Origin: Ignavibacteria bacterium | Lineage (GTDB): Bacteria > Bacteroidota > Ignavibacteria > Tepidaquicellales > OLB5 | Assembly: GCA_019912545.1 (NCBI GenBank) | Contig: JAIOIK010000075.1 | Coordinates: forward strand, 1 to 64,000 | Direction: 5' to 3' | Length of the DNA: 64,000 nt | In this document: one piece after another, positions 1 to 64,000 of the stretch | Numbering within the stretch: the first letter of the stretch is position 1 | How the letters are laid out: each line of letters opens with the position of its first letter | Translations under genes and position numbers: made by a program | The notes under the pieces: model-generated | What the model was told of the DNA's origin: nothing | Databases searched by the model: none | Seen by the model: the letters and a program-made list of their open reading frames with translations, nothing else

Positions 1-214
1 CGGGCTCTACCCCCTCTAACTCCCCCTGATAGGTGGAGAATGACATTCTGGAAAGTTTCGAAATTTGGGCGCAATAGCAATATTCCAAGTCCAGAAAGTG
101 AAAAAATGCCTCCACAAACTGGAATTCCAGCGTCTGAAAACCAGGGGATTGTTCTTGAGTGTTCACTTATTATTGATCCTCTGTATTTTGCAGTGAATTG
201 AATATCCTTTTTTA
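1..214. other. left-edge intergenic stretch
   Basis: No gene can be supported here. The first 30 bases are C/T-rich and resemble the CT-rich palindromic repeats found near 13.9 kb and 55.2 kb, but only one arm is present. A minus-strand frame is open to the left edge yet lacks a usable start codon. The last bases form the leader of lon; no clear promoter is visible. Confidence 0.4.
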
Positions 215-235
215 ATGAGCTATTTTTGTACTTAT

Positions 236-2725
236 ATGAATGAAATCAAAGAAATTACTGATCTGAATCAAATTTCAGATACGAAAATACCTGAAAAATC
301 AGAGCTTCCCGTTTCAATGCCCGTTGTACCGTTAAGGGATATTGTCATTTATCCTTATATGATGTACCCTATACTTGCCGGCAGAGAAAGCACTATCAGC
401 GCCATAAATTATTCGCTTGAGCGCGAAAAATATGTAATGCTTGTTACACAAAAGGATTCCAGGACTGAAGATGCCGGCCCTGAAAACCTTTTTGAATATG
501 GCACTGTAGCAAAAATACTGCAGGTCATAAAGCTCCCAAATAATCTCATCAAAGTATTGGTTGATGGAATTGCGCAGGCGAAAATTACAGCTATCAGCCA
601 TGATAAATTTCTCACGGCTGAAATTGAGTATATTTTTCCCAAAATAGAAGAATCTACCGAGCTTACTGCTTTGATAAGGCAGGCTACAAAACTGTTCTAT
701 GATTATGTTGCAAATAACCGCGCAGTTGCGCAGGAATCATTAACCGCTTACGATAACATCAAAGAGCCTGATAGAAAACTCTATTACATCGCTTCAACAA
801 TTCTTGTTTCTGTTCAAAGGAAGCAAAGGCTCCTTGAAATTAATACTCTTTTGGGTCAGTATTTTGAGCTAATCGATATACTGAGTTCAGAGCTGGAAAT
901 ATTTAAGGTTGAAAAAGATATCGAAACGAAGATTAACCAAAGCATGCAGAAGAACCAGCGCAAGTTCATTGTGCAGGAACAGATAAGAATTCTGCAGGAA
1001 GAACTGAACGATGAAGATGAAACGGATCCTGATTTCGTTAAGCTCAAAGACGGGATTCAAAAATCCAAGATGCCTAAGGATGTCAAAGAAAAGGCGATGG
1101 AGGAGTTTCAAAAGCTGAAAAAGATCCCGCCTATGTCACCCGAGGCAACTGTCTCAAGGAATTTCCTTGACTGGATGATAAGCGTGCCATGGAGTGTTTA
1201 TACAAATGATAACCTTGATATAGAACATGCCAAAGAAATTCTTGATGAAGATCACTTCGGGCTTGAAAAACCCAAAGAAAGAATTCTGGAGCATATTGCA
1301 ATACTGAATAATATCCAGAGCAAAAACAAGAGAAGGAACAAAGGAAAAAAACCCAAAGAGAGTCTCAAAGCAAGAGCGCAGATACTCTGCCTCGTCGGGC
1401 CTCCCGGAGTTGGTAAAACCTCCCTGGGTAAATCCATAGCAAGGGCTTTAGACAGAAAATTTGTAAGGATATCTCTTGGCGGCGTGCGCGACGAAGCCGA
1501 AATAAGAGGGCACAGAAGAACTTACATTGGTTCAATGCCGGGCAAGATAATTCAATCAATGCGCAAAGCAGGGACTTCAAACCCCGTAATACTCATGGAC
1601 GAGATAGATAAGATGGGAATGGATTTCCGCGGCGATCCGGCAAGTGCGCTGCTGGAAGCGCTTGACCCTGAACAGAACAATACCTTTAATGATCATTATC
1701 TTGATGTTGATTATGATCTTTCAAGAGTACTTTTCATAACTACGGCAAATGTTCAGTTCCAGATACCGCTTCCGCTGCAGGACAGGATGGAAATCATCCA
1801 GATGCCGGGCTACCTTGAGCATGAAAAACTTGAAATAGCAAAGCGTCATATAATTCCAAAACTTCTCATTGAGCACGGCTTAAGCACAAGCGAAGTTGAA
1901 ATTCCGGATGCTTCATTGCATAAGATAATTGTGGAATACACAAGAGAAGCGGGTGTAAGAAATCTTGAACGGGAAATTGCTTCGCTTATGAGGAAGATCA
2001 CCAAAGAAATTGTCCTTGCTAAAGCAAAGTTAAATGGTTCTGCTAAGCTGAACGGTTCAGCAAAGTACAAGAAGGTTGATAAAGTACTGAAAGTAAATGC
2101 TGAGCTTATTGAAAAATATCTTGGCGTTCCTAAGTTTAAAGAGAAGCAGGCCGATAAGGAAGATAAAGTAGGTTCTGCCGTAGGGCTTGCATGGACATCA
2201 ATGGGCGGTGATATTCTTGATATTGAAGTAAGCGTTATGCCGGGCAAAGAAAAATTAACACTTACCGGTCAGCTTGGAGATGTGATGAAAGAATCAGCAT
2301 TTGCAGGATTCACATTTATCAGGTCAAACGCTGCGAAGTTCGGGCTGCCGAAGAATTTTTTCAGTAATAAAGAGATACATGTTCACATTCCCGAAGGCGC
2401 TATTCCGAAAGACGGCCCGTCAGCAGGCATCACAATGGCAATTGCAATGATATCAGCTTTGACAGGCAATCCAACCAGAAGTGATGTTGCTATGACAGGC
2501 GAAATTACTTTAAGAGGGGAGATCCTTCCAATAGGCGGACTGAACGAGAAACTCCTTGCAGCTCAAAGAAGCGGCATCAAGACAGTTTTGATCCCGAAAG
2601 AAAATGAAAAAGATCTCAAGGAAATCTCAGATAAAATTAAAAAAGGATTAAGCATAATTCCCGTTGAGAAGCTTGATGACTCGGTGAAACATATTTTCAA
2701 AAAGAAGTTCACGAAGAAAAAGTAA
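236..2725 (+). CDS. lon: ATP-dependent protease Lon
   Basis: Cytoplasmic AAA+ serine protease that degrades misfolded and regulatory proteins. An N-terminal substrate-binding domain with the PVVPLRDIVIYP signature is followed by an AAA+ module with Walker A GPPGVGKT (residues 388-395) and by the protease domain. The catalytic dyad is visible as Ser729 in KDGPSAG and Lys772 in GGLNEKLLAA, 43 residues apart as in characterised Lon proteins. Length (829 aa) is normal. I chose the ATG at 236 because the family N-terminus starts about there; an in-frame ATG at 215 adds seven residues, and neither start has a good Shine-Dalgarno. A short repeat in the protein (two copies of KLNGSA near residue 600) lies between the AAA+ and protease domains. 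Confidence 0.97.
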   Translation: MNEIKEITDLNQISDTKIPEKSELPVSMPVVPLRDIVIYPYMMYPILAGRESTISAINYSLEREKYVMLVTQKDSRTEDAGPENLFEYGTVAKILQVIKLPNNLIKVLVDGIAQAKITAISHDKFLTAEIEYIFPKIEESTELTALIRQATKLFYDYVANNRAVAQESLTAYDNIKEPDRKLYYIASTILVSVQRKQRLLEINTLLGQYFELIDILSSELEIFKVEKDIETKINQSMQKNQRKFIVQEQIRILQEELNDEDETDPDFVKLKDGIQKSKMPKDVKEKAMEEFQKLKKIPPMSPEATVSRNFLDWMISVPWSVYTNDNLDIEHAKEILDEDHFGLEKPKERILEHIAILNNIQSKNKRRNKGKKPKESLKARAQILCLVGPPGVGKTSLGKSIARALDRKFVRISLGGVRDEAEIRGHRRTYIGSMPGKIIQSMRKAGTSNPVILMDEIDKMGMDFRGDPASALLEALDPEQNNTFNDHYLDVDYDLSRVLFITTANVQFQIPLPLQDRMEIIQMPGYLEHEKLEIAKRHIIPKLLIEHGLSTSEVEIPDASLHKIIVEYTREAGVRNLEREIASLMRKITKEIVLAKAKLNGSAKLNGSAKYKKVDKVLKVNAELIEKYLGVPKFKEKQADKEDKVGSAVGLAWTSMGGDILDIEVSVMPGKEKLTLTGQLGDVMKESAFAGFTFIRSNAAKFGLPKNFFSNKEIHVHIPEGAIPKDGPSAGITMAIAMISALTGNPTRSDVAMTGEITLRGEILPIGGLNEKLLAAQRSGIKTVLIPKENEKDLKEISDKIKKGLSIIPVEKLDDSVKHIFKKKFTKKK

Positions 2726-2742
2726 AATTGCTAATTTGCACA

Positions 2743-2776
2743 AACCAAAAAAGCGGCATTGGCCGCTTTTTTGGTT
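2743..2776. terminator. bidirectional intrinsic terminator
   Basis: A perfect 15-bp stem (2743-2757 with 2762-2776) with a 4-base loop has an A-run in one arm and a T-run in the other, so it can end transcription of both lon (+) and the convergent barrel gene (-). Confidence 0.9.
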
Positions 2777-2793
2777 GTTGACAATAACTTTTA

Positions 2794-3657
2794 CTAAGGT
2801 AACTTATACCGCTGTTCTTTTACTCCGAAGAAGTAGCTTATCCCTACGCTTGCGCTGAAATATGCAAATTGTTTCCAGCCTGCAAACTGAATAGGATCAA
2901 ACGTTGCATTATCATTCAATCCAACTGTTGTTGATGGAGGGGAAGCATTTGGATCTTCAACAGGCTCTTCAGACTTTTTCAATAATAGGTTTGCGTGAGT
3001 AAACCTTAATCCGGCATTCAGACCGAAATTTTTATCGAAAGCATATTCTAATCCAAAAAATGCCTGGTAACCGATCCTCAAACTGTTCTTTATTTTAATA
3101 TCTACCCTGTTATTATCAGGATTGATGAGCTCAGATTTTCCCGAAATTAAACTAATAAGCGGGTTTGCACCAAAGTAGTACTTTACTTTATGAGTTGGTG
3201 TGAAATTATATTCAATTCCTATACCGCCATTGAACGAGTTGTAATAGACTTTTCCTTCTTCGGTATTCTTTGCAAAGATATCGCTCTGGAATCTATCGAA
3301 ACCTGCAATTACATCCAGCCAGAAATTCCCTTTTTTGCCAAGCGGCAGTTTGCCGATAAGATTGAAACCAAACCCATGCCTGGCGCTGTAGTTTTTACCT
3401 TCGCTGAAATCATTCCTGCTATAGCCGCCGTTATGGCTGGTGAGCTCCATTGCGCCCGAATTATAACCGGCATTGAAATGAAGGATAAACTTAGGCAGAG
3501 TGCGGACCGTAACAATCCTTATCGTTTTGGATTTATTAATAACCGTTGTATCATACTTTATGGTAATTGAAGTATCCTGAGAATGAAGGCTGCTGCCGAT
3601 GAACAGCGCTATAAGCATTATCACAATGCAGGAATATTTATGAATTGATCTCTTCAT
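2794..3657 (-). CDS. outer-membrane beta-barrel protein, copy 1B
   Basis: 287-residue exported protein. An N-terminal signal peptide ends near LHSQ (about residue 27), and the rest is alternating amphipathic strands ending in an aromatic-rich SYFFGVKEQ stretch, as in small OmpX/OprF-like barrels. The same fold and motifs (GxLPLGKKGNFWLD, GIEYNFTPTHK, an FGLNAGLRFTHANLL strand) recur in the neighbouring barrels at 3657-4490, 5116-5940 and 5951-6817, so it is a paralogue in a tandem family. Its start codon overlaps the stop region of the upstream gene by one base, so the pair is co-transcribed. Function is unknown; a structural or anchoring envelope role is inference. Confidence 0.75.
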   Translation of the reverse strand: MKRSIHKYSCIVIMLIALFIGSSLHSQDTSITIKYDTTVINKSKTIRIVTVRTLPKFILHFNAGYNSGAMELTSHNGGYSRNDFSEGKNYSARHGFGFNLIGKLPLGKKGNFWLDVIAGFDRFQSDIFAKNTEEGKVYYNSFNGGIGIEYNFTPTHKVKYYFGANPLISLISGKSELINPDNNRVDIKIKNSLRIGYQAFFGLEYAFDKNFGLNAGLRFTHANLLLKKSEEPVEDPNASPPSTTVGLNDNATFDPIQFAGWKQFAYFSASVGISYFFGVKEQRYKLP

Positions 3658-4490
3658 TACTTTTTATTCTTCATCCCGAAATAGAAATTAAATCCGGCAT
3701 AGAATGAGCTGTATAAAAATTGTTTCCAGCCCGCATATGGTATAACGTCTCCCGATGTGATCTTTTCATCATTTAAACTGGTTTCTGAAAGATTTGACGA
3801 AGCCTTTGACTCCCGGCCAATTATATTAGCATGTACAATCTTGTACCCGAGATTGACTCCAACCTTATCATTTAAGGCATACTCAAAACCGAGATTAAGT
3901 GCAGCGCCAAATCTTATAGAATTCTTTATCTTCAAATTGAAATCAGTTGTATCTGTGCTTAATACTGCTTCACCACTGATAAAATTTGCAATCAGATCAA
4001 ACCCAACATATGGTTTGAATTTCCTATCAGGAGTAAAATTATTTTCAATACCCAGGGCGGCTGATATTACATTATATGTAACCTTTCCCTCGGGTGATGC
4101 TGCGATGACAAAATTACTCTGAAACCTGTTAAATCCGCCGGTTACGTTTAATCTTACATTGCCCTGTTTATGCAAAGCTATTTTACCGGTCAGGTTTGCA
4201 CCGTATCCATATCTTGTCCCAAAGTTGCTGCCGTTAACAAATTCGTTTTTTCTGAAAAAAGTATTTTCATTACCGGCAAGATCCATATGCCCTATGTTGT
4301 AATTGAAACTAAGCTGTAATGTTAAGAAGGAAGGTTTGCCCGGTTTTACCATGTTTATGATGCGGGAATTTGCATGCATGCTGTATGAGGTATCTTTGGA
4401 AGAGACAGGGTTCACATCGCTATCCTGTCCCATAATTAATGGGGTATATACAAGAACGAACAGGAATATGTAGAAGTAATTTCTTATCAT
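3657..4490 (-). CDS. outer-membrane beta-barrel protein, copy 1A
   Basis: 277-residue exported barrel with a signal peptide (about residues 1-21, ending IMGQ) and a C-terminal aromatic strand (YAGFNFYFGMK). The central strand block KIALHKQGNVRLNVTGGF closely matches KIPLHKKGNVRLNISGGF of the barrel at 5951-6817, which makes these two the most similar pair and marks them as equivalent members of two duplicated operons. It lies between a SPOR lipoprotein gene (15 bp upstream) and a second barrel (1 bp overlap). Function unknown; the SPOR neighbour suggests an envelope or division-linked role. Confidence 0.75.
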   Translation of the reverse strand: MIRNYFYIFLFVLVYTPLIMGQDSDVNPVSSKDTSYSMHANSRIINMVKPGKPSFLTLQLSFNYNIGHMDLAGNENTFFRKNEFVNGSNFGTRYGYGANLTGKIALHKQGNVRLNVTGGFNRFQSNFVIAASPEGKVTYNVISAALGIENNFTPDRKFKPYVGFDLIANFISGEAVLSTDTTDFNLKIKNSIRFGAALNLGFEYALNDKVGVNLGYKIVHANIIGRESKASSNLSETSLNDEKITSGDVIPYAGWKQFLYSSFYAGFNFYFGMKNKK

Positions 4491-4505
4491 TAAGATATTC
4501 TAATA

Positions 4506-4937
4506 TTATTTCTTTCTTGTAATAACAAAAGCATCATGGTAGCCTTTGGTTTTGGCAAATTCCATATATTTTATTGCCTCAGCCCGGTTTGTATAACTGC
4601 CTATTCGTATTTTATATAATCCGCCGGTCTGGTCATAATATACGCCGTCACCAAGCGTTTGTTTAGCCCTTGCAAGAAATCTATCAAAATTTGAAGGAAT
4701 TGAAAATGCTCCGATTTGAACTATATAAATGTAAGAGTCTTTTGTGAGATCTGTCTTGTCTTCCTTTATCTTGTCATCCTTAAGTGTGACTTTCCGAATA
4801 GTATCGGCTTTTACAGTTTTTTCGGTATAATCAACTTTATACTCATCAACATCATACTCTCCCGAACTGCAGCCGTTAAGCAAAACTGCAATTGTAGAAA
4901 CAATGAATAACAGATATAACTTAACGAATTTCAGCAT
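4506..4937 (-). CDS. SPOR-domain lipoprotein, copy 1
   Basis: 143 residues. A lipoprotein signal peptide ends in LNGC, giving lipidated Cys23; an acidic/lysine-rich linker follows, and residues about 68-143 form a SPOR domain (YIVQIGAFS ... GLYKIRIGSYTNRAEA). SPOR domains bind denuded glycan strands of peptidoglycan, usually at division sites, so this protein probably bridges membrane and cell wall. It heads a three-gene unit with two beta-barrel genes downstream. The homologous gene at 6930-7376 heads an equivalent unit. No promoter matching TTG-N19/20-TAnnTTTG was found upstream. Confidence 0.85.
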   Translation of the reverse strand: MLKFVKLYLLFIVSTIAVLLNGCSSGEYDVDEYKVDYTEKTVKADTIRKVTLKDDKIKEDKTDLTKDSYIYIVQIGAFSIPSNFDRFLARAKQTLGDGVYYDQTGGLYKIRIGSYTNRAEAIKYMEFAKTKGYHDAFVITRKK

Positions 4938-5058
4938 ATTTTTCTAAATCAATATAACTTATAATCTTAAAAAAAACAAGACTTGTAAAGAGATAATTTA
5001 AGAAGAAACTGTAATTCATTAAAGAATATAGTGGTTAAGGATTTATAAAATTGCTGTC

Positions 5059-5100
5059 AAAAAAAAGGTCAACCAAAATTATGATAATTCCGGTTAACCT
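5059..5100 (-). terminator. intrinsic terminator of second barrel operon
   Basis: Read on the minus strand, a 9-bp stem with one G-T pair (5092-5100 with 5066-5074) is followed by eight Ts (5066-5059). It lies just past the stop codon of the barrel gene at 5116-5940 and separates the two duplicated operons. Confidence 0.85.
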
Positions 5101-5115
5101 ATTAGTATAAAAAAT

Positions 5116-5940
5116 TTAATTTAATTTATACCTTTTCTCTTTTACACCAAAGTAAAAATTTACACCTGCTAGTATAGAATAGAAAGAAAAGCTCTTATTT
5201 CGTGCACCGGCGAATTTCAGGTTAGGATCAGCCTTATCCCTAAGCTTAAACTCAGTATCTGTGTTTGTACCTGTTGCATCTTTCAGGAAAGCATTTGCAT
5301 TAATTATCCTTACCCCGATATTCAGGCCAAAGTTTTCATTTACAAGATATTCAGACCCAACCATCAATCCATATCCCATTCGGAAACTGTTTGAGACTTT
5401 GTAACTTTCATCATATGGGGTCCCGCCCCTGTTTTCGAACCATACTTTCACATCGCCATTGATCATACTTGCGTTAATCTCTCCACCCATATAGATCTTA
5501 AACTTGTGAGCGGGTGTGAAATTGTATTCAAGTCCAAGTCCCCCTGTAAAACAATTATAATTTGCTTTTCCATTATCTGCCACAGTTGTTTTACTGCCGA
5601 AAGTATACGACAGCAGCCTGTTATAGGTCAAAGACTGAGTGAACCTAACGCTTCCTCTTTCATTCAAAGTTATTTTTGAAAGAACGCTTGCCCCATATCC
5701 CTTATCAGCTCCAAACGATTCGCCGTCGTAAACTGTTCTTGACTGGTAATCATCATTGTATGCGCCGGAAAGTTCAAGTACTGACTGGTTATAATCAATA
5801 TTAAACTGCAAAGTGTAAGTAGGTGTACTCCTAACAATCATATACCTTTTAGTCTGAGTGACCTGGGTGAAAAGCTGTGATGAAAACAACATCATCAGGA
5901 TGACACCCACAAATAATTTATTCACAATATTTCTTTTCAT
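5116..5940 (-). CDS. outer-membrane beta-barrel protein, copy 2B
   Basis: 274 residues with a signal peptide ending near LFTQ (residue about 26) and a beta-barrel body ending NFYFGVKEKRYKLN, nearly the same tail as the copy at 2794-3657 (YFFGVKEQRYKLP). That shared tail and the third position in its operon make it the equivalent of copy 1B. It starts 10 bp after the lipobox-bearing barrel at 5951-6817 and is followed by a strong terminator. The family-typical GLEYNFTPAHKFKIYMGG strand is present. Function unknown. Confidence 0.75.
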   Translation of the reverse strand: MKRNIVNKLFVGVILMMLFSSQLFTQVTQTKRYMIVRSTPTYTLQFNIDYNQSVLELSGAYNDDYQSRTVYDGESFGADKGYGASVLSKITLNERGSVRFTQSLTYNRLLSYTFGSKTTVADNGKANYNCFTGGLGLEYNFTPAHKFKIYMGGEINASMINGDVKVWFENRGGTPYDESYKVSNSFRMGYGLMVGSEYLVNENFGLNIGVRIINANAFLKDATGTNTDTEFKLRDKADPNLKFAGARNKSFSFYSILAGVNFYFGVKEKRYKLN

Positions 5941-5950
5941 ATGATTGGTA

Positions 5951-6817
5951 TTATTTTTTGAACTGGTAAACTATATCTTTCACACCAAAATAGAAGTTCA
6001 TTCCCAGGTAAAAGGATGTAAAAATAAAATTTTTAAACCCGCCGAATTCAATTTCGCCCGTATCATCTTTTTTATCCCTTAAGGGCACTTCGTTCGGGTC
6101 ACTGCTGGTTTTTGTCTGTTTGAGAACCTGATTTGAGTTTGTAAGCTTTATGCCAAAGTTAGCGCCGATATTATTATTGAACATATATTCAAGCCCGCCG
6201 TAGATCTTATAACCTATCCTGAACGAATTCGTAATTGTTACAACACGGGTGCTGTTGTTTGTCTGACTGATCATGTTTGCTTTACCTGAGATCATGTTTC
6301 CGGTTATTTCTGCTGCAACAAATGGCTTCAATCTAAACGTTGGGTTGAATGAATTCTCTATTCCCGCTCCAAAGCTGAACACATTGTAGCTGACATCACC
6401 AAATTTGGATGTTGAGGCAAGGAAGCCGCTTTCAAAACGGTCAAATCCGCCTGAGATATTGAGTCTTACATTTCCTTTCTTATGAAGTGGTATTTTTCCA
6501 ATGATCATAATGCCGTAACCATTTTTTACTCCAAAGTTCAAACCATGTGAAAACTGAAGCGAATCGAAATTATTCTGGAAGTTGGAAGATAGCTCTGCCA
6601 TTCCGAGATTTAGTCCGCCGGAAAGCTGCAATGTAAATTTAGGGGGAGTCTGTATTTTGTAAAAGTTCTTTAATTTAGCACCGGTTGATTGGAATTTGGT
6701 CGAATCCTTGTAATCGCCTTGTTCTATATTGTACGATCCCGATCCGCAGCCTGCCAGGTAAGGCAAAATAATAAATAATAATGCTATATAGAAATGTCCT
6801 AATTTCATAGCTTGCAT
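5951..6817 (-). CDS. beta-barrel protein with lipoprotein signal, copy 2A
   Basis: 288 residues. The barrel part (from about residue 55) is a clear paralogue of the barrel at 3657-4490. Unlike the other barrels here, it begins with a lipobox (YLAGC, Cys24) and a short GSGSYNIEQGDYKD stretch that resembles the mature N-termini of the two SPOR lipoproteins (GCSSGEYDVDEYK and GCNSPTYEIIE). This suggests that its 5' end came from a SPOR lipoprotein gene by recombination. If processed as predicted it would be a lipid-anchored barrel. An alternative start at residue 4 (6808) keeps the signal intact. Confidence 0.75.
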   Translation of the reverse strand: MQAMKLGHFYIALLFIILPYLAGCGSGSYNIEQGDYKDSTKFQSTGAKLKNFYKIQTPPKFTLQLSGGLNLGMAELSSNFQNNFDSLQFSHGLNFGVKNGYGIMIIGKIPLHKKGNVRLNISGGFDRFESGFLASTSKFGDVSYNVFSFGAGIENSFNPTFRLKPFVAAEITGNMISGKANMISQTNNSTRVVTITNSFRIGYKIYGGLEYMFNNNIGANFGIKLTNSNQVLKQTKTSSDPNEVPLRDKKDDTGEIEFGGFKNFIFTSFYLGMNFYFGVKDIVYQFKK

Positions 6818-6929
6818 ATTCCCTACTAAATTTTCTTAAGAAGTATAAATTACTCTATAATGATAGTGCTGATTCTATAGATTTATATGTAAATTATTTA
6901 TAAAAAAACTTAAATTCAAGTAATAATAA

Positions 6930-7376
6930 TCACTTATTTTCCTGCTTCAAGTATGTGATCTCAACCAAAAATGAGTCTGTGAAGCCTAATTCTTTGATTT
7001 TCATAAGTAATTCCAATGCTTCTGATTTTACTGCAAATGTACCAAGCCTTACTTTATACAAACCATCTGTTTCCTTAAACGTAACATCATCTCCGCCTAT
7101 TCTTTCTTTTGCATTACGGGTAAATTTTGTTGCATTTTCTTCATCATTAAACGCGCCGATCTGGATAACATAATTTCTTGAAATTACTGTTTTTTCATTG
7201 AACTTATTCTCTGGGGGCTTAATATCTTCTTTGATCTCTGTAACGGGAGGTTTAGTTTCTTCTTTGATCTCTACAGGTTCTTCAACCTCTATTATCTCGT
7301 ATGTAGGGGAATTACATCCTGAATACACCAGAATTGCAACACCTAATAATGCAAATCTCTTCAGTATATTTTTCAT
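6930..7376 (-). CDS. SPOR-domain lipoprotein, copy 2
   Basis: 148 residues. Signal peptide with lipobox YSGC (Cys21), then a Glu/Pro/Lys-rich linker with two imperfect repeats around KPPVTEIKEDIKPP, then a SPOR domain from about residue 66 (YVIQIGAFNDEENA ... GLYKVRLGTFAVKSEAL). It should sit in the outer or inner membrane and bind peptidoglycan. It heads the second SPOR-barrel-barrel operon; 112 bp separate it from the next gene. It is the counterpart of the gene at 4506-4937. Confidence 0.85.
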   Translation of the reverse strand: MKNILKRFALLGVAILVYSGCNSPTYEIIEVEEPVEIKEETKPPVTEIKEDIKPPENKFNEKTVISRNYVIQIGAFNDEENATKFTRNAKERIGGDDVTFKETDGLYKVRLGTFAVKSEALELLMKIKELGFTDSFLVEITYLKQENK

Positions 7377-7793
7377 GGTTTCTTCCCTTTTACTATGTTA
7401 AAAATAATTTTAATTGTCTTTAAATTCAAGTTTGTTATTTGACTGCCACCACGGGTAAATTATGCTAAATGTTATGACTAATCAATACTGCGATAAAGTG
7501 AGTTTAATGGATGAAATCAACAAATCCGAAGCTTCCCTAAACAGAACTGACCAATATCAGGGAGACACTTGAGCTAAGTTCGGTTTCACAGGTATTAATA
7601 AATTTCCACAGCATACTTAAAAAGCAGGTTAATCAAGATCTTCCCTTTCTTGAATAATGTACAATGTCGTAGATTCTTCAAAGACGGGAGATTTACAGCA
7701 AAAATTAATTTCTTTTATTTCAAATCACAGTTAGTTAATTTGCATACTATTGCGGTACAGTATTATCTTAATCCCAAAACTAAAGGAGAATAA
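7377..7793. other. 417-bp divergent intergenic region
   Basis: This gap should carry promoters for the SPOR operon (-) and the PfkB gene (+). No consensus TTG/TAnnTTTG pair was found on either strand. The only clear signal is an AAGGAG ribosome-binding site just before 7794. An imperfect inverted repeat may join 7640-7660 with 7677-7692, too weak to call. A 32-codon frame at 7474-7572 has no support as a gene. Confidence 0.4.
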
Positions 7794-8714
7794 ATGTCTT
7801 TACTTGTTGTCGGATCACTTGCGCTTGATACAATTGAAACACCGTTCGGAAAAGCTGAAAGAACACTGGGAGGCTCTGCGACTTTCATTTCAGTTGCTGC
7901 ATCTTATTTTGTACAGCCTGTGAGGCTGGTTGGAGTTGTTGGAGGTGATTTTCCAAAGAAAGAGCTTGAGTATTTTGAAGAACGCGAGATTGATCTTGAA
8001 GGGCTTCAGATAATAGAAGAAGGCAAAACTTTCCACTGGCACGGTAAGTATGATTACGACCTTAATTCGCGCGAAAGCCTGGTTACAGAGCTGAATGTAT
8101 TCGCAGATTTTGATCCCGTTGTGCCTGAGAGTTTTAAGAAAAGCCGCTACCTGTGCCTTGGGAACATTAATCCGGAGCTTCAGAAGAAAGTATTCCAGCA
8201 GATGGAAAACCCTAAACTCATTGTTGCGGATACTATGAATTTTTGGATATCCGGCAAAAAAGATGCTCTAATAGATGTTCTTAAACATATTAATGTTTTC
8301 ATTATTAATGATTCTGAAGCAAGAGAACTCTCAGAAGAAGCTAACCTTTTCAAAGCAGCAAAGAAGATCCAGAGTTTCGGGCCTAAGATAGTTATTATAA
8401 AAAAAGGCGAACATGGCGCACTATTATTTTACGAAAATGAGCTGTTCAGCGCGCCGGCATATCCCCTTGAATCGATATACGATCCGACCGGAGCTGGTGA
8501 TAGCTTTGCAGGAGGATTCATAGGCTACATAGCAAAAACAGATGATATTTCATTCGAAAATATGAAGCGCGCCGTGATTTTCGGAAGTACAATTGCTTCG
8601 TTCTGTGTAGAAAAATTTTCTCTTGAAGGTACGCGCGATCTTTCTCATATTCAAATTAAAGACAGGTTCAACGAATTCACAAGGTTCTCCGCTTTTGAGC
8701 CGTCGGAACTTTAA
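7794..8714 (+). CDS. PfkB-family carbohydrate/nucleoside kinase
   Basis: 306-residue ribokinase-fold kinase. The N-terminal substrate loop GGSATFISVA (from about residue 26) and the C-terminal PfkB signature DPTGAGDSFAGGF (from Asp230, with catalytic base Asp236) are intact. A strong AAGGAG site precedes the ATG. The gene ends 2 bp before a 5-methylthioribose-1-phosphate isomerase-like gene and is surely co-transcribed with it. That context makes phosphorylation of methylthioribose, 5-deoxyribose or a related nucleoside/sugar the best guess, replacing the unrelated MtnK kinase. The substrate cannot be read from sequence. Confidence 0.88.
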   Translation: MSLLVVGSLALDTIETPFGKAERTLGGSATFISVAASYFVQPVRLVGVVGGDFPKKELEYFEEREIDLEGLQIIEEGKTFHWHGKYDYDLNSRESLVTELNVFADFDPVVPESFKKSRYLCLGNINPELQKKVFQQMENPKLIVADTMNFWISGKKDALIDVLKHINVFIINDSEARELSEEANLFKAAKKIQSFGPKIVIIKKGEHGALLFYENELFSAPAYPLESIYDPTGAGDSFAGGFIGYIAKTDDISFENMKRAVIFGSTIASFCVEKFSLEGTRDLSHIQIKDRFNEFTRFSAFEPSEL

Positions 8715-8716
8715 GT

Positions 8717-9796
8717 ATGATAGATAAGCTTGAATATACAAATAAACACGAGCTTATTTTTCTCGACCAGTCGCTTCTGCCTTTAAAAGAAAAATACCTA
8801 AAGACCAAAAATTATAAAGATATTGTTGAAGCAATAAAAGCGCTTCGCATAAGAGGAGCGCCGTTAATTGGCATTGCCGCAGCTTACGGAGTTGTAATGG
8901 GGGTACACCACTATAATACCGAAAACAGGAAAAACTTCCAGATACATTTTTATAAAGTAATCGAGAGCTTCAGGAATTCCAGGCCTACTGCAAGAAATTT
9001 GTTTTACGCTCTTGAGAGGATGACTAAAGTCTTCGAAGAGAATCTGGAAGCAGAGTTTAATGATTTAGAAGATCTTCTGCTGAGGGAAGCTGACGCAATA
9101 TTTGATGAAGATGTGGAAATGTGCAACCGCATTGGAGTAAACGGTGCAGATCTTCTTGGAGAGAAATCAACCGTACTAACCCATTGCAACGCTGGTGAGC
9201 TTGCTACAGGCGGAATAGGCACAGCGCTTGGAATTATTTACACTGCAAAGAAACAGGGCAAGGATGTTCTTGTTTACGCTGATGAGACCCGTCCCTTGCT
9301 TCAAGGTGCCAGACTCACAACATATGAGCTTGGGGCTAACGGGATTGAGCATGATCTTATAATTGATTCAATGGCTGCCAATCTAATGAAAGAACAGCAG
9401 ATAGATTGTGTTATCATTGGCGCAGATAGGATCGCTTCAAACGGTGATGTTGTTAACAAGGTAGGCAGTTATTCACTTGCAGTTAACTGCGCATTTCATA
9501 AAATTCCATTCTATGTTGCCGCACCCGGTACAACAATTGATTTTGATACTGAAACAGGAGATAAGATCGAAATAGAAGAGAGGGATGCAGATGAAATTAC
9601 TCAGGTCAGAGGAGAAAAAATTACCGGCAGCAATGTTAATGTTATGAACCCCGCATTTGATCTGGTTCCAAATAATCTGGTAACTGCAATTGTTACAGAA
9701 TATAAAGTACATTACCCGCCGTATAATTTCGGGAGGCTCAAACAAATGTTTCAGTCTTATATTCAGACTCTGCCTTCAAGAAATGATGATGATTAA
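8717..9796 (+). CDS. mtnA: S-methyl-5-thioribose-1-phosphate isomerase family protein
   Basis: Converts methylthioribose-1-phosphate to methylthioribulose-1-phosphate in the methionine salvage pathway. The 359-residue length is normal for MtnA. Family motifs are present in order: RIRGAPLIGIAAAYG, THCNAGELATGGIGTALG with catalytic Cys157, DETRPLLQGARLTTYEL, and GADRIASNGDVVNKVGSY with Asp237. No other methionine salvage genes follow, so the pair may instead serve a shortened pathway for 5-deoxy-sugars; ribose-1,5-bisphosphate isomerase homologues share these motifs and are an alternative. It is coupled to the kinase gene upstream (2-bp gap). Confidence 0.9.
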   Translation: MIDKLEYTNKHELIFLDQSLLPLKEKYLKTKNYKDIVEAIKALRIRGAPLIGIAAAYGVVMGVHHYNTENRKNFQIHFYKVIESFRNSRPTARNLFYALERMTKVFEENLEAEFNDLEDLLLREADAIFDEDVEMCNRIGVNGADLLGEKSTVLTHCNAGELATGGIGTALGIIYTAKKQGKDVLVYADETRPLLQGARLTTYELGANGIEHDLIIDSMAANLMKEQQIDCVIIGADRIASNGDVVNKVGSYSLAVNCAFHKIPFYVAAPGTTIDFDTETGDKIEIEERDADEITQVRGEKITGSNVNVMNPAFDLVPNNLVTAIVTEYKVHYPPYNFGRLKQMFQSYIQTLPSRNDDD

Positions 9797-9813
9797 GTTC
9801 CCTTCTTGAGAGG

Positions 9814-9832
9814 CCTGCCTGCAGCAGGCAGG
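9814..9832. repeat. GC-rich palindrome
   Basis: Eight-base arms (CCTGCCTG and CAGGCAGG) around a 3-base loop, in the gap between mtnA and recO. It is much more GC-rich than its surroundings, as expected of a REP-like dispersed palindrome. No T-run follows, so it is not a typical terminator. Confidence 0.55.
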
Positions 9833-9938
9833 GGTGGATTCACCGAATGTGAAGACGGGTTGTGTTTTTGGAATGATTATCTTCTTGTAATCTATTTTTC
9901 ATTCTTGAATAAATATTTATTCACGCACATAATTCAAA

Positions 9939-10655
9939 ATGGCAATTGTAAAAACCGAAGCATTAATCCTGAAGTGTGATAACTATAGAGAGACGAGCAA
10001 GATCGTCACTTTCTATTCAAAAACGTATGGGAAGGTAAAGGGAATTGCCAAAGGCGTTAGAAATACAAAGTCAAAATGGGGCGGTGCGCTTCAATCTTTA
10101 AGTTATCTCAATATCATACTGTATTTCAAAGAAAACAGGACTTTGCACTTAATCTCCGGCGCGGAATATGTGAATTCTCTCAAGAATATTCACTGTGATC
10201 ATGAAAAGCTTGAAACCTCCTACAGGATCGTTGAGTTAATAAACAATACGACTGCTGAACGCCAGGAAAACATTGAAATATTCAATTTGCTGATTGATAC
10301 ACTTATTTACTTAGATTGTGCAACTAAAAATTATGTTAATCTGTTATTTAACTTTGAGTTCAAACTGTTAAGATTATTGGGTTTTGCAGTAGATATTGAA
10401 GATCTTTTCAAAGAAACTGTTGCAAATCCCGCACAAAATCAATATTTTTACACTTCCCGGCTAAACCCCGGAGAGGTCAAAACCATCAAACTACTATTAG
10501 AGGGGAACTTTAATTCGTTGATGAGCCTTAATATTTCCAAATTGCAGGAAAAGGCAATAGATGGTTTCTTTGAGAACTACTTCAAAACTCATTTCGATCA
10601 CATAGGTTTTTTAAAAACTAAAAAGGTGTTTGATTCAAAGGAGATGTTTATATAG
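9939..10655 (+). CDS. recO: DNA repair protein RecO
   Basis: 238-residue RecO-type protein of the RecFOR pathway, which loads RecA on SSB-coated single-stranded DNA. The N-terminal OB-fold is recognisable from the EALILKCDNYRETSKIVTFY start and the GKVKGIAKGVRNTKSK segment, followed by a helical C-terminal domain. The zinc-binding cysteines of many RecO proteins are absent from the C-terminal part, as is common in this phylum. It stands alone, 66 bp before htrA. Confidence 0.93.
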   Translation: MAIVKTEALILKCDNYRETSKIVTFYSKTYGKVKGIAKGVRNTKSKWGGALQSLSYLNIILYFKENRTLHLISGAEYVNSLKNIHCDHEKLETSYRIVELINNTTAERQENIEIFNLLIDTLIYLDCATKNYVNLLFNFEFKLLRLLGFAVDIEDLFKETVANPAQNQYFYTSRLNPGEVKTIKLLLEGNFNSLMSLNISKLQEKAIDGFFENYFKTHFDHIGFLKTKKVFDSKEMFI

Positions 10656-10721
10656 CAGAATTCTTACTTTGTTTTTTTGAGAATTTCAATAAAGAAAGAA
10701 ATAAGACATAAGGAGAAATAA

Positions 10722-12251
10722 ATGTCAAGAAAATCCATAATAGCAGCAGGATTTGTCGTGCTGCTTTCAATCATCTTCGGTGCAGTATTGATAGCTAACT
10801 TCAGCGGCGTAAAAGTCGTAAAGTCTGATAGCCAGATCGAGTTCAACACAACTCCGCCTATCACAGTTAATCCAAATGTAAAAAGCTTAAACGATGCATT
10901 CATCGAGATAAGTAAATCTGTTACACCAACCGTGGTGTATATTGAGGTTAAGTCAGGGCCAAAGAATAACGATAACACTCAACAGATCCCGCCTGACGGC
11001 AATGATCCGTTCAGGTTCTTTTTCGGACCGGAGGGACAGAATCCGGATCCCGGCCCGCAGATGGGCAGCGGATCTGGCGTTATCATTTCCAAAGACGGCT
11101 TTATTGTAACAAATAACCATGTTGTCAAAGGCGCAGGAGATCATGGCATAAAAGTTGTATTGACTGATAAAAGAGAGTATGACGCAAAAGTAATAGGTAC
11201 TGATGAAAATACCGATCTGGCAGTTATTAAAATAGAAGCCAATGATCTTCCTGTAATGTCACTTGGAAATTCAGATAACATCCAGGTAGGCGAGTGGGTA
11301 CTTGCAATCGGTAATCCGCTTGGACTTAACTATACAGTAACTGCCGGTATAGTTTCTGCTCTTGGCAGAAATATCGGAGTTAACGGCGGCGGTTATGCAA
11401 TTGAAAATTTTATTCAGACAGATGCAGCTATCAATCCGGGTAATTCAGGCGGTGCGCTAGTTGATGTAAGCGGTCAGCTTGTTGGTATCAATTCAGCTAT
11501 AAAAACAAACACAGGATACTACCAGGGGTATGGTTTTGCAATACCTGTTAATATTGTCAAGACTGTTACACAGGAGCTTATAAAATCGGGTAAAGTTGTA
11601 AGAGGATATATTGGCGTACAGATACAGACTGTTGACGAAACAATGGCAAAAGGCTTAGGTCTCGATAAATCAAGAGGCGTACTGGTACAGAGCGTACAAA
11701 AAGGCGGCGGCGGTGATGAAGCGGGACTCGAAGCGGGCGACGTAATACTCTCTGTTGACGGAAAAGAAGTAAATGCATCAAATGAGCTGCAGGTCATAAT
11801 TAACAGCAAACGCCCGGGTGATGTTGCTAAGCTTACTGTATTCAGAGACGGCAAGACGATGGAGAAAGATGTGACCTTAAAACCAAGGCTTGATAGCGAA
11901 AAAGAGACATCTTTAAACCAGAACGATAAAAAGGACGAAGGAAGTAATAAAGGCGTGTCTTCAACAACCGTAAAATCGCTCGGAATAAGCGTTCAGGATG
12001 TTTCTTCATCTGTTAAGGAAAAATTGAATATTTCAGGCGGAGTTGTTGTTACGGAAGTTGATAAGTTCTCTGATTCATTCTTAAGAGGGGTGCAGGAAGG
12101 TGTTGTTATTGTTGAAGCTAACAAGAAGAAGATCAATAGCACAAGCGACCTCAATGATGCGCTTAGCGGAAAAAAGGCAGGGGATTCTATCCTGCTTAAG
12201 GTTGTTGATAAAAGCGGGACAGAACGCATTATCGCAGTAAAAATACAATAA
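10722..12251 (+). CDS. HtrA/DegP-family periplasmic serine protease
   Basis: Envelope quality-control protease. An N-terminal membrane segment (about residues 5-26) acts as signal or anchor. The trypsin-like domain has the triad His133 (TNNHVV), Asp165 (ENTDLAVIK) and Ser242 (NPGNSGGAL), spaced as in DegP. Two PDZ domains follow, at about residues 290-390 and 410-509. A Pro/Gly/Asp-rich loop (residues about 85-110) before the protease domain may be the LA-type loop. A clear AAGGAGA site lies upstream. Envelope barrels and T9SS proteins nearby are plausible clients, by inference only. Confidence 0.95.
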   Translation: MSRKSIIAAGFVVLLSIIFGAVLIANFSGVKVVKSDSQIEFNTTPPITVNPNVKSLNDAFIEISKSVTPTVVYIEVKSGPKNNDNTQQIPPDGNDPFRFFFGPEGQNPDPGPQMGSGSGVIISKDGFIVTNNHVVKGAGDHGIKVVLTDKREYDAKVIGTDENTDLAVIKIEANDLPVMSLGNSDNIQVGEWVLAIGNPLGLNYTVTAGIVSALGRNIGVNGGGYAIENFIQTDAAINPGNSGGALVDVSGQLVGINSAIKTNTGYYQGYGFAIPVNIVKTVTQELIKSGKVVRGYIGVQIQTVDETMAKGLGLDKSRGVLVQSVQKGGGGDEAGLEAGDVILSVDGKEVNASNELQVIINSKRPGDVAKLTVFRDGKTMEKDVTLKPRLDSEKETSLNQNDKKDEGSNKGVSSTTVKSLGISVQDVSSSVKEKLNISGGVVVTEVDKFSDSFLRGVQEGVVIVEANKKKINSTSDLNDALSGKKAGDSILLKVVDKSGTERIIAVKIQ

Positions 12252-12266
12252 TTGTGATGTTTTAGC

Positions 12267-12297
12267 GGGGAAATCGCTATATTTTGGCGATTTCCCC
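12267..12297 (+). terminator. hairpin after htrA
   Basis: An 11-bp perfect stem (GGGGAAATCGC with GCGATTTCCCC) and 9-base loop lie just after the protease stop codon. The following T-run is poor, so termination may be partial. Confidence 0.6.
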
Positions 12298-12334
12298 AAT
12301 TTCCAAATATCACGGGTTTCCAGTATGTATTATA

Positions 12335-12365
12335 TTGACATTTTAAACAAATATCTTTAACTTTG
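12335..12365 (+). promoter_or_regulatory. Bacteroidetes-type promoter
   Basis: TTG at 12335-12337 and TAACTTTG at 12358-12365, 20 bp apart, match the TTG-N19/20-TAnnTTTG consensus of Bacteroidota sigma-ABfr promoters. Predicted start of transcription is about 12372, only 15 bases before the ATG at 12387. Confidence 0.8.
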
Positions 12366-12386
12366 TAGGAAGTATTAAAAAGGTAA

Positions 12387-12758
12387 ATGAAAAAAGTTTA
12401 CGTAGCCATATTATTTAGTCTATTTTTTGTCTTCGGCACTTTAACAGTGAGCGCCGATAATAAAGAACAGCTTATGGATTTCAAGGGTAATCCCGATAAG
12501 TTCGAACTCAATCAGAATTATCCCAATCCATTCAATCCATCTACGTTGCTTTCATATAACCTCAAGACAGATGCCAATGTTAAATTAACAGTATTTAACC
12601 TTGTCGGACAGTCGGTGCGGATCTTAGTCGATGGCTATCAAACAGCCGGAGAGTACGAAGTTCTATTTGATGCAAATGAGCTTCCCGCGGGCGTTTACCT
12701 CTATAAACTACAAGTCGGTGATTATTCCTCTGTAAAGAGGATGACTCTGGTTAAGTAG
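12387..12758 (+). CDS. minimal T9SS sorting-domain protein
   Basis: 123 residues, made of a Sec signal peptide (about 1-23, ending TVSA), a linker of only about 18 residues, and a complete type-A T9SS sorting domain (from FELNQNYPNPFNPS at about residue 40 through VYLYKLQVGDYSSVKRM to the terminal LVK). There is no room for a cargo domain. It could be a substrate-free competitor, a remnant, or a small surface protein in its own right. It has its own promoter and lies next to another sorting-domain gene. Confidence 0.85.
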   Translation: MKKVYVAILFSLFFVFGTLTVSADNKEQLMDFKGNPDKFELNQNYPNPFNPSTLLSYNLKTDANVKLTVFNLVGQSVRILVDGYQTAGEYEVLFDANELPAGVYLYKLQVGDYSSVKRMTLVK

Positions 12759-12815
12759 TTTACTTAATACTTACTTACATTATTTCATAACTTATTCATG
12801 GGGGTAGTTCAATTA

Positions 12816-13736
12816 ATGACTAAAATCATTACGCGCTTTGTGTTTACAATTTTTGCAATTTTACTTTCTTCATCAGTTGTCCTTGCACAAAACAATAACT
12901 TGTTCGTTATAGATGGTTTCGGAGACCACACACTTCCCGGCTGGTATTCAGGCGGCGATCTTTCAATGAAATACTCTCATTCTTCCGATAATCTCGAAAA
13001 CGGGTATGGCGTAATTTCTTCTTCAAACAAAACAATTACACCGAACTCCTTCGCAGGGCTTATCAGGAAAGAGTCTAAAATGCAGGTTGCTGAGGATAAT
13101 ATCCTGTCTGTAATGCTCCAGGGCATTAATAACGATATGACAACAACTATCCAGGTATTGTTCGATAAGAATAATGACGGCAAGTATGATGAAGCTACAG
13201 ATTCAAGGCTTGAATCCAAGCCGCTGAGTCTTAATTTTTCAGGGTGGAAAGAAGTTCATTTTAACATAAATCAAAGCGAGTTTAAGGTAATATCAAAAGG
13301 CAATGAAGATGATTTCTCGCTGCTTGAGCAGGAAGCCTTAGGCATCCAGTTCACATTCCAGACAGGAAAAGATTTTACTCCGGGTGCCATTGAAACCGGT
13401 GTTGCAATGATAGCCGAGAGATACAGCAAAGAACTGAAGCAGGAAACTGCTCAGACTGAGATGAATTCAGGCGAATCATACTTTAACGCTAAGAATTATC
13501 CGAATCCATTCAATCCTGAAACCAAGATCAATTACACATTAAAAAGTGCAACAAACGTTAAGATGACGGTTTATGACCGTCTTGGCCGCGAAGTTGTTGT
13601 TCTGGTTGATGAAAGCCAGTCCGAGGGCGAGCATTCAGTTACTTTCAATGCTGCAAACCTTCCTTCAGGCGTTTACTTCTACAGGATAAAAACCAATGAA
13701 TATGTTGAAGTAAAGAAAATGGTATTTACGAAGTAA
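12816..13736 (+). CDS. T9SS-sorted secreted protein, unknown cargo
   Basis: 306 residues from the ATG at 12816, which puts the signal peptide (TKIITRFVF ... VVLAQ) at the N-terminus; an ATG at 12798 would add six residues. The cargo part (about 25-215) contains FDKNNDGKYDEATDS, a dockerin-like or EF-hand-like acidic loop, in an otherwise unrecognised beta-rich domain. The final 80 residues are a type-A sorting domain (NYPNPFNPETKINY ... GVYFYRIKTNEY). It is exported through the Sec and then T9SS routes and attached to or released from the cell surface. Confidence 0.85.
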   Translation: MTKIITRFVFTIFAILLSSSVVLAQNNNLFVIDGFGDHTLPGWYSGGDLSMKYSHSSDNLENGYGVISSSNKTITPNSFAGLIRKESKMQVAEDNILSVMLQGINNDMTTTIQVLFDKNNDGKYDEATDSRLESKPLSLNFSGWKEVHFNINQSEFKVISKGNEDDFSLLEQEALGIQFTFQTGKDFTPGAIETGVAMIAERYSKELKQETAQTEMNSGESYFNAKNYPNPFNPETKINYTLKSATNVKMTVYDRLGREVVVLVDESQSEGEHSVTFNAANLPSGVYFYRIKTNEYVEVKKMVFTK

Positions 13737-13737
13737 T

Positions 13738-13763
13738 GTCATCCTGAGCGTAGCAAAGGATCC
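13738..13763. repeat. GTCATCCTGAGCGTAGC-type intergenic repeat
   Basis: The sequence GTCATCCTGAGCGTAGC followed by AAAGGATC starts next to the stop codon. Near-identical strings are familiar from intergenic DNA of Bacteroidota and Ignavibacteria. No second copy was seen in this window, so the assignment rests on recollection. Confidence 0.4.
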
Positions 13764-13787
13764 ATACAGAATCTTCAGATTTTTCAG

Positions 13788-13813
13788 AAGGCACTCAGTT
13801 TGAGTGCCTTTTT
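13788..13813 (+). terminator. intrinsic terminator
   Basis: A 10-bp perfect stem (AAGGCACTCA with TGAGTGCCTT), 3-base loop and T-tract end the transcript of the sorting-domain gene. Confidence 0.9.
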
Positions 13814-13860
13814 GATTTGAAACCGTTGAAACTGTTTTCTGCATTTATTTTATTATTCTC

Positions 13861-14004
13861 CCCATGACTAAAGTCATGGGCTTATTCACCTCACCCCCGA
13901 CCCCTCTCCTAAAGGAGAAGGGAGAAAAGCATTAAACCCCTAGCCCACAACTTTAGTTGTGGGAAAAATTGATAGTAATTGCAGCTAAACCACTTCAGTG
14001 GTTT
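13861..14004. repeat. cluster of REP-like palindromes
   Basis: Four inverted repeats in 144 bases. 13861-13880 is a 9-bp stem (CCCATGACT/AGTCATGGG). 13902-13918 is a CT-rich TCTCCT/AGGAGA element. 13944-13963 is a 9-bp stem (CCCACAACT/AGTTGTGGG), a sequence variant of the first with compensating changes. 13987-14004 is an 8-bp stem (AAACCACT/AGTGGTTT). The first and third are clearly one family. None has a T-run. The layout resembles REP/BIME elements mobilised by REP-associated transposases, although no such transposase lies in the window. Confidence 0.75.
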
Positions 14005-14084
14005 CAAAAAAGCAAATTCTTTCCATTGCTCATGAGAATTCTTCCTGTTATTTTTATATTCTAAACTAAAATTAAATTACCACA

Positions 14085-14894
14085 ATGAAGATCCCAATTT
14101 ACACGGTCGATGCATTTACATCAAAACCTTTCAATGGAAACCCCGCAGCAATCTGCGTTTTAAACGAACCAATTGACGATAGCCTCATGCAAAGTATTGC
14201 TTTTGAACTTAATCTCGCCGAAACAGCATTTGTATGCAAAGAAAAAGATAAAGAAGGCTTCAGCCTACGGTGGATGACACCCGTGAGCGAAGTTGATCTT
14301 TGCGGCCATGCAACACTTGCTACTTCACACGTTTTGTGGCAAACCGGCATCTGCAAAAAAGACGAAACCATCAGCTACAATACCAGAAGCGGAGTGCTTA
14401 AAGCGGATTATTACAATGGAGAGATCGGACTCGATTTCCCTGCGATTCTACAGAAGCAGATTGAATATCCGAAAGAGCTTGTTGATGCAATCGGAGGCAT
14501 CACTCCAAAATATGTAGGTATGACTAAATGGAATTACCTCATCGAGCTTGAAAGCGAAAGCGATGTGCGGAACCTTAAGCCGAATTTTGATATCATGCTT
14601 AAATTACCAGGATGGGGGACTATCATCACTGCAAAGGCTGATGAAGGCAATAAAGAAGGATTTGATTTTGTTTCAAGATTTTTCGCGCCCGAAAAAGGTA
14701 TACAGGAAGATCCTGTAACCGGTTCTGCTCACTGCGCGCTTGCGCCATACTGGCAGAAGAGGCTGGGCAAGGATTCATTCAAAGCTTTCCAGGCATCAGA
14801 GCGCGGCGGAGTGCTTGGCATAAAAGTTGCAGGAGATAGAGTTATGCTTGCCGGAGAAGCGGTGACTGTGATAAGTGGCGAGATAAATGTATAG
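14085..14894 (+). CDS. PhzF-family isomerase
   Basis: 269-residue protein of the PhzF/diaminopimelate-epimerase fold. It has the N-terminal DAFTSKPFNGNPAAIC signature, the catalytic glutamate Glu46 in ELNLAETAFV, the DLCGHATLA segment and the C-terminal FFAPEKGIQEDPVTGSAHC segment. PhzF proteins isomerise small hydroxylated ring or amino-acid compounds. Phenazine genes are absent here, so the substrate is unknown. It stands alone; the 190 bp upstream are full of palindromic repeats. Confidence 0.92.
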   Translation: MKIPIYTVDAFTSKPFNGNPAAICVLNEPIDDSLMQSIAFELNLAETAFVCKEKDKEGFSLRWMTPVSEVDLCGHATLATSHVLWQTGICKKDETISYNTRSGVLKADYYNGEIGLDFPAILQKQIEYPKELVDAIGGITPKYVGMTKWNYLIELESESDVRNLKPNFDIMLKLPGWGTIITAKADEGNKEGFDFVSRFFAPEKGIQEDPVTGSAHCALAPYWQKRLGKDSFKAFQASERGGVLGIKVAGDRVMLAGEAVTVISGEINV

Positions 14895-14982
14895 TTGAAT
14901 TGCAATTGAGAAAATAAAATTCAGAAGTTATTGCGATTGATCTCGATAATCAAGAAAAATCATTTTTATTTTTTCAATTTTC

Positions 14983-15013
14983 TTGACACTCACAAAAAAA
15001 ATTTGTAAGTTTG
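14983..15013 (+). promoter_or_regulatory. Bacteroidetes-type promoter of structured RNA
   Basis: TTG (14983-14985, within TTGACA) and TAAGTTTG (15006-15013) with a 20-bp spacer are a full match to the phylum consensus. Start of transcription is predicted at about 15020, exactly where the outermost helix of the downstream RNA begins. Confidence 0.85.
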
Positions 15014-15017
15014 TAAT

Positions 15018-15253
15018 AACACTAATTAACGGACATTTAATAACTAAACCACGGGGATGAAAACCAGGAAATAATATGACAAACTTCATCACTACATATA
15101 TGGTGACAATCACATCACCCATTTTCAAAGTTCTCGTGGGAGACGAATGTCCAACGGTTAGCGTTAAACGGAGGTTTAAGGGATAAAACCTCGAATAAAT
15201 AAGAGTTTAAGCAAACCGCGGACAGATTAAAAATGATGTTCGCGGTTTTTTTT
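15018..15253 (+). ncRNA. candidate structured non-coding RNA or long leader
   Basis: About 235 nt between a consensus promoter and an intrinsic terminator. Helices readable by eye: 15018-15025 with 15158-15165 (one mismatch), 15031-15037 with 15146-15152, 15049-15055 with 15133-15139 (one G-U), then two hairpins inside that domain, 15056-15061 with 15085-15090 and 15102-15106 with 15115-15119. A separate hairpin 15171-15177 with 15186-15192 follows, then the terminator 15213-15224 with 15237-15248 (12 bp) and eight Ts. It does not show hallmarks of tmRNA, RNase P RNA, SRP RNA or riboswitch classes that I can recall. 6S RNA is a possible identity. It could also act as an attenuating leader for the ABC exporter 128 bp downstream. 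Confidence 0.7.
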
Positions 15254-15264
15254 ACGCCCCACCC

Positions 15265-15289
15265 GGCTCTCCGGCCGCGGCGGAGAGCC
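15265..15289. repeat. GC-rich palindrome between RNA and exporter genes
   Basis: A 9-bp perfect stem (GGCTCTCCG with CGGAGAGCC) with a GC-rich loop, followed by CCACCCTCCCC and GGTGAGGGTG. It resembles the CT-rich repeats at 13.9 kb and 55.2 kb and separates the structured RNA from the ABC gene. Confidence 0.6.
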
Positions 15290-15380
15290 ACCCTCCCCAA
15301 AGGTGAGGGTGAAGAATCAAAAAGAAAATTTGATAAGATTGCTTCAGGTACAAAAGTACCGTCGCAAAACAATAATAAAA

Positions 15381-17279
15381 ATGAAAAGTTTAAAAAAATT
15401 ATTTGAAATTCTCGGAAAGTGGAAATACCAGTATATTTCCGCCGGAGTTCTATTAATCATATCGGTTGGTTTCCGCTTAATGGAGCCGAAAGTTCTGCAA
15501 ATAGCAGTCGATAAAATAATCAGCATATTCGTTGCAAAACAAAGCCTGCCGGTAAGTGAAAATGACTTTGTCACAAAAAATCTTTACAAACTGCTTCCGG
15601 AGCTGAGAATTGAAAATGCGGGAATGATACTTGTTTATCTTGGTATAATATTCCTTGTGATCGCTTTGTTAAGAGGAGTAACAATGCTCACCTCAAGCGC
15701 AATTGCAGCATCGTCAACTGAAAAGGCCATGAAGCAGCTAAGGGATAAACTCTTTTCACATCTTCAGCATTTGCCAATGGAATATTTCAGCAAGACGCCA
15801 ACAGGTGAGCTCATCCAGCGATGCACAGGTGATGTTGAAACACTCAGGAAATTTGCCACAATGCAGGTTACTGAAACAATAAGGCTTGGCGCAATATTTG
15901 TTGGCGCATTTGCTATGATGTACATGGTAAACCATACATATGCGTTCATTGCGATCTGCCTCTTCCCGATAGTGATATCGGCATCTTACTTCTTCTTTAA
16001 GAAAGAAGGAGAGATATGGACAAAGCATGAACATGAGCAGGATAAGCTAACTGCGCTTGTACAGGAAAATCTTTCAGGAATTCGCGTTGTGAAGGCATTT
16101 GCAAAGGAGAATTATGAAATCGATAAGTTCACCAAGCAGAACGAGCAAAAGCGTAAATGGGGACTCCGACTGCTGAAGCTTCATGCTATATACTGGCCAA
16201 GCAGTGATGTAATGGTTTACCTTCAGCTTGCAATCAGCATTTTTGCCGGCGGTTTTTTTGTGCTGAATAACAAAATTACCATTGGAGAGTACACGGCATT
16301 CTTCACTTACGCTGCATATGTAACATGGCCTATGAGAAGGCTTGCCCAGCTCGTAAGCGAGATGGGAATGACGCGTGTTGCGATAGATAGAATATACTCG
16401 ATTCTTGATTACAGTCAGGAAAACTATCAAGGATTTGATAATAGCGGAAATGACCTCGCCGGGGTGATCGAATTTGAGAATGTTCATTTCAAATACGATG
16501 ATGATGAAAAACCTGTGCTGAACGGAGTCAGTTTTAAAATAGGTGCAGGTGAAAAAGTTGCCTTGCTTGGCCCAACAGGCGCAGGAAAGTCAACTATAAT
16601 TTCTTTGCTCATGAGATTCTATGATCCTACAAGCGGTACGATCAGGATTGACGGAAGGGATATAAGAGAATACTCGCGCCCGTTCTTAAGGAATAAAATC
16701 GGTGTAGTTCTTCAGAAGCCGTTTTTGTTCTCTACTTCTATCAAAGAGAATATTGCATATTCAAAGCCTGATACACATATTGATGAAATAGTTGAGTCGG
16801 CAAAAGTCGCGAATGTTCATAAAATAATCAAAGAGGCTTTCCCGAACAGCTACGATACAGTTGTAGGCGAAAAGGGAGTAACGCTTTCAGGAGGACAAAA
16901 GCAGCGTGTAACACTGGCAAGAACGATACTCAAGGATCCGGATATTCTTGTACTTGATGACTCAACATCATCGGTTGATACAGAAACCGAGTTTGAGATC
17001 CAAAGGGCTCTCAAAGGAGTCACTAAGGATAAAACTACCATCGTCATTGCTCACCGCGTGACATCAGTGCAGGAGTGCAGCAGGATAATTGTTCTGGATA
17101 AAGGAAGAGTCATAGAGATGGGGACACATGAAGAACTGATTGAGAACGATAAATTCTACAGGAAAATATACGATATCCAGGTATCGATAGAGGATGAGAT
17201 AAACAGAGATATCGAAAACTTAACTGAATTAAAAAGTAAAAGGGCAAATGTGAAAATAGAATTGAATTCAGTAGCATAA
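15381..17279 (+). CDS. heterodimeric ABC exporter subunit, degenerate ATP site
   Basis: 632 residues from the ATG at 15381 (KSLKKLFEIL). The longer frame from 15303 begins in repeat sequence and is unlikely. A six-helix MsbA/LmrA-type membrane domain (about 1-320) is fused to a nucleotide-binding domain with Walker A GPTGAGKST from Gly397, signature LSGGQKQR and H-loop IAHRVTS. The Walker B is LVLDDSTSS: Asp527 replaces the catalytic glutamate. This is the pattern of the degenerate half in heterodimeric exporters such as TM287/288. The partner is the next gene (38 bp). The cargo (lipid, drug or peptide) is unknown. Confidence 0.93.
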   Translation: MKSLKKLFEILGKWKYQYISAGVLLIISVGFRLMEPKVLQIAVDKIISIFVAKQSLPVSENDFVTKNLYKLLPELRIENAGMILVYLGIIFLVIALLRGVTMLTSSAIAASSTEKAMKQLRDKLFSHLQHLPMEYFSKTPTGELIQRCTGDVETLRKFATMQVTETIRLGAIFVGAFAMMYMVNHTYAFIAICLFPIVISASYFFFKKEGEIWTKHEHEQDKLTALVQENLSGIRVVKAFAKENYEIDKFTKQNEQKRKWGLRLLKLHAIYWPSSDVMVYLQLAISIFAGGFFVLNNKITIGEYTAFFTYAAYVTWPMRRLAQLVSEMGMTRVAIDRIYSILDYSQENYQGFDNSGNDLAGVIEFENVHFKYDDDEKPVLNGVSFKIGAGEKVALLGPTGAGKSTIISLLMRFYDPTSGTIRIDGRDIREYSRPFLRNKIGVVLQKPFLFSTSIKENIAYSKPDTHIDEIVESAKVANVHKIIKEAFPNSYDTVVGEKGVTLSGGQKQRVTLARTILKDPDILVLDDSTSSVDTETEFEIQRALKGVTKDKTTIVIAHRVTSVQECSRIIVLDKGRVIEMGTHEELIENDKFYRKIYDIQVSIEDEINRDIENLTELKSKRANVKIELNSVA

Positions 17280-17317
17280 TAACTATTGCCAATTTAAGAA
17301 TTTACTAAAATTAAGAA

Positions 17318-19147
17318 ATGTCACAATTAAAAGATAAACAATTCAAAACAAAAGGCGCTCTCTGGCCATTCTTAAGGCGGTTGCTTAAATACAGCTTTCG
17401 ATATCCCAAATGGGTAGCGGGTTTTATTGGCTTTGTACTGCTTGTCGCTCTTGTAGAAGCGGTTTACCCGCTTGTATGGTTAAGTCTAATAGATACCGTT
17501 ATTGTACCTGCTGTCGAGTCATACAAGTTTAACGGATTTGTTAAAGATATCGATTCCGTTGCTCTCAGAAACTATGGTATAGTCTTTGGAGCACTGGGGC
17601 TTATACTTGCAGGCGGAGTATTTGGATTTATCAACTTCGCAGGGCGTATACAGGAATATGTTATGTATGATATAAGACAGGAGCTTTTCATAAAACTTCA
17701 GCAGCTTTCATTTTCGTATTTTGATAAGTCTGCAGTGGGCTGGCTGCTTTCAAGGATATCATCTGATACAGTGAAAGTGACCGAGCTTATTTCATGGACA
17801 ATGATAGAAGCTATATGGGGAACTGGAATGATAATCTTTTGCGTAACTTCCATGTTCATTTACAACTGGAAGCTTGCTGTAATTATCACGCTTACTATTC
17901 CTGTTCTGATGCTCGTCTCTATAAAGCTTAGAATGCTGATACTCAGGTATTCGCGTGAAGCCAGGAAGTATAACAGCGAAATGACAGCCAGGTTTAACGA
18001 ACACATAAACGGTGTTGAAGTTAACAAAAGCCTTGTGCAGGAATCGAGGGTTAGCGATAACTTCAAAGAACTCAGTGACAAAATGAAAGTGTCTTCATAC
18101 AAAGCCGCGTATTACCAGGCAATTTTCATGCCGCTTATAATTTTCGGCGGATCGCTTGCTGCTGCTTTTGTGATCTATTATGGCGGCTCAATGGCAATTG
18201 CAATACCTGCAGCCATAACGGTTGGAACACTTGCAGCTTTTTTCGGGTATGCAACTATGATATTTGAGCCGATCCTGGATATTTCAAGATTCTATTCACA
18301 GGCGCAAAACAGTATTTCGGCAGGCGAAAGAATATTTTCTCTTATTGATACTAAAGCCGAAATAGTGAACATTACGGGTGCAGGTGAGTTCGGCAGAATT
18401 GAAGGTGACGTAGAATTTGATAATGTTTCATTTCATTATGAAACCGGTAAACACGTTTTACAGGATTTGAATCTGAAAATAGAAGCCGGTACGTCGATAG
18501 CTCTTGTTGGTGAAACCGGTGGCGGTAAATCAACAATTATTAATCTGATTTGCAGATTCTATGAACCCACAGGCGGCAGGATAATGATAGATAATACTGA
18601 TTACAAGCAGAACACAATGGAAAGCCTAAGAAGCCAGCTTGGCGTTGTACTGCAAACGCCGCATTTGTTTTCCGGTACAATTCGAGAGAATATTATGTAT
18701 GGATATGAGGGTGCGACTGATATGGAAATAATAAATGCTCTGAACACTGTTGGCGCCGAAGAATATGTATTTAGACTTGATGAACAGGTCGGTGAGGGAG
18801 GAGAGCAGCTTTCGATGGGTGAGAAACAGCTCATATCATTTGCCCGTGCAATACTGGCGGATCCCAGGATATTTATAATGGATGAAGCTACATCTTCGGT
18901 TGATACAATTACCGAGGCAAAGATCCAGAAAGGAATTTCCGGAATAATGGAAGGTAGAACTTCTATAATTATTGCACACAGGCTTTCGACAATTAAAAAC
19001 AGCGATAGGATACTTGTAATTAACAAAGGAAGAATAATTGAAGACGGCAGCCACAGGGAATTGATGATGAGCAAGGGAGTATATTATAAACTGTACACTA
19101 GACAACTAAGGGCTGAAAGAGAAAAAGAAGTCATAAATGCCGCATAA
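17318..19147 (+). CDS. heterodimeric ABC exporter subunit, catalytic ATP site
   Basis: 609 residues with the same layout as its upstream partner: six membrane helices, then a nucleotide-binding domain with Walker A GETGGGKST (398-406), Walker B IFIMDEATSS with the catalytic Glu523, and H-loop IAHRLST. Its signature motif is LSMGE (498-502) rather than LSGGQ. Combined with the Asp in the partner's Walker B, this gives one hydrolytic and one degenerate ATP site across the dimer interface. The two genes are adjacent and surely encode one inner-membrane complex. Confidence 0.94.
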   Translation: MSQLKDKQFKTKGALWPFLRRLLKYSFRYPKWVAGFIGFVLLVALVEAVYPLVWLSLIDTVIVPAVESYKFNGFVKDIDSVALRNYGIVFGALGLILAGGVFGFINFAGRIQEYVMYDIRQELFIKLQQLSFSYFDKSAVGWLLSRISSDTVKVTELISWTMIEAIWGTGMIIFCVTSMFIYNWKLAVIITLTIPVLMLVSIKLRMLILRYSREARKYNSEMTARFNEHINGVEVNKSLVQESRVSDNFKELSDKMKVSSYKAAYYQAIFMPLIIFGGSLAAAFVIYYGGSMAIAIPAAITVGTLAAFFGYATMIFEPILDISRFYSQAQNSISAGERIFSLIDTKAEIVNITGAGEFGRIEGDVEFDNVSFHYETGKHVLQDLNLKIEAGTSIALVGETGGGKSTIINLICRFYEPTGGRIMIDNTDYKQNTMESLRSQLGVVLQTPHLFSGTIRENIMYGYEGATDMEIINALNTVGAEEYVFRLDEQVGEGGEQLSMGEKQLISFARAILADPRIFIMDEATSSVDTITEAKIQKGISGIMEGRTSIIIAHRLSTIKNSDRILVINKGRIIEDGSHRELMMSKGVYYKLYTRQLRAEREKEVINAA

Positions 19148-19175
19148 TTATCATTAATTGAAGTGAAAGTAAATT

Positions 19176-19937
19176 ATGGAATGTAAATACAAATACAACG
19201 AAGCAACTGTAAGGTTTTATGATGTAGTGTATGAGGATTTCGGACATCTGAAAAAGGGACTGGAGTTCTATTCACAAGAAATAGGTAAAGCCAGCGGTGC
19301 AGTACTTGAAGTTGGTGCCGGAACAGGAAGAATACTAATACCTGCACTCAGGCAAGGTGCTGATATTTATGGAATTGACCAGAGTGAACTCATGATTGAA
19401 AAGCTAAAAGGAAAACTGGATCCTGCTGAACATAAGAGGATTTCACTTCAGGATGCGAGGAGTTTCAAGCTTGAAAAGAAATTCAAATTGATAATTTCTC
19501 CGTTCAGGGTCTTCCAGCATTTGCTGACAACTGAAGATCAATTGCTGGCGCTGTGCAGAATATATGATCATTTGGATGCAGGAGGATATTTCATATTTGA
19601 TCTTTTCAGGCCAGGTTTAATCAGGCTTGTAAATGAGGTTAAAGACTCGCTTGAATTTGAAGGAGAATATGAGAAAGGTAAGAAGCTCAAAAGGTACTAC
19701 TCAGTTAAGCCGGATTATCTTAACCAGGTGCAAAATGTTGAATTTAGGTTTGTTTGGGATGAAGATGGCGAAGAAAAGACTTCAACTTACGCTTTCCCCA
19801 TGCGGTATTACTTCAGGTTTGAAGTCGAGCATCTCATTGCAAGGTCAGGATTTAAACTAGAGCATATATATGGCGATTTTGAAAAACATGAACTGAACAG
19901 TAAATCAAATGAATTTGTAATAGTTTGCAGAAAGTGA
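19176..19937 (+). CDS. class I SAM-dependent methyltransferase
   Basis: 253 residues. SAM-binding motif I reads VLEVGAGTGRILIPAL (from about residue 44), followed by the acidic GIDQSELMI turn and a conserved ISPFRVFQHL motif IV region. It is of the general methyltransferase type, possibly acting on a small molecule; the substrate cannot be inferred. It lies 28 bp after the ABC exporter genes and may be in their transcript. Confidence 0.85.
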   Translation: MECKYKYNEATVRFYDVVYEDFGHLKKGLEFYSQEIGKASGAVLEVGAGTGRILIPALRQGADIYGIDQSELMIEKLKGKLDPAEHKRISLQDARSFKLEKKFKLIISPFRVFQHLLTTEDQLLALCRIYDHLDAGGYFIFDLFRPGLIRLVNEVKDSLEFEGEYEKGKKLKRYYSVKPDYLNQVQNVEFRFVWDEDGEEKTSTYAFPMRYYFRFEVEHLIARSGFKLEHIYGDFEKHELNSKSNEFVIVCRK

Positions 19938-19959
19938 AGTGTATAATCTAACTTCAATT

Positions 19960-20097
19960 ATGTTTACATCTGATACAATGCCCTGGAATACATATATGTT
20001 CAGGATAAACGAAGAGTTTGGATTCAGGTTTCAAAGGAAAGGATATGCTTTCAAACTAACAGGCGAGTTTATTGAGAATTTCATTAAATCAAATTAA
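19960..20097 (+). pseudogene. C-terminal remnant of a GNAT acetyltransferase
   Basis: A 45-codon frame whose translation (NTYMFRINEEFGFRFQ followed by RKGYAFKLTG) looks like the last strands of GNAT acetyltransferases, in which an N-x-x-M-x-x-x-N-x-x-x-GF motif binds acetyl-CoA. The acetyl-CoA loop and the N-terminal two thirds are missing. It ends 3 bp before the rsgA start. I infer decay by deletion; an expressed micro-protein is less likely. Confidence 0.6.
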
Positions 20098-20100
20098 CAA

Positions 20101-21183
20101 TTGATAAAACAAAATAGTCTAAAAAATTTTGGATGGAATGATTTCTTCGAAGCGAATTTTTCCGAATTTGCAGGCGGAGAGTACATCCCGGCACGAGTAG
20201 CTGTTGAGCACAGGAATTATTATGAGCTGTATTCGGCAGTAGGGGAACTGACAGCTGAGAAGGCCGGAAAACTTTTCTACAACGCGCTTGATGGAAATGA
20301 TCTTCCTGCTGTTGGTGACTGGCTGGCAGTAAAGCCGGTTGAAAATGAAGCTAAAGCTGTCATTCACGCAGTCTTACCAAGGCTTACAAAATTCTCAAGA
20401 AAGAAAGCAGGCGCAACTACTGAAGAGCAGATAGTTGCCGCTAATATTGATACTGTCTTCATAATTTCTTCGCTTAACCAGGAACTCAATATACGAAGGA
20501 TAGAACGCTATTTAACTCTTGCATGGGATAACAATGTAAAGCCTGTTGTAATATTAAGTAAAGCTGATCTTTGTGAAGATATCTATGGCAAGCTTGCAGA
20601 AACCGAGGCGGCTCTTGTTGGAACTGATGTTCACGTTGTCAGCGCCAAAGAAGGCGCAGGCATAGAGGAGTTGTATGTTTATTTTGAAGGCAATAAAACC
20701 GTTGCTGTAATTGGTTCATCAGGAGTAGGTAAATCAACACTAATTAACAGTCTGCTTGAGCGCGAGAAAATGGATGTCAGCGATATTAGTCTGTATAAAG
20801 ATAAGGGCCGGCATACAACTACTCACAGGGAGCTTTCAATTGTGCCAGGCGGGGGAGTGATAATGGATACTCCCGGTATGCGTGAAATACAGCTCTGGGA
20901 AGGCGGCGATGGGCTAAGTGAGCTTTTTGATGATATTGAAAAACTTACTCTTGAGTGCAAATTTTCGGATTGTAAGCATGATTCCGAACCCGGATGCGCG
21001 ATTCAAGCCGCAATATCAGCAGGTACATTGGAAGAAAGCCGCTTTAAAAGCTACAAGAAGCTGCAGAATGAGGTGAATTACATTGCACGAAAGCAGGATA
21101 AGAAACTACAGATCGAAGAAAAGAAGAGGTGGAAGAAACTGATAAGCGAGGGGAAGAAGAGGAGTGAAGAGAAGAGAAAATGA
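20101..21183 (+). CDS. rsgA: ribosome small-subunit-dependent GTPase A
   Basis: 360-residue circularly permuted GTPase that helps late 30S maturation. It has an N-terminal OB-fold, then G4 (SKAD, 153-156) ahead of G1 (GSSGVGKST, 205-213) and G3 (DTPG, 256-259). The C-terminal zinc site is Cys286, Cys291, His293, Cys299. The usual NKxD of G4 is SKAD, a variant seen in other RsgA proteins. The start is a TTG at 20101; no upstream in-frame ATG exists. A basic tail (KKRWKKLISEGKKRSEEKRK) ends the protein. Confidence 0.94.
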   Translation: MIKQNSLKNFGWNDFFEANFSEFAGGEYIPARVAVEHRNYYELYSAVGELTAEKAGKLFYNALDGNDLPAVGDWLAVKPVENEAKAVIHAVLPRLTKFSRKKAGATTEEQIVAANIDTVFIISSLNQELNIRRIERYLTLAWDNNVKPVVILSKADLCEDIYGKLAETEAALVGTDVHVVSAKEGAGIEELYVYFEGNKTVAVIGSSGVGKSTLINSLLEREKMDVSDISLYKDKGRHTTTHRELSIVPGGGVIMDTPGMREIQLWEGGDGLSELFDDIEKLTLECKFSDCKHDSEPGCAIQAAISAGTLEESRFKSYKKLQNEVNYIARKQDKKLQIEEKKRWKKLISEGKKRSEEKRK

Positions 21184-21215
21184 TTAGATAAAATTCATAC
21201 TCAGAATATTATGCA

Positions 21216-21244
21216 AAAAGGCAGGTTAACAAACCTTGCCTTTT
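21216..21244. terminator. bidirectional intrinsic terminator
   Basis: A 12-bp stem with one bulged T (21216-21227 with 21232-21244), A-rich on one side and T-rich on the other, lies between the convergent rsgA and S41 peptidase genes. Confidence 0.85.
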
Positions 21245-21281
21245 ATGAAATGAAATGATGATTCCTTGAAACGAGAACTTC

Positions 21282-22628
21282 CTAATTACTTCTTACGGAT
21301 TTATCAGTATGCCCATCATCATAAATACCCATAAGCTCTGTAATATTTCCTGAAGCATCTTTGACAAATTTAACTCTGAAAGCCGAGAGATCTTTAAGCG
21401 CAAAAGTACTTTCATCAATCGGGATCAGTTGATATTTGACTTTGCTTCTTCCGGTGTAATAGAGAATTCCGTTCTCAAATGTAATTGTCCTCTTATCATA
21501 AGTGCCTGCATAGTTTTTTAAAATAATTTCATCAACAGTAACGGGATTAATTACGGCTTTCAGGGAAGTTATCATCCATTCGAATTTGCTTTTGCTTTCG
21601 GGATCGGAAGTGTTCTCTGTAAGTTTCTGCAGTGCAAGCAGCTTAGCCTGTTCAAGGGCAAGCTCAGATTTAACGGGGTAATCAGGAACAACCCCAACGC
21701 CTTCCCAATTGGTTTTTGTTACCGGACTAATTGCTCTTCCTGTGGGTACAAATATTATAAGGCTTGTATTTACGGGCATCACTCCGCCCGGGTGTGCTCC
21801 GCCTCCGGTAGTTTCTCCTATTATTGTACCTCTTTTCAGGTTCTTCAGATTGTAAGAAAATTCTTCTGCTCCTGAAAAAGTATATTTACTGGTAAGTACA
21901 TAGACCGGAACATTTGGCATTTTCTTGCCGTCAACTTTCTTTAAATTCCAGAATTCCCTTGTCTCATCTGCGGGACGGAAGTAGAGGTCATTAAAATGCA
22001 CAGGCTCTTCACCGAATAAATAACTGCATATTAACTGCACACAAGCGGGGTCACCGCCGCCGTTATTCCTTAAGTCAAAGATCAAAGCATCTGTATTTGA
22101 AACAAATTCTATGACCGATGCAATGGTTTCTTTTGCGTATTCAGGAGGAGCAAAATGCCTGAAATCAATATAACCGATATTACCTTCAAGTATTTCAACT
22201 TTTTTGAATCCATAATTCTCTTTTTTAAGTTCATTGATAAAATTCTGTTCTTCATCAGCAGCAGGACCGTTCTTTTCTCTGTTAAGAAGCATATTCGCCT
22301 GTTCAGTATCAAACATTACCCTAATGTGTTTATCATGGCTTATCGATTGCAGATCATCGGTAAGTATCTCTGAAAATTTATAAATATCATTGATACTATC
22401 GTATGCGCCAGATACAAGCCGTGATTTGATATGATCTTCCATCTTTTTTGATGTTTCAGGAAAGATGTAGTTATCCCACAGTAGTTTTGAGATCTTGCTA
22501 ACAGTCTGTTCTTTGAATTTCCTGTCAATAGCTTTGTTTTCAATAACATAAACGGGCTCGGAGAAAACTGTTTTCATCATAATTATCGAGAATATTAATA
22601 GGAGAGAGGCAAGTTTAAATTTTGACAT
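21282..22628 (-). CDS. S41-family (tail-specific/IRBP-like) peptidase
   Basis: 448 residues with a signal peptide (about 1-23, ending VFSE). The S41 core has the substrate-binding LRNNGGGD strand (186-193) and the nucleophile Ser252 in TSKYTFSGAEEF, followed by GETTGGGAHPGG. There is no PDZ domain, as in IRBP/tricorn-like members. The C-terminal 90 residues (YAGTYDKRTITFENGILYY) form a small beta domain common in exported Bacteroidota peptidases. A periplasmic or outer-membrane hydrolase of unknown substrate. Confidence 0.9.
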   Translation of the reverse strand: MSKFKLASLLLIFSIIMMKTVFSEPVYVIENKAIDRKFKEQTVSKISKLLWDNYIFPETSKKMEDHIKSRLVSGAYDSINDIYKFSEILTDDLQSISHDKHIRVMFDTEQANMLLNREKNGPAADEEQNFINELKKENYGFKKVEILEGNIGYIDFRHFAPPEYAKETIASVIEFVSNTDALIFDLRNNGGGDPACVQLICSYLFGEEPVHFNDLYFRPADETREFWNLKKVDGKKMPNVPVYVLTSKYTFSGAEEFSYNLKNLKRGTIIGETTGGGAHPGGVMPVNTSLIIFVPTGRAISPVTKTNWEGVGVVPDYPVKSELALEQAKLLALQKLTENTSDPESKSKFEWMITSLKAVINPVTVDEIILKNYAGTYDKRTITFENGILYYTGRSKVKYQLIPIDESTFALKDLSAFRVKFVKDASGNITELMGIYDDGHTDKSVRSN

Positions 22629-22683
22629 ATTGTTTATGAATTTAGTTAATTATATGATGCTTGCAAAACTGAAAAAGTTGCAG

Positions 22684-23640
22684 TTATTTCAAATCCAATT
22701 CCATGCAGATTGTTGATCTTTCATATTTTGAAATATGATTGTATTCGGTCTGAACAAACCCGAGTCTTTTATATAAATTCATTGCCGGAATAAGTTTGTG
22801 GTTTGTCTCAAGAAACAATTTTTCAGCATTTTTTTGTTTTGCATTTTTGATAATAGCTTCGGCGAGTTTTCTGCCTATCTGCCTGCCCTGCGCCTTTTCG
22901 GTTACTGCCATTTTAGCCAGTTCATAAGTCCCATCATCATGCAGAATCAGGGCTGCTGTCCCGACAATTACGCCGCCCTGCGTTTCCCGCGCAAAATAAA
23001 TCGATCCACCCTTCTTAACGATTTCATTATCCGGATCTTCAAGTATCTTTCTATCTTCATCTTCAATAGTGAAATACTTTTCAAGCCATTCATAGTTCAG
23101 ATCGCGAAAGCTGGAACTGTACTGCGGCAAATATTCAACTATTTCAACCGAGTCTTTCTGCAGCCCCTTGATCTTCTGGCTAACGCGTGTGAACATGTCT
23201 TTTTCATTCAAAGCATTTTCGATCTTATCTATCACAAGCAGCATATCATATCCCGTTTCGTCAAAAAGCTCGCGAAGAGCAAAAACAAAACCATCCAGAA
23301 TTGGCTCCAGGGTTGGCAGCAGCTCAATTCCTTTTGGTGATAAAGCAAGCATTTTTTTCCGGGTATCTTCCTTATGCTTAACTATCTTAACCAGTCCCTT
23401 TTTTAACAGGATATTGACAATTTGTGTTACTGCAGGCTGCGTGTAGCCTAATTCTACGGTGATATCGGAGATTGAGAGAGGCGACCTTAGACTCAGCAGG
23501 TAATATGTTGCAAACCACCTTGGTTCAAAATCTATACTCAGAGATTTATAGACTTTTGCAGCATCACCCAGGAATCTATCCGTCAAGAGCCTTAACCTTG
23601 TTCCAAATGCGACTTCACCCAATTGTTTTACAAGATTCAT
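22684..23640 (-). CDS. MarR-family regulator fused to GNAT acetyltransferase
   Basis: 318 residues. Residues 1-150 are a MarR winged helix-turn-helix (recognition region ITVELGYTQPAVTQIVNILLKKGLV, wing KHKEDTRKKML). Residues about 165-318 are a GNAT acetyltransferase with acetyl-CoA loop EKAQGRQIGRKL and an NLYKRLGF tail. Such fusions are known in many bacteria and may couple acetylation of a small molecule to transcription. A perfect palindrome lies 15-38 bp upstream of the start and is the likely autoregulatory operator. Confidence 0.92.
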   Translation of the reverse strand: MNLVKQLGEVAFGTRLRLLTDRFLGDAAKVYKSLSIDFEPRWFATYYLLSLRSPLSISDITVELGYTQPAVTQIVNILLKKGLVKIVKHKEDTRKKMLALSPKGIELLPTLEPILDGFVFALRELFDETGYDMLLVIDKIENALNEKDMFTRVSQKIKGLQKDSVEIVEYLPQYSSSFRDLNYEWLEKYFTIEDEDRKILEDPDNEIVKKGGSIYFARETQGGVIVGTAALILHDDGTYELAKMAVTEKAQGRQIGRKLAEAIIKNAKQKNAEKLFLETNHKLIPAMNLYKRLGFVQTEYNHISKYERSTICMELDLK

Positions 23641-23654
23641 GATTTAATATTATA

Positions 23655-23678
23655 ATTTATATAAGCACTTATATAAAT
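23655..23678. promoter_or_regulatory. palindromic operator for the MarR-GNAT regulator
   Basis: Perfect inverted repeat with 11-bp arms (ATTTATATAAG and CTTATATAAAT) and a 2-bp centre, 14 bp upstream of the regulator's start codon. Size and symmetry suit a MarR dimer. Autorepression is inferred from position. Confidence 0.75.
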
Positions 23679-23870
23679 GCTTTCAAAAATAAATAAATAA
23701 ATTTTAGTTGTCAAGGTCACTTTGAGGTTAACAAGCGGAAAATATTCATTTTGCAGTATTTTCTTACATTTTTTTTTCGTATTTTTGTGAAATGCTGATT
23801 ATTTTCCCTCCGAAACACAATTTCAGACCGAAATAAAATCAATAATTTACAATAAAAAGCAGGAAAATAC

Positions 23871-25694
23871 TTGAAAAATTTGAAGCACAACGAAAAAATT
23901 AGAAATATTGCAATAATTGCTCATGTTGATCATGGAAAAACAACTCTGGTTGACCATATGTTCAGGCAAAGCGGAATGTTTAGGGATAATCAGGAAGTTG
24001 AAGACAGGGTTATGGATAGCATGGACCTTGAGCGTGAAAGAGGTATCACCATTTCGGCAAAGAACTGTTCTGTAGTATGGAATGGCGTGAAGATCAATAT
24101 TCTGGATACACCGGGGCATGCTGATTTTGGCGGAGAAGTTGAGCGCGCATTAATGATGGTTGACGGCGCAATTCTGCTCGTAGATGCTTCCGAAGGGCCA
24201 CTGCCTCAGACGAGGTTTGTCTTAAAAAAAGCACTTACTTCAGACAAAAAGATAGTTGTTGTTGTTAATAAAATAGATAGAAAAGATGCACGTGCCAAAG
24301 AAGTTTTAGATGAAATCTACAGTCTTTTCATGGACCTTGATGCGACAGAAGAGCAAATTGATTTCCCAATCCTTTACGCGATTGGCAGACAGGGAATTGC
24401 ACAGGAAACACTTGAAACTCCCGGAGTTGACCTTGCGCCGCTTTTCAATATGATTGTTAGTGAGATCCCGGGACCAACATATAGTGATGAAGAACCGTTC
24501 CAGCTTCTGGTGACTGATCTGGATTACTCAGATTATATCGGCAGACTGGCAATAGGAAAGGTTGCAAATGGTACTGCTCATATAAACGATTCACTCATCT
24601 GTATAAACGAAGAGGGCAGGCAGAATCCCCTGAAGATCACGAAACTCCAGGTGTATGATGGCATAAAACTGAAAGAAACTGAAACCATTGAAGCAGGAGA
24701 AATTGCTATCCTGGCTGGTATAGAGAATGTTCATATAGGCGATACAATTTGCGCAAAGGATAATCCGAAAGGATTGAAGAGAATAGTTGTAGATGAACCT
24801 ACAATTTCAATGGTCTTTGCAATCAATACTTCTCCGTTTTCGGGAATGGATGGAAAGTATGTTCAGTCTGCAAAGCTTAAAGAAAGGCTTTTCAAAGAGA
24901 CCCTGAGAAATGTTGCCCTGAAGTTTGAAGAGTCTGATAGCGCTGATACTTTTATCTTAAAGGGCCGGGGCGAATTCCAAATGGTTATACTTATTGAAAC
25001 ACTTCGCAGGGAAGGGTATGAAATGAGCGTGGGAAGGCCGCATGTTATATATAAGCAAAAGGACGGTAAAAGACTTGAACCAATAGAACATTTATTTATA
25101 GATTGTGAAGAGAGTTTTGTAGGCGTTGTTACCGATAAGCTTTCGCGCAGAAAAGGAAGAATGGTAAACCTGGTAAACCATGGAACAGGCAGAGTAAGAG
25201 TTGAATTCACAATTCCCTCGCGCGGCCTGATAGGATACCGAAACGAGTTTTTGACTGATACTAAAGGTACCGGTATTATGAATTCATACCTTGAAAGCTA
25301 TGAAGAACACAGGGGAGACTTTCCGATCAGGACAACGGGTTCGCTTGTATCTGATAGGCAGGGACAAACAACGGGTTACGCGCTGTTTAACCTTGAACCA
25401 CGCGGTACTTTGTTCTGCGCACCGGGCGAAAATGTTTACGAAGGGATGATAGTTGGCGAGCATAACAGGGATAATGATTTGAACGTGAATTCATGCAAAC
25501 CGAAGAAACTTTCTAATATGCGTGCTTCAAGCAAGGATGAAAGCATAATTTTAACTCCGGTAACACCAATGACACTTGAAAAAGCAATTGAGTTTATTAA
25601 CGATGATGAAATTGTAGAAGTCACTCCAAAGAATATCCGCTTAAGAAAGGTGATTCTTGCAGCTCAAAAAAGAGACAATGCTTCAAAGTCTTAA
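23871..25694 (+). CDS. typA: translational GTPase TypA/BipA
   Basis: 607 residues, normal for this ribosome-binding GTPase that supports 50S assembly at low temperature and stress. It begins with a TTG codon; no ATG is available near the conserved KIRNIAIIAHVDHGKTTLVD start. G1 (AHVDHGKTT), G2 (RERGIT), G3 (DTPGHADFGGEVER) and G4 (NKID) are all intact, followed by the EF-G-like beta-barrel domain and the TypA-specific C-terminal domain (SRGLIGYRNEFLTDT). A TATTTTTG at 23780-23787 could be its -7 element but the matching TTG is 26 bp away. Confidence 0.97.
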   Translation: MKNLKHNEKIRNIAIIAHVDHGKTTLVDHMFRQSGMFRDNQEVEDRVMDSMDLERERGITISAKNCSVVWNGVKINILDTPGHADFGGEVERALMMVDGAILLVDASEGPLPQTRFVLKKALTSDKKIVVVVNKIDRKDARAKEVLDEIYSLFMDLDATEEQIDFPILYAIGRQGIAQETLETPGVDLAPLFNMIVSEIPGPTYSDEEPFQLLVTDLDYSDYIGRLAIGKVANGTAHINDSLICINEEGRQNPLKITKLQVYDGIKLKETETIEAGEIAILAGIENVHIGDTICAKDNPKGLKRIVVDEPTISMVFAINTSPFSGMDGKYVQSAKLKERLFKETLRNVALKFEESDSADTFILKGRGEFQMVILIETLRREGYEMSVGRPHVIYKQKDGKRLEPIEHLFIDCEESFVGVVTDKLSRRKGRMVNLVNHGTGRVRVEFTIPSRGLIGYRNEFLTDTKGTGIMNSYLESYEEHRGDFPIRTTGSLVSDRQGQTTGYALFNLEPRGTLFCAPGENVYEGMIVGEHNRDNDLNVNSCKPKKLSNMRASSKDESIILTPVTPMTLEKAIEFINDDEIVEVTPKNIRLRKVILAAQKRDNASKS

Positions 25695-25781
25695 TATTTA
25701 ATTTGTATGTTATATATTACTAATAATTGTTAAATTACGAAAGTATCTATCAACTAACTTAAATAAAATATATAAAATAGA

Positions 25782-27479
25782 ATGAAATTCAGCAATATTC
25801 AGTACACCCGCCCCGACATCTCCGAATTCCAGGAAAAATTTCTTCACCTGGTGACCCTGTTTGAAAATGCAGATAGTGTTGATGAGCAGGACGCGCTAAT
25901 AAGAAACATTAACGATATGAGAATGGAGTTTATGACAGTTTGCACTTTGGCAAACATAAAATACTCTATTGATACTACAGATAAAGAGTTTGAAGAAGAA
26001 CAGAATTACTACGATGCAAACATGCCTGTTTATGACAGCATGATACATAAATATTACAGTTCTATTGTCAAATCTAAATTCAGGAAGGAACTTGAAGCAA
26101 AATGGGGCAAACAGCTCTTTGATGTTGCAGAAGTATCACTTAAAACTTTCGACCCTGTAATACTGGAAGATCTGAAACGCGAAAATGAACTGAGAACAGA
26201 TTATACAAAGCTGCTTGCATCAGCGAAAATATTTTTTGATGGTGAAGAAAGAAACTTGCAGGGGCTCGTTCCGTATATGGAATCGACGGACAGGGAAATC
26301 AGAAAAGCGGCTAATGAAGCAAAATGGAAATTCTTTGCAGATAATGCCGACGAATTCGACAGTTTATATGATGATATGGTTAAAGTCCGCGCGGGAATGG
26401 CAAAGAAACTCGGATATAATAATTTTGTACAAATGGGTTATGATAGAATGGGCAGAACCGACTACAATGCAGAGATGGTAGCAAAATTCAGGAAACAGGT
26501 TGAGGAGTTTATCGTGCCGGTTGCAGTTAGGCTAAAGCAGAAGCAGCAGAAAAGACTGGGAGTGGAATCATTTAAGTATTACGATCAGCCTTTAGACTAT
26601 AAATCAGGTAACGCAAAGCCGCATGGTTCATCGGATTGGATCGTGAACTGCGCAAAGAATATGTATTCTGAGCTTTCTCCTGAAACTAATGAGTTTTTCA
26701 ATTTCATGCTTGATAATGAAATGATGGACCTTGTTAATAAGAAGGGCAAAGATACAGGCGGCTATTGCACTTTCATTGAAAAATATAAAGCTCCTTTTAT
26801 ATTCTCCAATTTTAACGGTACGATGGGAGATATAGAAGTTCTGACCCATGAGGCCGGGCATGCTTTCCAGGCTTACTCAAGCCGTAATTTTGAAATTCCC
26901 GAATATTTCTTCCCAACTTCAGAGGCATGCGAAATACATTCAATGAGCATGGAGTTTCTGACATGGCCATGGATGAACTGTTTCTTTAAAGACCAGACTG
27001 AAAAATTTAAATATTCACACTTAAAAGGCTCGTTGATCTTTGTTCCATATGGCGTGACCGTGGACGAATTCCAGCACTGGGTTTATGAAAATCCTGAAGC
27101 ATCCCCGAAAGAAAGAAATCAGGCTTGGCTTAGAATTGAAAAGAAGTATCTTCCATATATAGATTACGATAAGAACGAGTTCCTTGAAAACGGCGGAAGG
27201 TGGCAGCAGCAGCGACATATATTTACAAGCCCTTTTTATTATATTGATTACTGCCTCGCACAAATCTGTGCCTTCCAGTTCTGGAAGAAATCCATAGATA
27301 ACCGTGAAAAGGCATTAGAGGATTATTTAAGGCTTTGTAAAGCAGGCGGAAGCCTTTCATTTCTTGAGCTGGTTAAAACAGCAGATCTTATTTCTCCTTT
27401 TAAGGATAATTGCATCGAATCTTTTGTCGGAGAGATAGACAAATGGCTTGAAGGCTTTGACGATCTAAACGTAAATTAA
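25782..27479 (+). CDS. M3-family oligoendopeptidase (PepF-like)
   Basis: 565-residue cytoplasmic zinc metallopeptidase. The HEAGH motif (356-360) gives two zinc ligands and the catalytic Glu357; the third ligand is a glutamate in SEACEIHSMSMEFL, about Glu384. The length and the HEAGHAFQAYSSR context are typical of the short M3 oligoendopeptidase F group, which cleaves short peptides. The next gene starts 18 bp later, so transcription may continue into the unknown membrane-protein run. Confidence 0.94.
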   Translation: MKFSNIQYTRPDISEFQEKFLHLVTLFENADSVDEQDALIRNINDMRMEFMTVCTLANIKYSIDTTDKEFEEEQNYYDANMPVYDSMIHKYYSSIVKSKFRKELEAKWGKQLFDVAEVSLKTFDPVILEDLKRENELRTDYTKLLASAKIFFDGEERNLQGLVPYMESTDREIRKAANEAKWKFFADNADEFDSLYDDMVKVRAGMAKKLGYNNFVQMGYDRMGRTDYNAEMVAKFRKQVEEFIVPVAVRLKQKQQKRLGVESFKYYDQPLDYKSGNAKPHGSSDWIVNCAKNMYSELSPETNEFFNFMLDNEMMDLVNKKGKDTGGYCTFIEKYKAPFIFSNFNGTMGDIEVLTHEAGHAFQAYSSRNFEIPEYFFPTSEACEIHSMSMEFLTWPWMNCFFKDQTEKFKYSHLKGSLIFVPYGVTVDEFQHWVYENPEASPKERNQAWLRIEKKYLPYIDYDKNEFLENGGRWQQQRHIFTSPFYYIDYCLAQICAFQFWKKSIDNREKALEDYLRLCKAGGSLSFLELVKTADLISPFKDNCIESFVGEIDKWLEGFDDLNVN

Positions 27480-27497
27480 ACTAAACATCTATTAATA

Positions 27498-28127
27498 GTG
27501 AAAGCATTATTAATACTATTATTGTTTTTGGCTTCATTCAGCCTGTTAAGTGCAGACGAGCTGCCAATTGGCAAGAAATATATAGTTCACGAAACCGAAA
27601 TTGTTAATAAAGACGTTTTTAGTGATTACATATTTCTTGCTGCTTTTAAAGATTATAATGAAGGTACGATGTATGAATCATGCAGAATCTATGATAACAG
27701 TGCATCCTGCGGGAGTTCGGTTTTCGCGGTCAGGAAAAGTGATTATGATTCAAATGCTATAAATATATCTGGAGTGAGCGATTACACAGAGCAGTGCCGC
27801 AAGATTGATAGTTACATTCGCGGAAACAAGAATTATGTAAAACTCTTTGATGTGGATTGCAGCAATACAGCAAATAATAACACCCCATACGATAAAGTTA
27901 TCGAAAAGTACGAAATAGAATCTATCAATCATGATGACGGGAAAGCTCTTTTAAAAAAGATCAAAACAGTTTATTTGGATGGTCAAGATAGGATCATAGA
28001 CGAAAAGAAAGGTCTTAATCAGCAATTGGAGGACAGTAATAAATCCGGATATATTTACTATTCGCTTCCGATTCTATCACTCGTGTTCATATTAACATTT
28101 GTGGTTTTGAGAAAGAGAAAATTGTAA
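27498..28127 (+). CDS. exported C-anchored protein of unknown family, paralogue 1
   Basis: 209 residues from a GTG start. It has a signal peptide (about 1-19, ending LLSA), a globular part of about 160 residues with six cysteines, and a single C-terminal membrane helix followed by RKRKL, so it should be a type I membrane protein facing the periplasm. It shares the pattern LPxGKKxxx ... DYxFLA ... GVSDYTEQCRKIDSYI with the next gene, which makes them paralogues. I do not recognise the family. Confidence 0.7.
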   Translation: MKALLILLLFLASFSLLSADELPIGKKYIVHETEIVNKDVFSDYIFLAAFKDYNEGTMYESCRIYDNSASCGSSVFAVRKSDYDSNAINISGVSDYTEQCRKIDSYIRGNKNYVKLFDVDCSNTANNNTPYDKVIEKYEIESINHDDGKALLKKIKTVYLDGQDRIIDEKKGLNQQLEDSNKSGYIYYSLPILSLVFILTFVVLRKRKL

Positions 28128-28131
28128 TGTT

Positions 28132-28791
28132 ATGAAATATCTAATGTTGTTTTTTGCGATACTCTCATCTTTCCAAAGTTCTAGGTCTGATTTGCTGCCT
28201 GAGGGTAAGAAAAAAATATCATTCAGCTTCGTTATAACAAACATTGGTGATTATCCGGAATATGTATTTCTGGCATATCCTGTCAACCAGTCCAGGGGAA
28301 GACCAATGATTGAATTCACGAAGCTGGAACATGGAAAAGCTACTGGGTTAGCTTGCAGGTATGGCAACCCTGTAATCTATGCTATAAAGAAAGATCTATT
28401 CAATCCTGCTGATCTGGATATTTCCGGAATTGAAGATGAAAAGTCACAACTAAAAAAACTGGATAGTTTTTTTACCGGCAACAACAATCTAATTCCATCT
28501 CTAAAGATAACGTGTAGTTCACTGGCTGATAGAGATGCCAAATATCATTACGTTCAGGATGAATATCAAATACAGAGCATCAAAACTGATACTATGATAA
28601 TAGATCGTGGAGAAACCATATATAAAGATAGAAGCGGCAATAAAATTAATAGTGAAGAGTCTCCATTGAAGCCCGAAGGAGATCTTTTGCCTCCAACAAA
28701 GAAATATACAGGTTATTTATACTTTGCATTGCCGGTACTTGCAATTATTGCTGTTGTTTCACTTGTAGTTATAAAGAAAATGAAAAAATAG
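28132..28791 (+). CDS. exported C-anchored protein of unknown family, paralogue 2
   Basis: 219 residues, starting 4 bp after the previous gene. Signal peptide (about 1-19), then LLPEGKKKI, EYVFLAYP and GIEDEKSQLKKLDSFFTGNNN, each aligning with the upstream paralogue, and a C-terminal membrane helix (YLYFALPVLAIIAVVSLVVI) ending KKMKK. The duplicated pair, both with one C-terminal anchor, suggests a heteromeric membrane complex facing the periplasm. Function unknown. Confidence 0.7.
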   Translation: MKYLMLFFAILSSFQSSRSDLLPEGKKKISFSFVITNIGDYPEYVFLAYPVNQSRGRPMIEFTKLEHGKATGLACRYGNPVIYAIKKDLFNPADLDISGIEDEKSQLKKLDSFFTGNNNLIPSLKITCSSLADRDAKYHYVQDEYQIQSIKTDTMIIDRGETIYKDRSGNKINSEESPLKPEGDLLPPTKKYTGYLYFALPVLAIIAVVSLVVIKKMKK

Positions 28792-28794
28792 TCA

Positions 28795-29127
28795 ATGCCT
28801 ATTTACTTCACGGCATTATTGGTTACAATTGCTGTAGAGTATCTAGTTTATCTTGCCATGTTAAGGCAAAAACCCTTTCAACTTCTTACATATTCAATTA
28901 TCATAAACTGCCTGACCCAGCCTTTAGCTTATTATGTATATTTCTATTTAATTCCTGCCGGGTTAACTAATAATTCTCTTAATTTATATTTCATAATTGT
29001 TGAAATTCTTGTATTTTTAATTGAAAGTTTCTTATTACAGCTTTTGTTGAGGGTAATATACACTAAAGCCCTCCTGATATCGTTTATCGCTAATATAATA
29101 ACCGCTCTTCTGAGCTTTGTATTATGA
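28795..29127 (+). CDS. small multi-pass membrane protein, unknown
   Basis: 110 residues, almost entirely hydrophobic, with about four predicted membrane helices and few charged residues. The stop codon overlaps the start of the next gene (ATGA, 4 bp), so translation of the two is coupled. No family recognised. Confidence 0.65.
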   Translation: MPIYFTALLVTIAVEYLVYLAMLRQKPFQLLTYSIIINCLTQPLAYYVYFYLIPAGLTNNSLNLYFIIVEILVFLIESFLLQLLLRVIYTKALLISFIANIITALLSFVL

Positions 29128-30167
29128 AAAAATTAATATTGCCGCTTAGCCTCGGGATCGCCCATGGAATTTCAGATTGTTCGGCTGGTATGCTGCTTGG
29201 AAGCCTTGCCGATTCAATTTCAATTTACGGAATTGGAACATTAGTGCTTATTTACAATTTAATTGCTTTTGGAGGGCAGCCGCTTGCCGGTATCCTTACC
29301 GATAAGTTACATAATCCAAAATTTGCTGCCATAATTGGGTTAGGCCTAATGTCAGGTGCGCTTCTTTTGAGCACATTCAATCCAATGCTATCTGTGATAC
29401 TTGCCGGAGTTGCCTCTGCGCTATTTCATGTAGGCGGGGGAGCATTGGCTCTTTGTTCCACACCGGATAAAGCTTCCGGACCCGGTTTGTTTTCAGCGCC
29501 GGGTGTTGCAGGTCTTGCAATTGGGGGATATATGGCAATTAACGGTATTAATGCATTAATTACTTTAATAGTGCTGTTAATTATTATTGGTGTAGTAATT
29601 TATTTACTGCCCTCTCTTGATCTACCCTATAATAATTCAAAGGTTGAAACTGATATTGATAAGCATGATTTGATCATGCTTATATTGCTGATGGCCATTG
29701 CACTTCGCTCAGCGGTATGGAATGTGTTTCAATACATTGAACAAGGTGACATGAAGAATATAATTTTGATCTCAGTTGCAGCCGCAAGCGGAAAAGTCTA
29801 TGGCGGCTTTTTAGCCGATAGGACCGGCTGGCGAAGGTATTCATTAATTGCACTCGGTTTATCTATCCCGTTGCTTATTACAGGCAAAGAAAATTTATTT
29901 CTTCTTCTGCCGGGAATTTCATTGCTTCAATCTGTAACTCCGGTTTTGGCAGCTTCTGTAGTTAAAACCATTCCCAGGATGCCTGCAACTTCAGCAGGTC
30001 TGGCATTTGGGCTTGCAATTGCGGTTGGTGGATTACCATTTATTGCAGGAATTGATCTTAGTATACTTGGTTCACCACTTCTATTATTCAGTGCAATTAT
30101 ATTGACGGTTTTGATCCTTTGGTTCGCTATGAAAAAAATTGTATTGTTCCCCAAAAAACTAAATTAG
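29124..30167 (+). CDS. MFS-like membrane transporter
   Basis: 347 residues, about ten to eleven hydrophobic helices. The segment FGGQPLAGILTDKLHNPKFA resembles the loop 2-3 motif of major-facilitator carriers, and AASGKVYGGFLADRTGWRRY is the equivalent in the second half, indicating the usual internal duplication. The protein is shorter than standard 12-helix carriers (about 400 aa). Substrate unknown. It is translationally coupled to the small membrane protein before it. Confidence 0.75.
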   Translation: MKKLILPLSLGIAHGISDCSAGMLLGSLADSISIYGIGTLVLIYNLIAFGGQPLAGILTDKLHNPKFAAIIGLGLMSGALLLSTFNPMLSVILAGVASALFHVGGGALALCSTPDKASGPGLFSAPGVAGLAIGGYMAINGINALITLIVLLIIIGVVIYLLPSLDLPYNNSKVETDIDKHDLIMLILLMAIALRSAVWNVFQYIEQGDMKNIILISVAAASGKVYGGFLADRTGWRRYSLIALGLSIPLLITGKENLFLLLPGISLLQSVTPVLAASVVKTIPRMPATSAGLAFGLAIAVGGLPFIAGIDLSILGSPLLLFSAIILTVLILWFAMKKIVLFPKKLN

Positions 30168-30172
30168 ACTAC

Positions 30173-30634
30173 TTGCTTAATAAATTATTAAACTATACTC
30201 AGATCTACAACCTATGGATTAATAAAGGATCAACTAAAGAAGCTGCAGTTGAGCTTACACTTCAACAGATGGATGCTTTGGAAATGATAATTGAAGACGA
30301 TGTATCATGGAAACGGCTTCTTGAAATTACTGATAGAGGGAGGAGAAACGACGCATGGCTTGCTTCGGACTGGCCTTCTGGATTTGATGAACTTGTGCTT
30401 TGTGTACCCTTATGTAAGCTTGTCGATTGGAATTGTGCAGCGTGCACTATCGGTTCCCGTCAGGAGAACAATTCCTGTTCGCACGATTATTCGCTTTTTG
30501 GTTACATTGGTGAGCTTGCTGTCGCAGGAAGAAGAGCTGAGCTCATCGCTCAAATTGAGAATGCAAGGAAAATGCTTTATAACGAGAATTATTCCTGGAA
30601 TATCCATAAATGTGAACTTGAGATCAGGGTTTAA
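30173..30634 (+). CDS. cysteine-containing soluble protein, unknown
   Basis: About 153 residues if it starts at the TTG at 30173, just past the carrier's stop; an in-frame TTG at 30119 would overlap the carrier by 49 bases. No ATG is available until well inside. It has no signal peptide. A central cysteine group (LVDWNCAACTIGSRQENNSC, then SHDYS) may bind a metal. The rest is helical and acidic. It is part of the same tight gene run and ends 2 bp before the CPXCG-type gene. No family recognised. Confidence 0.65.
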   Translation: MLNKLLNYTQIYNLWINKGSTKEAAVELTLQQMDALEMIIEDDVSWKRLLEITDRGRRNDAWLASDWPSGFDELVLCVPLCKLVDWNCAACTIGSRQENNSCSHDYSLFGYIGELAVAGRRAELIAQIENARKMLYNENYSWNIHKCELEIRV

Positions 30635-30636
30635 AG

Positions 30637-30813
30637 ATGGAGTGCTTTTTCACATGTCCGTACTGCCTGGAAGAGATTTCGATGATACTCGATGTTTCAG
30701 TTGAAAGGCAATCGTATGTTGAAGATTGTGAAGTTTGCTGCCGGCCCATTAGCATTAATTTTGAAATAACAGATAATAAGATTTCCATTTTTGAAGCAGA
30801 AAGTACTCATTGA
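30637..30813 (+). CDS. CPXCG-motif cysteine-rich small protein
   Basis: 58 residues, read directly from the DNA. The N-terminus has CPYC (Cys7, Cys10) and a second pair CEVC (Cys31, Cys34) plus Cys35, forming a probable zinc ribbon. This matches the small 'CPXCG motif' proteins common in Proteobacteria and Bacteroidota. The ATG follows the upstream stop by 2 bp and its stop overlaps the next ATG (TGATG). Function unknown; metal binding is inferred. Confidence 0.75.
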   Translation: MECFFTCPYCLEEISMILDVSVERQSYVEDCEVCCRPISINFEITDNKISIFEAESTH

Positions 30814-31127
30814 TGAAGAACGAGACGCAGCAGGTTTATGAAATAATCTCCGGAAACTTTGAGCTAGAAAGCCGTGATATACTTACTCTGGAAGATGTGA
30901 AGAAAGTGCTGGCTGATAGGATATTCTATCTTCTGGAGAACAATGTAGAGCATCTTGTGCAGATCATTTACAGGATTGATCTGAACCAGGAGAAAGTTGA
31001 TAATATCTTTGCTAATGAATCTAAAGAAGATATTGCCAGTTTGCTATCGGATGCGATTATAGAGCGTCAATTGATGAAAGTTCAAACAAGAATGAAATAT
31101 AAAAGTGAGGAGAAAAGACTTGAGTAA
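30813..31127 (+). CDS. small helical protein, unknown
   Basis: 104 residues from the ATG at 30813, which overlaps the CPXCG gene's stop by one base; a TTG one codon earlier is less likely. All-helical, acidic and lysine-rich, no cysteines, no membrane segment. The coupling suggests it works with the zinc-ribbon protein. No family recognised. Confidence 0.65.
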   Translation: MKNETQQVYEIISGNFELESRDILTLEDVKKVLADRIFYLLENNVEHLVQIIYRIDLNQEKVDNIFANESKEDIASLLSDAIIERQLMKVQTRMKYKSEEKRLE

Positions 31128-31304
31128 AAGACACTAGTCCGCAGGGACTGAGTTGATCAGGGAAGGACTCATCGGGCTTTCCGTAATTATTTAAAACACT
31201 ATTGACCTGATTGAGAAACTAAACCCTGCTTTGTGCCCTACTTAAAATATTGTAAATATATAAGTTTGACATTCGGTTATAACTGTCACACTTTGAAAGT
31301 TTTT

Positions 31305-32213
31305 ATGTCTAAGAGTATAATTATGGTAAATCCGTTTACAGAAAAATACGGTATTGATACCACAGATAGCGAGTTGATAGATAAAGCTCTAAAAGGAGAC
31401 AGGAAATCACTCGAAGATCTTATTTACCGGCACCAGGCGTGGATATATAATGTAGCTCTGAGGATGGTCTTTTATCCTCAGGAAGCTGAAGATGTTACTC
31501 AGGAAATTCTCATCAAGATCCTTACCAAGCTTTCAACTTTCAGGGGTGAGAGCAGTTTCAGGACATGGGTTTACAGGATAGTTGTGAACCATGTATTGAA
31601 CATGAAGAAATCCAAAGGTGAAAGAGTGCATGCTGATAATTTTGATGACTATTGGAAGTTAATCGAAAAAGTTCCTGATAATGATCTTCCAAACAAAGAT
31701 GCTTACTCTGTAGAAATGGATACACTTGTAAAAGAAGTGAAAGTCAGCTGTATGTCTGGGATGCTGCTGTGTCTTAACCGTGAACAGAGACTCATATATA
31801 TCCTTGGCGTTATATTCCAGGTAACAGATAGAGTTGGCGCTGAGATCATGGATATAACTCGCGATAATTTCAGGCAAAGACTTTCGAGAGCAAGAAAGCA
31901 TATGTTTAACTTCATGCACGATAAATGCGGCTTAATGGATAGTAATAATCCATGCAAATGTGAGAAAAAGACTAAAGTACTGATAGAAAGCGGGTATGTC
32001 AATCCGAAGAAGCTGTTGTTTAACATTAATTATATCTATGGCGTCGAAAGTGCCGCTGAGGAAAAATCCGAAAGATTCGATGAGCTTCTTGATGACAAGG
32101 CAACCATATTATTCCGGGAAAATCCGTTTCAGGATCCGCCAAATTTTGTTGATGAGCTGAGAGAAATCCTGGAACATAAAGAATTTAGAGACATTTTTAA
32201 TTTTACAAACTAA
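31305..32213 (+). CDS. ECF-type RNA polymerase sigma factor with C-terminal extension
   Basis: 302 residues from the ATG at 31305. A TAAGTTTG promoter-like element at 31261-31268 lies inside the longer frame from 31233, which argues against that start. Region 2 is clear (LIYRHQAWIYNVALRMV ... EDVTQEILIKILTKL, then FRTWVYRIVVNHVLN); region 4 follows (LNREQRLIYILGVIF ... TRDNFRQRLSRARKHMFNFM). A further 100 residues start with CGLMDSNNPCKCEKK, a cysteine motif seen in some extended ECF sigma factors, and may sense or bind a ligand. No anti-sigma gene is adjacent. Confidence 0.88.
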   Translation: MSKSIIMVNPFTEKYGIDTTDSELIDKALKGDRKSLEDLIYRHQAWIYNVALRMVFYPQEAEDVTQEILIKILTKLSTFRGESSFRTWVYRIVVNHVLNMKKSKGERVHADNFDDYWKLIEKVPDNDLPNKDAYSVEMDTLVKEVKVSCMSGMLLCLNREQRLIYILGVIFQVTDRVGAEIMDITRDNFRQRLSRARKHMFNFMHDKCGLMDSNNPCKCEKKTKVLIESGYVNPKKLLFNINYIYGVESAAEEKSERFDELLDDKATILFRENPFQDPPNFVDELREILEHKEFRDIFNFTN

Positions 32214-32257
32214 AAAACAATTGAAGTCATATTTAATAATATAATATAATAAAATAA

Positions 32258-33670
32258 ATGAAGAGAATTTTCTTATTTGTTTCAGCCCTCCTTCTTTTAA
32301 CTATTTCTGCCGGATCAACGGTAATTAATATACCCGGATCGCAGGCCACAATACAGGCCGGTATCAATGCTGCCGTAAACGGAGATACAGTACTGGTTGA
32401 ACCCGGAACTTACTTCGAGAACATCAATTTCCGGGGGAAGAACATTGTTGTAACAAGCAGATACTATTTAACTCTTGACCCGGCTACTATTAACGGTACA
32501 GTAATTAACGGTAGTACTCCGGTTGACCCTGATACTGCAAGCTGCGTAATTATTGCGCATTATGAAGATTCTACTACGGTACTTCAGGGATTCACTATAA
32601 CCGGCGGCACAGGTACACGCTGGGATGATGAACATGCCGTGGGCAACAGATACCGGGAAGGCGGTGGTGTTTTGATCCAGTATTCCAAACCGATTATTCA
32701 GTACAATATTATCAGGAATAATCAGGCAATAAACATTACCGGTGCGGTTGGCGCGGGTGGCGGTGGAATCAGAATGGGGGATAGTAATCCTACAGTGATA
32801 AACAACATCATTATGCAGAACCAGGGAAGGTATGGTCCCGGGATTGTTTTGAATTACTCAGGCGGCACATTTAAGAATAATATAATAATGCTCAATACCG
32901 GAGGCCAAAATTATGGCGGCGGCGGTGCTTTCTGGATACTTTCTACTTCACCGGTGGGTCCACGAATAATTGAAAATAACACAATAATTAACAACACAAC
33001 TACTTCAGGTTGTGGAGGCATACTTTGTAATGGTACAATTATTACTATAAGAAATAATATCATAAGAGGAAATGCTTCAACAAATTCGGGACAGATCGAT
33101 CCTGTTGGAGGAACTGTCACTGCAACATATAATAACATTCAGGGTGGATTTACTGGAACCGGTAACATTAATCTTGAACCTGTATATGCAGACTCGAACT
33201 ATATTCTTGCACAGGGCTCGCCAGGTATTGATCAAGGTGATTCAAGCACGGTTTATAATGATCTTGCTGATCTCGTTAATCCCTCACTTGCACGATATCC
33301 CTCAAGAGGCGACTTGAGGAATGATATGGGCGCCTATGGAGGGCCTCTCACAAAGATTCTCACAAATCTGCTTATTGGCATTCCGCCCATAGGTTCAGAG
33401 TTACCGGTTGAATTTGGTTTATATCAGAATTACCCGAATCCGTTTAACCCGAATACAAAGATAACTTTTGATCTCCCGTTAAATGATCATGTCACTCTGA
33501 AAGTTTATGATGCTGCTGGCAGAGAAGTATCGATATTGGTTAATGAATTCAGGCAAGCAGGCAGGTATGTATTAGATCTTAACTTAACCCAGTTTTCTTC
33601 GGGAATATATTTTTATAGACTCATAAGCGGAAATATTTCAATTACAAAAAAGATGATATTGATAAAGTAA
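32258..33670 (+). CDS. T9SS-sorted right-handed beta-helix protein
   Basis: 470 residues: signal peptide (about 1-20), a parallel beta-helix domain of pectate-lyase/DUF1565 type (IQAGINAAVNGDTVLVEPGTY, then many NNIIxxN rungs), and a C-terminal type-A sorting domain from about residue 390 (NYPNPFNPNTKITF ... IYFYRLISGN). It is exported through T9SS to the surface. The rungs suggest polysaccharide binding or cleavage; catalytic residues cannot be assigned. Confidence 0.88.
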   Translation: MKRIFLFVSALLLLTISAGSTVINIPGSQATIQAGINAAVNGDTVLVEPGTYFENINFRGKNIVVTSRYYLTLDPATINGTVINGSTPVDPDTASCVIIAHYEDSTTVLQGFTITGGTGTRWDDEHAVGNRYREGGGVLIQYSKPIIQYNIIRNNQAINITGAVGAGGGGIRMGDSNPTVINNIIMQNQGRYGPGIVLNYSGGTFKNNIIMLNTGGQNYGGGGAFWILSTSPVGPRIIENNTIINNTTTSGCGGILCNGTIITIRNNIIRGNASTNSGQIDPVGGTVTATYNNIQGGFTGTGNINLEPVYADSNYILAQGSPGIDQGDSSTVYNDLADLVNPSLARYPSRGDLRNDMGAYGGPLTKILTNLLIGIPPIGSELPVEFGLYQNYPNPFNPNTKITFDLPLNDHVTLKVYDAAGREVSILVNEFRQAGRYVLDLNLTQFSSGIYFYRLISGNISITKKMILIK

Positions 33671-33674
33671 TGAA

Positions 33675-33704
33675 ATTACTTTTGAAATCCGGCTTTGACG
33701 GATT
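33675..33704. repeat. dispersed repeat downstream of T9SS gene
   Basis: Starting 5 bp after the stop codon, AATTACTTTTGA leads into AATCCGGCTTTGACGGATT, an imperfect palindrome with AATCCG/CGGATT arms. The same unit, in reverse orientation, lies at 41261-41291 downstream of another T9SS cargo gene. Confidence 0.7.
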
Positions 33705-33732
33705 GGTTAAATAACACGCATCAAAATTTAAA

Positions 33733-33766
33733 GAAAAAGCCGGGTAGTAATTTGCCCGGCTTTTTC
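33733..33766. terminator. bidirectional intrinsic terminator
   Basis: A 12-bp perfect stem (GAAAAAGCCGGG with CCCGGCTTTTTC) and 10-base loop between the convergent beta-helix and Yip1 genes. Confidence 0.9.
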
Positions 33767-33776
33767 TTGATCCTGT

Positions 33777-34583
33777 TTACTTTCCTGCAGATAGCATGCT
33801 TAACGGGCCAAATGATGTTAATAAAACCCAAACCAGCCACAATCCAATTACAAGCGGAATGGTTGCTTTTGCATTAACTCCGGATACTTTGGCTAACCCA
33901 ATTCCCAGAATAGCCAGATACCAGAAGTTCAGCAGATCGAAATTAGCGATAAACCTCATCATACTGCTTCCCACAGATTCTTCCGTAACCAGCAGAACAG
34001 GTCCTATATTTGCCATAAGCCTTCCTGTGAAAATGGCTAGTACTGTATCTACAACCAGTTGTATTGAAGTTATGATACTTGCCAGGCCAACAACATTCAT
34101 AACATCCTTAAATGTTGCTGTTCCTTTGAATAATTTGAGAGACCCCCAATATGCCAGTGATTTGAGAAAGAAGTAAACAAGAGTAACGAAAAATGTCCCG
34201 ATTGCCCCAAATACTACCAGCATACTGCCGCCCATGATCTTTTGTGACTGTTCGATACTCTTATCTGCTTCTTCCCGCGTCATTTTTCCTTCTTTTACAG
34301 CTTTATCTAGCTGTTCATTCATAGCAGTTTTTTGCTTATCCCTAATCTGAGAAGAAAGTTCTTCATCACGAAGCACCAAAAAGCTTGATAGAATTCCAAC
34401 AACTATAAGTACAAGCAGGGGTATTAACCAATAATTCTTTTTTAAAGATAGCTTTACTGAACTGAAAGTTTCAGATGGTTCAGTAAATATCCCTGCCATT
34501 GCATCTCCAAGGGATATTTCAGGAATTATGGCGTCTGGCTGAGAGTCACTCTCAGCGCTTTGCTGATCATTATTTTCTTCCAT
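33777..34583 (-). CDS. Yip1-domain integral membrane protein
   Basis: 268 residues. A charged N-terminal region with the Yip1-type motif AMAGIFTEPSETFSSV (about 28-43) precedes about five membrane helices. A coiled segment (RDKQKTAMNEQLDKAVKEGK) forms the first periplasmic loop. Such proteins are common in Bacteroidota; their function is not established. It is the last gene of a minus-strand operon, 7 bp after dapB. Confidence 0.8.
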   Translation of the reverse strand: MEENNDQQSAESDSQPDAIIPEISLGDAMAGIFTEPSETFSSVKLSLKKNYWLIPLLVLIVVGILSSFLVLRDEELSSQIRDKQKTAMNEQLDKAVKEGKMTREEADKSIEQSQKIMGGSMLVVFGAIGTFFVTLVYFFLKSLAYWGSLKLFKGTATFKDVMNVVGLASIITSIQLVVDTVLAIFTGRLMANIGPVLLVTEESVGSSMMRFIANFDLLNFWYLAILGIGLAKVSGVNAKATIPLVIGLWLVWVLLTSFGPLSMLSAGK

Positions 34584-34590
34584 TACTGTA

Positions 34591-35313
34591 TTAAGTTAAA
34601 TTGTTGAAGATATCTTCAAATTTAAAGAAGCCCTTTTTGCAGTTAATAAATTTTGCGGCTATTAAAGCGCCTTCTGCAAAACCACGCCTGGATTTTGCAT
34701 TATGTTCTATTATAATTGAATCTGACTGGCTTTCAAAAACAAGCTTATGGTTGCCAACAATATTTTCTATTCTTTTGGATACGATATTTAACTCATTATC
34801 TGACGGATCTGAACTATCATTTGTATATTTTTCCTTCCTGTTCAAAGATTCTATGACATATTTTGCAATACTTATAGCTGTTCCGCTTGGTTTATCAAGC
34901 TTCTGGGTATGGTGTGTCTCTTCAATACTTACACTATAATGGCCGAAATTATTAAACAGCTTAGATGCTTCTTTGATAATTTTGAAATATATATTCACAC
35001 CAACGGAAAAATTACTTGCAAACACAAATCCTGTATTGTATTTTGAAACTATATCCTTAACAACATTTATTTTATCATACCATCCCGTTGTCCCGCATAC
35101 AATATTTATGCCTTTAGATGCAAGGAATTCAATATTTCCAATAACATTTGCCGGATTTGTGAATTCAATAGCCACATCTGTAACTTCTGAGAGATGAGTT
35201 TTAGGGGGATTTGTTACATCAAAAGTACCGGTTAATTTAAATTCCTTTGGGTCAAGCAATGATTCTATCATTTTGCCCATTTTGCCGTAACCTACAAGTG
35301 CGAGATTTATCAT
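34591..35313 (-). CDS. dapB: 4-hydroxy-tetrahydrodipicolinate reductase
   Basis: 240-residue NAD(P)H enzyme of the diaminopimelate/lysine pathway. The N-terminal Rossmann motif is VGYGKMGKMIE, and the catalytic region reads SIEETHHTQKLDKPSGTA, with the paired histidines and the Lys that contact substrate. Its start overlaps the aspartokinase stop by 4 bp, a sensible pairing because aspartokinase feeds the same pathway. Confidence 0.95.
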   Translation of the reverse strand: MINLALVGYGKMGKMIESLLDPKEFKLTGTFDVTNPPKTHLSEVTDVAIEFTNPANVIGNIEFLASKGINIVCGTTGWYDKINVVKDIVSKYNTGFVFASNFSVGVNIYFKIIKEASKLFNNFGHYSVSIEETHHTQKLDKPSGTAISIAKYVIESLNRKEKYTNDSSDPSDNELNIVSKRIENIVGNHKLVFESQSDSIIIEHNAKSRRGFAEGALIAAKFINCKKGFFKFEDIFNNLT

Positions 35314-36752
35314 TTTGCCATTAATCTTTCTTTTTTCTTAAGAGTGTTCTCGAAAAGACTATTGTTTGTAAGCTGGCCTTCAAAGAATTCTTTATGAAGG
35401 TTCTTCATTGTCTTTACAAAATCTTTTTCATCTATCAGCAGTGAAAAACTGTGACGGCTGTAACCGAATAAGACTGAATCAGCTTTAACACCCGGGTTTG
35501 AAATAAATATTCTCTGTTCAAAATTATCAATCGAACTGAGGTCTGAGCCAACAAGCGTGATCAAAATTTTTTCATTAACGATCTCACAATCTGAGATCTC
35601 TGAGAATTCACTTTTCAGTTCATCATAATGGATCTTTGTATATGCACTTTCGGCAATTACAATTATGATCGAGTTACTTGAAGATAGAAACAAATCTATT
35701 TGCGGCTTATGTCGCGATAATATACTAAGCATCATTTCCCAGAAAATGAACTGTCCTAATGATTCTTTAGGCTGAACCCTTAAAACAATTATGTTTTTCT
35801 TATACGTAATAGATTTGACAAGCTTAGGATAACTTAACTTAGAACTGACAATTGTTCCGCTTGATTTGGTATTCTTCGAGTTAAGTATCTTTATAGGGAT
35901 ATTCTTTTTCAGCGCGGGTTTAACAGAATTTTTATGCAGTACTTTTGCTCCAAAATTTGATAATTCCTCCATTTCTTTGAATGATATCTCCGAAAGCTTC
36001 AGCGAGTGAGGAATAATATTCGGATCAGTAGTCAGAACTCCGTCGACATCTGTCCATATTTGAATCTCACCGGCATTAAGAAGCGAACCGTATATAGCGG
36101 CTGAAAAATCAGAACTTTCCCTGCCCATTGTAGTTGTTATGCCATCTTCAGTGGAAGCTATAAAGCCCTGTGTAAGTATTATCTTTTCGCCATTTAACAA
36201 AGGCTTCAGGATCGTCTCTGCATTTTGTGCTGAAATTTCAAAATCAGGGTATGCCCGAGAAAAATCATTGTTTGTTTTGATGATATTCCTTGAATCGATG
36301 AGCTCAATATCCATGCCTGCACTTTTCATCGCATGAAATATAACTGTGCTTGACATCAGTTCACCAAATGAGCGAAATGCATCAAGAGTTCTCAAAGAAA
36401 GTTCATTAATGATTGAGAGCCCTTTGATCAGTTCTGCAATATGCCTGTGATAAGATATTATGCGTTCAACCGCTTCTGATTTTAGCTTTTGATCAGTAAT
36501 AAGATCGTTAATAATAGTATGGTGCCTGTTAATTGTCTCCTCCAGCAATTTCTCCGAGTCCGCTATTTTGCTTTTGGAAGCATATTTTGCAATATTTTCA
36601 AGTGATGTAGTTGCTCTAGAAATTGCGGAAACAACAACAACCTTACGACCCTTAATATTCTTAACAATATTTATAACATTATTGATCGAAGCGCTATCCT
36701 GAACGGAGGTACCGCCAAATTTTAATACAACCAGATCATTTTCTTTAGGCAT
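35310..36752 (-). CDS. lysC: aspartate kinase
   Basis: 480 residues. The N-terminal kinase domain has KFGGTS (13-18) and the conserved GRESSDFSAA and WTDVDGVLTTDP segments; the C-terminal part (about 300-480) should hold two ACT-like domains for feedback control, though their sequence is diverged. There is no fused homoserine dehydrogenase. It begins the aspartate pathway to lysine, threonine and methionine, and is coupled to dapB by a 4-bp overlap. Confidence 0.94.
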   Translation of the reverse strand: MPKENDLVVLKFGGTSVQDSASINNVINIVKNIKGRKVVVVSAISRATTSLENIAKYASKSKIADSEKLLEETINRHHTIINDLITDQKLKSEAVERIISYHRHIAELIKGLSIINELSLRTLDAFRSFGELMSSTVIFHAMKSAGMDIELIDSRNIIKTNNDFSRAYPDFEISAQNAETILKPLLNGEKIILTQGFIASTEDGITTTMGRESSDFSAAIYGSLLNAGEIQIWTDVDGVLTTDPNIIPHSLKLSEISFKEMEELSNFGAKVLHKNSVKPALKKNIPIKILNSKNTKSSGTIVSSKLSYPKLVKSITYKKNIIVLRVQPKESLGQFIFWEMMLSILSRHKPQIDLFLSSSNSIIIVIAESAYTKIHYDELKSEFSEISDCEIVNEKILITLVGSDLSSIDNFEQRIFISNPGVKADSVLFGYSRHSFSLLIDEKDFVKTMKNLHKEFFEGQLTNNSLFENTLKKKERLMAK

Positions 36753-36762
36753 ATTGTAAATT

Positions 36763-37356
36763 CTAATTATACAAGTTATTATTCTTTATATACATTTCTA
36801 CTTCTTCAGGAACGAGGTACTTAATTGAAAGTTTATCATGTATTCTTTTCCTGATATCAGTGGAAGAAATATCAAGAGACTTTACCGGAACAGGTATTAC
36901 CTGCGAGGCAAATTCATTTTCAACCTGCTGAATAACATATCCCGGACGATTGATCACAATAACCTCAGATAACAGAAAAAGTTTACTTGGGTCTTTCCAT
37001 GTGTGCAGCTCAATAAGCTGATCCATGCCAATAATCAGGTAGAATTTTACCTGTTCTGATTTAAATTGCTCCCTTAATACAAGAAGTGTATTAGCAGTAT
37101 AGCTTTTTGAACCCTCAGGCAGATTTAATTCAATATCAGATACTTCAAAACTATCATTTCCCTGAATTGCAAGTTTCACCATTTCTAATCTAACGGCTGT
37201 CTCAGTCAACCCTCCGGTCTCTTTATGCGGAGGCCGGGCAGAGGGTATGAACAGCACTTTATCCAGATGCATTTGTTCTTTCACATCTTCAGCAGTTATC
37301 AAATGCGCAGTATGAATTGGATTAAACGTCCCGCCATATATTCCGATCCGCTTCAT
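36763..37356 (-). CDS. nadD: nicotinate-nucleotide adenylyltransferase
   Basis: 197 residues. Makes nicotinic acid adenine dinucleotide for NAD synthesis. The nucleotidyltransferase motifs are GIYGGTFNPIHTAHL (HxxH at about 14-17), IPSARPPHK, and the C-terminal ISSTDIRKRI. Its start overlaps the stop of the glycosyltransferase gene by 4 bp and it ends 10 bp before lysC. Confidence 0.94.
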   Translation of the reverse strand: MKRIGIYGGTFNPIHTAHLITAEDVKEQMHLDKVLFIPSARPPHKETGGLTETAVRLEMVKLAIQGNDSFEVSDIELNLPEGSKSYTANTLLVLREQFKSEQVKFYLIIGMDQLIELHTWKDPSKLFLLSEVIVINRPGYVIQQVENEFASQVIPVPVKSLDISSTDIRKRIHDKLSIKYLVPEEVEMYIKNNNLYN

Positions 37357-38477
37357 ACTGAAAGCACCTTTTCATACACTTGCCGGATCTTTGGAATTAT
37401 TTCTGATGCATCAAACTGCGTTGACTCGATCAAGGCATTTTGAGCGATATTTTCTCGTAATTCCGGATTCTGATACAAAATGGATACTTTCTGAAACAGG
37501 TCGTCCATATCATACGGTCTCACCATCAAAGCAGAATAATTCGGTTTCAGAAGTTCAAGAATTGAAGCTGTATGGCTGCAAATTACCGGCACCCTGGAAG
37601 CCATTGCTCCAAGAAGTGCTATGGGCATTTGATCTCCTTTGAACGGATCGACCAATATATCAAAAATCGAAAATATATTTTCATACGAATTCCTTTCACC
37701 GGTAAATACGACAAAATCATCAATTTTTGATTCGCGGGCAAGATCTTTCATCTGGTTTATTAATTTACCTTTGCCGGAAAAAACAAATCTCATCTGCGGA
37801 TATTTTCTAACCAGAAAATATGCCGCCTGGATGATCAACTTCTGGTTGCCGAAATCATTAAACTCTGAAATATTGCCGACAATAAAATTATCGGATTTCA
37901 GCCCTAGCTCTTTCCGGAGTAAATTGTTTCTCTTCTTATTGACAAAGCTTCCGATATTTACGCATGGAGGTATGATCTCTGTTTTGTCCACGGAGGCAAT
38001 CTTATTCTTTACAGCGCTCATGAATTCGTCATGTGATTCACAAATAGTCATATCTGTAAATTGAACCGCGTACTGGTCAATTGTTCTGGCAAGGCTCCTT
38101 TTCAGAAAATTGCGGCTGCCCGGAAAATCAATACCATGCATGGAATGTACACATTTTACATACCCCAGATGTTTTCTTACATACCTGCTGTAAATACCAG
38201 CTGGATGGCCATGCGAGTGAATGAGATCAAATTTTTCAGAGTTGACCAAAGATATTATGACCTTCAGGTACTTCGATCTTAATACATCATTTACATTAAC
38301 GGGAATAAATTCTGCACCGGCAGCAATAGATGCCGCTGCAATAACTTCATCATCATTTGATGAGACCAGAATCTCAAATTTCTCTTTATCGATATTTTCG
38401 GTGATAGCAAGTATGTTTGCAAGTCCATTTACTGAACTGCTGCTATTTATAAGCTGTAATATTTTTATTTTACCCAA
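37353..38477 (-). CDS. GT4-family glycosyltransferase
   Basis: 374 residues of the GT-B fold. The N-terminal domain begins IKILQLINSSSSVNGLANIL; the C-terminal domain has the nucleotide-sugar binding pattern FVFSGKGKL ... DILVDPFKGDQMPIALLGAMASRVPV, with the usual EX7E replaced by DPFKGDQMPIALLGA. That alteration may indicate a different acceptor or donor. It heads the glycosyltransferase-nadD-lysC-dapB-Yip1 operon. A lone TATTTTTG (38494-38501, minus) could be its -7 promoter element. Confidence 0.87.
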   Translation of the reverse strand: MGKIKILQLINSSSSVNGLANILAITENIDKEKFEILVSSNDDEVIAAASIAAGAEFIPVNVNDVLRSKYLKVIISLVNSEKFDLIHSHGHPAGIYSRYVRKHLGYVKCVHSMHGIDFPGSRNFLKRSLARTIDQYAVQFTDMTICESHDEFMSAVKNKIASVDKTEIIPPCVNIGSFVNKKRNNLLRKELGLKSDNFIVGNISEFNDFGNQKLIIQAAYFLVRKYPQMRFVFSGKGKLINQMKDLARESKIDDFVVFTGERNSYENIFSIFDILVDPFKGDQMPIALLGAMASRVPVICSHTASILELLKPNYSALMVRPYDMDDLFQKVSILYQNPELRENIAQNALIESTQFDASEIIPKIRQVYEKVLSV

Positions 38478-38570
38478 CTATATCCCTGACCATCAAAAAT
38501 AATGAATATTAATCATTGTAGTAAGTGAAATGTAAAGAACCCCTGATCTTTTAGATCTGAATCCAGACTT

Positions 38571-38599
38571 AAAAAAAACCGCTCCATCAAATGAAGCGG
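38571..38599 (-). terminator. intrinsic terminator of PrsW-like gene
   Basis: On the minus strand, a stem (38599-38592 with 38586-38579, one mismatch) is followed by eight Ts (38578-38571), 32 bp past the stop codon of the PrsW-like gene. Confidence 0.85.
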
Positions 38600-38630
38600 C
38601 CTGAAAATCATAGGAAATGGAACTGATAAA

Positions 38631-39629
38631 TTATGGTTTTTGCTGGCTATAAAACAACAATGTATATATTTTATTTCTTAATGTATCCACTTCACGGATA
38701 TACACAGTCTGAGATCTTGATTTCATATTCTTCAACTGGTTCTTGCGTATGGCAAGCTTGATTGCGGACTTAACATATTCTTTTTGATTCACATGTCCGG
38801 GCAGCCAGCCTTTTTTAAATCGTTTTGAAGTAAATGGCAAATGAATCAGATGTTCCCTTGGAATATGGCCGGTAGAATTTACCTCTTCGGTCAATTCTTT
38901 TAAGATGATCTTACCTTCATTATAAACTGCAAACTGGAATACAGTAAAAATTACTATAACAGAAAGTATCATAAATGCAAATCCGATAAGAGCGGTTGAA
39001 TTAAAGCTTACTGTCAGATTCCACATAAAATGCATGAAGATAGCTATTGCAAGACCTAAAGGAATTATAGTAAGCTTCGCAAACATTCCTTTGAACTTTG
39101 CAAATCCTATTGCAGCGCCAAAAACTGCTTGAGTGCAGCAATGCAGAACGGCCGAAAAAAGCGTTCTAATAATTATCAGAACAATGAGACCAACATAATC
39201 CTGCGGAAAACTTAGAAAGTAAAGAAAATTTTCTGTCATACCAAAACCAAGCCCAACAGCGCCTCCGTAAACGGCACCATCAACAGGACCATCGAAATTG
39301 CGGCTGAATGCCATCATTAACAGGAATATTCCCTTTGTCGATTCTTCAACAACAGGCGCAACGATCACCGCGCCTGCAAGATTATTCAAAGTGCCTGCGT
39401 CAGAATCATTGGCAAACTGGAATATGAACTCAGATATACCAAGACCCATTATTATACTGCCAATTATTCCAAAAATAACTGCACCGGTTGCGCCCCATAA
39501 AAAATTTAGGCTTACCAGCCAGAAAGGTTCCCGCTCATAGCGGTCCATCAGCCAAATAATAACCAGGTACATTATCATTGGTACTACAGAAAAGAAGCCG
39601 GCCAAAAACAAATGTATGAATGGATTCAT
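38631..39629 (-). CDS. PrsW-family intramembrane protease
   Basis: 332 residues, about eight membrane helices. The family motifs are present: EESTK (95-99) with the two glutamates, TENFLYF with Glu133, LHCCTQ with His163, and MHFMWN with His200 and Asn204. PrsW in Bacillus cleaves an anti-sigma factor in the membrane; homologues here are probably general site-1-type glutamic proteases. The last 70 residues are soluble. It has a complete promoter and a terminator, so it is a single-gene unit. Confidence 0.9.
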   Translation of the reverse strand: MNPFIHLFLAGFFSVVPMIMYLVIIWLMDRYEREPFWLVSLNFLWGATGAVIFGIIGSIIMGLGISEFIFQFANDSDAGTLNNLAGAVIVAPVVEESTKGIFLLMMAFSRNFDGPVDGAVYGGAVGLGFGMTENFLYFLSFPQDYVGLIVLIIIRTLFSAVLHCCTQAVFGAAIGFAKFKGMFAKLTIIPLGLAIAIFMHFMWNLTVSFNSTALIGFAFMILSVIVIFTVFQFAVYNEGKIILKELTEEVNSTGHIPREHLIHLPFTSKRFKKGWLPGHVNQKEYVKSAIKLAIRKNQLKNMKSRSQTVYIREVDTLRNKIYTLLFYSQQKP

Positions 39630-39650
39630 TTTTTTGCAATAAAATTATGT

Positions 39651-39681
39651 CAAATATAACTAAACAATTGTGAATTAACAA
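39651..39681 (-). promoter_or_regulatory. Bacteroidetes-type promoter of PrsW-like gene
   Basis: On the minus strand, TTG (39681-39679), 20 bp, then TATATTTG (39658-39651). Predicted start of transcription is about 39644, 15 bases before the ATG. Confidence 0.8.
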
Positions 39682-39714
39682 TTAATTGATGAAGCCTTAT
39701 TGAGGAATAGCGGC

Positions 39715-39743
39715 AAAAAAAATACCCCCAAACCAGGGGGTAT
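39715..39743 (-). terminator. intrinsic terminator
   Basis: Minus-strand reading: 8-bp stem (ATACCCCC with GGGGGTAT), 6-base loop, then eight Ts, just past the T9SS gene at 39767-41089. Confidence 0.9.
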
Positions 39744-39766
39744 CAAATATGGAATTAAATAAAGAA

Positions 39767-41089
39767 TTATTTTACAAGAATCATCTTTTTGGTTTCAACA
39801 AAACTGCCTGCTGTTAGAGTATAGAAATATATACCTGAAGAGTAAGCGCTCATATCAACTGTTTCAATATAGTTTCCTGCTGACATGTTTCTATCAACAA
39901 GGGTCATAATTTCTGATCCAACATTATCATAAATCTTCAATGTTACCATTCCGGATGTTGGAATAGTATATTTGAAAGAAGTTGATGGGTTAAACGGATT
40001 TGGATAATTCTGTCCTAAGTTGAAAGATTCAGGAATAGTTGTATTACCCGGGTCAATTCCTACAGGTGGGCCATATCTTAAGAAAGCTCCGCCTGCACAA
40101 CCTGCAAATCCAAGACTTGCACTAAGAAACCGCAAATGAGCAATTCCGGTAGTTACAGGTACAGTTTCCTCAGTCCATGATACGCCTAAGTTTGAAGTTC
40201 TGAACATCCTATATCCAACACCCTCGTTTATAACCGCTCTTATTACGTTTGAGCCGTCTTTCATACCGTTTAAATTAATAGCAGCAAATGAAACAATACC
40301 GGATGGAATTGAAGCTGCAACCCAATTCACTCCCCCATTAGTGGTTCTCATTAAGTTTGATCCGTTTGAGCCGACCATACCTGAGGTTGCATTAATGAAA
40401 CCAACAGCCTGATAATACAAACCCTGAGCTCCGCCAGAACCTGCAACTGTTGCACTATTCCATGTACCGGTGAACCCTGTAGTAGTATAATAGACTTTGG
40501 CATTGGGAGCACTTGCAGCAAGATTTGCCGAACCAATCCAGAAAGTTGTATTGCTTGTCCAGTCCCATGCATTTATAACACCAAATTCATTTCCTGCAAT
40601 AGGAGCCCCTGGTGCAAGAACCCAGTTTGTACCGCCATTCGTTGTTGTTCTAAACTGATAAGGCTGACCCGAACCGGTAGGATCACCGTAGAACACGCCG
40701 TTGTTTGCATCGAACATCTGAACTCCATTACTGAAACTGCCTGCTAAAGAATGCTGTAACACCCAGTTTGTTCCGCCGTTTGTCGTTTTGTAAATAGAAC
40801 CGGCTACAGTTCCAATCCAGCAGGTATTTGCATCAATAGCGCAAATACCATATAGATCACCGGCCAAACCTGAGCTAACGTTAGTCCAGTTAAATCCTCC
40901 GTTTGTGGAACGTCTTACATGTGCGCTCGTGCCGCATACCCAAATGGTGTTTGCGTCAACAACCGAGATTGAATTTATGTCAAATATAGGTGAAGGTACT
41001 GTAGAAATCTGCACCCATGACTGACTAAATGTAATGGTCTGAAACGCAACAAATAAGATGACGAAAAGCTGTAATAATTTTGACTTCAT
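39767..41089 (-). CDS. T9SS-sorted protein with Ycf48-like repeats
   Basis: 440 residues: signal peptide (1-22), then repeated blades of the photosystem-II-assembly/BNR type, each with a TTNGGxNWV and WICGT or CWIGT core, making a seven-bladed propeller likely (about 25-350). The C-terminal type-A sorting domain starts at NYPNPFNPSTSFKYT and ends MILVK. Secreted or surface attached. The gene at 41360-42709 is a paralogue. Confidence 0.9.
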   Translation of the reverse strand: MKSKLLQLFVILFVAFQTITFSQSWVQISTVPSPIFDINSISVVDANTIWVCGTSAHVRRSTNGGFNWTNVSSGLAGDLYGICAIDANTCWIGTVAGSIYKTTNGGTNWVLQHSLAGSFSNGVQMFDANNGVFYGDPTGSGQPYQFRTTTNGGTNWVLAPGAPIAGNEFGVINAWDWTSNTTFWIGSANLAASAPNAKVYYTTTGFTGTWNSATVAGSGGAQGLYYQAVGFINATSGMVGSNGSNLMRTTNGGVNWVAASIPSGIVSFAAINLNGMKDGSNVIRAVINEGVGYRMFRTSNLGVSWTEETVPVTTGIAHLRFLSASLGFAGCAGGAFLRYGPPVGIDPGNTTIPESFNLGQNYPNPFNPSTSFKYTIPTSGMVTLKIYDNVGSEIMTLVDRNMSAGNYIETVDMSAYSSGIYFYTLTAGSFVETKKMILVK

Positions 41090-41167
41090 TTGATATTCTC
41101 CGTTTTGGTTTTTTGGAAATTAAAGATAATGCATTTCCTCTATAAGTGAAATGATGAAATAAGTGCA

Positions 41168-41206
41168 AAAAAATATCCCACTCTTATCGAAGGTGGGATA
41201 TTTTTT
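41168..41206 (-). terminator. intrinsic terminator
   Basis: A 14-bp A/T-flanked stem (41168-41181 with 41193-41206) with TATCCCAC/GTGGGATA core. It lies between two minus-strand T9SS genes and probably ends the upstream one (41360-42709). Confidence 0.85.
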
Positions 41207-41260
41207 GAGATTTATTGCATTTTCTTGCAAAAAAACAAATTTTTGATAATTATTTTCTCT

Positions 41261-41340
41261 AATCCGTCAAAAGCCGGATTTCAAAAGTAATTGCAATACT
41301 TTACCAACCCGTCAGAGCCGGTTTTTCCCGAGCAATCGGG
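41261..41340. repeat. array of three short palindromic repeats
   Basis: AATCCG/CGGATT element (41261-41280) with a TCAAAAGTAATT flank (41280-41291) equal to the unit at 33675-33704 in reverse; a variant AACCCG ... CCGGTTT (41306-41323); and CCCGAGCAATCGGG (41327-41340). They lie just downstream of the T9SS gene at 41360. Confidence 0.7.
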
Positions 41341-41359
41341 ACAGGCATAAATAACTGCG

Positions 41360-42709
41360 TTATTTAATCAACATCATTTTCTTTGTTTCTTTAAAATAAC
41401 CGGCTGTTAAAGTATAAAAATATGTGCCTGAAGATAAACTGCTCATATCTAATGTTTCGATATAATTCCCAACTGCCAGATGACTGTTTACAACAGTTTT
41501 CACTTCTGCTCCAAGGCTGTTATAGATCTTTAAAGTAACTAAGCCTGCTGTTGGAACCGAATACTTGATAGTTGTTGAAGGATTGAACGGATTCGGGAAA
41601 TTCTGCTGTAATACATATTCATTTGGAATCGATAAGTTACCTGGATCCAAACCTGTGTTTGTATTATCAATGAGCTTAATTGCATTACTTGTATTTGCGC
41701 CCGCAACAGCATAGCCATATACTATACCACCCTGAAAAACAAGGTCCATTCCTGTCCATCCGGTAAGAGTGCTTATTGTCATGGTTGACCAGGTCAAACC
41801 GCCATCGATGCTTTTTCTGATTGCGTTTGTTCCTGTCAGGCCAGTAAGGTAAATGACATTTGTGCCTGGAATCCATTTCATTATGCATACTCCTGAAATA
41901 GTTCCGGTTACTCCCTGAGTTGTCCATGTTGACCCATAAGTTGTTGAACGGTTAATACTGGGAAGTGAAGTACTGGTTGCAGCTACAATAACAGAGGCAT
42001 CGCTATTCATAGCAAAACCGGAAGTGAAATTACCGGCGGCAGTAAGTTGACCCTGAACGAAACTGGAACCGCCATTTGTAGTAAAGCAAACTCTGTTAAA
42101 GTTGCTGATGCCATGTCCGTAAACCTGGTTGCTGCATACAAAAATTGATCCTGCCGCTCCGGTCGAACCACCAACGGTTGTAGTAGCCGTTGTCCAGTTC
42201 GCTCCGCCATTTGTAGAGGTTGCGACTATTTGAGGTCCATTTGTCGTACCTGCATCGCTTTGTGCATAAACAAAACTGCGGTTAGTTGGCGAGCCTGCGA
42301 TACCATTCCAGAATCCTGCAGTGCCTCCCGTCGTCAAAACAGTATTCCATGATGTGCCGCCGTCAGTGGTTCTCCATATTTTTGCGTTTCCGCCGGTACC
42401 GCCAACTGCCCCGCCATCACCAACCAGACAAGTATTCGCATCAACTACCCAAATTGAATAGAACTCCGGTCCGGTCAGACTCCCGGTGACATCAGTAAAA
42501 TTCACGCCGCCATTAGTTGTCCTGTATATTTTCGGAACACCGCCGGTACCACCACATACCCATGCTGTGTTTTGATTCAGAACTGAAATATAAGGATAAG
42601 AACCGAGACCCGACATTTGTAATGAACCATCACAATATGTCCATTGTGAGTAACCATTTGATGAAAAAGCGAACACTATTGCAGCTGCTAAAAGTATAAA
42701 TTGTTTCAT
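41360..42709 (-). CDS. T9SS-sorted protein with Ycf48-like repeats, paralogue
   Basis: 449 residues from the ATG at 42709, which places KQFILLAAAIVFAFSSNGYSQ as signal peptide; a start six codons upstream lacks sense. The body repeats STNGGANWT and RTTDGGTSWN blades of a propeller. The C-terminal sorting domain (NFPNPFNPSTTIKYS ... TYFYTLTAGYFKETKKM) is 60-70 % alike with that of the previous gene by eye, and the overall order is the same, so the two arose by duplication. Confidence 0.9.
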   Translation of the reverse strand: MKQFILLAAAIVFAFSSNGYSQWTYCDGSLQMSGLGSYPYISVLNQNTAWVCGGTGGVPKIYRTTNGGVNFTDVTGSLTGPEFYSIWVVDANTCLVGDGGAVGGTGGNAKIWRTTDGGTSWNTVLTTGGTAGFWNGIAGSPTNRSFVYAQSDAGTTNGPQIVATSTNGGANWTTATTTVGGSTGAAGSIFVCSNQVYGHGISNFNRVCFTTNGGSSFVQGQLTAAGNFTSGFAMNSDASVIVAATSTSLPSINRSTTYGSTWTTQGVTGTISGVCIMKWIPGTNVIYLTGLTGTNAIRKSIDGGLTWSTMTISTLTGWTGMDLVFQGGIVYGYAVAGANTSNAIKLIDNTNTGLDPGNLSIPNEYVLQQNFPNPFNPSTTIKYSVPTAGLVTLKIYNSLGAEVKTVVNSHLAVGNYIETLDMSSLSSGTYFYTLTAGYFKETKKMMLIK

Positions 42710-42801
42710 TGCGATCCTACCTCTCAAAGTCCCTTCCGGGCGGAAGGTCTATTTTTCAAAAAAATAAACTGGTTGAGATAAGCAACGGCAACTTATCCAA
42801 A

Positions 42802-44247
42802 TTAAAACTTAAACTCTTGAACTCTATTTAAGAAATACCCTATGCGTTTGATAACTGTTTCCTTATCCAAGATACTCATCAGATCAAATATACCGGGGCT
42901 TATTGTAATCCCGGTCAGCGATAATCTCAGAACATGGATCAATTCTCCCGCTTTAACGTTATTTACCTCAGCAAATTTTCTTAAATGATCTTCAAGAATT
43001 TCAATTTCCCAATTACTTATTTCATTCAAATCATCAAAATAACGCAAAAAAACTGTCCGGATCTTTTGATTCCAGTGCTTCTGCAGTCCATTTTCTTCAA
43101 AAGTAACAGGAGCGGTAAAAAAATACCTGCCAAATTCTACAAAGTCATTTATAGTGCTGACACGTTCTTTCATTAACGAGATTACTTTACAAAGATACTC
43201 TATATTTAACCTTGTTGTATCATCAACTTCCGGTAATTTCAATTCGAGAATTTTATTTCTAACTAAACCGGAAAGTATGATTGGGTCAGCCAGTTTCAAA
43301 TACTCAGAATTAATCCAGCCCAGTTTCTTCATATCAAATACTGCCGAACTTTTATTCACCCTTTCAAATGTAAATTCCTTGGTAGTCTCCTTTTTCGAAA
43401 ATATTTCTTTGTTTCCTTCAGGAGCAAATCCCAGCAGCGTTAAAAAGTTGAACAGTGCTTCAGCCAGGTAACCTTTTTTTTTGTATTCTTCAACTGAAAC
43501 AGGATTCCTTCTTTTAGAGAGTTTTTTCTTCTGTTCGTCCAATATCATCGGCAAATGAGCAAAATCGGGAACTTCCCATCCGAGTGCATTATATAGTAAT
43601 ATCTGCTTAGGTGTGTTGGATAAATGGTCATCGCCTCTTATAACATGAGAAATTTTCATATCGTGATCGTCAACCACTACAGCTATCTGGTAAACAGGCG
43701 ATCCGTCTGAACGCAGGATAACAAAATCTTCGATCTCTGAATTATTAAATACTGTTTTGCCGTGAACAATATCAATAAATTCTGTGGATCCATCAGGAAC
43801 CTTGAATCTTATTGCATAAGGTTTGCCTTCAGCAAGGTATTTCTTAATTGTTTCAGTATTAAGATCCAAGGATGCACGGTTATATTTATACTGCTGTTTT
43901 TTGGCCTTGGCGTCCTTTCGCATTTGGTCAAGTTCTTCCTGTGTTTCGAATGCATAATAAGCCTTACCCAGCCCGATAAGCTCGTTAACAACTTTTTTAT
44001 GCCTGTTTATATTTAATGCCTGGTAAACGATCTCTTCATCAGCCGTCATTCCAAGCCACTCCATACTGCGCAGTATTTGAGCTGAGAGTTCGCTCTTACT
44101 CCTTTCAGGGTCAGTATCCTCAATCCTTAGCAGGAATTTCCCACCCTTATTTTTTGCGAAAAGCCAGTTGAAAATGGCAGTTCTCGCTCCTCCGACATGT
44201 AAAAACCCCGTTGGTGATGGGGCAAACCGTACTCTAACTTCTTTCAT
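42802..44247 (-). CDS. gltX: glutamate-tRNA ligase
   Basis: 481-residue class I aminoacyl-tRNA synthetase. The HIGH-type motif lies in APSPTGFLHVGGART (9-23), RGDDHLSNTPKQ (204-215) follows, and KLSKR (242-246) is intact. The C-terminal anticodon-binding helical domain covers about 320-481. Whether it is discriminating (Glu only) cannot be told. It is transcribed divergently from the MerR gene. Confidence 0.96.
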   Translation of the reverse strand: MKEVRVRFAPSPTGFLHVGGARTAIFNWLFAKNKGGKFLLRIEDTDPERSKSELSAQILRSMEWLGMTADEEIVYQALNINRHKKVVNELIGLGKAYYAFETQEELDQMRKDAKAKKQQYKYNRASLDLNTETIKKYLAEGKPYAIRFKVPDGSTEFIDIVHGKTVFNNSEIEDFVILRSDGSPVYQIAVVVDDHDMKISHVIRGDDHLSNTPKQILLYNALGWEVPDFAHLPMILDEQKKKLSKRRNPVSVEEYKKKGYLAEALFNFLTLLGFAPEGNKEIFSKKETTKEFTFERVNKSSAVFDMKKLGWINSEYLKLADPIILSGLVRNKILELKLPEVDDTTRLNIEYLCKVISLMKERVSTINDFVEFGRYFFTAPVTFEENGLQKHWNQKIRTVFLRYFDDLNEISNWEIEILEDHLRKFAEVNNVKAGELIHVLRLSLTGITISPGIFDLMSILDKETVIKRIGYFLNRVQEFKF

Positions 44248-44294
44248 TTGCTATTGACTAAACAGAATTTATAAAGTATCTTAATAGTTGGTAG

Positions 44295-44325
44295 TTGAAA
44301 AGTCCCACAAAAATAAGTATTTTTG
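44295..44325 (+). promoter_or_regulatory. Bacteroidetes-type promoter of merR gene
   Basis: TTG at 44295-44297, 20 bp, TATTTTTG at 44318-44325. An opposed CAAAAATA at 44308-44315 could serve as the -7 element for gltX, making this a compact divergent promoter. Confidence 0.75.
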
Positions 44326-44349
44326 TATTAAATCATAAGAATTAAATTT

Positions 44350-44811
44350 ATGGCTATGAAAAATTTTTCAATGAAGAAGTTGTATTATTCTATCAGCGAA
44401 GTGAGCAGAATTTGTGACCTGGAGCAGTATGTCCTGAGATATTGGGAAACTGAGTTTGAGCAGCTTAAACCGGCTAAAAACTCATCAGGAAACAGAATAT
44501 ACACAAATAAAGATATAAAAATGATTCTTTTAATAAAGAAACTTTTAAAAGAAGAAAAATATACCATTGAAGGCGCCAAAAAGATATTAAAAAACTATGT
44601 TATTGGTGATGAAGGCACAGATAAATCTGAAATGAAAGTTGTTGACGTTCAGAAACAAAAGGCAGGGGAATTGAGCCTGTTCGATAGTCATGGTACTCAG
44701 ACCGATACTGCAATAATGGAAGATGGTGAGAGAGGCAGTGATAAGATGGTTGATGATCTGAAGGAGCTTAGAAAATTTCTTGAGGAATTATATAACCAGC
44801 TTGATGATTGA
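44350..44811 (+). CDS. MerR-family transcriptional regulator
   Basis: 153 residues. The N-terminal winged helix-turn-helix (YYSISEVSRICDLEQYVLRYWETEFEQLKP and NRIYTNKDIKMILLIKKLL) is typical of the short MerR proteins found beside translation or chaperone genes in Bacteroidota. The C-terminal half ends in a coiled coil (DDLKELRKFLEELYNQLDD) for dimerisation and has no metal-binding cysteines. Target unknown. Confidence 0.9.
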   Translation: MAMKNFSMKKLYYSISEVSRICDLEQYVLRYWETEFEQLKPAKNSSGNRIYTNKDIKMILLIKKLLKEEKYTIEGAKKILKNYVIGDEGTDKSEMKVVDVQKQKAGELSLFDSHGTQTDTAIMEDGERGSDKMVDDLKELRKFLEELYNQLDD

Positions 44812-44843
44812 CCCTCAGTAACTATAGTACATAAGACGAATTT

Positions 44844-44866
44844 AAAGCCTGATAACACCAGGCTTT
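44844..44866 (+). terminator. intrinsic terminator
   Basis: 8-bp stem (AAAGCCTG with CAGGCTTT), 7-base loop and a T-run, 33 bp after the MerR gene. Confidence 0.88.
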
Positions 44867-44959
44867 TTTGTTTATACTGGTTCTCTAATGGTTTCAACAG
44901 AATAATTTTGCAAGTGAATATTATCTAAAAATGAATTAGATTTGTAATGAATTTATTTT

Positions 44960-45033
44960 CGGCGCGTAGCGCAGCCCGGTAGCGCACCACTTTGGGGTAG
45001 TGGGGGTCGCTGGTTCAAGTCCAGTCGCGCCGA
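44960..45033 (+). tRNA. tRNA-Pro (GGG)
   Basis: 74 nt with a 7-bp acceptor stem (CGGCGCG with CGCGCCG) and discriminator A. The anticodon stem is CCACT/AGTGG with loop TTGGGGT, so the anticodon is GGG. The T-arm has GGTTCAAGTCC. The 3' CCA is not encoded. TAGATTTG at 44937-44944 is a plausible -7 promoter element. Confidence 0.95.
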
Positions 45034-45184
45034 CATGTTTCTGTAATGTATTGCAAACACAATATTGTAGAAAATGCAACCTTTATATATTTTGAATGAT
45101 TGTATAGTATGAGCAGTAAAAAGTACCATCATTTAAACTTTTGCTTGAGGTATAATTGTTAACTGCATTATTTTAAAAGAGTTC

Positions 45185-45215
45185 TTGACTTTTCAAACTT
45201 TATTGTTTAAGTTTG
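45185..45215 (+). promoter_or_regulatory. Bacteroidetes-type promoter of tRNA-Leu unit
   Basis: TTG (45185-45187), 20 bp, TAAGTTTG (45208-45215). Predicted start about 45222, so the transcript covers the broken tRNA-Leu copy before the intact one. Confidence 0.8.
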
Positions 45216-45248
45216 GTTAGTTCTTTGTGTTATTTTTCATAATTCCTG

Positions 45249-45320
45249 GCTGGAGCGGCGGAATTGGTATATGCATCCCGCTTGGGCGGGACGCCGCAAA
45301 GTTTTGCAATTCTGGAAATT
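45249..45320 (+). pseudogene. broken tRNA-Leu copy with palindrome in anticodon region
   Basis: The first 35 nt (GCTGGAG, then CGGCGGAATTGGTATATGCA) match the acceptor strand and D-arm of the tRNA-Leu at 45322-45404. After that the sequence becomes TCCCGCTTGGGCGGGA, a palindrome, and GCAAAGTTTTGC, a second one. No 3' acceptor strand matching GCTGGAG exists. It cannot fold as a tRNA. Confidence 0.7.
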
Positions 45321-45321
45321 T

Positions 45322-45404
45322 GCTGGAGTGGTGGAATTGGTATACACGCATGCCTTAGGAGCATGTACCCAAAAGGTGTAGGAGTTCGAGTCTCCTCTCC
45401 AGCA
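45322..45404 (+). tRNA. tRNA-Leu (TAG)
   Basis: 83 nt class II tRNA. Acceptor GCTGGAG with CTCCAGC, discriminator A. Anticodon stem CATGC/GCATG with loop CTTAGGA, so the anticodon is TAG. A long variable arm (TACCCAAAAGGTGTA) and T-arm GGAGTTCGAGTCTCC are present. CCA is not encoded. Confidence 0.96.
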
Positions 45405-45462
45405 CTTTCATAACGCTGAGAGTTTGAAAAAAAACAAGAATCAAAACAGCTAAATCTAATAT

Positions 45463-46746
45463 ATGTCCAACAAGACCAACATTAAAAACATCAACTCACC
45501 GGTTTGTTCATTTTGCGGAAGAAGCGCCAATAAGGTAACAAGCATGATTGCAGGGCCTTCTAACTATGTAGGCAAAAAAGTTTACATCTGCGATATGTGC
45601 GTTACAAACGCAATGACAATTATCAAGCAGAGTACTTCTGCCGGGCTCAATAAGAACCTGCCGCAGAGGCATGAGCTTACTCCCGAGGGAATAAAAAAGT
45701 TTTTGGATGGTTATGTTATAGGACAGGATGCAGCAAAAAAGGTTCTTTCTGTCGCAGTGTATAATCATTACAAAAGAATTGATTCAAATGAATTCAGCTA
45801 CGTTGATGATGTTGAGATAGAAAAAAGCAATATAATGCTTATCGGTCCCACAGGCAGCGGAAAAACATTCCTTGCACAAACACTGGCAAAACTACTTGAC
45901 GTTCCGTTTGCAATCGCTGATGCAACAACCTTAACAGAAGCCGGTTATGTAGGTGATGATGTTGAGACAATACTTGTTCATCTGCTTCAATCAGCAAATT
46001 ATGATGTGAAAAAGGCAGAGCGCGGAATAGTTTATGTTGATGAAATCGATAAAATTTCCCGTAAGTCAGATAGCACTTCCATCACACGTGATGTATCCGG
46101 TGAAGGAGTACAGCAGGCACTGCTTAAGATTATCGAAGGCACAACAGCTAATGTACCACCAAAAGGCGGAAGGAAGCATCCCGAACAGCCGCTGATAAGC
46201 ATCAACACAAAGAATATCCTGTTTGTATGCGGGGGCGCATTTGACGGACTTGAAAAAGTCATTCAGCAGCGCGTTTCGCAAACATCTATCGGATTTGGCA
46301 AAGAGATAGTAAGCAAGAAAACAAAAGAATATGATGCCCTTATGTCACAGGTTGAGCCTGATGATCTTATCAGGTACGGACTTATCCCTGAATTCACAGG
46401 CAGGCTGCCAATAACGGCAGTTCTGAATTCGCTCAACGAAGAAGCATTACTGCTTATTTTAACCGAGCCTAAAAATGCAATCATTAAGCAATATAAAAAG
46501 CTTTTCAGGATGGAAGGCGTTGACCTTGAGTTTGAGGAAGATGCATTGGATGCAGTTGTCAAGAAAGCTATTACCAAAGGAACAGGCGCAAGAGCGCTTA
46601 GGTCAATTCTGGAAGAGATAATGATAGATATAATGTATAAGCTTCCGTCTAAAGAGAACGTTAGCAAGTGCATAGTTACCAAAGAAGTAATTGAAAAACG
46701 AGATCAGCCGGTTTATATACAGGAATCGAGCAAGCAATACGCTTAA
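45463..46746 (+). CDS. clpX: ATP-dependent protease unfoldase ClpX
   Basis: 427 residues. The N-terminal zinc domain has Cys15, Cys18, Cys43, Cys46. The AAA+ core has Walker A GPTGSGKT (128-135), Walker B YVDEIDK, the RKH loop in GGRKHPEQ and the IGF loop (SIGFGKE) that docks on ClpP. clpP is not in the window, so it is unlinked, unlike the usual clpP-clpX order. It starts 58 bp after tRNA-Leu with no visible promoter between. Confidence 0.97.
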
Positions 46747-46814
46747 TAGAGTGTATTGAGAGCTTCAAGTGTATACAGTGTTTTGAGTGAACAGCCCCTC
46801 AAGCGCGGGATTTC

Positions 46815-46833
46815 GTCCGGCAAGAAGCCGGAC
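46815..46833. repeat. CCGGC palindrome
   Basis: Perfect 7-bp stem GTCCGGC/GCCGGAC with loop AAGAA in the gap after clpX; REP-like, no T-run. Confidence 0.6.
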
Positions 46834-46858
46834 TCAAAGTGTGTAGAGATCAAAAGTT

Positions 46859-46952
46859 GGGAACGCATCTTAACGATAGATTATGCATTAGAATCATTGT
46901 TTTGTAATGGAATTATTTTAAGGGGTACAGATTTTTGCAAAGATGCGTTCCC
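46859..46952. repeat. 94-bp element with 13-bp terminal inverted repeats
   Basis: GGGAACGCATCTT at 46859-46871 and its exact complement AAGATGCGTTCCC at 46940-46952 flank 68 bp of AT-rich DNA. No open frame of note is inside. The form suits a miniature inverted-repeat element or a long hairpin; no target-site duplication is obvious. Confidence 0.55.
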
Positions 46953-46968
46953 TACATACAAAGTCGAT

Positions 46969-46994
46969 GGATGCTGAAATGGCATCCTTTTTTT
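46969..46994 (+). terminator. intrinsic terminator
   Basis: 6-bp stem (GGATGC with GCATCC) and seven Ts, 222 bp downstream of clpX and before the carboxylase gene. Confidence 0.75.
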
Positions 46995-47137
46995 ATGCAG
47001 TAGGTCTTAAATAGTATCTTAACTCTTTAATTTTTATCTTTGTAACTTCAATCAAAACATGGGCAAGGAGAATTCACATCGCTACCATAAAATCTAGTAT
47101 TACTCAGGATCTTGCTTTCCACGATCGTGAAGACAAC

Positions 47138-48733
47138 ATGAAGAATCTCGTCCGCAAGATCGAGTCACTTGCAAAGGAGATAAGGCTTGGCGGCGGGAAA
47201 AAGGCGATCGAGAAGCTGCATGCAAACAAGAAACTGCATTGCCGCGAAAGAGTTAATATGCTTATCGATAAGGATTCCTTTTTCATGGAAATAGGAATGT
47301 TTACCGCATACGGAATGTATGAAGAATACGGCGGAGCGCCATCGAGCGGAACGATTTTCGGAATTGGTAAGATACACGGGCGTGATTGTGTTATTGTTGC
47401 AAACGATGCCACAGTTAAAGCCGGAGCGTGGTTCCCCATAACCTGCAAAAAGAATTTGCGGGCACAGGAGATTTCGATCGAGAACAGGCTTCCGATAATT
47501 TACCTGGTTGATTCAGCCGGTGTGTTCCTTCCTTTGCAGGAAGATATTTTTCCAGATAAAGAACACTTTGGAAGGATATTCCGCAATAATGCTGTAATGA
47601 GCTCAATGGGTATTCCACAGATATCCGCCATTATGGGACCATGCGTGGCAGGCGGCGCTTATCTTCCAATTATGAGCGATGAGGCTCTCATTGTTGAAGG
47701 TTCAGGAAGTGTATTCCTTGCCGGCTCGCATTTGGTTAAAGCTGCAATTGGTGAGAATATTGATAATGAATCACTTGGCGGCGCCGCAGTACATTCAGAA
47801 GTATCAGGTGTAACGGATTATAAGATGAAAAGTGATGAAGAGTGCCTTGAAACTATCCGCAGTCTTGTAAGCAAATTCGGGCATACGCCCAAAGCCGATT
47901 TTGACAGGATCGATCCCAGGGGTCCGGTTTACCCTGAAAAGGAAATCTACGGAGTCATTCCGCAGGATAGATCAAAACCATATGACATGTATGAAGTAAT
48001 TGCACGCCTTGTTGATAACAGTAAAATAGATGAATACAAAGCGGGGTACGGCAAAAGTATCATTACTGCTTATGCAAGGATTGACGGATGGTCGGTTGGA
48101 ATTGTCGCAAATCAAAGAACAATTGCCAAGACCGCCAAAGGTGAAATGCAGGTTGGAGGCGTAATATACTCAGATAGCGCAGATAAAGGCGCACGGTTCA
48201 TAATGAATTGCAACCAGAAGAAGATTCCTCTTGTATTTCTGCAGGATGTTACGGGATTCATGGTTGGCTCCAGGGCTGAGCATGGCGGAATAATAAAAGA
48301 CGGCGCGAAAATGGTTAATGCCGTGGCTAATTCAGTTGTACCTAAGATAACAATAATAGTTGGAAACAGTTACGGAGCGGGTAATTATGCAATGTGCGGC
48401 AAAGCTTACGACCCGAGGTTCATCTTTGCATACCCATCAGCCTCAATTGCAGTAATGGGAGGCGCACAGGCAAGTAATGTACTGCTTAATATCAGAATTG
48501 GCCAATTGAAGAAGCAAGGGAAAGAGATCACTGCTGAAGAACAGGAAGCTTTACTGAAAGAGATAAAAGACAGTTATGAAGCGCATGCCGATCCGTTACA
48601 CGCAGCATCTAGATTGTGGGTTGACGGTATAATCGATCCGGCAGATACGCGCAAGATCATATCAACATGCATGCATGCAGTAAATAATAATCCGGACATT
48701 CCGAAGTTTAACCCTGGAGTGATACAAGTATGA
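47138..48733 (+). CDS. acyl-CoA carboxylase, carboxyltransferase (beta) subunit
   Basis: 531 residues from the ATG at 47138. Crotonase-fold carboxyltransferase of the propionyl-/methylcrotonyl-CoA carboxylase type: N-terminal domain with GTIFGIGKIHGRDCVIVANDATVKAGAW, IMGPCVAGGAYLPIMSD and VSGVTDYK, C-terminal domain with LQDVTGFMVGSRAEHGGIIKDGAKM and NSYGAGNYAMCGKAYDPRF. The order suggests the methylcrotonyl-CoA group. The frame stays open upstream and an AAGGAG site at 47065-47070 faces an in-frame ATC at 47078, giving a family-like 20-residue N-terminal extension. No biotin carboxylase gene is adjacent. Confidence 0.93.
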   Translation: MKNLVRKIESLAKEIRLGGGKKAIEKLHANKKLHCRERVNMLIDKDSFFMEIGMFTAYGMYEEYGGAPSSGTIFGIGKIHGRDCVIVANDATVKAGAWFPITCKKNLRAQEISIENRLPIIYLVDSAGVFLPLQEDIFPDKEHFGRIFRNNAVMSSMGIPQISAIMGPCVAGGAYLPIMSDEALIVEGSGSVFLAGSHLVKAAIGENIDNESLGGAAVHSEVSGVTDYKMKSDEECLETIRSLVSKFGHTPKADFDRIDPRGPVYPEKEIYGVIPQDRSKPYDMYEVIARLVDNSKIDEYKAGYGKSIITAYARIDGWSVGIVANQRTIAKTAKGEMQVGGVIYSDSADKGARFIMNCNQKKIPLVFLQDVTGFMVGSRAEHGGIIKDGAKMVNAVANSVVPKITIIVGNSYGAGNYAMCGKAYDPRFIFAYPSASIAVMGGAQASNVLLNIRIGQLKKQGKEITAEEQEALLKEIKDSYEAHADPLHAASRLWVDGIIDPADTRKIISTCMHAVNNNPDIPKFNPGVIQV

Positions 48734-48789
48734 TGGCGAATTCCGGAACAAATTTTTCATTTTTTTAATATCAAACTACTTTTATAGTT

Positions 48790-49638
48790 TTGCTCGAAAA
48801 GACTTTTGATGAACCGTTAACCGAATGCGTCCTTTGTAAATCCGGTGATATTTATTTTTACCATTCAACTTCTAATAATATTCAGATTTACAAATGCAGG
48901 AAATGCGGGGTACAGTTTATGAATCCACCTTATAGCGATAATTATTTAAATGAGTATTATTCGGCTTATATAATTGACGAACCTGAATGGGAAAAACCGC
49001 TGATCTGCGGCCATAATTTCTATTTATCTATAATAGAGACCTACGCAAATAAAGGGAGGCTACTGGATATTGGTGCAGGAAAAGGCTACCTGCTTGAAGC
49101 TGCATTAAGCCGCGGCTGGAAAGCTGAAGGATATGATGTAGATGAAGAACTGACAGAGAGATTAAGAAACAAATACAAAATAAGGGTTTTGGACGGTGAT
49201 TTTACTTCACTTGATCTTGGTTCAGAGCAGTATGATGCAGTCACGATGCACCAGGTTATTGAGCATCTTAAAGATCCGGTGCCTTACATAAAAAAGATAC
49301 ATGATATCCTCAAACCCCGGGGGACCCTGTTTTTGGCCCAGCCTAATATACGTTCCCGCTCATCAAGTTTCAAGTTTGCGCTTGAAAAAATGGGGATCAG
49401 GAAAAAGAATATTGGAGCTTACTATGATACAGACCATCATCTGTTTTATTATACTCCTCGTACGTTAAAGAATTTTGTTGAAAGGTTTGGATTTGAATTA
49501 CTTCATAACAGGAGTGGTCATCGTGTTAAGCCCGGTCAATCAAATTTCAACAGATTTATTCATAGGAATCTTGATGAAAGATTTTTGGGGAAGTCAACTT
49601 TTCTTGCCATATTCAAGAAAAAAGAATCTAAAGTCTAA
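48790..49638 (+). CDS. class I SAM-dependent methyltransferase with zinc-finger-like N-terminus
   Basis: 282 residues from a TTG start. Residues 11-37 carry two CxxC pairs (CVLC, CRKC) as in methyltransferases of the UbiG-like/O-antigen group; SAM motif I is LLDIGAGKGYLLEAAL. The HQVIEHLKDPVPYI stretch matches the post-motif I region of ubiquinone-type and sugar methyltransferases. Substrate probably a cell-surface saccharide or lipid, by analogy only. Its 3' end overlaps the convergent kinase gene by 4 bp. Confidence 0.87.
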   Translation: MLEKTFDEPLTECVLCKSGDIYFYHSTSNNIQIYKCRKCGVQFMNPPYSDNYLNEYYSAYIIDEPEWEKPLICGHNFYLSIIETYANKGRLLDIGAGKGYLLEAALSRGWKAEGYDVDEELTERLRNKYKIRVLDGDFTSLDLGSEQYDAVTMHQVIEHLKDPVPYIKKIHDILKPRGTLFLAQPNIRSRSSSFKFALEKMGIRKKNIGAYYDTDHHLFYYTPRTLKNFVERFGFELLHNRSGHRVKPGQSNFNRFIHRNLDERFLGKSTFLAIFKKKESKV

Positions 49639-50213
49639 TCAACAACTCCCTTTCTTCTTAAATACTCAAATATTTTTTCTGCGTTTTCATCAAGTTCATT
49701 AAATCCATTCAGTACAAGGTCATACTTGTATTTCCTTGAATTCAACTCCGAGGCTGTTAACTCCATTTTCTCCCAATTGCGTGCTGAGTTTGTTTTCTGT
49801 GCTTTGTCGCGCTCTTTAATGTTCTTTAGCCTTAAATCTGCGGGTGCCTCTATCCTGAATATGAAATTACTTTCGGGGTAGGGGAGAATTGAATCAATTA
49901 CCATATAGCGGCTGACCGTAAATGGTTTTCCGCCGGTTTTATCCAGTCGTGTGAGTTTCACAAAATCATAATCAGGAGTTTCCGTTATAATACCTATAGG
50001 TATCTGGAAGACTTTCTTCAGCAATTCCCAGTCATACCTGAATGGAGTTGAGATAAATTCTTCAAACGGCTCGCCGCTGTATGACTTCAGGTAATAATCA
50101 GTTGGCACTCTTGCTGATATATCAGTTCCCAGAGTATGAACAACTTTCTTGGCAAGCGAAGATTTTCCGGCCCCGCCTGCTCCACAAATACTGATAATTA
50201 TTTTATCATTCAT
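49635..50213 (-). CDS. P-loop kinase related to uridine kinase
   Basis: 192 residues. Walker A GAGGAGKSS (11-19), then an FxxFRYDWELL region and an EAPADLRLKNIKERDKAQ lid, as in uridine/phosphoribulokinase-like small-molecule kinases. It follows the glycoside hydrolase gene with no gap. Substrate unknown. Confidence 0.8.
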   Translation of the reverse strand: MNDKIIISICGAGGAGKSSLAKKVVHTLGTDISARVPTDYYLKSYSGEPFEEFISTPFRYDWELLKKVFQIPIGIITETPDYDFVKLTRLDKTGGKPFTVSRYMVIDSILPYPESNFIFRIEAPADLRLKNIKERDKAQKTNSARNWEKMELTASELNSRKYKYDLVLNGFNELDENAEKIFEYLRRKGVVD

Positions 50214-51266
50214 TCAATTCGAGAGCTTATATTCGCTTACAAATACAGGCTGAGCGATTGCTTCCCTGTAAAACCTGAGTGATTCAGGCGAAGAATCAAT
50301 TTGTATTGCGCTCATAGTGCCGTCATTATTTATCCATGTTGAGTTCCACCAGCCAATTGACTTAATTCTGCTGAATTCCGGCTGCTGTACTGTATAAAGC
50401 GCACTTTGTATCCACAAAGCTTTGTTTACATCCGGCAGGTAATCAGCCACGCCAAACTCCAAGATAGCAATCGGCTTATCTGGAGTAAGCTTCAGCAACT
50501 GTTCATACCCGGGCTGCATTATATCAACAAACCTTTGGTAACTCTCGCCCCATCTCTGCGCGCCGTATGCGCTGATGCCGATCCAGTCAATGTAATCATC
50601 ACCCGGATAGTAGTTTTTGATATCATTCCATTTTTCACTTGGCGCGCCAACGGAATTCACATGGAATATCCACGTAACTTTTACTGCGCCCGCTTCATTG
50701 AACATATCAATAATATGCCTGTAAGCGTCACGGTACAGCTCGGGTCCATCGGCAATTGATTTATCTCCATAACCGGTTGTTATACCGCCGCCATTTTGGA
50801 TACCGCTCCAGGGGAACCAGTCGCCGTTTGGCTCGCCTGCAAATCCAATTAAGACAGGTATGTCTATCTTCTTAAGATCCTTTGCCCACTGCTTAAGCTC
50901 TTTATCAAACTTACCGTCAACTATCTTTCTGAGCGAATATGTCATATCAGACTTATCGTAAGTGCTCCATGGAAGCATACGGATTGAGGGTATCGCGCCG
51001 TACTTCCAGATATTTTTTACTGATTCTGCGGGAAATTTTATACCATTAAACCAGTCACTTTGAAAATTCAGCCACACAATTTCCCTGCCTGCAAGTTTCT
51101 CAAAGTTAGGCACTTCCTTATCCGAAACATTGTTTGAAGATGAATAGATCTGCGAAAAAGCAGAATGATAAATTCCGCTTTCCGGCGGGAGCAGCTTTAC
51201 GGTTTTTGGCTGACATGAAAGATGTGCACAAACCAGTAAGATCAAAACTATAATTTTATTTACCAA
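50214..51266 (-). CDS. glycoside hydrolase, GH26-like, lipoprotein
   Basis: 350 residues. The signal peptide ends at HLSC, so Cys18 is lipidated. The (beta/alpha)8 body has a GFAGEPNGDW acid/base region (Glu145) and an AILEFGVADY nucleophile region (Glu270), matching beta-mannanase-type GH26 enzymes. It is anchored in the outer membrane or periplasm and likely cleaves beta-mannan or mixed-linkage glucan. It overlaps the GrpB gene by 11 bp and abuts the kinase gene. Confidence 0.85.
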   Translation of the reverse strand: MVNKIIVLILLVCAHLSCQPKTVKLLPPESGIYHSAFSQIYSSSNNVSDKEVPNFEKLAGREIVWLNFQSDWFNGIKFPAESVKNIWKYGAIPSIRMLPWSTYDKSDMTYSLRKIVDGKFDKELKQWAKDLKKIDIPVLIGFAGEPNGDWFPWSGIQNGGGITTGYGDKSIADGPELYRDAYRHIIDMFNEAGAVKVTWIFHVNSVGAPSEKWNDIKNYYPGDDYIDWIGISAYGAQRWGESYQRFVDIMQPGYEQLLKLTPDKPIAILEFGVADYLPDVNKALWIQSALYTVQQPEFSRIKSIGWWNSTWINNDGTMSAIQIDSSPESLRFYREAIAQPVFVSEYKLSN

Positions 51267-51774
51267 AATATAATGCAGCTTTCTTTTCTATTTTACGGAT
51301 AAAATCTGTTTTTGCATCGGTGTAACCCATTTTATCTTCCCAATCGATTTCGGAAAGTCTTTTCTTCAGAAGAAAATATTCGTCTCTAATATCATTGTGC
51401 ACTCTCAGGTAATCTCTGAACAGCAAATGCCTTTTCCAGAATTCTCCGCTAATTTCTACGGAATGTATATGATGTATGCTTGTTCCATTTTGCCATTTTA
51501 CAAAGTATCTTCTCTCAGGCAATATATCTTCATATTTGAACACGTACTCATAACCAAGTTGTTCCATATTTGGTATGATATCTTCAGCGTCTTTGAGTTT
51601 TTTAACTCCCAAAAGGATATCGATAATTGGCTTTGCCCCAAGCCCGGGGACGGAAGTACTTCCAATGTGCTCAATTGCCGCTATTTTCCCGCCAAATGAA
51701 CTGTAGAATTGGCTCTCAATACTTTCATACACTTCAGGCCACTTCGGGTCATATAGAACGATATCAATTTTCAT
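51256..51774 (-). CDS. GrpB-family nucleotidyltransferase-like protein
   Basis: 172 residues of the GrpB/UPF0157 family: IVLYDPKWPEVYESIESQF start and the EHIGSTSVPGLGAKPIIDILLG core, an altered nucleotidyltransferase active site (GST ... DxxxG). The family is linked to CoaE-like activity or to toxin-like nucleotide transfer, with no settled role. Operon with the GH26 gene (11-bp overlap). Confidence 0.9.
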   Translation of the reverse strand: MKIDIVLYDPKWPEVYESIESQFYSSFGGKIAAIEHIGSTSVPGLGAKPIIDILLGVKKLKDAEDIIPNMEQLGYEYVFKYEDILPERRYFVKWQNGTSIHHIHSVEISGEFWKRHLLFRDYLRVHNDIRDEYFLLKKRLSEIDWEDKMGYTDAKTDFIRKIEKKAALYFGK

Positions 51775-51862
51775 AGCGGAGTGTGGATTATGTATTGATA
51801 ACCTGTATGGCTATTATCTTATAAATTTACCAAAAGATATTAAGGATTAAAATCCATTTCAA

Positions 51863-52717
51863 CTATGCTACCAGCTTAATCTTTATGTTATCTAAATCAC
51901 GGATATTCAGCTCATTATTCACATTGGATTCCATTAAAAGGCCTTCATCTTCAGATCTTTTCTTCATGACTTCAAGATACTTTGAATCAGGCGTACTTAT
52001 CGTGAAGCCGCTAAGTCCAACAGTATTTTCCGGTGCAGGTTTGCCGCCACTTGATGACCATACATTTGCTCCAATGTGGTGATGATACCCTCCGGCAGAA
52101 AAGAATAACGCACCTGAATAAAGTGAATTTGTTATGTTAAAGCCAAGCAGCATACTGTAAATTTCCTGTGCTTTTTTCAGATCAGATACATTTAAGTGAA
52201 TGTGTCCGATATCTGTGAGCGGGTGGATTCCGTTCCACTCATCCCTGTTTTTAAGTTCACTTGTTAAAGTGCTCAGGTTCAAAGGCAGAGTATCCATTTC
52301 TATTTGCCCCATTTTGTAAACCCACTCTTCCTTTGGCCTATCAGCATATAATTCAACTCCGTTTTCATCGGGATCGGCGAGATACATTGCCTCGCTCACC
52401 AGATGATCGGAAAATCCCTGGAACTTGACCTTCTTATCAAATAACCTTAAAAACACTCTTGCAAGTTCTGCCCTGTTTGGAAATCTGATTGCTGCGTGAA
52501 AGAGTCCTGTTGTTCCCCTGGGTCTTGGTATAGCTGAGCTGTCTTCTTCAAGTTTGATTAAATACGGATATTGCCCGCTAGCTGAAAGAAACGATTTGTT
52601 ATGAACTGCTTCGATCACTTTAAATCCCATAAAATCGGAATAAAAATTAAGTGATCTTACCATATCCTTAATTTTCAGGTCAACGCTTTGTATTTTAGTA
52701 TTATCAGGTAATTTCAT
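51863..52717 (-). CDS. VOC-family dioxygenase, CatE-like
   Basis: 284 residues made of two glyoxalase/VOC modules (1-125 and 165-284). Metal-binding positions fit extradiol dioxygenases: FHAAIRF and GVELYADRP in the first half, GHIHLNV and GGYHHHIG in the second. Ring-cleavage of catechols is the family reaction, though many members are uncharacterised. It is separated from the downstream-oriented DoxX gene by a terminator, so it is its own unit. Confidence 0.88.
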   Translation of the reverse strand: MKLPDNTKIQSVDLKIKDMVRSLNFYSDFMGFKVIEAVHNKSFLSASGQYPYLIKLEEDSSAIPRPRGTTGLFHAAIRFPNRAELARVFLRLFDKKVKFQGFSDHLVSEAMYLADPDENGVELYADRPKEEWVYKMGQIEMDTLPLNLSTLTSELKNRDEWNGIHPLTDIGHIHLNVSDLKKAQEIYSMLLGFNITNSLYSGALFFSAGGYHHHIGANVWSSSGGKPAPENTVGLSGFTISTPDSKYLEVMKKRSEDEGLLMESNVNNELNIRDLDNIKIKLVA

Positions 52718-52741
52718 TTTCTAATTTCCTTTTTCTGTATC

Positions 52742-52778
52742 AAAAAAGAAGCAATCACACTTGCGGGATTGCTTCTTT
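52742..52778 (-). terminator. intrinsic terminator of DoxX end of operon
   Basis: Minus-strand reading: 12-bp stem (52778-52767 with 52756-52745) and T-run to 52742. It ends the gene set that starts at the MarR gene. Confidence 0.9.
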
Positions 52779-52804
52779 AAAAATCAATGTTAATGTCTAA
52801 ATGA

Positions 52805-53188
52805 TTATGCAGCCGAAGCTTTGTTACTTTCTCTGTGGAATATTCCTGCAAGCAAAAGCGCGCCGCCCATAAGCCCGGCATCTTTATAGAATCCCATCAT
52901 TCCCATCATCATTGTTTCAGGTTTCATCATTGCGGGAATGTGAATTGTCAAAATGTAAGTAAGAAGCAGCAATGCCAGTAAAAGCATGGCAAGTTTTCCC
53001 TGAATTTTTGTAATTGCGGCAAGTCCTGCCAGAATCATGGAAATTCCGGTTACATATATCCATATCACGCCGCCTGGTATGGGAACCATTCCGGCCATCT
53101 GGCCTGCATTCATTAAATGCCCTATGCCGAATCCGAGAAACGGAATGGCAAAGAAAATACGTGCAACAACTCCTGTTAAAATATTCAT
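52805..53188 (-). CDS. DoxX-family membrane protein
   Basis: 127 residues, four membrane helices, of the DoxX/SURF4 family (FFAIPFLGFGIGHLMNAGQMAG start). DoxX proteins act in redox or thiosulfate-linked stress roles. A methionine-rich loop (KPETMMMGMMGFYKD) before the last helix could contact metal or oxidants. Its ATG follows a palindrome that surrounds the ribosome-binding site, identical to that upstream of the YceI gene. Confidence 0.88.
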   Translation of the reverse strand: MNILTGVVARIFFAIPFLGFGIGHLMNAGQMAGMVPIPGGVIWIYVTGISMILAGLAAITKIQGKLAMLLLALLLLTYILTIHIPAMMKPETMMMGMMGFYKDAGLMGGALLLAGIFHRESNKASAA

Positions 53189-53189
53189 G

Positions 53190-53213
53190 TTAATTACCCT
53201 CCAGGTTAATTAA
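53190..53213 (-). promoter_or_regulatory. 24-bp palindrome enclosing the RBS of the DoxX gene
   Basis: Minus-strand text TTAATTAACCTGGAGGG then TAATTAA: two inverted arms (10 bp, one mismatch) enclose GGAGGG, the Shine-Dalgarno site 8 bases from the ATG. An identical copy lies at 57238-57261. It could be an operator or an RBS-occluding hairpin. Confidence 0.75.
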
Positions 53214-53522
53214 TTAGTTTAGTGAAAAATTCGGTATCTGAAAACTTATACTATTGTGGAATGTCAACTTGCTAATCTTGTACTTTACCATTGGCGCGAT
53301 AGGGAAATCTCTCAGAAGATCATTTATATGAACTTCGCTTTCGCCGATTGCCATGATCCAGAGCCTGCCTTCTTCAATTGAAAGAGCATAACTTGTAATT
53401 ACACCCTCATTCATCAATTTGTTGACCATTGCCCTTTGCCGCGGCACAAGCGCAAGGAATTCGTCAGTGAATGGCACAGGCAAATCCATTTCTATCATAT
53501 ATTCAAACATTACTTTTATCAT
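53214..53522 (-). CDS. YciI-like / muconolactone isomerase-like protein
   Basis: 102 residues. A ferredoxin-like fold as in YciI and muconolactone delta-isomerase is suggested by EYMIEMDLPVPFTDEFLALVP and the RLWIMAIGESEVHINDLLRDFP strand-helix. Catalysis is not certain. An internal start at residue 5 (53510) would also fit. It ends where the palindrome of the DoxX gene begins. Confidence 0.7.
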   Translation of the reverse strand: MIKVMFEYMIEMDLPVPFTDEFLALVPRQRAMVNKLMNEGVITSYALSIEEGRLWIMAIGESEVHINDLLRDFPIAPMVKYKISKLTFHNSISFQIPNFSLN

Positions 53523-53534
53523 ATAATTTTCTCT

Positions 53535-54389
53535 TTAGTTTAGAGTTCCAAACTTTCCTTCGCGATAATCTAAAAAGGCCTGCTTAATTTCACCCATCGT
53601 ATTCATAACAAATGGGCCATACTGCACAACAGGTTCATTGATCGGTTCACCGGCAAGCAATAAGTATTCGCTCGGTTCCTGAGCCGTGATCTCATAGTTT
53701 TCATCACCTGCTCCAAACATTGCCATTTCACTTTGCAGTATATCTCTGCCGCCGGAGCTTATCTTTCCCTTTGTAACGTATATCATCATGTTTTGGTCAT
53801 TAGGAATTGAACCTGCTATCTTTGCACCCTTTTCCATTATTCCATGAATGGCCGTAACGGGGGAATAGGTCTTAGCGGCTCCTGTTTTACTCTTGTATGT
53901 ACCTGCAATAATTCTCTCGGTGACTCCGTTACCGTTGATTGCAGGAATATCTTTGCTCCCGATATCCTGGTATCCTGGATTTACCATTTTAAATTCCCTT
54001 GGCAGGTTGATCCAAAGCTGTATGCCATGAATAATCCCGCCTTTTTCCAGGAAATCCTGAGGCTGCTTTTCATCATGCAGAACTCCCGAACCGGCTGTCA
54101 TCCACTGTACATCTCCGCCGCTTAACTTGCCATGGCTTCCGGTGGAATCACGGTGCTCCATTTCGCCTTCAAACAAAATGGTTACTGCCTCAAATCCGCG
54201 GTGCGGGTGCGGCTCAAATGCGAACTTGTTCAGGTAGTTTACCTCAAACGGCCCGAAGTGATGCAGTACAACAAACGGACTTGTTTCAATATTTTCCGCA
54301 TCGTCAGTTGGCAGGGGAGCGTTAACAATCCTTCCCGGCATTATTTCCTGCTTTTCACTTCTTATTATTTTGATTATTTCTCTGGACAT
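53535..54389 (-). CDS. pirin family protein, long type
   Basis: 284 residues, double cupin. Metal ligands are His61 and His63 in EPHPHRGFE, and His105 and Glu107 in GVLHDEK. Bacterial pirins of this type are quercetin dioxygenases or redox sensors. It sits in a set of redox-linked genes under an upstream MarR regulator. Confidence 0.9.
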   Translation of the reverse strand: MSREIIKIIRSEKQEIMPGRIVNAPLPTDDAENIETSPFVVLHHFGPFEVNYLNKFAFEPHPHRGFEAVTILFEGEMEHRDSTGSHGKLSGGDVQWMTAGSGVLHDEKQPQDFLEKGGIIHGIQLWINLPREFKMVNPGYQDIGSKDIPAINGNGVTERIIAGTYKSKTGAAKTYSPVTAIHGIMEKGAKIAGSIPNDQNMMIYVTKGKISSGGRDILQSEMAMFGAGDENYEITAQEPSEYLLLAGEPINEPVVQYGPFVMNTMGEIKQAFLDYREGKFGTLN

Positions 54390-54408
54390 ATCTGTGATAC
54401 TTCTTCAA

Positions 54409-55116
54409 TTATTTTAGATTTTCAAATAGACTTTTTAATTTAGGATCATATTGCTCCTGAAAGATCTCGAATACCACTTCCTTGTTGATCTGCTGCTTAA
54501 TATTAGTTGCATCAATAGTCTCCTTGAATGTCACATAGCAATCTAATGACTTTATGGCATTATCAATATCAATCTGGTCAACTTCTGCAATGCAATCAAT
54601 CTCTTCAGGTTTGGAACCGCTTATCTTGAAATGTTTCTGCTTTGCGGCTTCTTCTTCCGTAATTGTAAAGAAGACCAGTCTTTTTAAGTACGGGGCAGTT
54701 TCTTTCATTTCAACAAAAACTCTTTTTACTATTCCATGAATTATCAGGTGGTCGTGGAATCCACTTATACCATGAACGGCATATGTAACAATTACATTTG
54801 GATTCAATCTTTCGATTTCATCCTTTACAGCTTTTTCAATATCTCTCGGGTCCATTTCCTTCAAACCGCTATCGGGCAGGTCGAGTACATTCATGCCGCT
54901 TAGGTTCAGAACTTTTTCAACATCGAGCATTTCTTTGTATCTTACTTCTCCCATTTCTTCAATAGAATAGCCGTATTTGTGGCGCTGTTTAGTTGCACCG
55001 CCTTTTGTTAGCGTTAGAAGATATACGTCGTGACCGTCTCTTCGTTGTTTCGACATCAAATGTGCGACGCCAAAAGATTCATCATCCGGATGCGGGAAAA
55101 TATACAGTATTCTCAT
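54409..55116 (-). CDS. PIG-L family deacetylase
   Basis: 235 residues. The zinc-binding motif HPDDE (9-13) and the distal VHGISGFHDH histidines identify a LmbE/PIG-L N-acetylglucosaminyl deacetylase, as in MshB and BshB. Bacillithiol-type thiol synthesis would fit the redox context, but BshA and BshC are not nearby. Confidence 0.9.
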   Translation of the reverse strand: MRILYIFPHPDDESFGVAHLMSKQRRDGHDVYLLTLTKGGATKQRHKYGYSIEEMGEVRYKEMLDVEKVLNLSGMNVLDLPDSGLKEMDPRDIEKAVKDEIERLNPNVIVTYAVHGISGFHDHLIIHGIVKRVFVEMKETAPYLKRLVFFTITEEEAAKQKHFKISGSKPEEIDCIAEVDQIDIDNAIKSLDCYVTFKETIDATNIKQQINKEVVFEIFQEQYDPKLKSLFENLK

Positions 55117-55214
55117 TTTACTTTTCTCTTAATTATTTATTAATTGTTGAACTAACGCATAAAATCAGTTTCAGTCAATTCAGGAATTTCTCTTTTGTTA
55201 ACCTCTCCCTCCGT

Positions 55215-55298
55215 CTCCCTCTCCTGGGAGGAGAGGGAGGGTATGCTACATTGAAAATTACATTCACCTCTCCTTTCAGGAGAGGGGTTAGGGGTGAG
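55215..55298. repeat. pair of CT-rich palindromic repeats
   Basis: 55215-55239: 10-bp stem CTCCCTCTCC/GGAGAGGGAG. 55267-55285: 8-bp stem CCTCTCCT/AGGAGAGG, followed by GGTTAGGGGTGAGG to 55298. The second is the reverse complement of the CCTCACCCCC ... CCTCTCCT element in the 13.9-kb cluster, so it is a dispersed family. Confidence 0.75.
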
Positions 55299-55341
55299 GT
55301 CATAATTGCTATGAAAATTCAAGTTTTATGTTTCAAGTAAC

Positions 55342-55926
55342 TTATTTATTCCAAACTATTTTTTCACTAAGCGGAATTATCCTTTTGCCTTCATGAATAA
55401 TATCAGCATATCCAAAGTAAAGAATTCCCATAACTGTATCTTCATCGGAAATCTTTAAGAATTTCTTCATTTCTTTTTTATGCGTCATTCCGCCGGTTGA
55501 CCAGAATCCTGCAATTCCAAGGGCAGCTGCTCCAAGCAAAATATTCTCAATTGCAGCGGAAACCGCGGCTATTTCTTCTATTTCTGGTATATCAACATTC
55601 AAGCTACGCTTAAGGTATGTTACAACAATATGCGATACATTTTTGCCGTTTCCCAAGATCTTTTCATATTTGTCCTGTTTAAAATTATCCTGTGATGTAC
55701 TGTTCTTATAAAGCTCGGCATGTTCAAGTGCAAATGCTTTAGCTTTATCACCGGGATAGACTATGAATCTCCAAGGCTCGGTAATTTTATGGGTTGGTGC
55801 CCAGTCAGCAAGATACAGAAGCTCCCAAATCTGCTCATCGGGAATTAACTTACCGTTCATCTTCGGCGGCTTTATTGACCTTCGGTTTTTGATTACTTCA
55901 GAAAGTACTTTAAATTTATCACTCAT
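55342..55926 (-). CDS. nitroreductase family protein, YdjA-like
   Basis: 194-residue flavoprotein. The FMN-binding RRSIKPPKMNG start, ADWAPTHKITEPWRFIVY segment and ENILLGAAALGIAGFWSTGG match small nitroreductases of the YdjA type, which reduce nitro compounds or quinones with NAD(P)H. It lies 17 bp after the YhhW-type pirin. Confidence 0.91.
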   Translation of the reverse strand: MSDKFKVLSEVIKNRRSIKPPKMNGKLIPDEQIWELLYLADWAPTHKITEPWRFIVYPGDKAKAFALEHAELYKNSTSQDNFKQDKYEKILGNGKNVSHIVVTYLKRSLNVDIPEIEEIAAVSAAIENILLGAAALGIAGFWSTGGMTHKKEMKKFLKISDEDTVMGILYFGYADIIHEGKRIIPLSEKIVWNK

Positions 55927-55943
55927 ATTATTTTTTTGCTGCG

Positions 55944-56654
55944 TTAGTTTACCGGAATTTCGATCAGCAGTATTTCAGAATCGGTTTTAGCTTCGATCTC
56001 AGTCTCTATAATATCTTCTATTCCTATTGCATCACGGTCTTTTAGTTCTTCTGCTGCAACTGATACTGTGCCTTTTAACACAAATAAATAAAAAGCATTA
56101 CCTTTGTGTTTAATACTATAATTAACTTTCTTGCCGGCACTCAGGTTGCCAAGAGAGAAATATGCGTTCTGGTTTATCCACAAAGCATTGCCGTTTTTTT
56201 CCGGCGATACTACAAGTTGCAGCTTATTTTCTCTTTCCTTTTCAGGAAAAGTCTTCTGATCATATCTTGGCTTAATATCCCTTTCCTTGGGGAAAACCCA
56301 GATCTGCAGAAAATTTACAGGATCTTTTTTTGAGGCATTGTATTCGCTGTGATACAGCCCTGAGCCTGCCGACATAATCTGCACATCACCTGTATTGATT
56401 ACATGCTCGTTGCCTTCGCTATCTTTATGTGCAAGTGCGCCTTTTAAAGGTATGGATATAATCTCCATGTTGTCATGCGGATGTGTTCCGAAGCCTTCAC
56501 CTGGTTCAACTATATCATCATTAAGAACCCTTAAGAGTCCGAAGCGGACTTTTTGAGGGTTATGATAATTTGCGAAGCTGAATGTATGCCTGCTCTTAAG
56601 CCAGCCGTGATCTACAAGTCCTCTTGAATCTGCCCTGTGAATTATTGTTTTCAT
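55944..56654 (-). CDS. pirin family protein, YhhW type
   Basis: 236 residues. The RGLVDHGWLKSRHTFSFANYHNP start is diagnostic of YhhW-like pirins; metal ligands are His58, His60 (GTHPHDN), His102 and Glu104 (LYHSEYN). Quercetinase-like activity is known for the family. Second pirin in the same gene set. Confidence 0.93.
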   Translation of the reverse strand: MKTIIHRADSRGLVDHGWLKSRHTFSFANYHNPQKVRFGLLRVLNDDIVEPGEGFGTHPHDNMEIISIPLKGALAHKDSEGNEHVINTGDVQIMSAGSGLYHSEYNASKKDPVNFLQIWVFPKERDIKPRYDQKTFPEKERENKLQLVVSPEKNGNALWINQNAYFSLGNLSAGKKVNYSIKHKGNAFYLFVLKGTVSVAAEELKDRDAIGIEDIIETEIEAKTDSEILLIEIPVN

Positions 56655-56691
56655 TATTTTTGAAATTCCTTTCTTCTTCTGTTGTGAATAC

Positions 56692-57237
56692 TTACGCCGC
56701 TTTGCTTATTTCAATTGTCTTTTTCATTTCAGCAAAGATCTCGATCTTTATATCTGCGCCGACTGCAAATCCGCCTGCTTCCGTAAGTGTATTCCACTGC
56801 AGCCCGAAATCAAAGCGGTTCAATTTGCCTGTTATCTCAAATGCTGCGATCTCGCTTCCGTCCATTGCTTTTGCCAAACCATTATAAGCGACATTAAGTG
56901 TAACTGGTTTGGTTATTCCTCTCATGGTCATATCTCCTGTCATCTCGAAACTACCATCACTTACTTTTTTGAATTCAGTTGAAACGAAATTCATCTTGGG
57001 GTGATTTTCTGCGTCGAAGAAATCTGCTGAACGAAGATGACCATCGCGCATTTCGTTGTTAGTGCTTATTGAATCAACATCTGCTTCAAATGTTACTTTT
57101 GAATCAGTGAAATCATCTTTGTTTGAATCAATTGCTGCATCAAAAGTTTTGAACTGCCCAGTAACTGTTGATACAACAAGATGTTTCACTTTGAATTTGA
57201 TCTCTGAATGTATTGGATCTATTTTCCAATTTGTCAT
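56692..57237 (-). CDS. YceI-family lipid-binding protein
   Basis: 181 residues of the YceI lipocalin-like fold (WKIDPIHSEIKFKVKHLVVSTVTG start, GHLRSADFFDAENHPKM signature). It lacks a signal peptide, so this member is cytoplasmic. YceI proteins bind isoprenoid-like molecules such as quinones. Its ATG immediately follows the 24-bp palindrome at 57238-57261, and the MarR gene is just upstream. Confidence 0.93.
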   Translation of the reverse strand: MTNWKIDPIHSEIKFKVKHLVVSTVTGQFKTFDAAIDSNKDDFTDSKVTFEADVDSISTNNEMRDGHLRSADFFDAENHPKMNFVSTEFKKVSDGSFEMTGDMTMRGITKPVTLNVAYNGLAKAMDGSEIAAFEITGKLNRFDFGLQWNTLTEAGGFAVGADIKIEIFAEMKKTIEISKAA

Positions 57238-57261
57238 TTAATTACCCTCCAGGTTAATTAA
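57238..57261 (-). promoter_or_regulatory. 24-bp palindrome enclosing the RBS of the YceI gene
   Basis: Sequence identical to 53190-53213 in the same strand and position relative to the ATG (SD GGAGGG, 7 bases from the start). It lies 31 bp after the MarR stop codon. Confidence 0.75.
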
Positions 57262-57292
57262 TTTTTATTAAATATGTTTGTTGAAAAAACTC

Positions 57293-57760
57293 TTAACCCA
57301 TATCTTTGTATAATTTTTCGGTTAATTCAGATAGAAGCTTGCATTCTTCATCGCTCAGGTTGGCTGTAGACTCAGCATGTTCTATTGAAACAAGCGGGTT
57401 AACTTTGTTTACTATTTCAATGCCTTTACCAGTTATCTTAGTTATTGACATTCTTCTGTCCTCTTCTGTTCTGATCCTCTCAACGAGCCCCTGCTTTTCT
57501 AGCCTGTCTATTATCCTTGTTATATCAGGCGATCGTTCAATCATCCTCATGGCAATTGCGCATCTTGCGTGGCCTTCGGGATAAACACCTTTCAAAATCC
57601 TCAGCACATTATACTGTGCGCCTGAGATCTCAAACTTTCCGAGGATTTTTTCGATCTTTCCCGAGAAGTAAGATGCTGCAATTGCCAGGTTAAGCGCAAC
57701 TTCTTCCCTTAGGGGAGGTTGCTTAGTTAATTTTAATCTATTTTGTAAATTCTCGCCCAT
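57293..57760 (-). CDS. MarR-family transcriptional regulator
   Basis: 155 residues with a winged helix-turn-helix (AMRMIERSPDITRIIDRLEKQGLVER, wing RTEEDRRMSITK). No conserved cysteine for oxidant sensing was seen. It heads the redox-linked gene set (YceI, pirin, nitroreductase, PIG-L, pirin, YciI-like, DoxX), and short palindromes lie just upstream of its own start, consistent with autorepression. Confidence 0.9.
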   Translation of the reverse strand: MGENLQNRLKLTKQPPLREEVALNLAIAASYFSGKIEKILGKFEISGAQYNVLRILKGVYPEGHARCAIAMRMIERSPDITRIIDRLEKQGLVERIRTEEDRRMSITKITGKGIEIVNKVNPLVSIEHAESTANLSDEECKLLSELTEKLYKDMG

Positions 57761-57765
57761 TTCCG

Positions 57766-57822
57766 TGTTCTAACATTATGTGTTGAAACAAATATAATAC
57801 ATGAAAATGCGTGTGTCAACAC
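57766..57822. promoter_or_regulatory. operator-like palindromes upstream of marR
   Basis: TGTTCTAACA (57766-57775), TGTTGAAACA (57781-57790) and GTGTCAACAC (57813-57822) are short perfect palindromes in the 62 bp before the MarR start; GTGTTGA (57780-57786) and TCAACAC (57816-57822) also form a larger inverted pair. Likely binding sites of the MarR dimer. Confidence 0.6.
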
Positions 57823-57858
57823 CTATTTCGATAATTAATTGATTATTATTTAGTTAAA

Positions 57859-58416
57859 TTAGGGTTTTTTTGTAAAAATACACATTGCGACGCTGTGAAC
57901 ATACTTTCCATTAATGATCATATCATTAAGAAACTTGCCTTCAATTTTAAAACCAAGCTTTTTATAGAGTGCAATCGCGTTTTTATTTGTAGAGAAAACA
58001 TATAGCGAGATTTTCCTGTTAAGAGGATTGGCTTTTCCCCAGTCGATCATTCCCTGTACAAGGATTCTTCCAATGCCCATACCGCGCCATTGTTTTTTCA
58101 GGAAAACCGAAAAAAGCCCGGTGTGTGCAGTTCTTCTTGTATCCCAATTATCAAATGAAAGAAATCCGGCAATGTCATTTCCAACTTCAGCAACAAGATA
58201 AATTTTTCCGGGTGCACTTTTGAAACGTAATATTTTTTTGGATTCAGAACTTACCGTAGCTGAATACTCGTCCGGTTCAGCTAATGTTAAAGGTCCCTCA
58301 GCAATTACACTCTTCATGAGCTTAATAATTTGTGAAGCATCTTTTGCCTGTGCAGACCTTAGGATAAGAATCCTGCCGGTTCTCATCTTAAATTCTTTAC
58401 TTAATATAGTACTCAT
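57859..58416 (-). CDS. GNAT-family acetyltransferase, RimI/Pat-like
   Basis: 185 residues. GNAT motif A reads VFLKKQWRGMGIGRILVQGMIDWGK and motif B NAIALYKKLGFKIEGKF. It is similar in size and pattern to L-amino-acid N-acetyltransferases. It starts 8 bp after the T9SS gene (58425) and may share its transcript. Substrate unknown. Confidence 0.9.
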   Translation of the reverse strand: MSTILSKEFKMRTGRILILRSAQAKDASQIIKLMKSVIAEGPLTLAEPDEYSATVSSESKKILRFKSAPGKIYLVAEVGNDIAGFLSFDNWDTRRTAHTGLFSVFLKKQWRGMGIGRILVQGMIDWGKANPLNRKISLYVFSTNKNAIALYKKLGFKIEGKFLNDMIINGKYVHSVAMCIFTKKP

Positions 58417-58424
58417 TTTTCCAA

Positions 58425-59813
58425 TTACTTTATGAATGCCATTTTTTTTGAATCGACAAAAGTTCTTTGAATGCCATCATTATAACGCGCAACTATTGTA
58501 TAAAAATAAATTCCACTTGCAAAATTTGCAGCGTCAAGTTCCGCAAAATTGTCACCAAATGTCCGGTTTCCATCAACCAGTACAGCAGACTGTCTTCCTG
58601 AAGCATCATAGATCTTTAAAGTCACATAGCTATCATACTTTAGGCAGTACTTTATTGTTGTTGAGGGATTAAAAGGATTCGGATAATTCTGGAATAACCT
58701 GAAGTTATCCGGAACAATCGGGGGAGTATCCTTAAGCTTAAATGCAGTTCTAAAAATATACAGGCCGGTAGATCTATCTGAAGCTAGTATCTTCTCTGAT
58801 GGAAATACAAATGGCCCCCAGCAGCCATCAAAAGTGGTGCTATCGTTTTGCCGATAAGTGTCGTAAAAGGCTGCCTCAAACGGATTACTCGGATCGCGTA
58901 TATCAACTATCCTTAGCCCGGCAGTATAATGCGCGGCAAAAAGATAATTGCCGTATAATTCCACATTATGTATGATAGAAGTTGTTATTCCGGGAGGGTG
59001 CCATTCAGAAAGTTTGATTACATCAAAAATATTAGATATTTCCCAAATCTTAAGTAATCTGGGATTGCCGCCGATCTCATCAGTTACATAGGCAATTCGT
59101 CTATCCGGAGATATGGCAATGTTATGGGGACCCGGCTGAGGAATGTTCTCCCAGCTTGTTATAGTTCTTAAGTTATTCTTATCAGAAGCGTCTATTATTG
59201 AGATAGTTCCGGGTGGTGAATAAATATTACAGGCAAAAATTGTATCATTAACAACCCTGCAATCATGAACAACCTGGCTTTCCCACTCGCCGCGTTTCAC
59301 GGGACTCTCAGGATTGGTTATATCGAGTACAAACAATCCGCCAATAAAATAATCACCTGCATTAATGTACAGGTAAGGACCGTTCTGAGAAATGGTGTGC
59401 CCTCTTGAAAATCCGTTAAAGAAAAACGTGTTTACAAGTCTTGCTGAATCAGGCAGGTACTGCAGGTCAATTATCTGCAATCCGCTTGAAACTCCGTCAG
59501 CAACTACATAAGCGTAATGGCTGAATACTTTCATTTCCCGGCAGCATGAAGGCGTATCAACACCGGGCACATAAGCAACCTCACGGATATTATTCAGGTT
59601 GGTTACATCAATAAACGCAGTACCTTTAGCACAGCCAAGTATTGCATACTCCCGTCCCACAGGAGATGTGTATCCCCAGCAGGAAGAATATAAACCGTCT
59701 GCGGAATGCTGATCTATATTTGCGTGCAATTGAATATTTGAAGATTGCTGTGCAAATGCAATACTTCCAAACAAAATGTTAAATAATAAATATATTATGC
59801 AGATTCTTATCAT
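58425..59813 (-). CDS. T9SS-sorted LVIVD-repeat (choice-of-anchor B) protein
   Basis: 462 residues. Signal peptide (about 1-21, ending AFAQ), then LVIVD-type beta-propeller repeats (AFIDVTNLNNIREVAYVPG, GLQIIDLQYLPDSARLV, GLFVLDITNPESPVKRGEW, GLRIVDIRDPSNPFEAAFY), then a type-A sorting domain (NYPNPFNPSTTIKYC ... IYFYTIVARYND). It is exported to the surface. A TATATTTG (-7 like, 59846-59839 minus) lies upstream but lacks a matching TTG. Confidence 0.9.
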   Translation of the reverse strand: MIRICIIYLLFNILFGSIAFAQQSSNIQLHANIDQHSADGLYSSCWGYTSPVGREYAILGCAKGTAFIDVTNLNNIREVAYVPGVDTPSCCREMKVFSHYAYVVADGVSSGLQIIDLQYLPDSARLVNTFFFNGFSRGHTISQNGPYLYINAGDYFIGGLFVLDITNPESPVKRGEWESQVVHDCRVVNDTIFACNIYSPPGTISIIDASDKNNLRTITSWENIPQPGPHNIAISPDRRIAYVTDEIGGNPRLLKIWEISNIFDVIKLSEWHPPGITTSIIHNVELYGNYLFAAHYTAGLRIVDIRDPSNPFEAAFYDTYRQNDSTTFDGCWGPFVFPSEKILASDRSTGLYIFRTAFKLKDTPPIVPDNFRLFQNYPNPFNPSTTIKYCLKYDSYVTLKIYDASGRQSAVLVDGNRTFGDNFAELDAANFASGIYFYTIVARYNDGIQRTFVDSKKMAFIK

Positions 59814-59963
59814 AAAACGTGATTATATCAGTTATTAACAAATATATGGAGTATAAGATTCTTTAGAAAGACTATATTATGCTAAAATAAATTGGACGGT
59901 TCATTGAGAAATACTATTACTGAATCAAATCTTTTTTGTGTTTTGATATGTTAACTAAGTACA

Positions 59964-59994
59964 TTTGAAAGGGAAATTAATATTTTTATCTTTG
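59964..59994 (+). promoter_or_regulatory. Bacteroidetes-type promoter of barrel gene
   Basis: TTTG at 59964-59967, 19 bp, TATCTTTG at 59987-59994. Predicted start about 60001, 19 bases before the ATG. Confidence 0.85.
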
Positions 59995-60019
59995 TAATAA
60001 TTAAATAATTAATTGTAAA

Positions 60020-60769
60020 ATGAAAAGAGCTAAGATACTTGTAAGCCTTTTACTGATAATATTAATATCCGGAGTTTCTTACTCCCAGCTTAGTTTTAAG
60101 ATAGGACCAATGATAGGGCTGGCATCTCCAACAGTTGATTATAGCGGCGATGTTAAGGACTTCTATGCGGGTACGAAATATGGCCTGAGATCTGGAATGA
60201 ACTTTGGCGCATTAAGTAAGGTTGTATTGGGCCCATTGAACGGAAGATTATCTGTGAGCTATGCATCAATTGATAACAGCGGAGTAGCAAGTACAGATCA
60301 GCCTAACAGCACGCTTACCGTTAATAATAGTATTTTCATGTTCACCCTTGGTACTGAGTTTGGCTTTGGTATTCCTTTCAGTCCCGTTAAACCTTATGCA
60401 GGAATAGACTTGCTGATATCTTCCATAAGCGGTTCTTTCAAATTCAATCAGACAAACGGGAGTGGAATTACAAACGACGAGAAGAGCATAAAGTCTGCTT
60501 CAAGGACAGGGCTAGGCTTTGCTATGGGTGCTGAGATCACATTTGGGAAGACATTCACAATGGATCTAAGCCTCAGGTATAACCTTATTAACCTATTTGG
60601 CAAATCTTACGAGGGAGTTACAAATTCCAATAACAGAGTAGATGCATATACATCTTTAAACGATGCTGCTGATCCCAATTACAGTGCAACAAATTCAAAT
60701 CATCCGGTTGGCAATGATAGATCTATAGCTACAATTCAAATACAACTGGGTATACTGTTCGGATTCTGA
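60020..60769 (+). CDS. outer-membrane beta-barrel protein, stand-alone
   Basis: 249 residues: signal peptide (1-22, ending SYSQ) and a barrel with LGTEFGFGIPFSPVKPYAGIDLLISSISGSFKF, the same pattern as the ...NFTPxxKFKPYVG...ISGE strands of the 2.8-6.8 kb cluster, so it is a distant paralogue. It ends IATIQIQLGILFGF. It has its own promoter and is followed after 56 bp by a lipoprotein gene. Function unknown. Confidence 0.78.
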   Translation: MKRAKILVSLLLIILISGVSYSQLSFKIGPMIGLASPTVDYSGDVKDFYAGTKYGLRSGMNFGALSKVVLGPLNGRLSVSYASIDNSGVASTDQPNSTLTVNNSIFMFTLGTEFGFGIPFSPVKPYAGIDLLISSISGSFKFNQTNGSGITNDEKSIKSASRTGLGFAMGAEITFGKTFTMDLSLRYNLINLFGKSYEGVTNSNNRVDAYTSLNDAADPNYSATNSNHPVGNDRSIATIQIQLGILFGF

Positions 60770-60825
60770 GAAATATTATGTATATTTGAATACAAAGCTT
60801 TTTTACAAATCTAATATCAAAAAAA

Positions 60826-61449
60826 ATGAATAAAATATATAAAGTTTCGTTACTGACAATATTTGTTTCTATATTTTTCCTGAATCTCGGCTGCTCCGGG
60901 GTGATGGATGCCATCACAAATGTTCAGCGGCTGCAATTCAAGCTTGATAAAGTTACAGGCATGAAACTGGCAGGTGTACCTCTATCAAACATCGGTTCTA
61001 TCAGCAATATCAGTCTGCTTGATGCGGCAAATCTGCTGGCAAACTTTACACAAGGCAAATTGCCGGTTGAATTCACTCTTAACGTTCTGGCAAGGAATCC
61101 CAATGACGGAACAGGCGGAACAAAAATTACTTCTGCTGTGATCAAGAATCTGGCGTGGAGACTGTTTATAGATAGTAAAGAAACAATAAACGGTAATGTT
61201 GGGAATATTTCAATTCCGGGCGTGGGTCAGTCAACAAATATTCCTATCGGGATGTCGTTTGATCTTATTAAATTCTTCAATGATGCCGGGTATGATAGCC
61301 TGCTTAACCTGGCACTTGCACTCGGCGGAAAGAACGGTTCATCTTCAAGAATAATGCTTAAGGTGCAGCCCACCGTGGAAACAGTTTTCGGGCCAATTAC
61401 ATACCCGGGCGAATTTGATGTAATCGATAAGGAATTCCGCGCTCAGTAA
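60826..61449 (+). CDS. lipoprotein with LEA14-like domain
   Basis: 207 residues. Lipobox LNLGC (Cys23) after a hydrophobic signal. The mature part (LDKVTGMKLAGVPLSNIG ... FTLNVLARNPNDGTGG ... NISIPGVGQSTNIPIGMSFDL) resembles the LEA14/WHy beta-sandwich domain of bacterial lipoproteins that bind hydrophobic ligands or membranes. It probably forms a unit with the barrel gene upstream. Confidence 0.75.
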   Translation: MNKIYKVSLLTIFVSIFFLNLGCSGVMDAITNVQRLQFKLDKVTGMKLAGVPLSNIGSISNISLLDAANLLANFTQGKLPVEFTLNVLARNPNDGTGGTKITSAVIKNLAWRLFIDSKETINGNVGNISIPGVGQSTNIPIGMSFDLIKFFNDAGYDSLLNLALALGGKNGSSSRIMLKVQPTVETVFGPITYPGEFDVIDKEFRAQ

Positions 61450-61475
61450 AATTGAATTAAAGTTTAAAGCAATTT

Positions 61476-61501
61476 AAAGGAGTTCCGACCGGAACTCCTT
61501 T
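61476..61501 (+). terminator. intrinsic terminator
   Basis: 11-bp perfect stem (AAAGGAGTTCC with GGAACTCCTTT), 4-base loop, weak T-run, after the lipoprotein gene. Confidence 0.75.
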
Positions 61502-61596
61502 GTTGTTTGGATTATTATATATTATATATCCCCTCCGATTAAAAAAATTAGTCAGCTTCAATTTGCGAATGTATTTTCATTATGAAAGGAGAAATA

Positions 61597-62853
61597 ATGA
61601 AAAAATGGAAAACCGGAAGAACTGAGTTTTACGAAAGTGCTGTTTCGATGGGATTTTACGGCAGGGATGATGCCGGGCTAACTGGCAAGAAGGACAACGT
61701 CAGGAAATTCTGGGAAGATGTATTCATAAAACTTGTTTGTCGTCCGTTCATAGAAAACAGGGTGCCTGCCAATAAGAAACTAAGGATTCTTGACCTTGGT
61801 TCAGGAAGCGGAGAAGGTTTTGAACTTCTCACTCATATCCCGCCATCTAATCCGCAGGGAAATACGAATAAAGATTTTATCCTCAGGGCTTCAGAAATTG
61901 ATAAATACGTGGGGTTGGATATTAGCCCTTCAATGATTGGGCAAGGAAGAGCGAATTACAGAGATATGGGAAACGTTTCTTTCGAATATGCTAATCTAGA
62001 AGAAGGATTGCCTGCTGTTGTTATGAAAGAAAAACCCTTTGATATCTATTTTTCTTCATATGGCTCATTGTCCCATCTTAATGAAGATTCACTGTCGCAC
62101 TTGATGCAAATGATTTTCCGTCACGCAGCCAAAGGATCATTATTGATTTTTGATGTACATGGGAAGTTTTCCCCATCATGGCCGAAATACTGGAATGAAA
62201 AAAGCATCATGCTTCCGTATACAATGGCTTACCTGCTGCCCGGGGATAAAAGAAATGAAGAGAAAATTGAATGGTTCAATATCTCTTACTGGAGTCCTGA
62301 AGGATTGAGGGAAGTGATTTCCAGAACTGCCGGTAATGCGGGTGTTAATGCTAATATATTATACATGCTGGATAGAAGCATATTTACCGGCAGGCATATT
62401 GATACGGGGCTTTTGAGCAGGAAACCGCTTCCACTGCGATACCAGGTTAGCAGGCTCCTGGACCATGGATACAGAGGAGAAGTGGAACACTTGAAGATCG
62501 ACTTAAACCACCTGGAAGAATTCAGAGATCACATCCCGTTACCGGCATGGGAGAGACTTAATGATTATCAGAAAAAATGGAATAAGATAATTTATCTTCT
62601 TGAGGCTTTGATGAACAGCGAAGACACCAAAGTTAAGAATTTTATAGAGAATACCGATATTGAGTTAATGAGTGATGACCTTAAATTTATTACCTGGCTG
62701 TACAGAAACGCTGATAGGTTTCCCGTTGTGGATTTTTGGGCCAGCATAATAGGGCCTCAAATAGCAGTCATCTTAAGAAATATTGAGATGTCTTATTCAG
62801 AAGGCTTAGGGTGCGGTCACGGGCTCATCTGCGCAATTGAAGTTGTAAAGTAA
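61597..62853 (+). CDS. class I SAM-dependent methyltransferase, long
   Basis: 418 residues from the ATG at 61597, which follows an AAAGGAG site; the ATG at 61582 would place that site inside the gene. SAM motif I is ILDLGSGSGEGFELL (about 59-73), with YVGLDISPSMIGQGRANY next. A large C-terminal region (about 240-418) of unrecognised fold includes DRSIFTGRHIDTGL and may bind the acceptor. Monocistronic. Substrate unknown. Confidence 0.85.
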   Translation: MKKWKTGRTEFYESAVSMGFYGRDDAGLTGKKDNVRKFWEDVFIKLVCRPFIENRVPANKKLRILDLGSGSGEGFELLTHIPPSNPQGNTNKDFILRASEIDKYVGLDISPSMIGQGRANYRDMGNVSFEYANLEEGLPAVVMKEKPFDIYFSSYGSLSHLNEDSLSHLMQMIFRHAAKGSLLIFDVHGKFSPSWPKYWNEKSIMLPYTMAYLLPGDKRNEEKIEWFNISYWSPEGLREVISRTAGNAGVNANILYMLDRSIFTGRHIDTGLLSRKPLPLRYQVSRLLDHGYRGEVEHLKIDLNHLEEFRDHIPLPAWERLNDYQKKWNKIIYLLEALMNSEDTKVKNFIENTDIELMSDDLKFITWLYRNADRFPVVDFWASIIGPQIAVILRNIEMSYSEGLGCGHGLICAIEVVK

Positions 62854-62860
62854 AATAAAA

Positions 62861-62883
62861 GCCCCGGCAAATTCAGCCGGGGC
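62861..62883. terminator. hairpin between convergent genes
   Basis: 8-bp GC-rich stem GCCCCGGC/GCCGGGGC with 7-base loop. The T-run lies on the minus-strand side, so it mainly ends the gene at 62913. Confidence 0.8.
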
Positions 62884-62912
62884 GCAAATCAAGATGCCAT
62901 TGATAAGACTAC

Positions 62913-63896
62913 TTATTTATCGCCCGGACCTCTGATATCCTTTTGGTTCGATTCAACCTTAACCTGAACTTTATCGCCATCTCTTGTGATAATAATATCG
63001 CTGTCTTTCAAACCGGGGCTTTTGAATTCATCTTTTATCATCTTCCTGATCTCATCATCACTTTTGCCTTTAAATTTGTCCGGGTCCGCTTTCCTCTGTA
63101 ATAGCTTCACTTTTTCCTGACCATTGTCTTCGTCAATTGTCATCTCAAATGACTTCGGGTTCTTATCCGATTCCGGATTCTCTAGGTGAATATCCCTTCT
63201 GCCGTCAGGACCGGTCGTGAAACTGATCTTCATTTCCGCGCCCTGTTCCTTTAGCTGCTTCTGCACTTCGCTCTCAAGCTCCTGATCGCTCATTCCGGTA
63301 GCATCAACCTTAATGCTGAAAAAATTATCCAGCGCTGCGGAATAGAGCGGGCGTTTTAAGTCATAGTTAAGAGACTTCATTCTGATCGTGGTAATATTGC
63401 CAAAGGCTTCTATTTCTTTGCAGTAAGCCTTGGCATCCTCTTCTGTAGCATTGGGGAGGATAATGGTGTACAGTGTTTGAGAGACTCCGTTATTTGTGTT
63501 TTCATTTGACGAGACCTGTGCATTTTTGATCCATGGCAATGAATTCAGTTTTTCGTGAAAGCCTGTATTATCCGCGGGCACTGTTAGAGTTATCATTTGT
63601 CCGGCTGACTCGGTTTGCGTGACTGGCATATTGCATGCGCCAATTACTACTGCAAGCGCGATGACTGTATATACCAGGCGGAGCTTGTGGGCAAAAAAGA
63701 AATTCTTCATCTTTTGGAGCTTCCTTTCGGTTTTTTGGTTTTCAATTTTAATGTTGGTTTTATAAAGCCAGTTTTCAACAGCGGGAAAGCTATCCGTGTA
63801 ATTTTCGGCTTTTAACCTTTTAAAATGATGCTCCAAAGACCTGTTCTTTTCTTCAGCGTTCAATTCTGATCTCCGAGATGAGTTTGAGTGTTTCAT
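62913..63896 (-). CDS. probable membrane anti-sigma factor
   Basis: 327 residues from the ATG at 63896, which is preceded by an AGGAG site inside the upstream gene's end; an in-frame ATG at 63944 lacks one. Residues about 1-75 are charged and cytoplasmic, a single helix (LRLVYTVIALAVVIGA) spans the membrane, and the rest is an exported domain with no family I recognise. Its start overlaps the end of a sigma-factor-like frame by 44 bp. Order, coupling and topology are those of an ECF anti-sigma factor. The role is inferred. Confidence 0.65.
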   Translation of the reverse strand: MKHSNSSRRSELNAEEKNRSLEHHFKRLKAENYTDSFPAVENWLYKTNIKIENQKTERKLQKMKNFFFAHKLRLVYTVIALAVVIGACNMPVTQTESAGQMITLTVPADNTGFHEKLNSLPWIKNAQVSSNENTNNGVSQTLYTIILPNATEEDAKAYCKEIEAFGNITTIRMKSLNYDLKRPLYSAALDNFFSIKVDATGMSDQELESEVQKQLKEQGAEMKISFTTGPDGRRDIHLENPESDKNPKSFEMTIDEDNGQEKVKLLQRKADPDKFKGKSDDEIRKMIKDEFKSPGLKDSDIIITRDGDKVQVKVESNQKDIRGPGDK

Positions 63897-64000
63897 TTTC
63901 AATATCTCCTGTGAAGTCACCTGGATACTCCCGGGATGCTTCATTTTGGGTTAAAAAATTTTCCTGCTGAATAATATACTTCTTGAGTTTCGCCCTGGCC
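63853..64000 (-). CDS. C-terminus of ECF sigma factor, cut by the window edge
   Basis: Only the last 49 codons are present: ARAKLKKYIIQQENFL, then an acidic tail ending EIRIER before the stop at 63853-63855. The ARAKLKKY stretch is the end of region 4 helix-turn-helix in ECF sigma factors (RARAKLK). Overlap with the next gene suggests translational coupling to an anti-sigma factor. Confidence 0.6.
   Translation of the reverse strand, partial: ARAKLKKYIIQQENFLTQNEASREYPGDFTGDIENETLKLISEIRIER

Follow-up and report, generated by a model that had tools for sequence, protein, structure and literature searches.

The structured RNA encoded at positions 14,983 to 15,253, ahead of two ABC exporter genes of an Ignavibacteria bacterium, very probably forms the 5' leader of their operon and acts as a ribosome-mediated transcription attenuator. 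The DNA analyzed, referred to here as the window, comprises positions 1 to 64,000 of the forward strand of contig JAIOIK010000075.1 (assembly GCA_019912545.1; GTDB lineage Bacteria; Bacteroidota; Ignavibacteria; Tepidaquicellales; OLB5), with the leader and both exporter genes encoded on this strand. A preliminary description of the region had proposed an independent, highly structured RNA equipped with a promoter and a terminator. The promoter, the long rod of helices, the side hairpin and the terminator were all recovered in place, and both the sequence and the fold energy support a structured RNA bounded by its own promoter and terminator. A conserved open reading frame (ORF, 15076-15186) and an alternative pairing of 15147-15169 with the 5' arm of the terminator, both unremarked or underplayed in that description, lead to a different reading of its function.

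Promoter, fold and terminator

A Bacteroidota-type promoter, TTG-N20-TAAGTTTG, was recognized by sequence at 14983-15013 (TTG at 14983-14985 and TAAGTTTG at 15006-15013), with transcription predicted to start at about 15017-15020. The fold of positions 15010-15260 has a predicted energy of -62.4 kcal/mol against -44.6 +/- 4.3 kcal/mol for dinucleotide shuffles (z -4.16), and none of 200 shuffles matched the native value. The helix GGACATT/AATGTCC, described earlier as joining 15031-15037 to 15146-15152, is present, and so is the intrinsic terminator of 12 bp and eight T (15213-15253; AAACCGCGGACA..TGTTCGCGGTTT), whose arms lie within 15213-15248 and whose T-run extends to 15253. At gathering scores no Rfam family was found at the leader, in agreement with the earlier statement that the RNA is not tmRNA, RNase P or SRP RNA; the only matches in the window were two tRNAs, and loose thresholds gave chance matches only at the leader, the best of them far under threshold.

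Linkage of the leader to the exporter genes

The first gene downstream of the terminator, ABC1 (15381-17279), encodes a half-size exporter with a degenerate Walker B motif (LVLDD), and the second, ABC2 (17318-19147), a partner half-size exporter that reads as having a degenerate signature (LSMGEKQ) and an intact Walker B motif (IMDEA). This combination is typical of heterodimeric exporters in which one of the ATP sites is degenerate, such as TM287/288 and BmrCD, and by these motifs ABC1-ABC2 would belong to the same type. The family matches of both proteins were to multidrug and MsbA-type exporters, all under curated cut-offs. Elsewhere in the neighborhood, positions 12387-13736 encode two proteins with a C-terminal domain of the NYPNPFNP.. 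type, which we presume to resemble the sorting domains of type IX secretion.

Of 59 related genomes, 21 gave matches in a DNA search for homologs of the leader, the weakest being fragments of 20-60 bases, some of which matched by chance. A search with ABC1 covered 44 genomes of the order, of which 28 have the ortholog, in 31 copies altogether; ABC2 is present in 27 of 43 such genomes and nearly always adjoins ABC1. Each of the 31 ABC1 copies is preceded by the leader: 30 upstream regions were read in the full set, while the remaining copy (L022) was seen separately. Every one of the 30 leaders read contains an ORF of 33-43 codons and a terminator, and 28 have the TTG/TAnnTTTG promoter at the same place (one exception is cut by a contig end and the other has diverged), although the leaders are kin to each other and such counts across genomes are therefore not independent. 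In all leaders the terminator follows the stop codon, with its T-run ending 56-68 nt past the stop. In 25 of 25 genomes there is a single exact occurrence of the motif AACCGCGG-N(4-24)-CGCGGTTTTTTT, each time at the leader, and the reversed pattern, used as a control, had zero occurrences. One genome (G006) carries four copies of leader and exporter (contigs C9, C217, C333 and C431); its estimated contamination is 6%, and the four copies may reflect a mixed assembly, perhaps of mixed strains.

The N-terminal 250 residues of ABC1 had no match outside the order at E<=1e-50 among 245 genomes of the class, and in a phylum-wide covariance search the best scores outside the order were <=46 bits, against 90+ bits for members. 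Three of these outside matches were inspected (L059, L060 and L065) and were ordinary terminators after unrelated genes.

The TTG/TAnnTTTG promoter is missing between the terminator and ABC1 in all 30 leaders (gap of 15-238 nt), so that transcription of the exporter genes most likely has to pass the leader terminator, as judged from a scan for lineage-type promoters. In the window this gap contains the palindromic stretches GGCTCTCCGGCCGCGGCGGAGAGCC and CACCCTCCCCAAAGGTGAGGGTG (15259-15312), which look like inserted repeats because the gap varies so widely in length among the relatives. The same observations bear on whether the region encodes an independent non-coding RNA, such as one of 6S-like type or a regulatory sRNA, whose position before the exporter genes is a matter of chance. 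Such an RNA could well have its own promoter and terminator and a rod as stable as this one, but it would have to be one without an Rfam match, with an ORF conserved across the rod, with a fixed linkage to an ABC1 gene that otherwise has no promoter of the lineage type, and with a terminator arm for which a conserved antiterminator partner is built in. We consider it highly improbable, and the word independent in the preliminary description is not supported.

The leader ORF

The leader ORF (15076-15186) has 36 codons and the translation MTNFITTYMVTITSPIFKVLVGDECPTVSVKRRFKG*. All 14 homologs at the level of genus or family have exactly 36 codons with no insertions or deletions, and among these leaders pN/pS in codons 2-20 is 0.61, while the remaining two frames give 1.33 and 1.27; the 36-residue frame is thus conserved, an outcome that the preliminary description had named as evidence against its own proposal, and not all of the RNA is non-coding. 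The value of pS is lower in codons 21-36 (0.27 vs 0.49), a drop to be expected if these codons also take part in pairing. These substitution patterns point to amino acid constraint on the N-terminal half of the ORF.

Both the constancy of length and the constraint on the N-terminal half would suit a functional small protein, a partner of the exporter or an exported peptide, for which the RNA structure would be secondary. Against this, in the sister family little of the peptide can be recognized beyond PW..RR, in which the Pro-Trp codons are themselves a pairing arm, the choice of synonymous codons is tuned to pairing, and the peptide has no match in Pfam or NCBIfam. We consider a small protein as the purpose of the region highly improbable as well.

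Alternative pairings of the leader

Three segments of the leader are predicted to form two mutually exclusive pairings, 1:2 and 2:3, the second of which would use the 5' arm of the terminator. Region 1 (15017-15038) is the anti-antiterminator segment of the 5' UTR and lies some 38-59 nt 5' of the start codon. Region 2 (15147-15169) consists of codons 24-31, near the 3' end of the ORF, and can pair with either region 1 or region 3. Region 3 (15206-15225) is made up of the 5' arm of the terminator, AAACCGCGGAC, and the upstream GUUUAAGC, and would be the antiterminator partner of region 2. In the window the 1:2 duplex (region 1 with 15143-15166) has a predicted energy of -18.1 kcal/mol (z -3.3) and the 2:3 duplex one of -17.2 kcal/mol (z -3.3 relative to synonymous recodings). 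Over the 30 leaders the mean energy of 2:3 is -18.9 kcal/mol; compared to synonymous recodings of the same peptide its mean z is -2.4 (negative in 30/30 and p<0.05 in 20/30), and compared to a shuffled arm -3.6 (p<0.05 in 29/30). The 1:2 duplex averages -15.7 kcal/mol with a mean z of -2.8 (p<0.05 in 23/30), being weak in L038 and a few other leaders. Native partners paired better than the mean of partners taken from other clades in 29/30 leaders for 1:2 and in 28/30 for 2:3.

Compensatory changes accompany these pairings. The motif CCGCGG is found in region 3 of 29/30 leaders, and the exception, L038, has CCGCAG with a matching change in region 2, its arm GCCGCAGAC being mirrored by GUCUGUCGGC in its ORF. 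Where the arm reads CGGGU, as in one clade, the ORF contains GCCCG. The sister family has UCACGGA in the 5' UTR, UCCGUGGUU (Pro-Trp) in the ORF and AACCGCGGA in the terminator, so that in the place of region 2 its Pro-Trp is encoded by UCCGUGG, the complement of the CCGCGGA arm. In the outer parts of both helices the pair types vary while the pairing is kept.

A riboswitch binding a metabolite or a drug, with the ORF present incidentally, could also account for a structured leader that has alternative folds, lies before a transporter operon and is missing from Rfam. The parts that are conserved, however, are the ORF, the pairing arms and the terminator; no conserved unpaired core resembling a binding pocket was seen among the leaders of the two families, their middle parts differ freely, and the ORF is never lost. 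We regard a riboswitch as no more credible than a small protein.

Proposed mechanism of attenuation

In the attenuator that we propose, RNA polymerase would start at about 15018 and transcribe in turn region 1, the 36-codon ORF with region 2, a hairpin at the stop codon and the terminator 3:4. If no ribosome were present, regions 1 and 2 would form the rod, leaving region 3 free, and the terminator would form. Unhindered translation would have the same outcome, as a ribosome over the 3' part of the ORF would hide region 2. A ribosome slowed or stalled within the first ~21 codons, for example by ribosome-targeting drugs, would break the rod, upon which region 2 would pair with region 3, no terminator would form and the exporter pair would be transcribed. 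We infer from this arrangement that the leader ORF is translated and that read-through occurs in response to an inducer. The likeliest inducing signal would be a drug, acting through slowed translation of the leader as ribosome-targeting drugs may do.

The effect of ribosome position was examined by folding, codon by codon, the RNA ahead of the ribosome before the 3' arm of the terminator has been made. In nearly all leaders, 8-12 antiterminator pairs were predicted with the ribosome up to about codon 19-22 and mostly zero with the ribosome past about codon 25. For every leader except L038 the predicted stability of the antiterminator region exceeds that of the terminator hairpin, narrowly so in a few. 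These folding predictions support a role for ribosome position on the ORF in deciding between the two folds. In many leaders the ribosome-free equilibrium fold up to region 3 favors 2:3 rather than 1:2; when the leader is not translated, the off state must therefore depend on the order of folding.

A leader that senses amino acid starvation through Trp or Arg codons, as the Trp of the sister family and the paired Arg codons CGG AGG of most leaders might suggest, can practically be dismissed, since the window peptide has no Trp, L038 and L046 lack Arg altogether, the operon encodes an exporter, and a ribosome paused at such codons would cover region 2 and favor termination. Rare-codon pausing at CGG-AGG was also considered and rejected: AGG is common here and CGG rare, and in L051 the motif is out of that frame.

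The stop-codon hairpin and the GGAGG motif

The stop-codon hairpin (15171-15192) has the arms GAGGTTT (15171-15177) and AAACCTC (15186-15192), with the UAA stop codon (15184-15186) at the junction of the loop and the 3' arm, and it is re-formed with different sequences in most leaders. A GGAGG motif (15170-15174), most of it inside this hairpin, lies 9 nt before the stop, and a similar motif is found 7-13 nt (mostly 9 nt) before the leader stop in 25/30 leaders. L051 retains it even though it falls outside the Arg-Arg frame there. One speculative and rather unlikely reading is that GGAGG serves as an internal anti-Shine-Dalgarno anchor, which would keep the ribosome at the leader's end and help to block the antiterminator; if true, it would amount to a novel timing device for attenuation. 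It would operate in a lineage where Shine-Dalgarno sites seem to play little part in initiation. In the window a weak or better Shine-Dalgarno-like motif was seen upstream of only 6 of 43 long ORFs, and the pattern of the 16S rRNA 3' end was not found in the source assembly.

Relation to known attenuators

The leader very probably represents a new family of a known kind, the ribosome-mediated attenuator, and it gives a defined leader family for exporter control in Ignavibacteria that is absent from Rfam; the literature searched yielded no paper on leader-peptide attenuation in Ignavibacteria. With the trp-type leader-peptide attenuators it would share the alternative helices 1:2, 2:3 and 3:4 read by ribosome position, but it differs from them in that it has no run of sensing codons, region 1 lies before the ORF and the gene controlled encodes an exporter. 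The nearest characterized system is bmrB-bmrCD of Bacillus subtilis, for which experiments have established that translation of bmrB is needed, that a terminator limits expression and that drugs targeting the 50S subunit cause read-through (PMC4191407). The likeness is one of anatomy, with a leader ORF, an anti-antiterminator, an antiterminator and a terminator before an ABC exporter of heterodimeric type in both, that of B. subtilis being a multidrug exporter (PMC4191407), whereas the bmrB terminator is located inside the 53-codon ORF and that of the Ignavibacteria leader past the stop codon, at which a hairpin is found. The placing of region 1 ahead of the start codon in the window is a further point of difference. 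The 'ABC-leaders' of Naville and Gautheret (PMC2965389) are likewise predicted premature terminators before ABC transporter genes; theirs was a general prediction, with Bacteroidetes unmentioned in the main text (PMC2965389).

The nearest relatives of ABC1 in Firmicutes (Tissierellia, Soehngenia and Clostridia) also have leaders upstream: L087 (2268-2490), L088 (2332-2490), L091 (2282-2490) and L099 (1974-2125). The presence of similar leaders before these relatives suggests that ribosome-sensing control of heterodimeric multidrug-type exporters extends well beyond Bacillus. As in the Ignavibacteria leader, the last codons of the leader ORF can pair with a 5' region or with the terminator arm (1:2/2:3/3:4), but in these four the part of region 1 is played by the ribosome-binding site (GGGUCGUG in three), and their sequences differ from those of the Ignavibacteria leaders. 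L087, L088 and L091 have two terminator-like hairpins in tandem, and near their ends the peptides of these three read ..TRPM, ..LRPM and ..TRPW.
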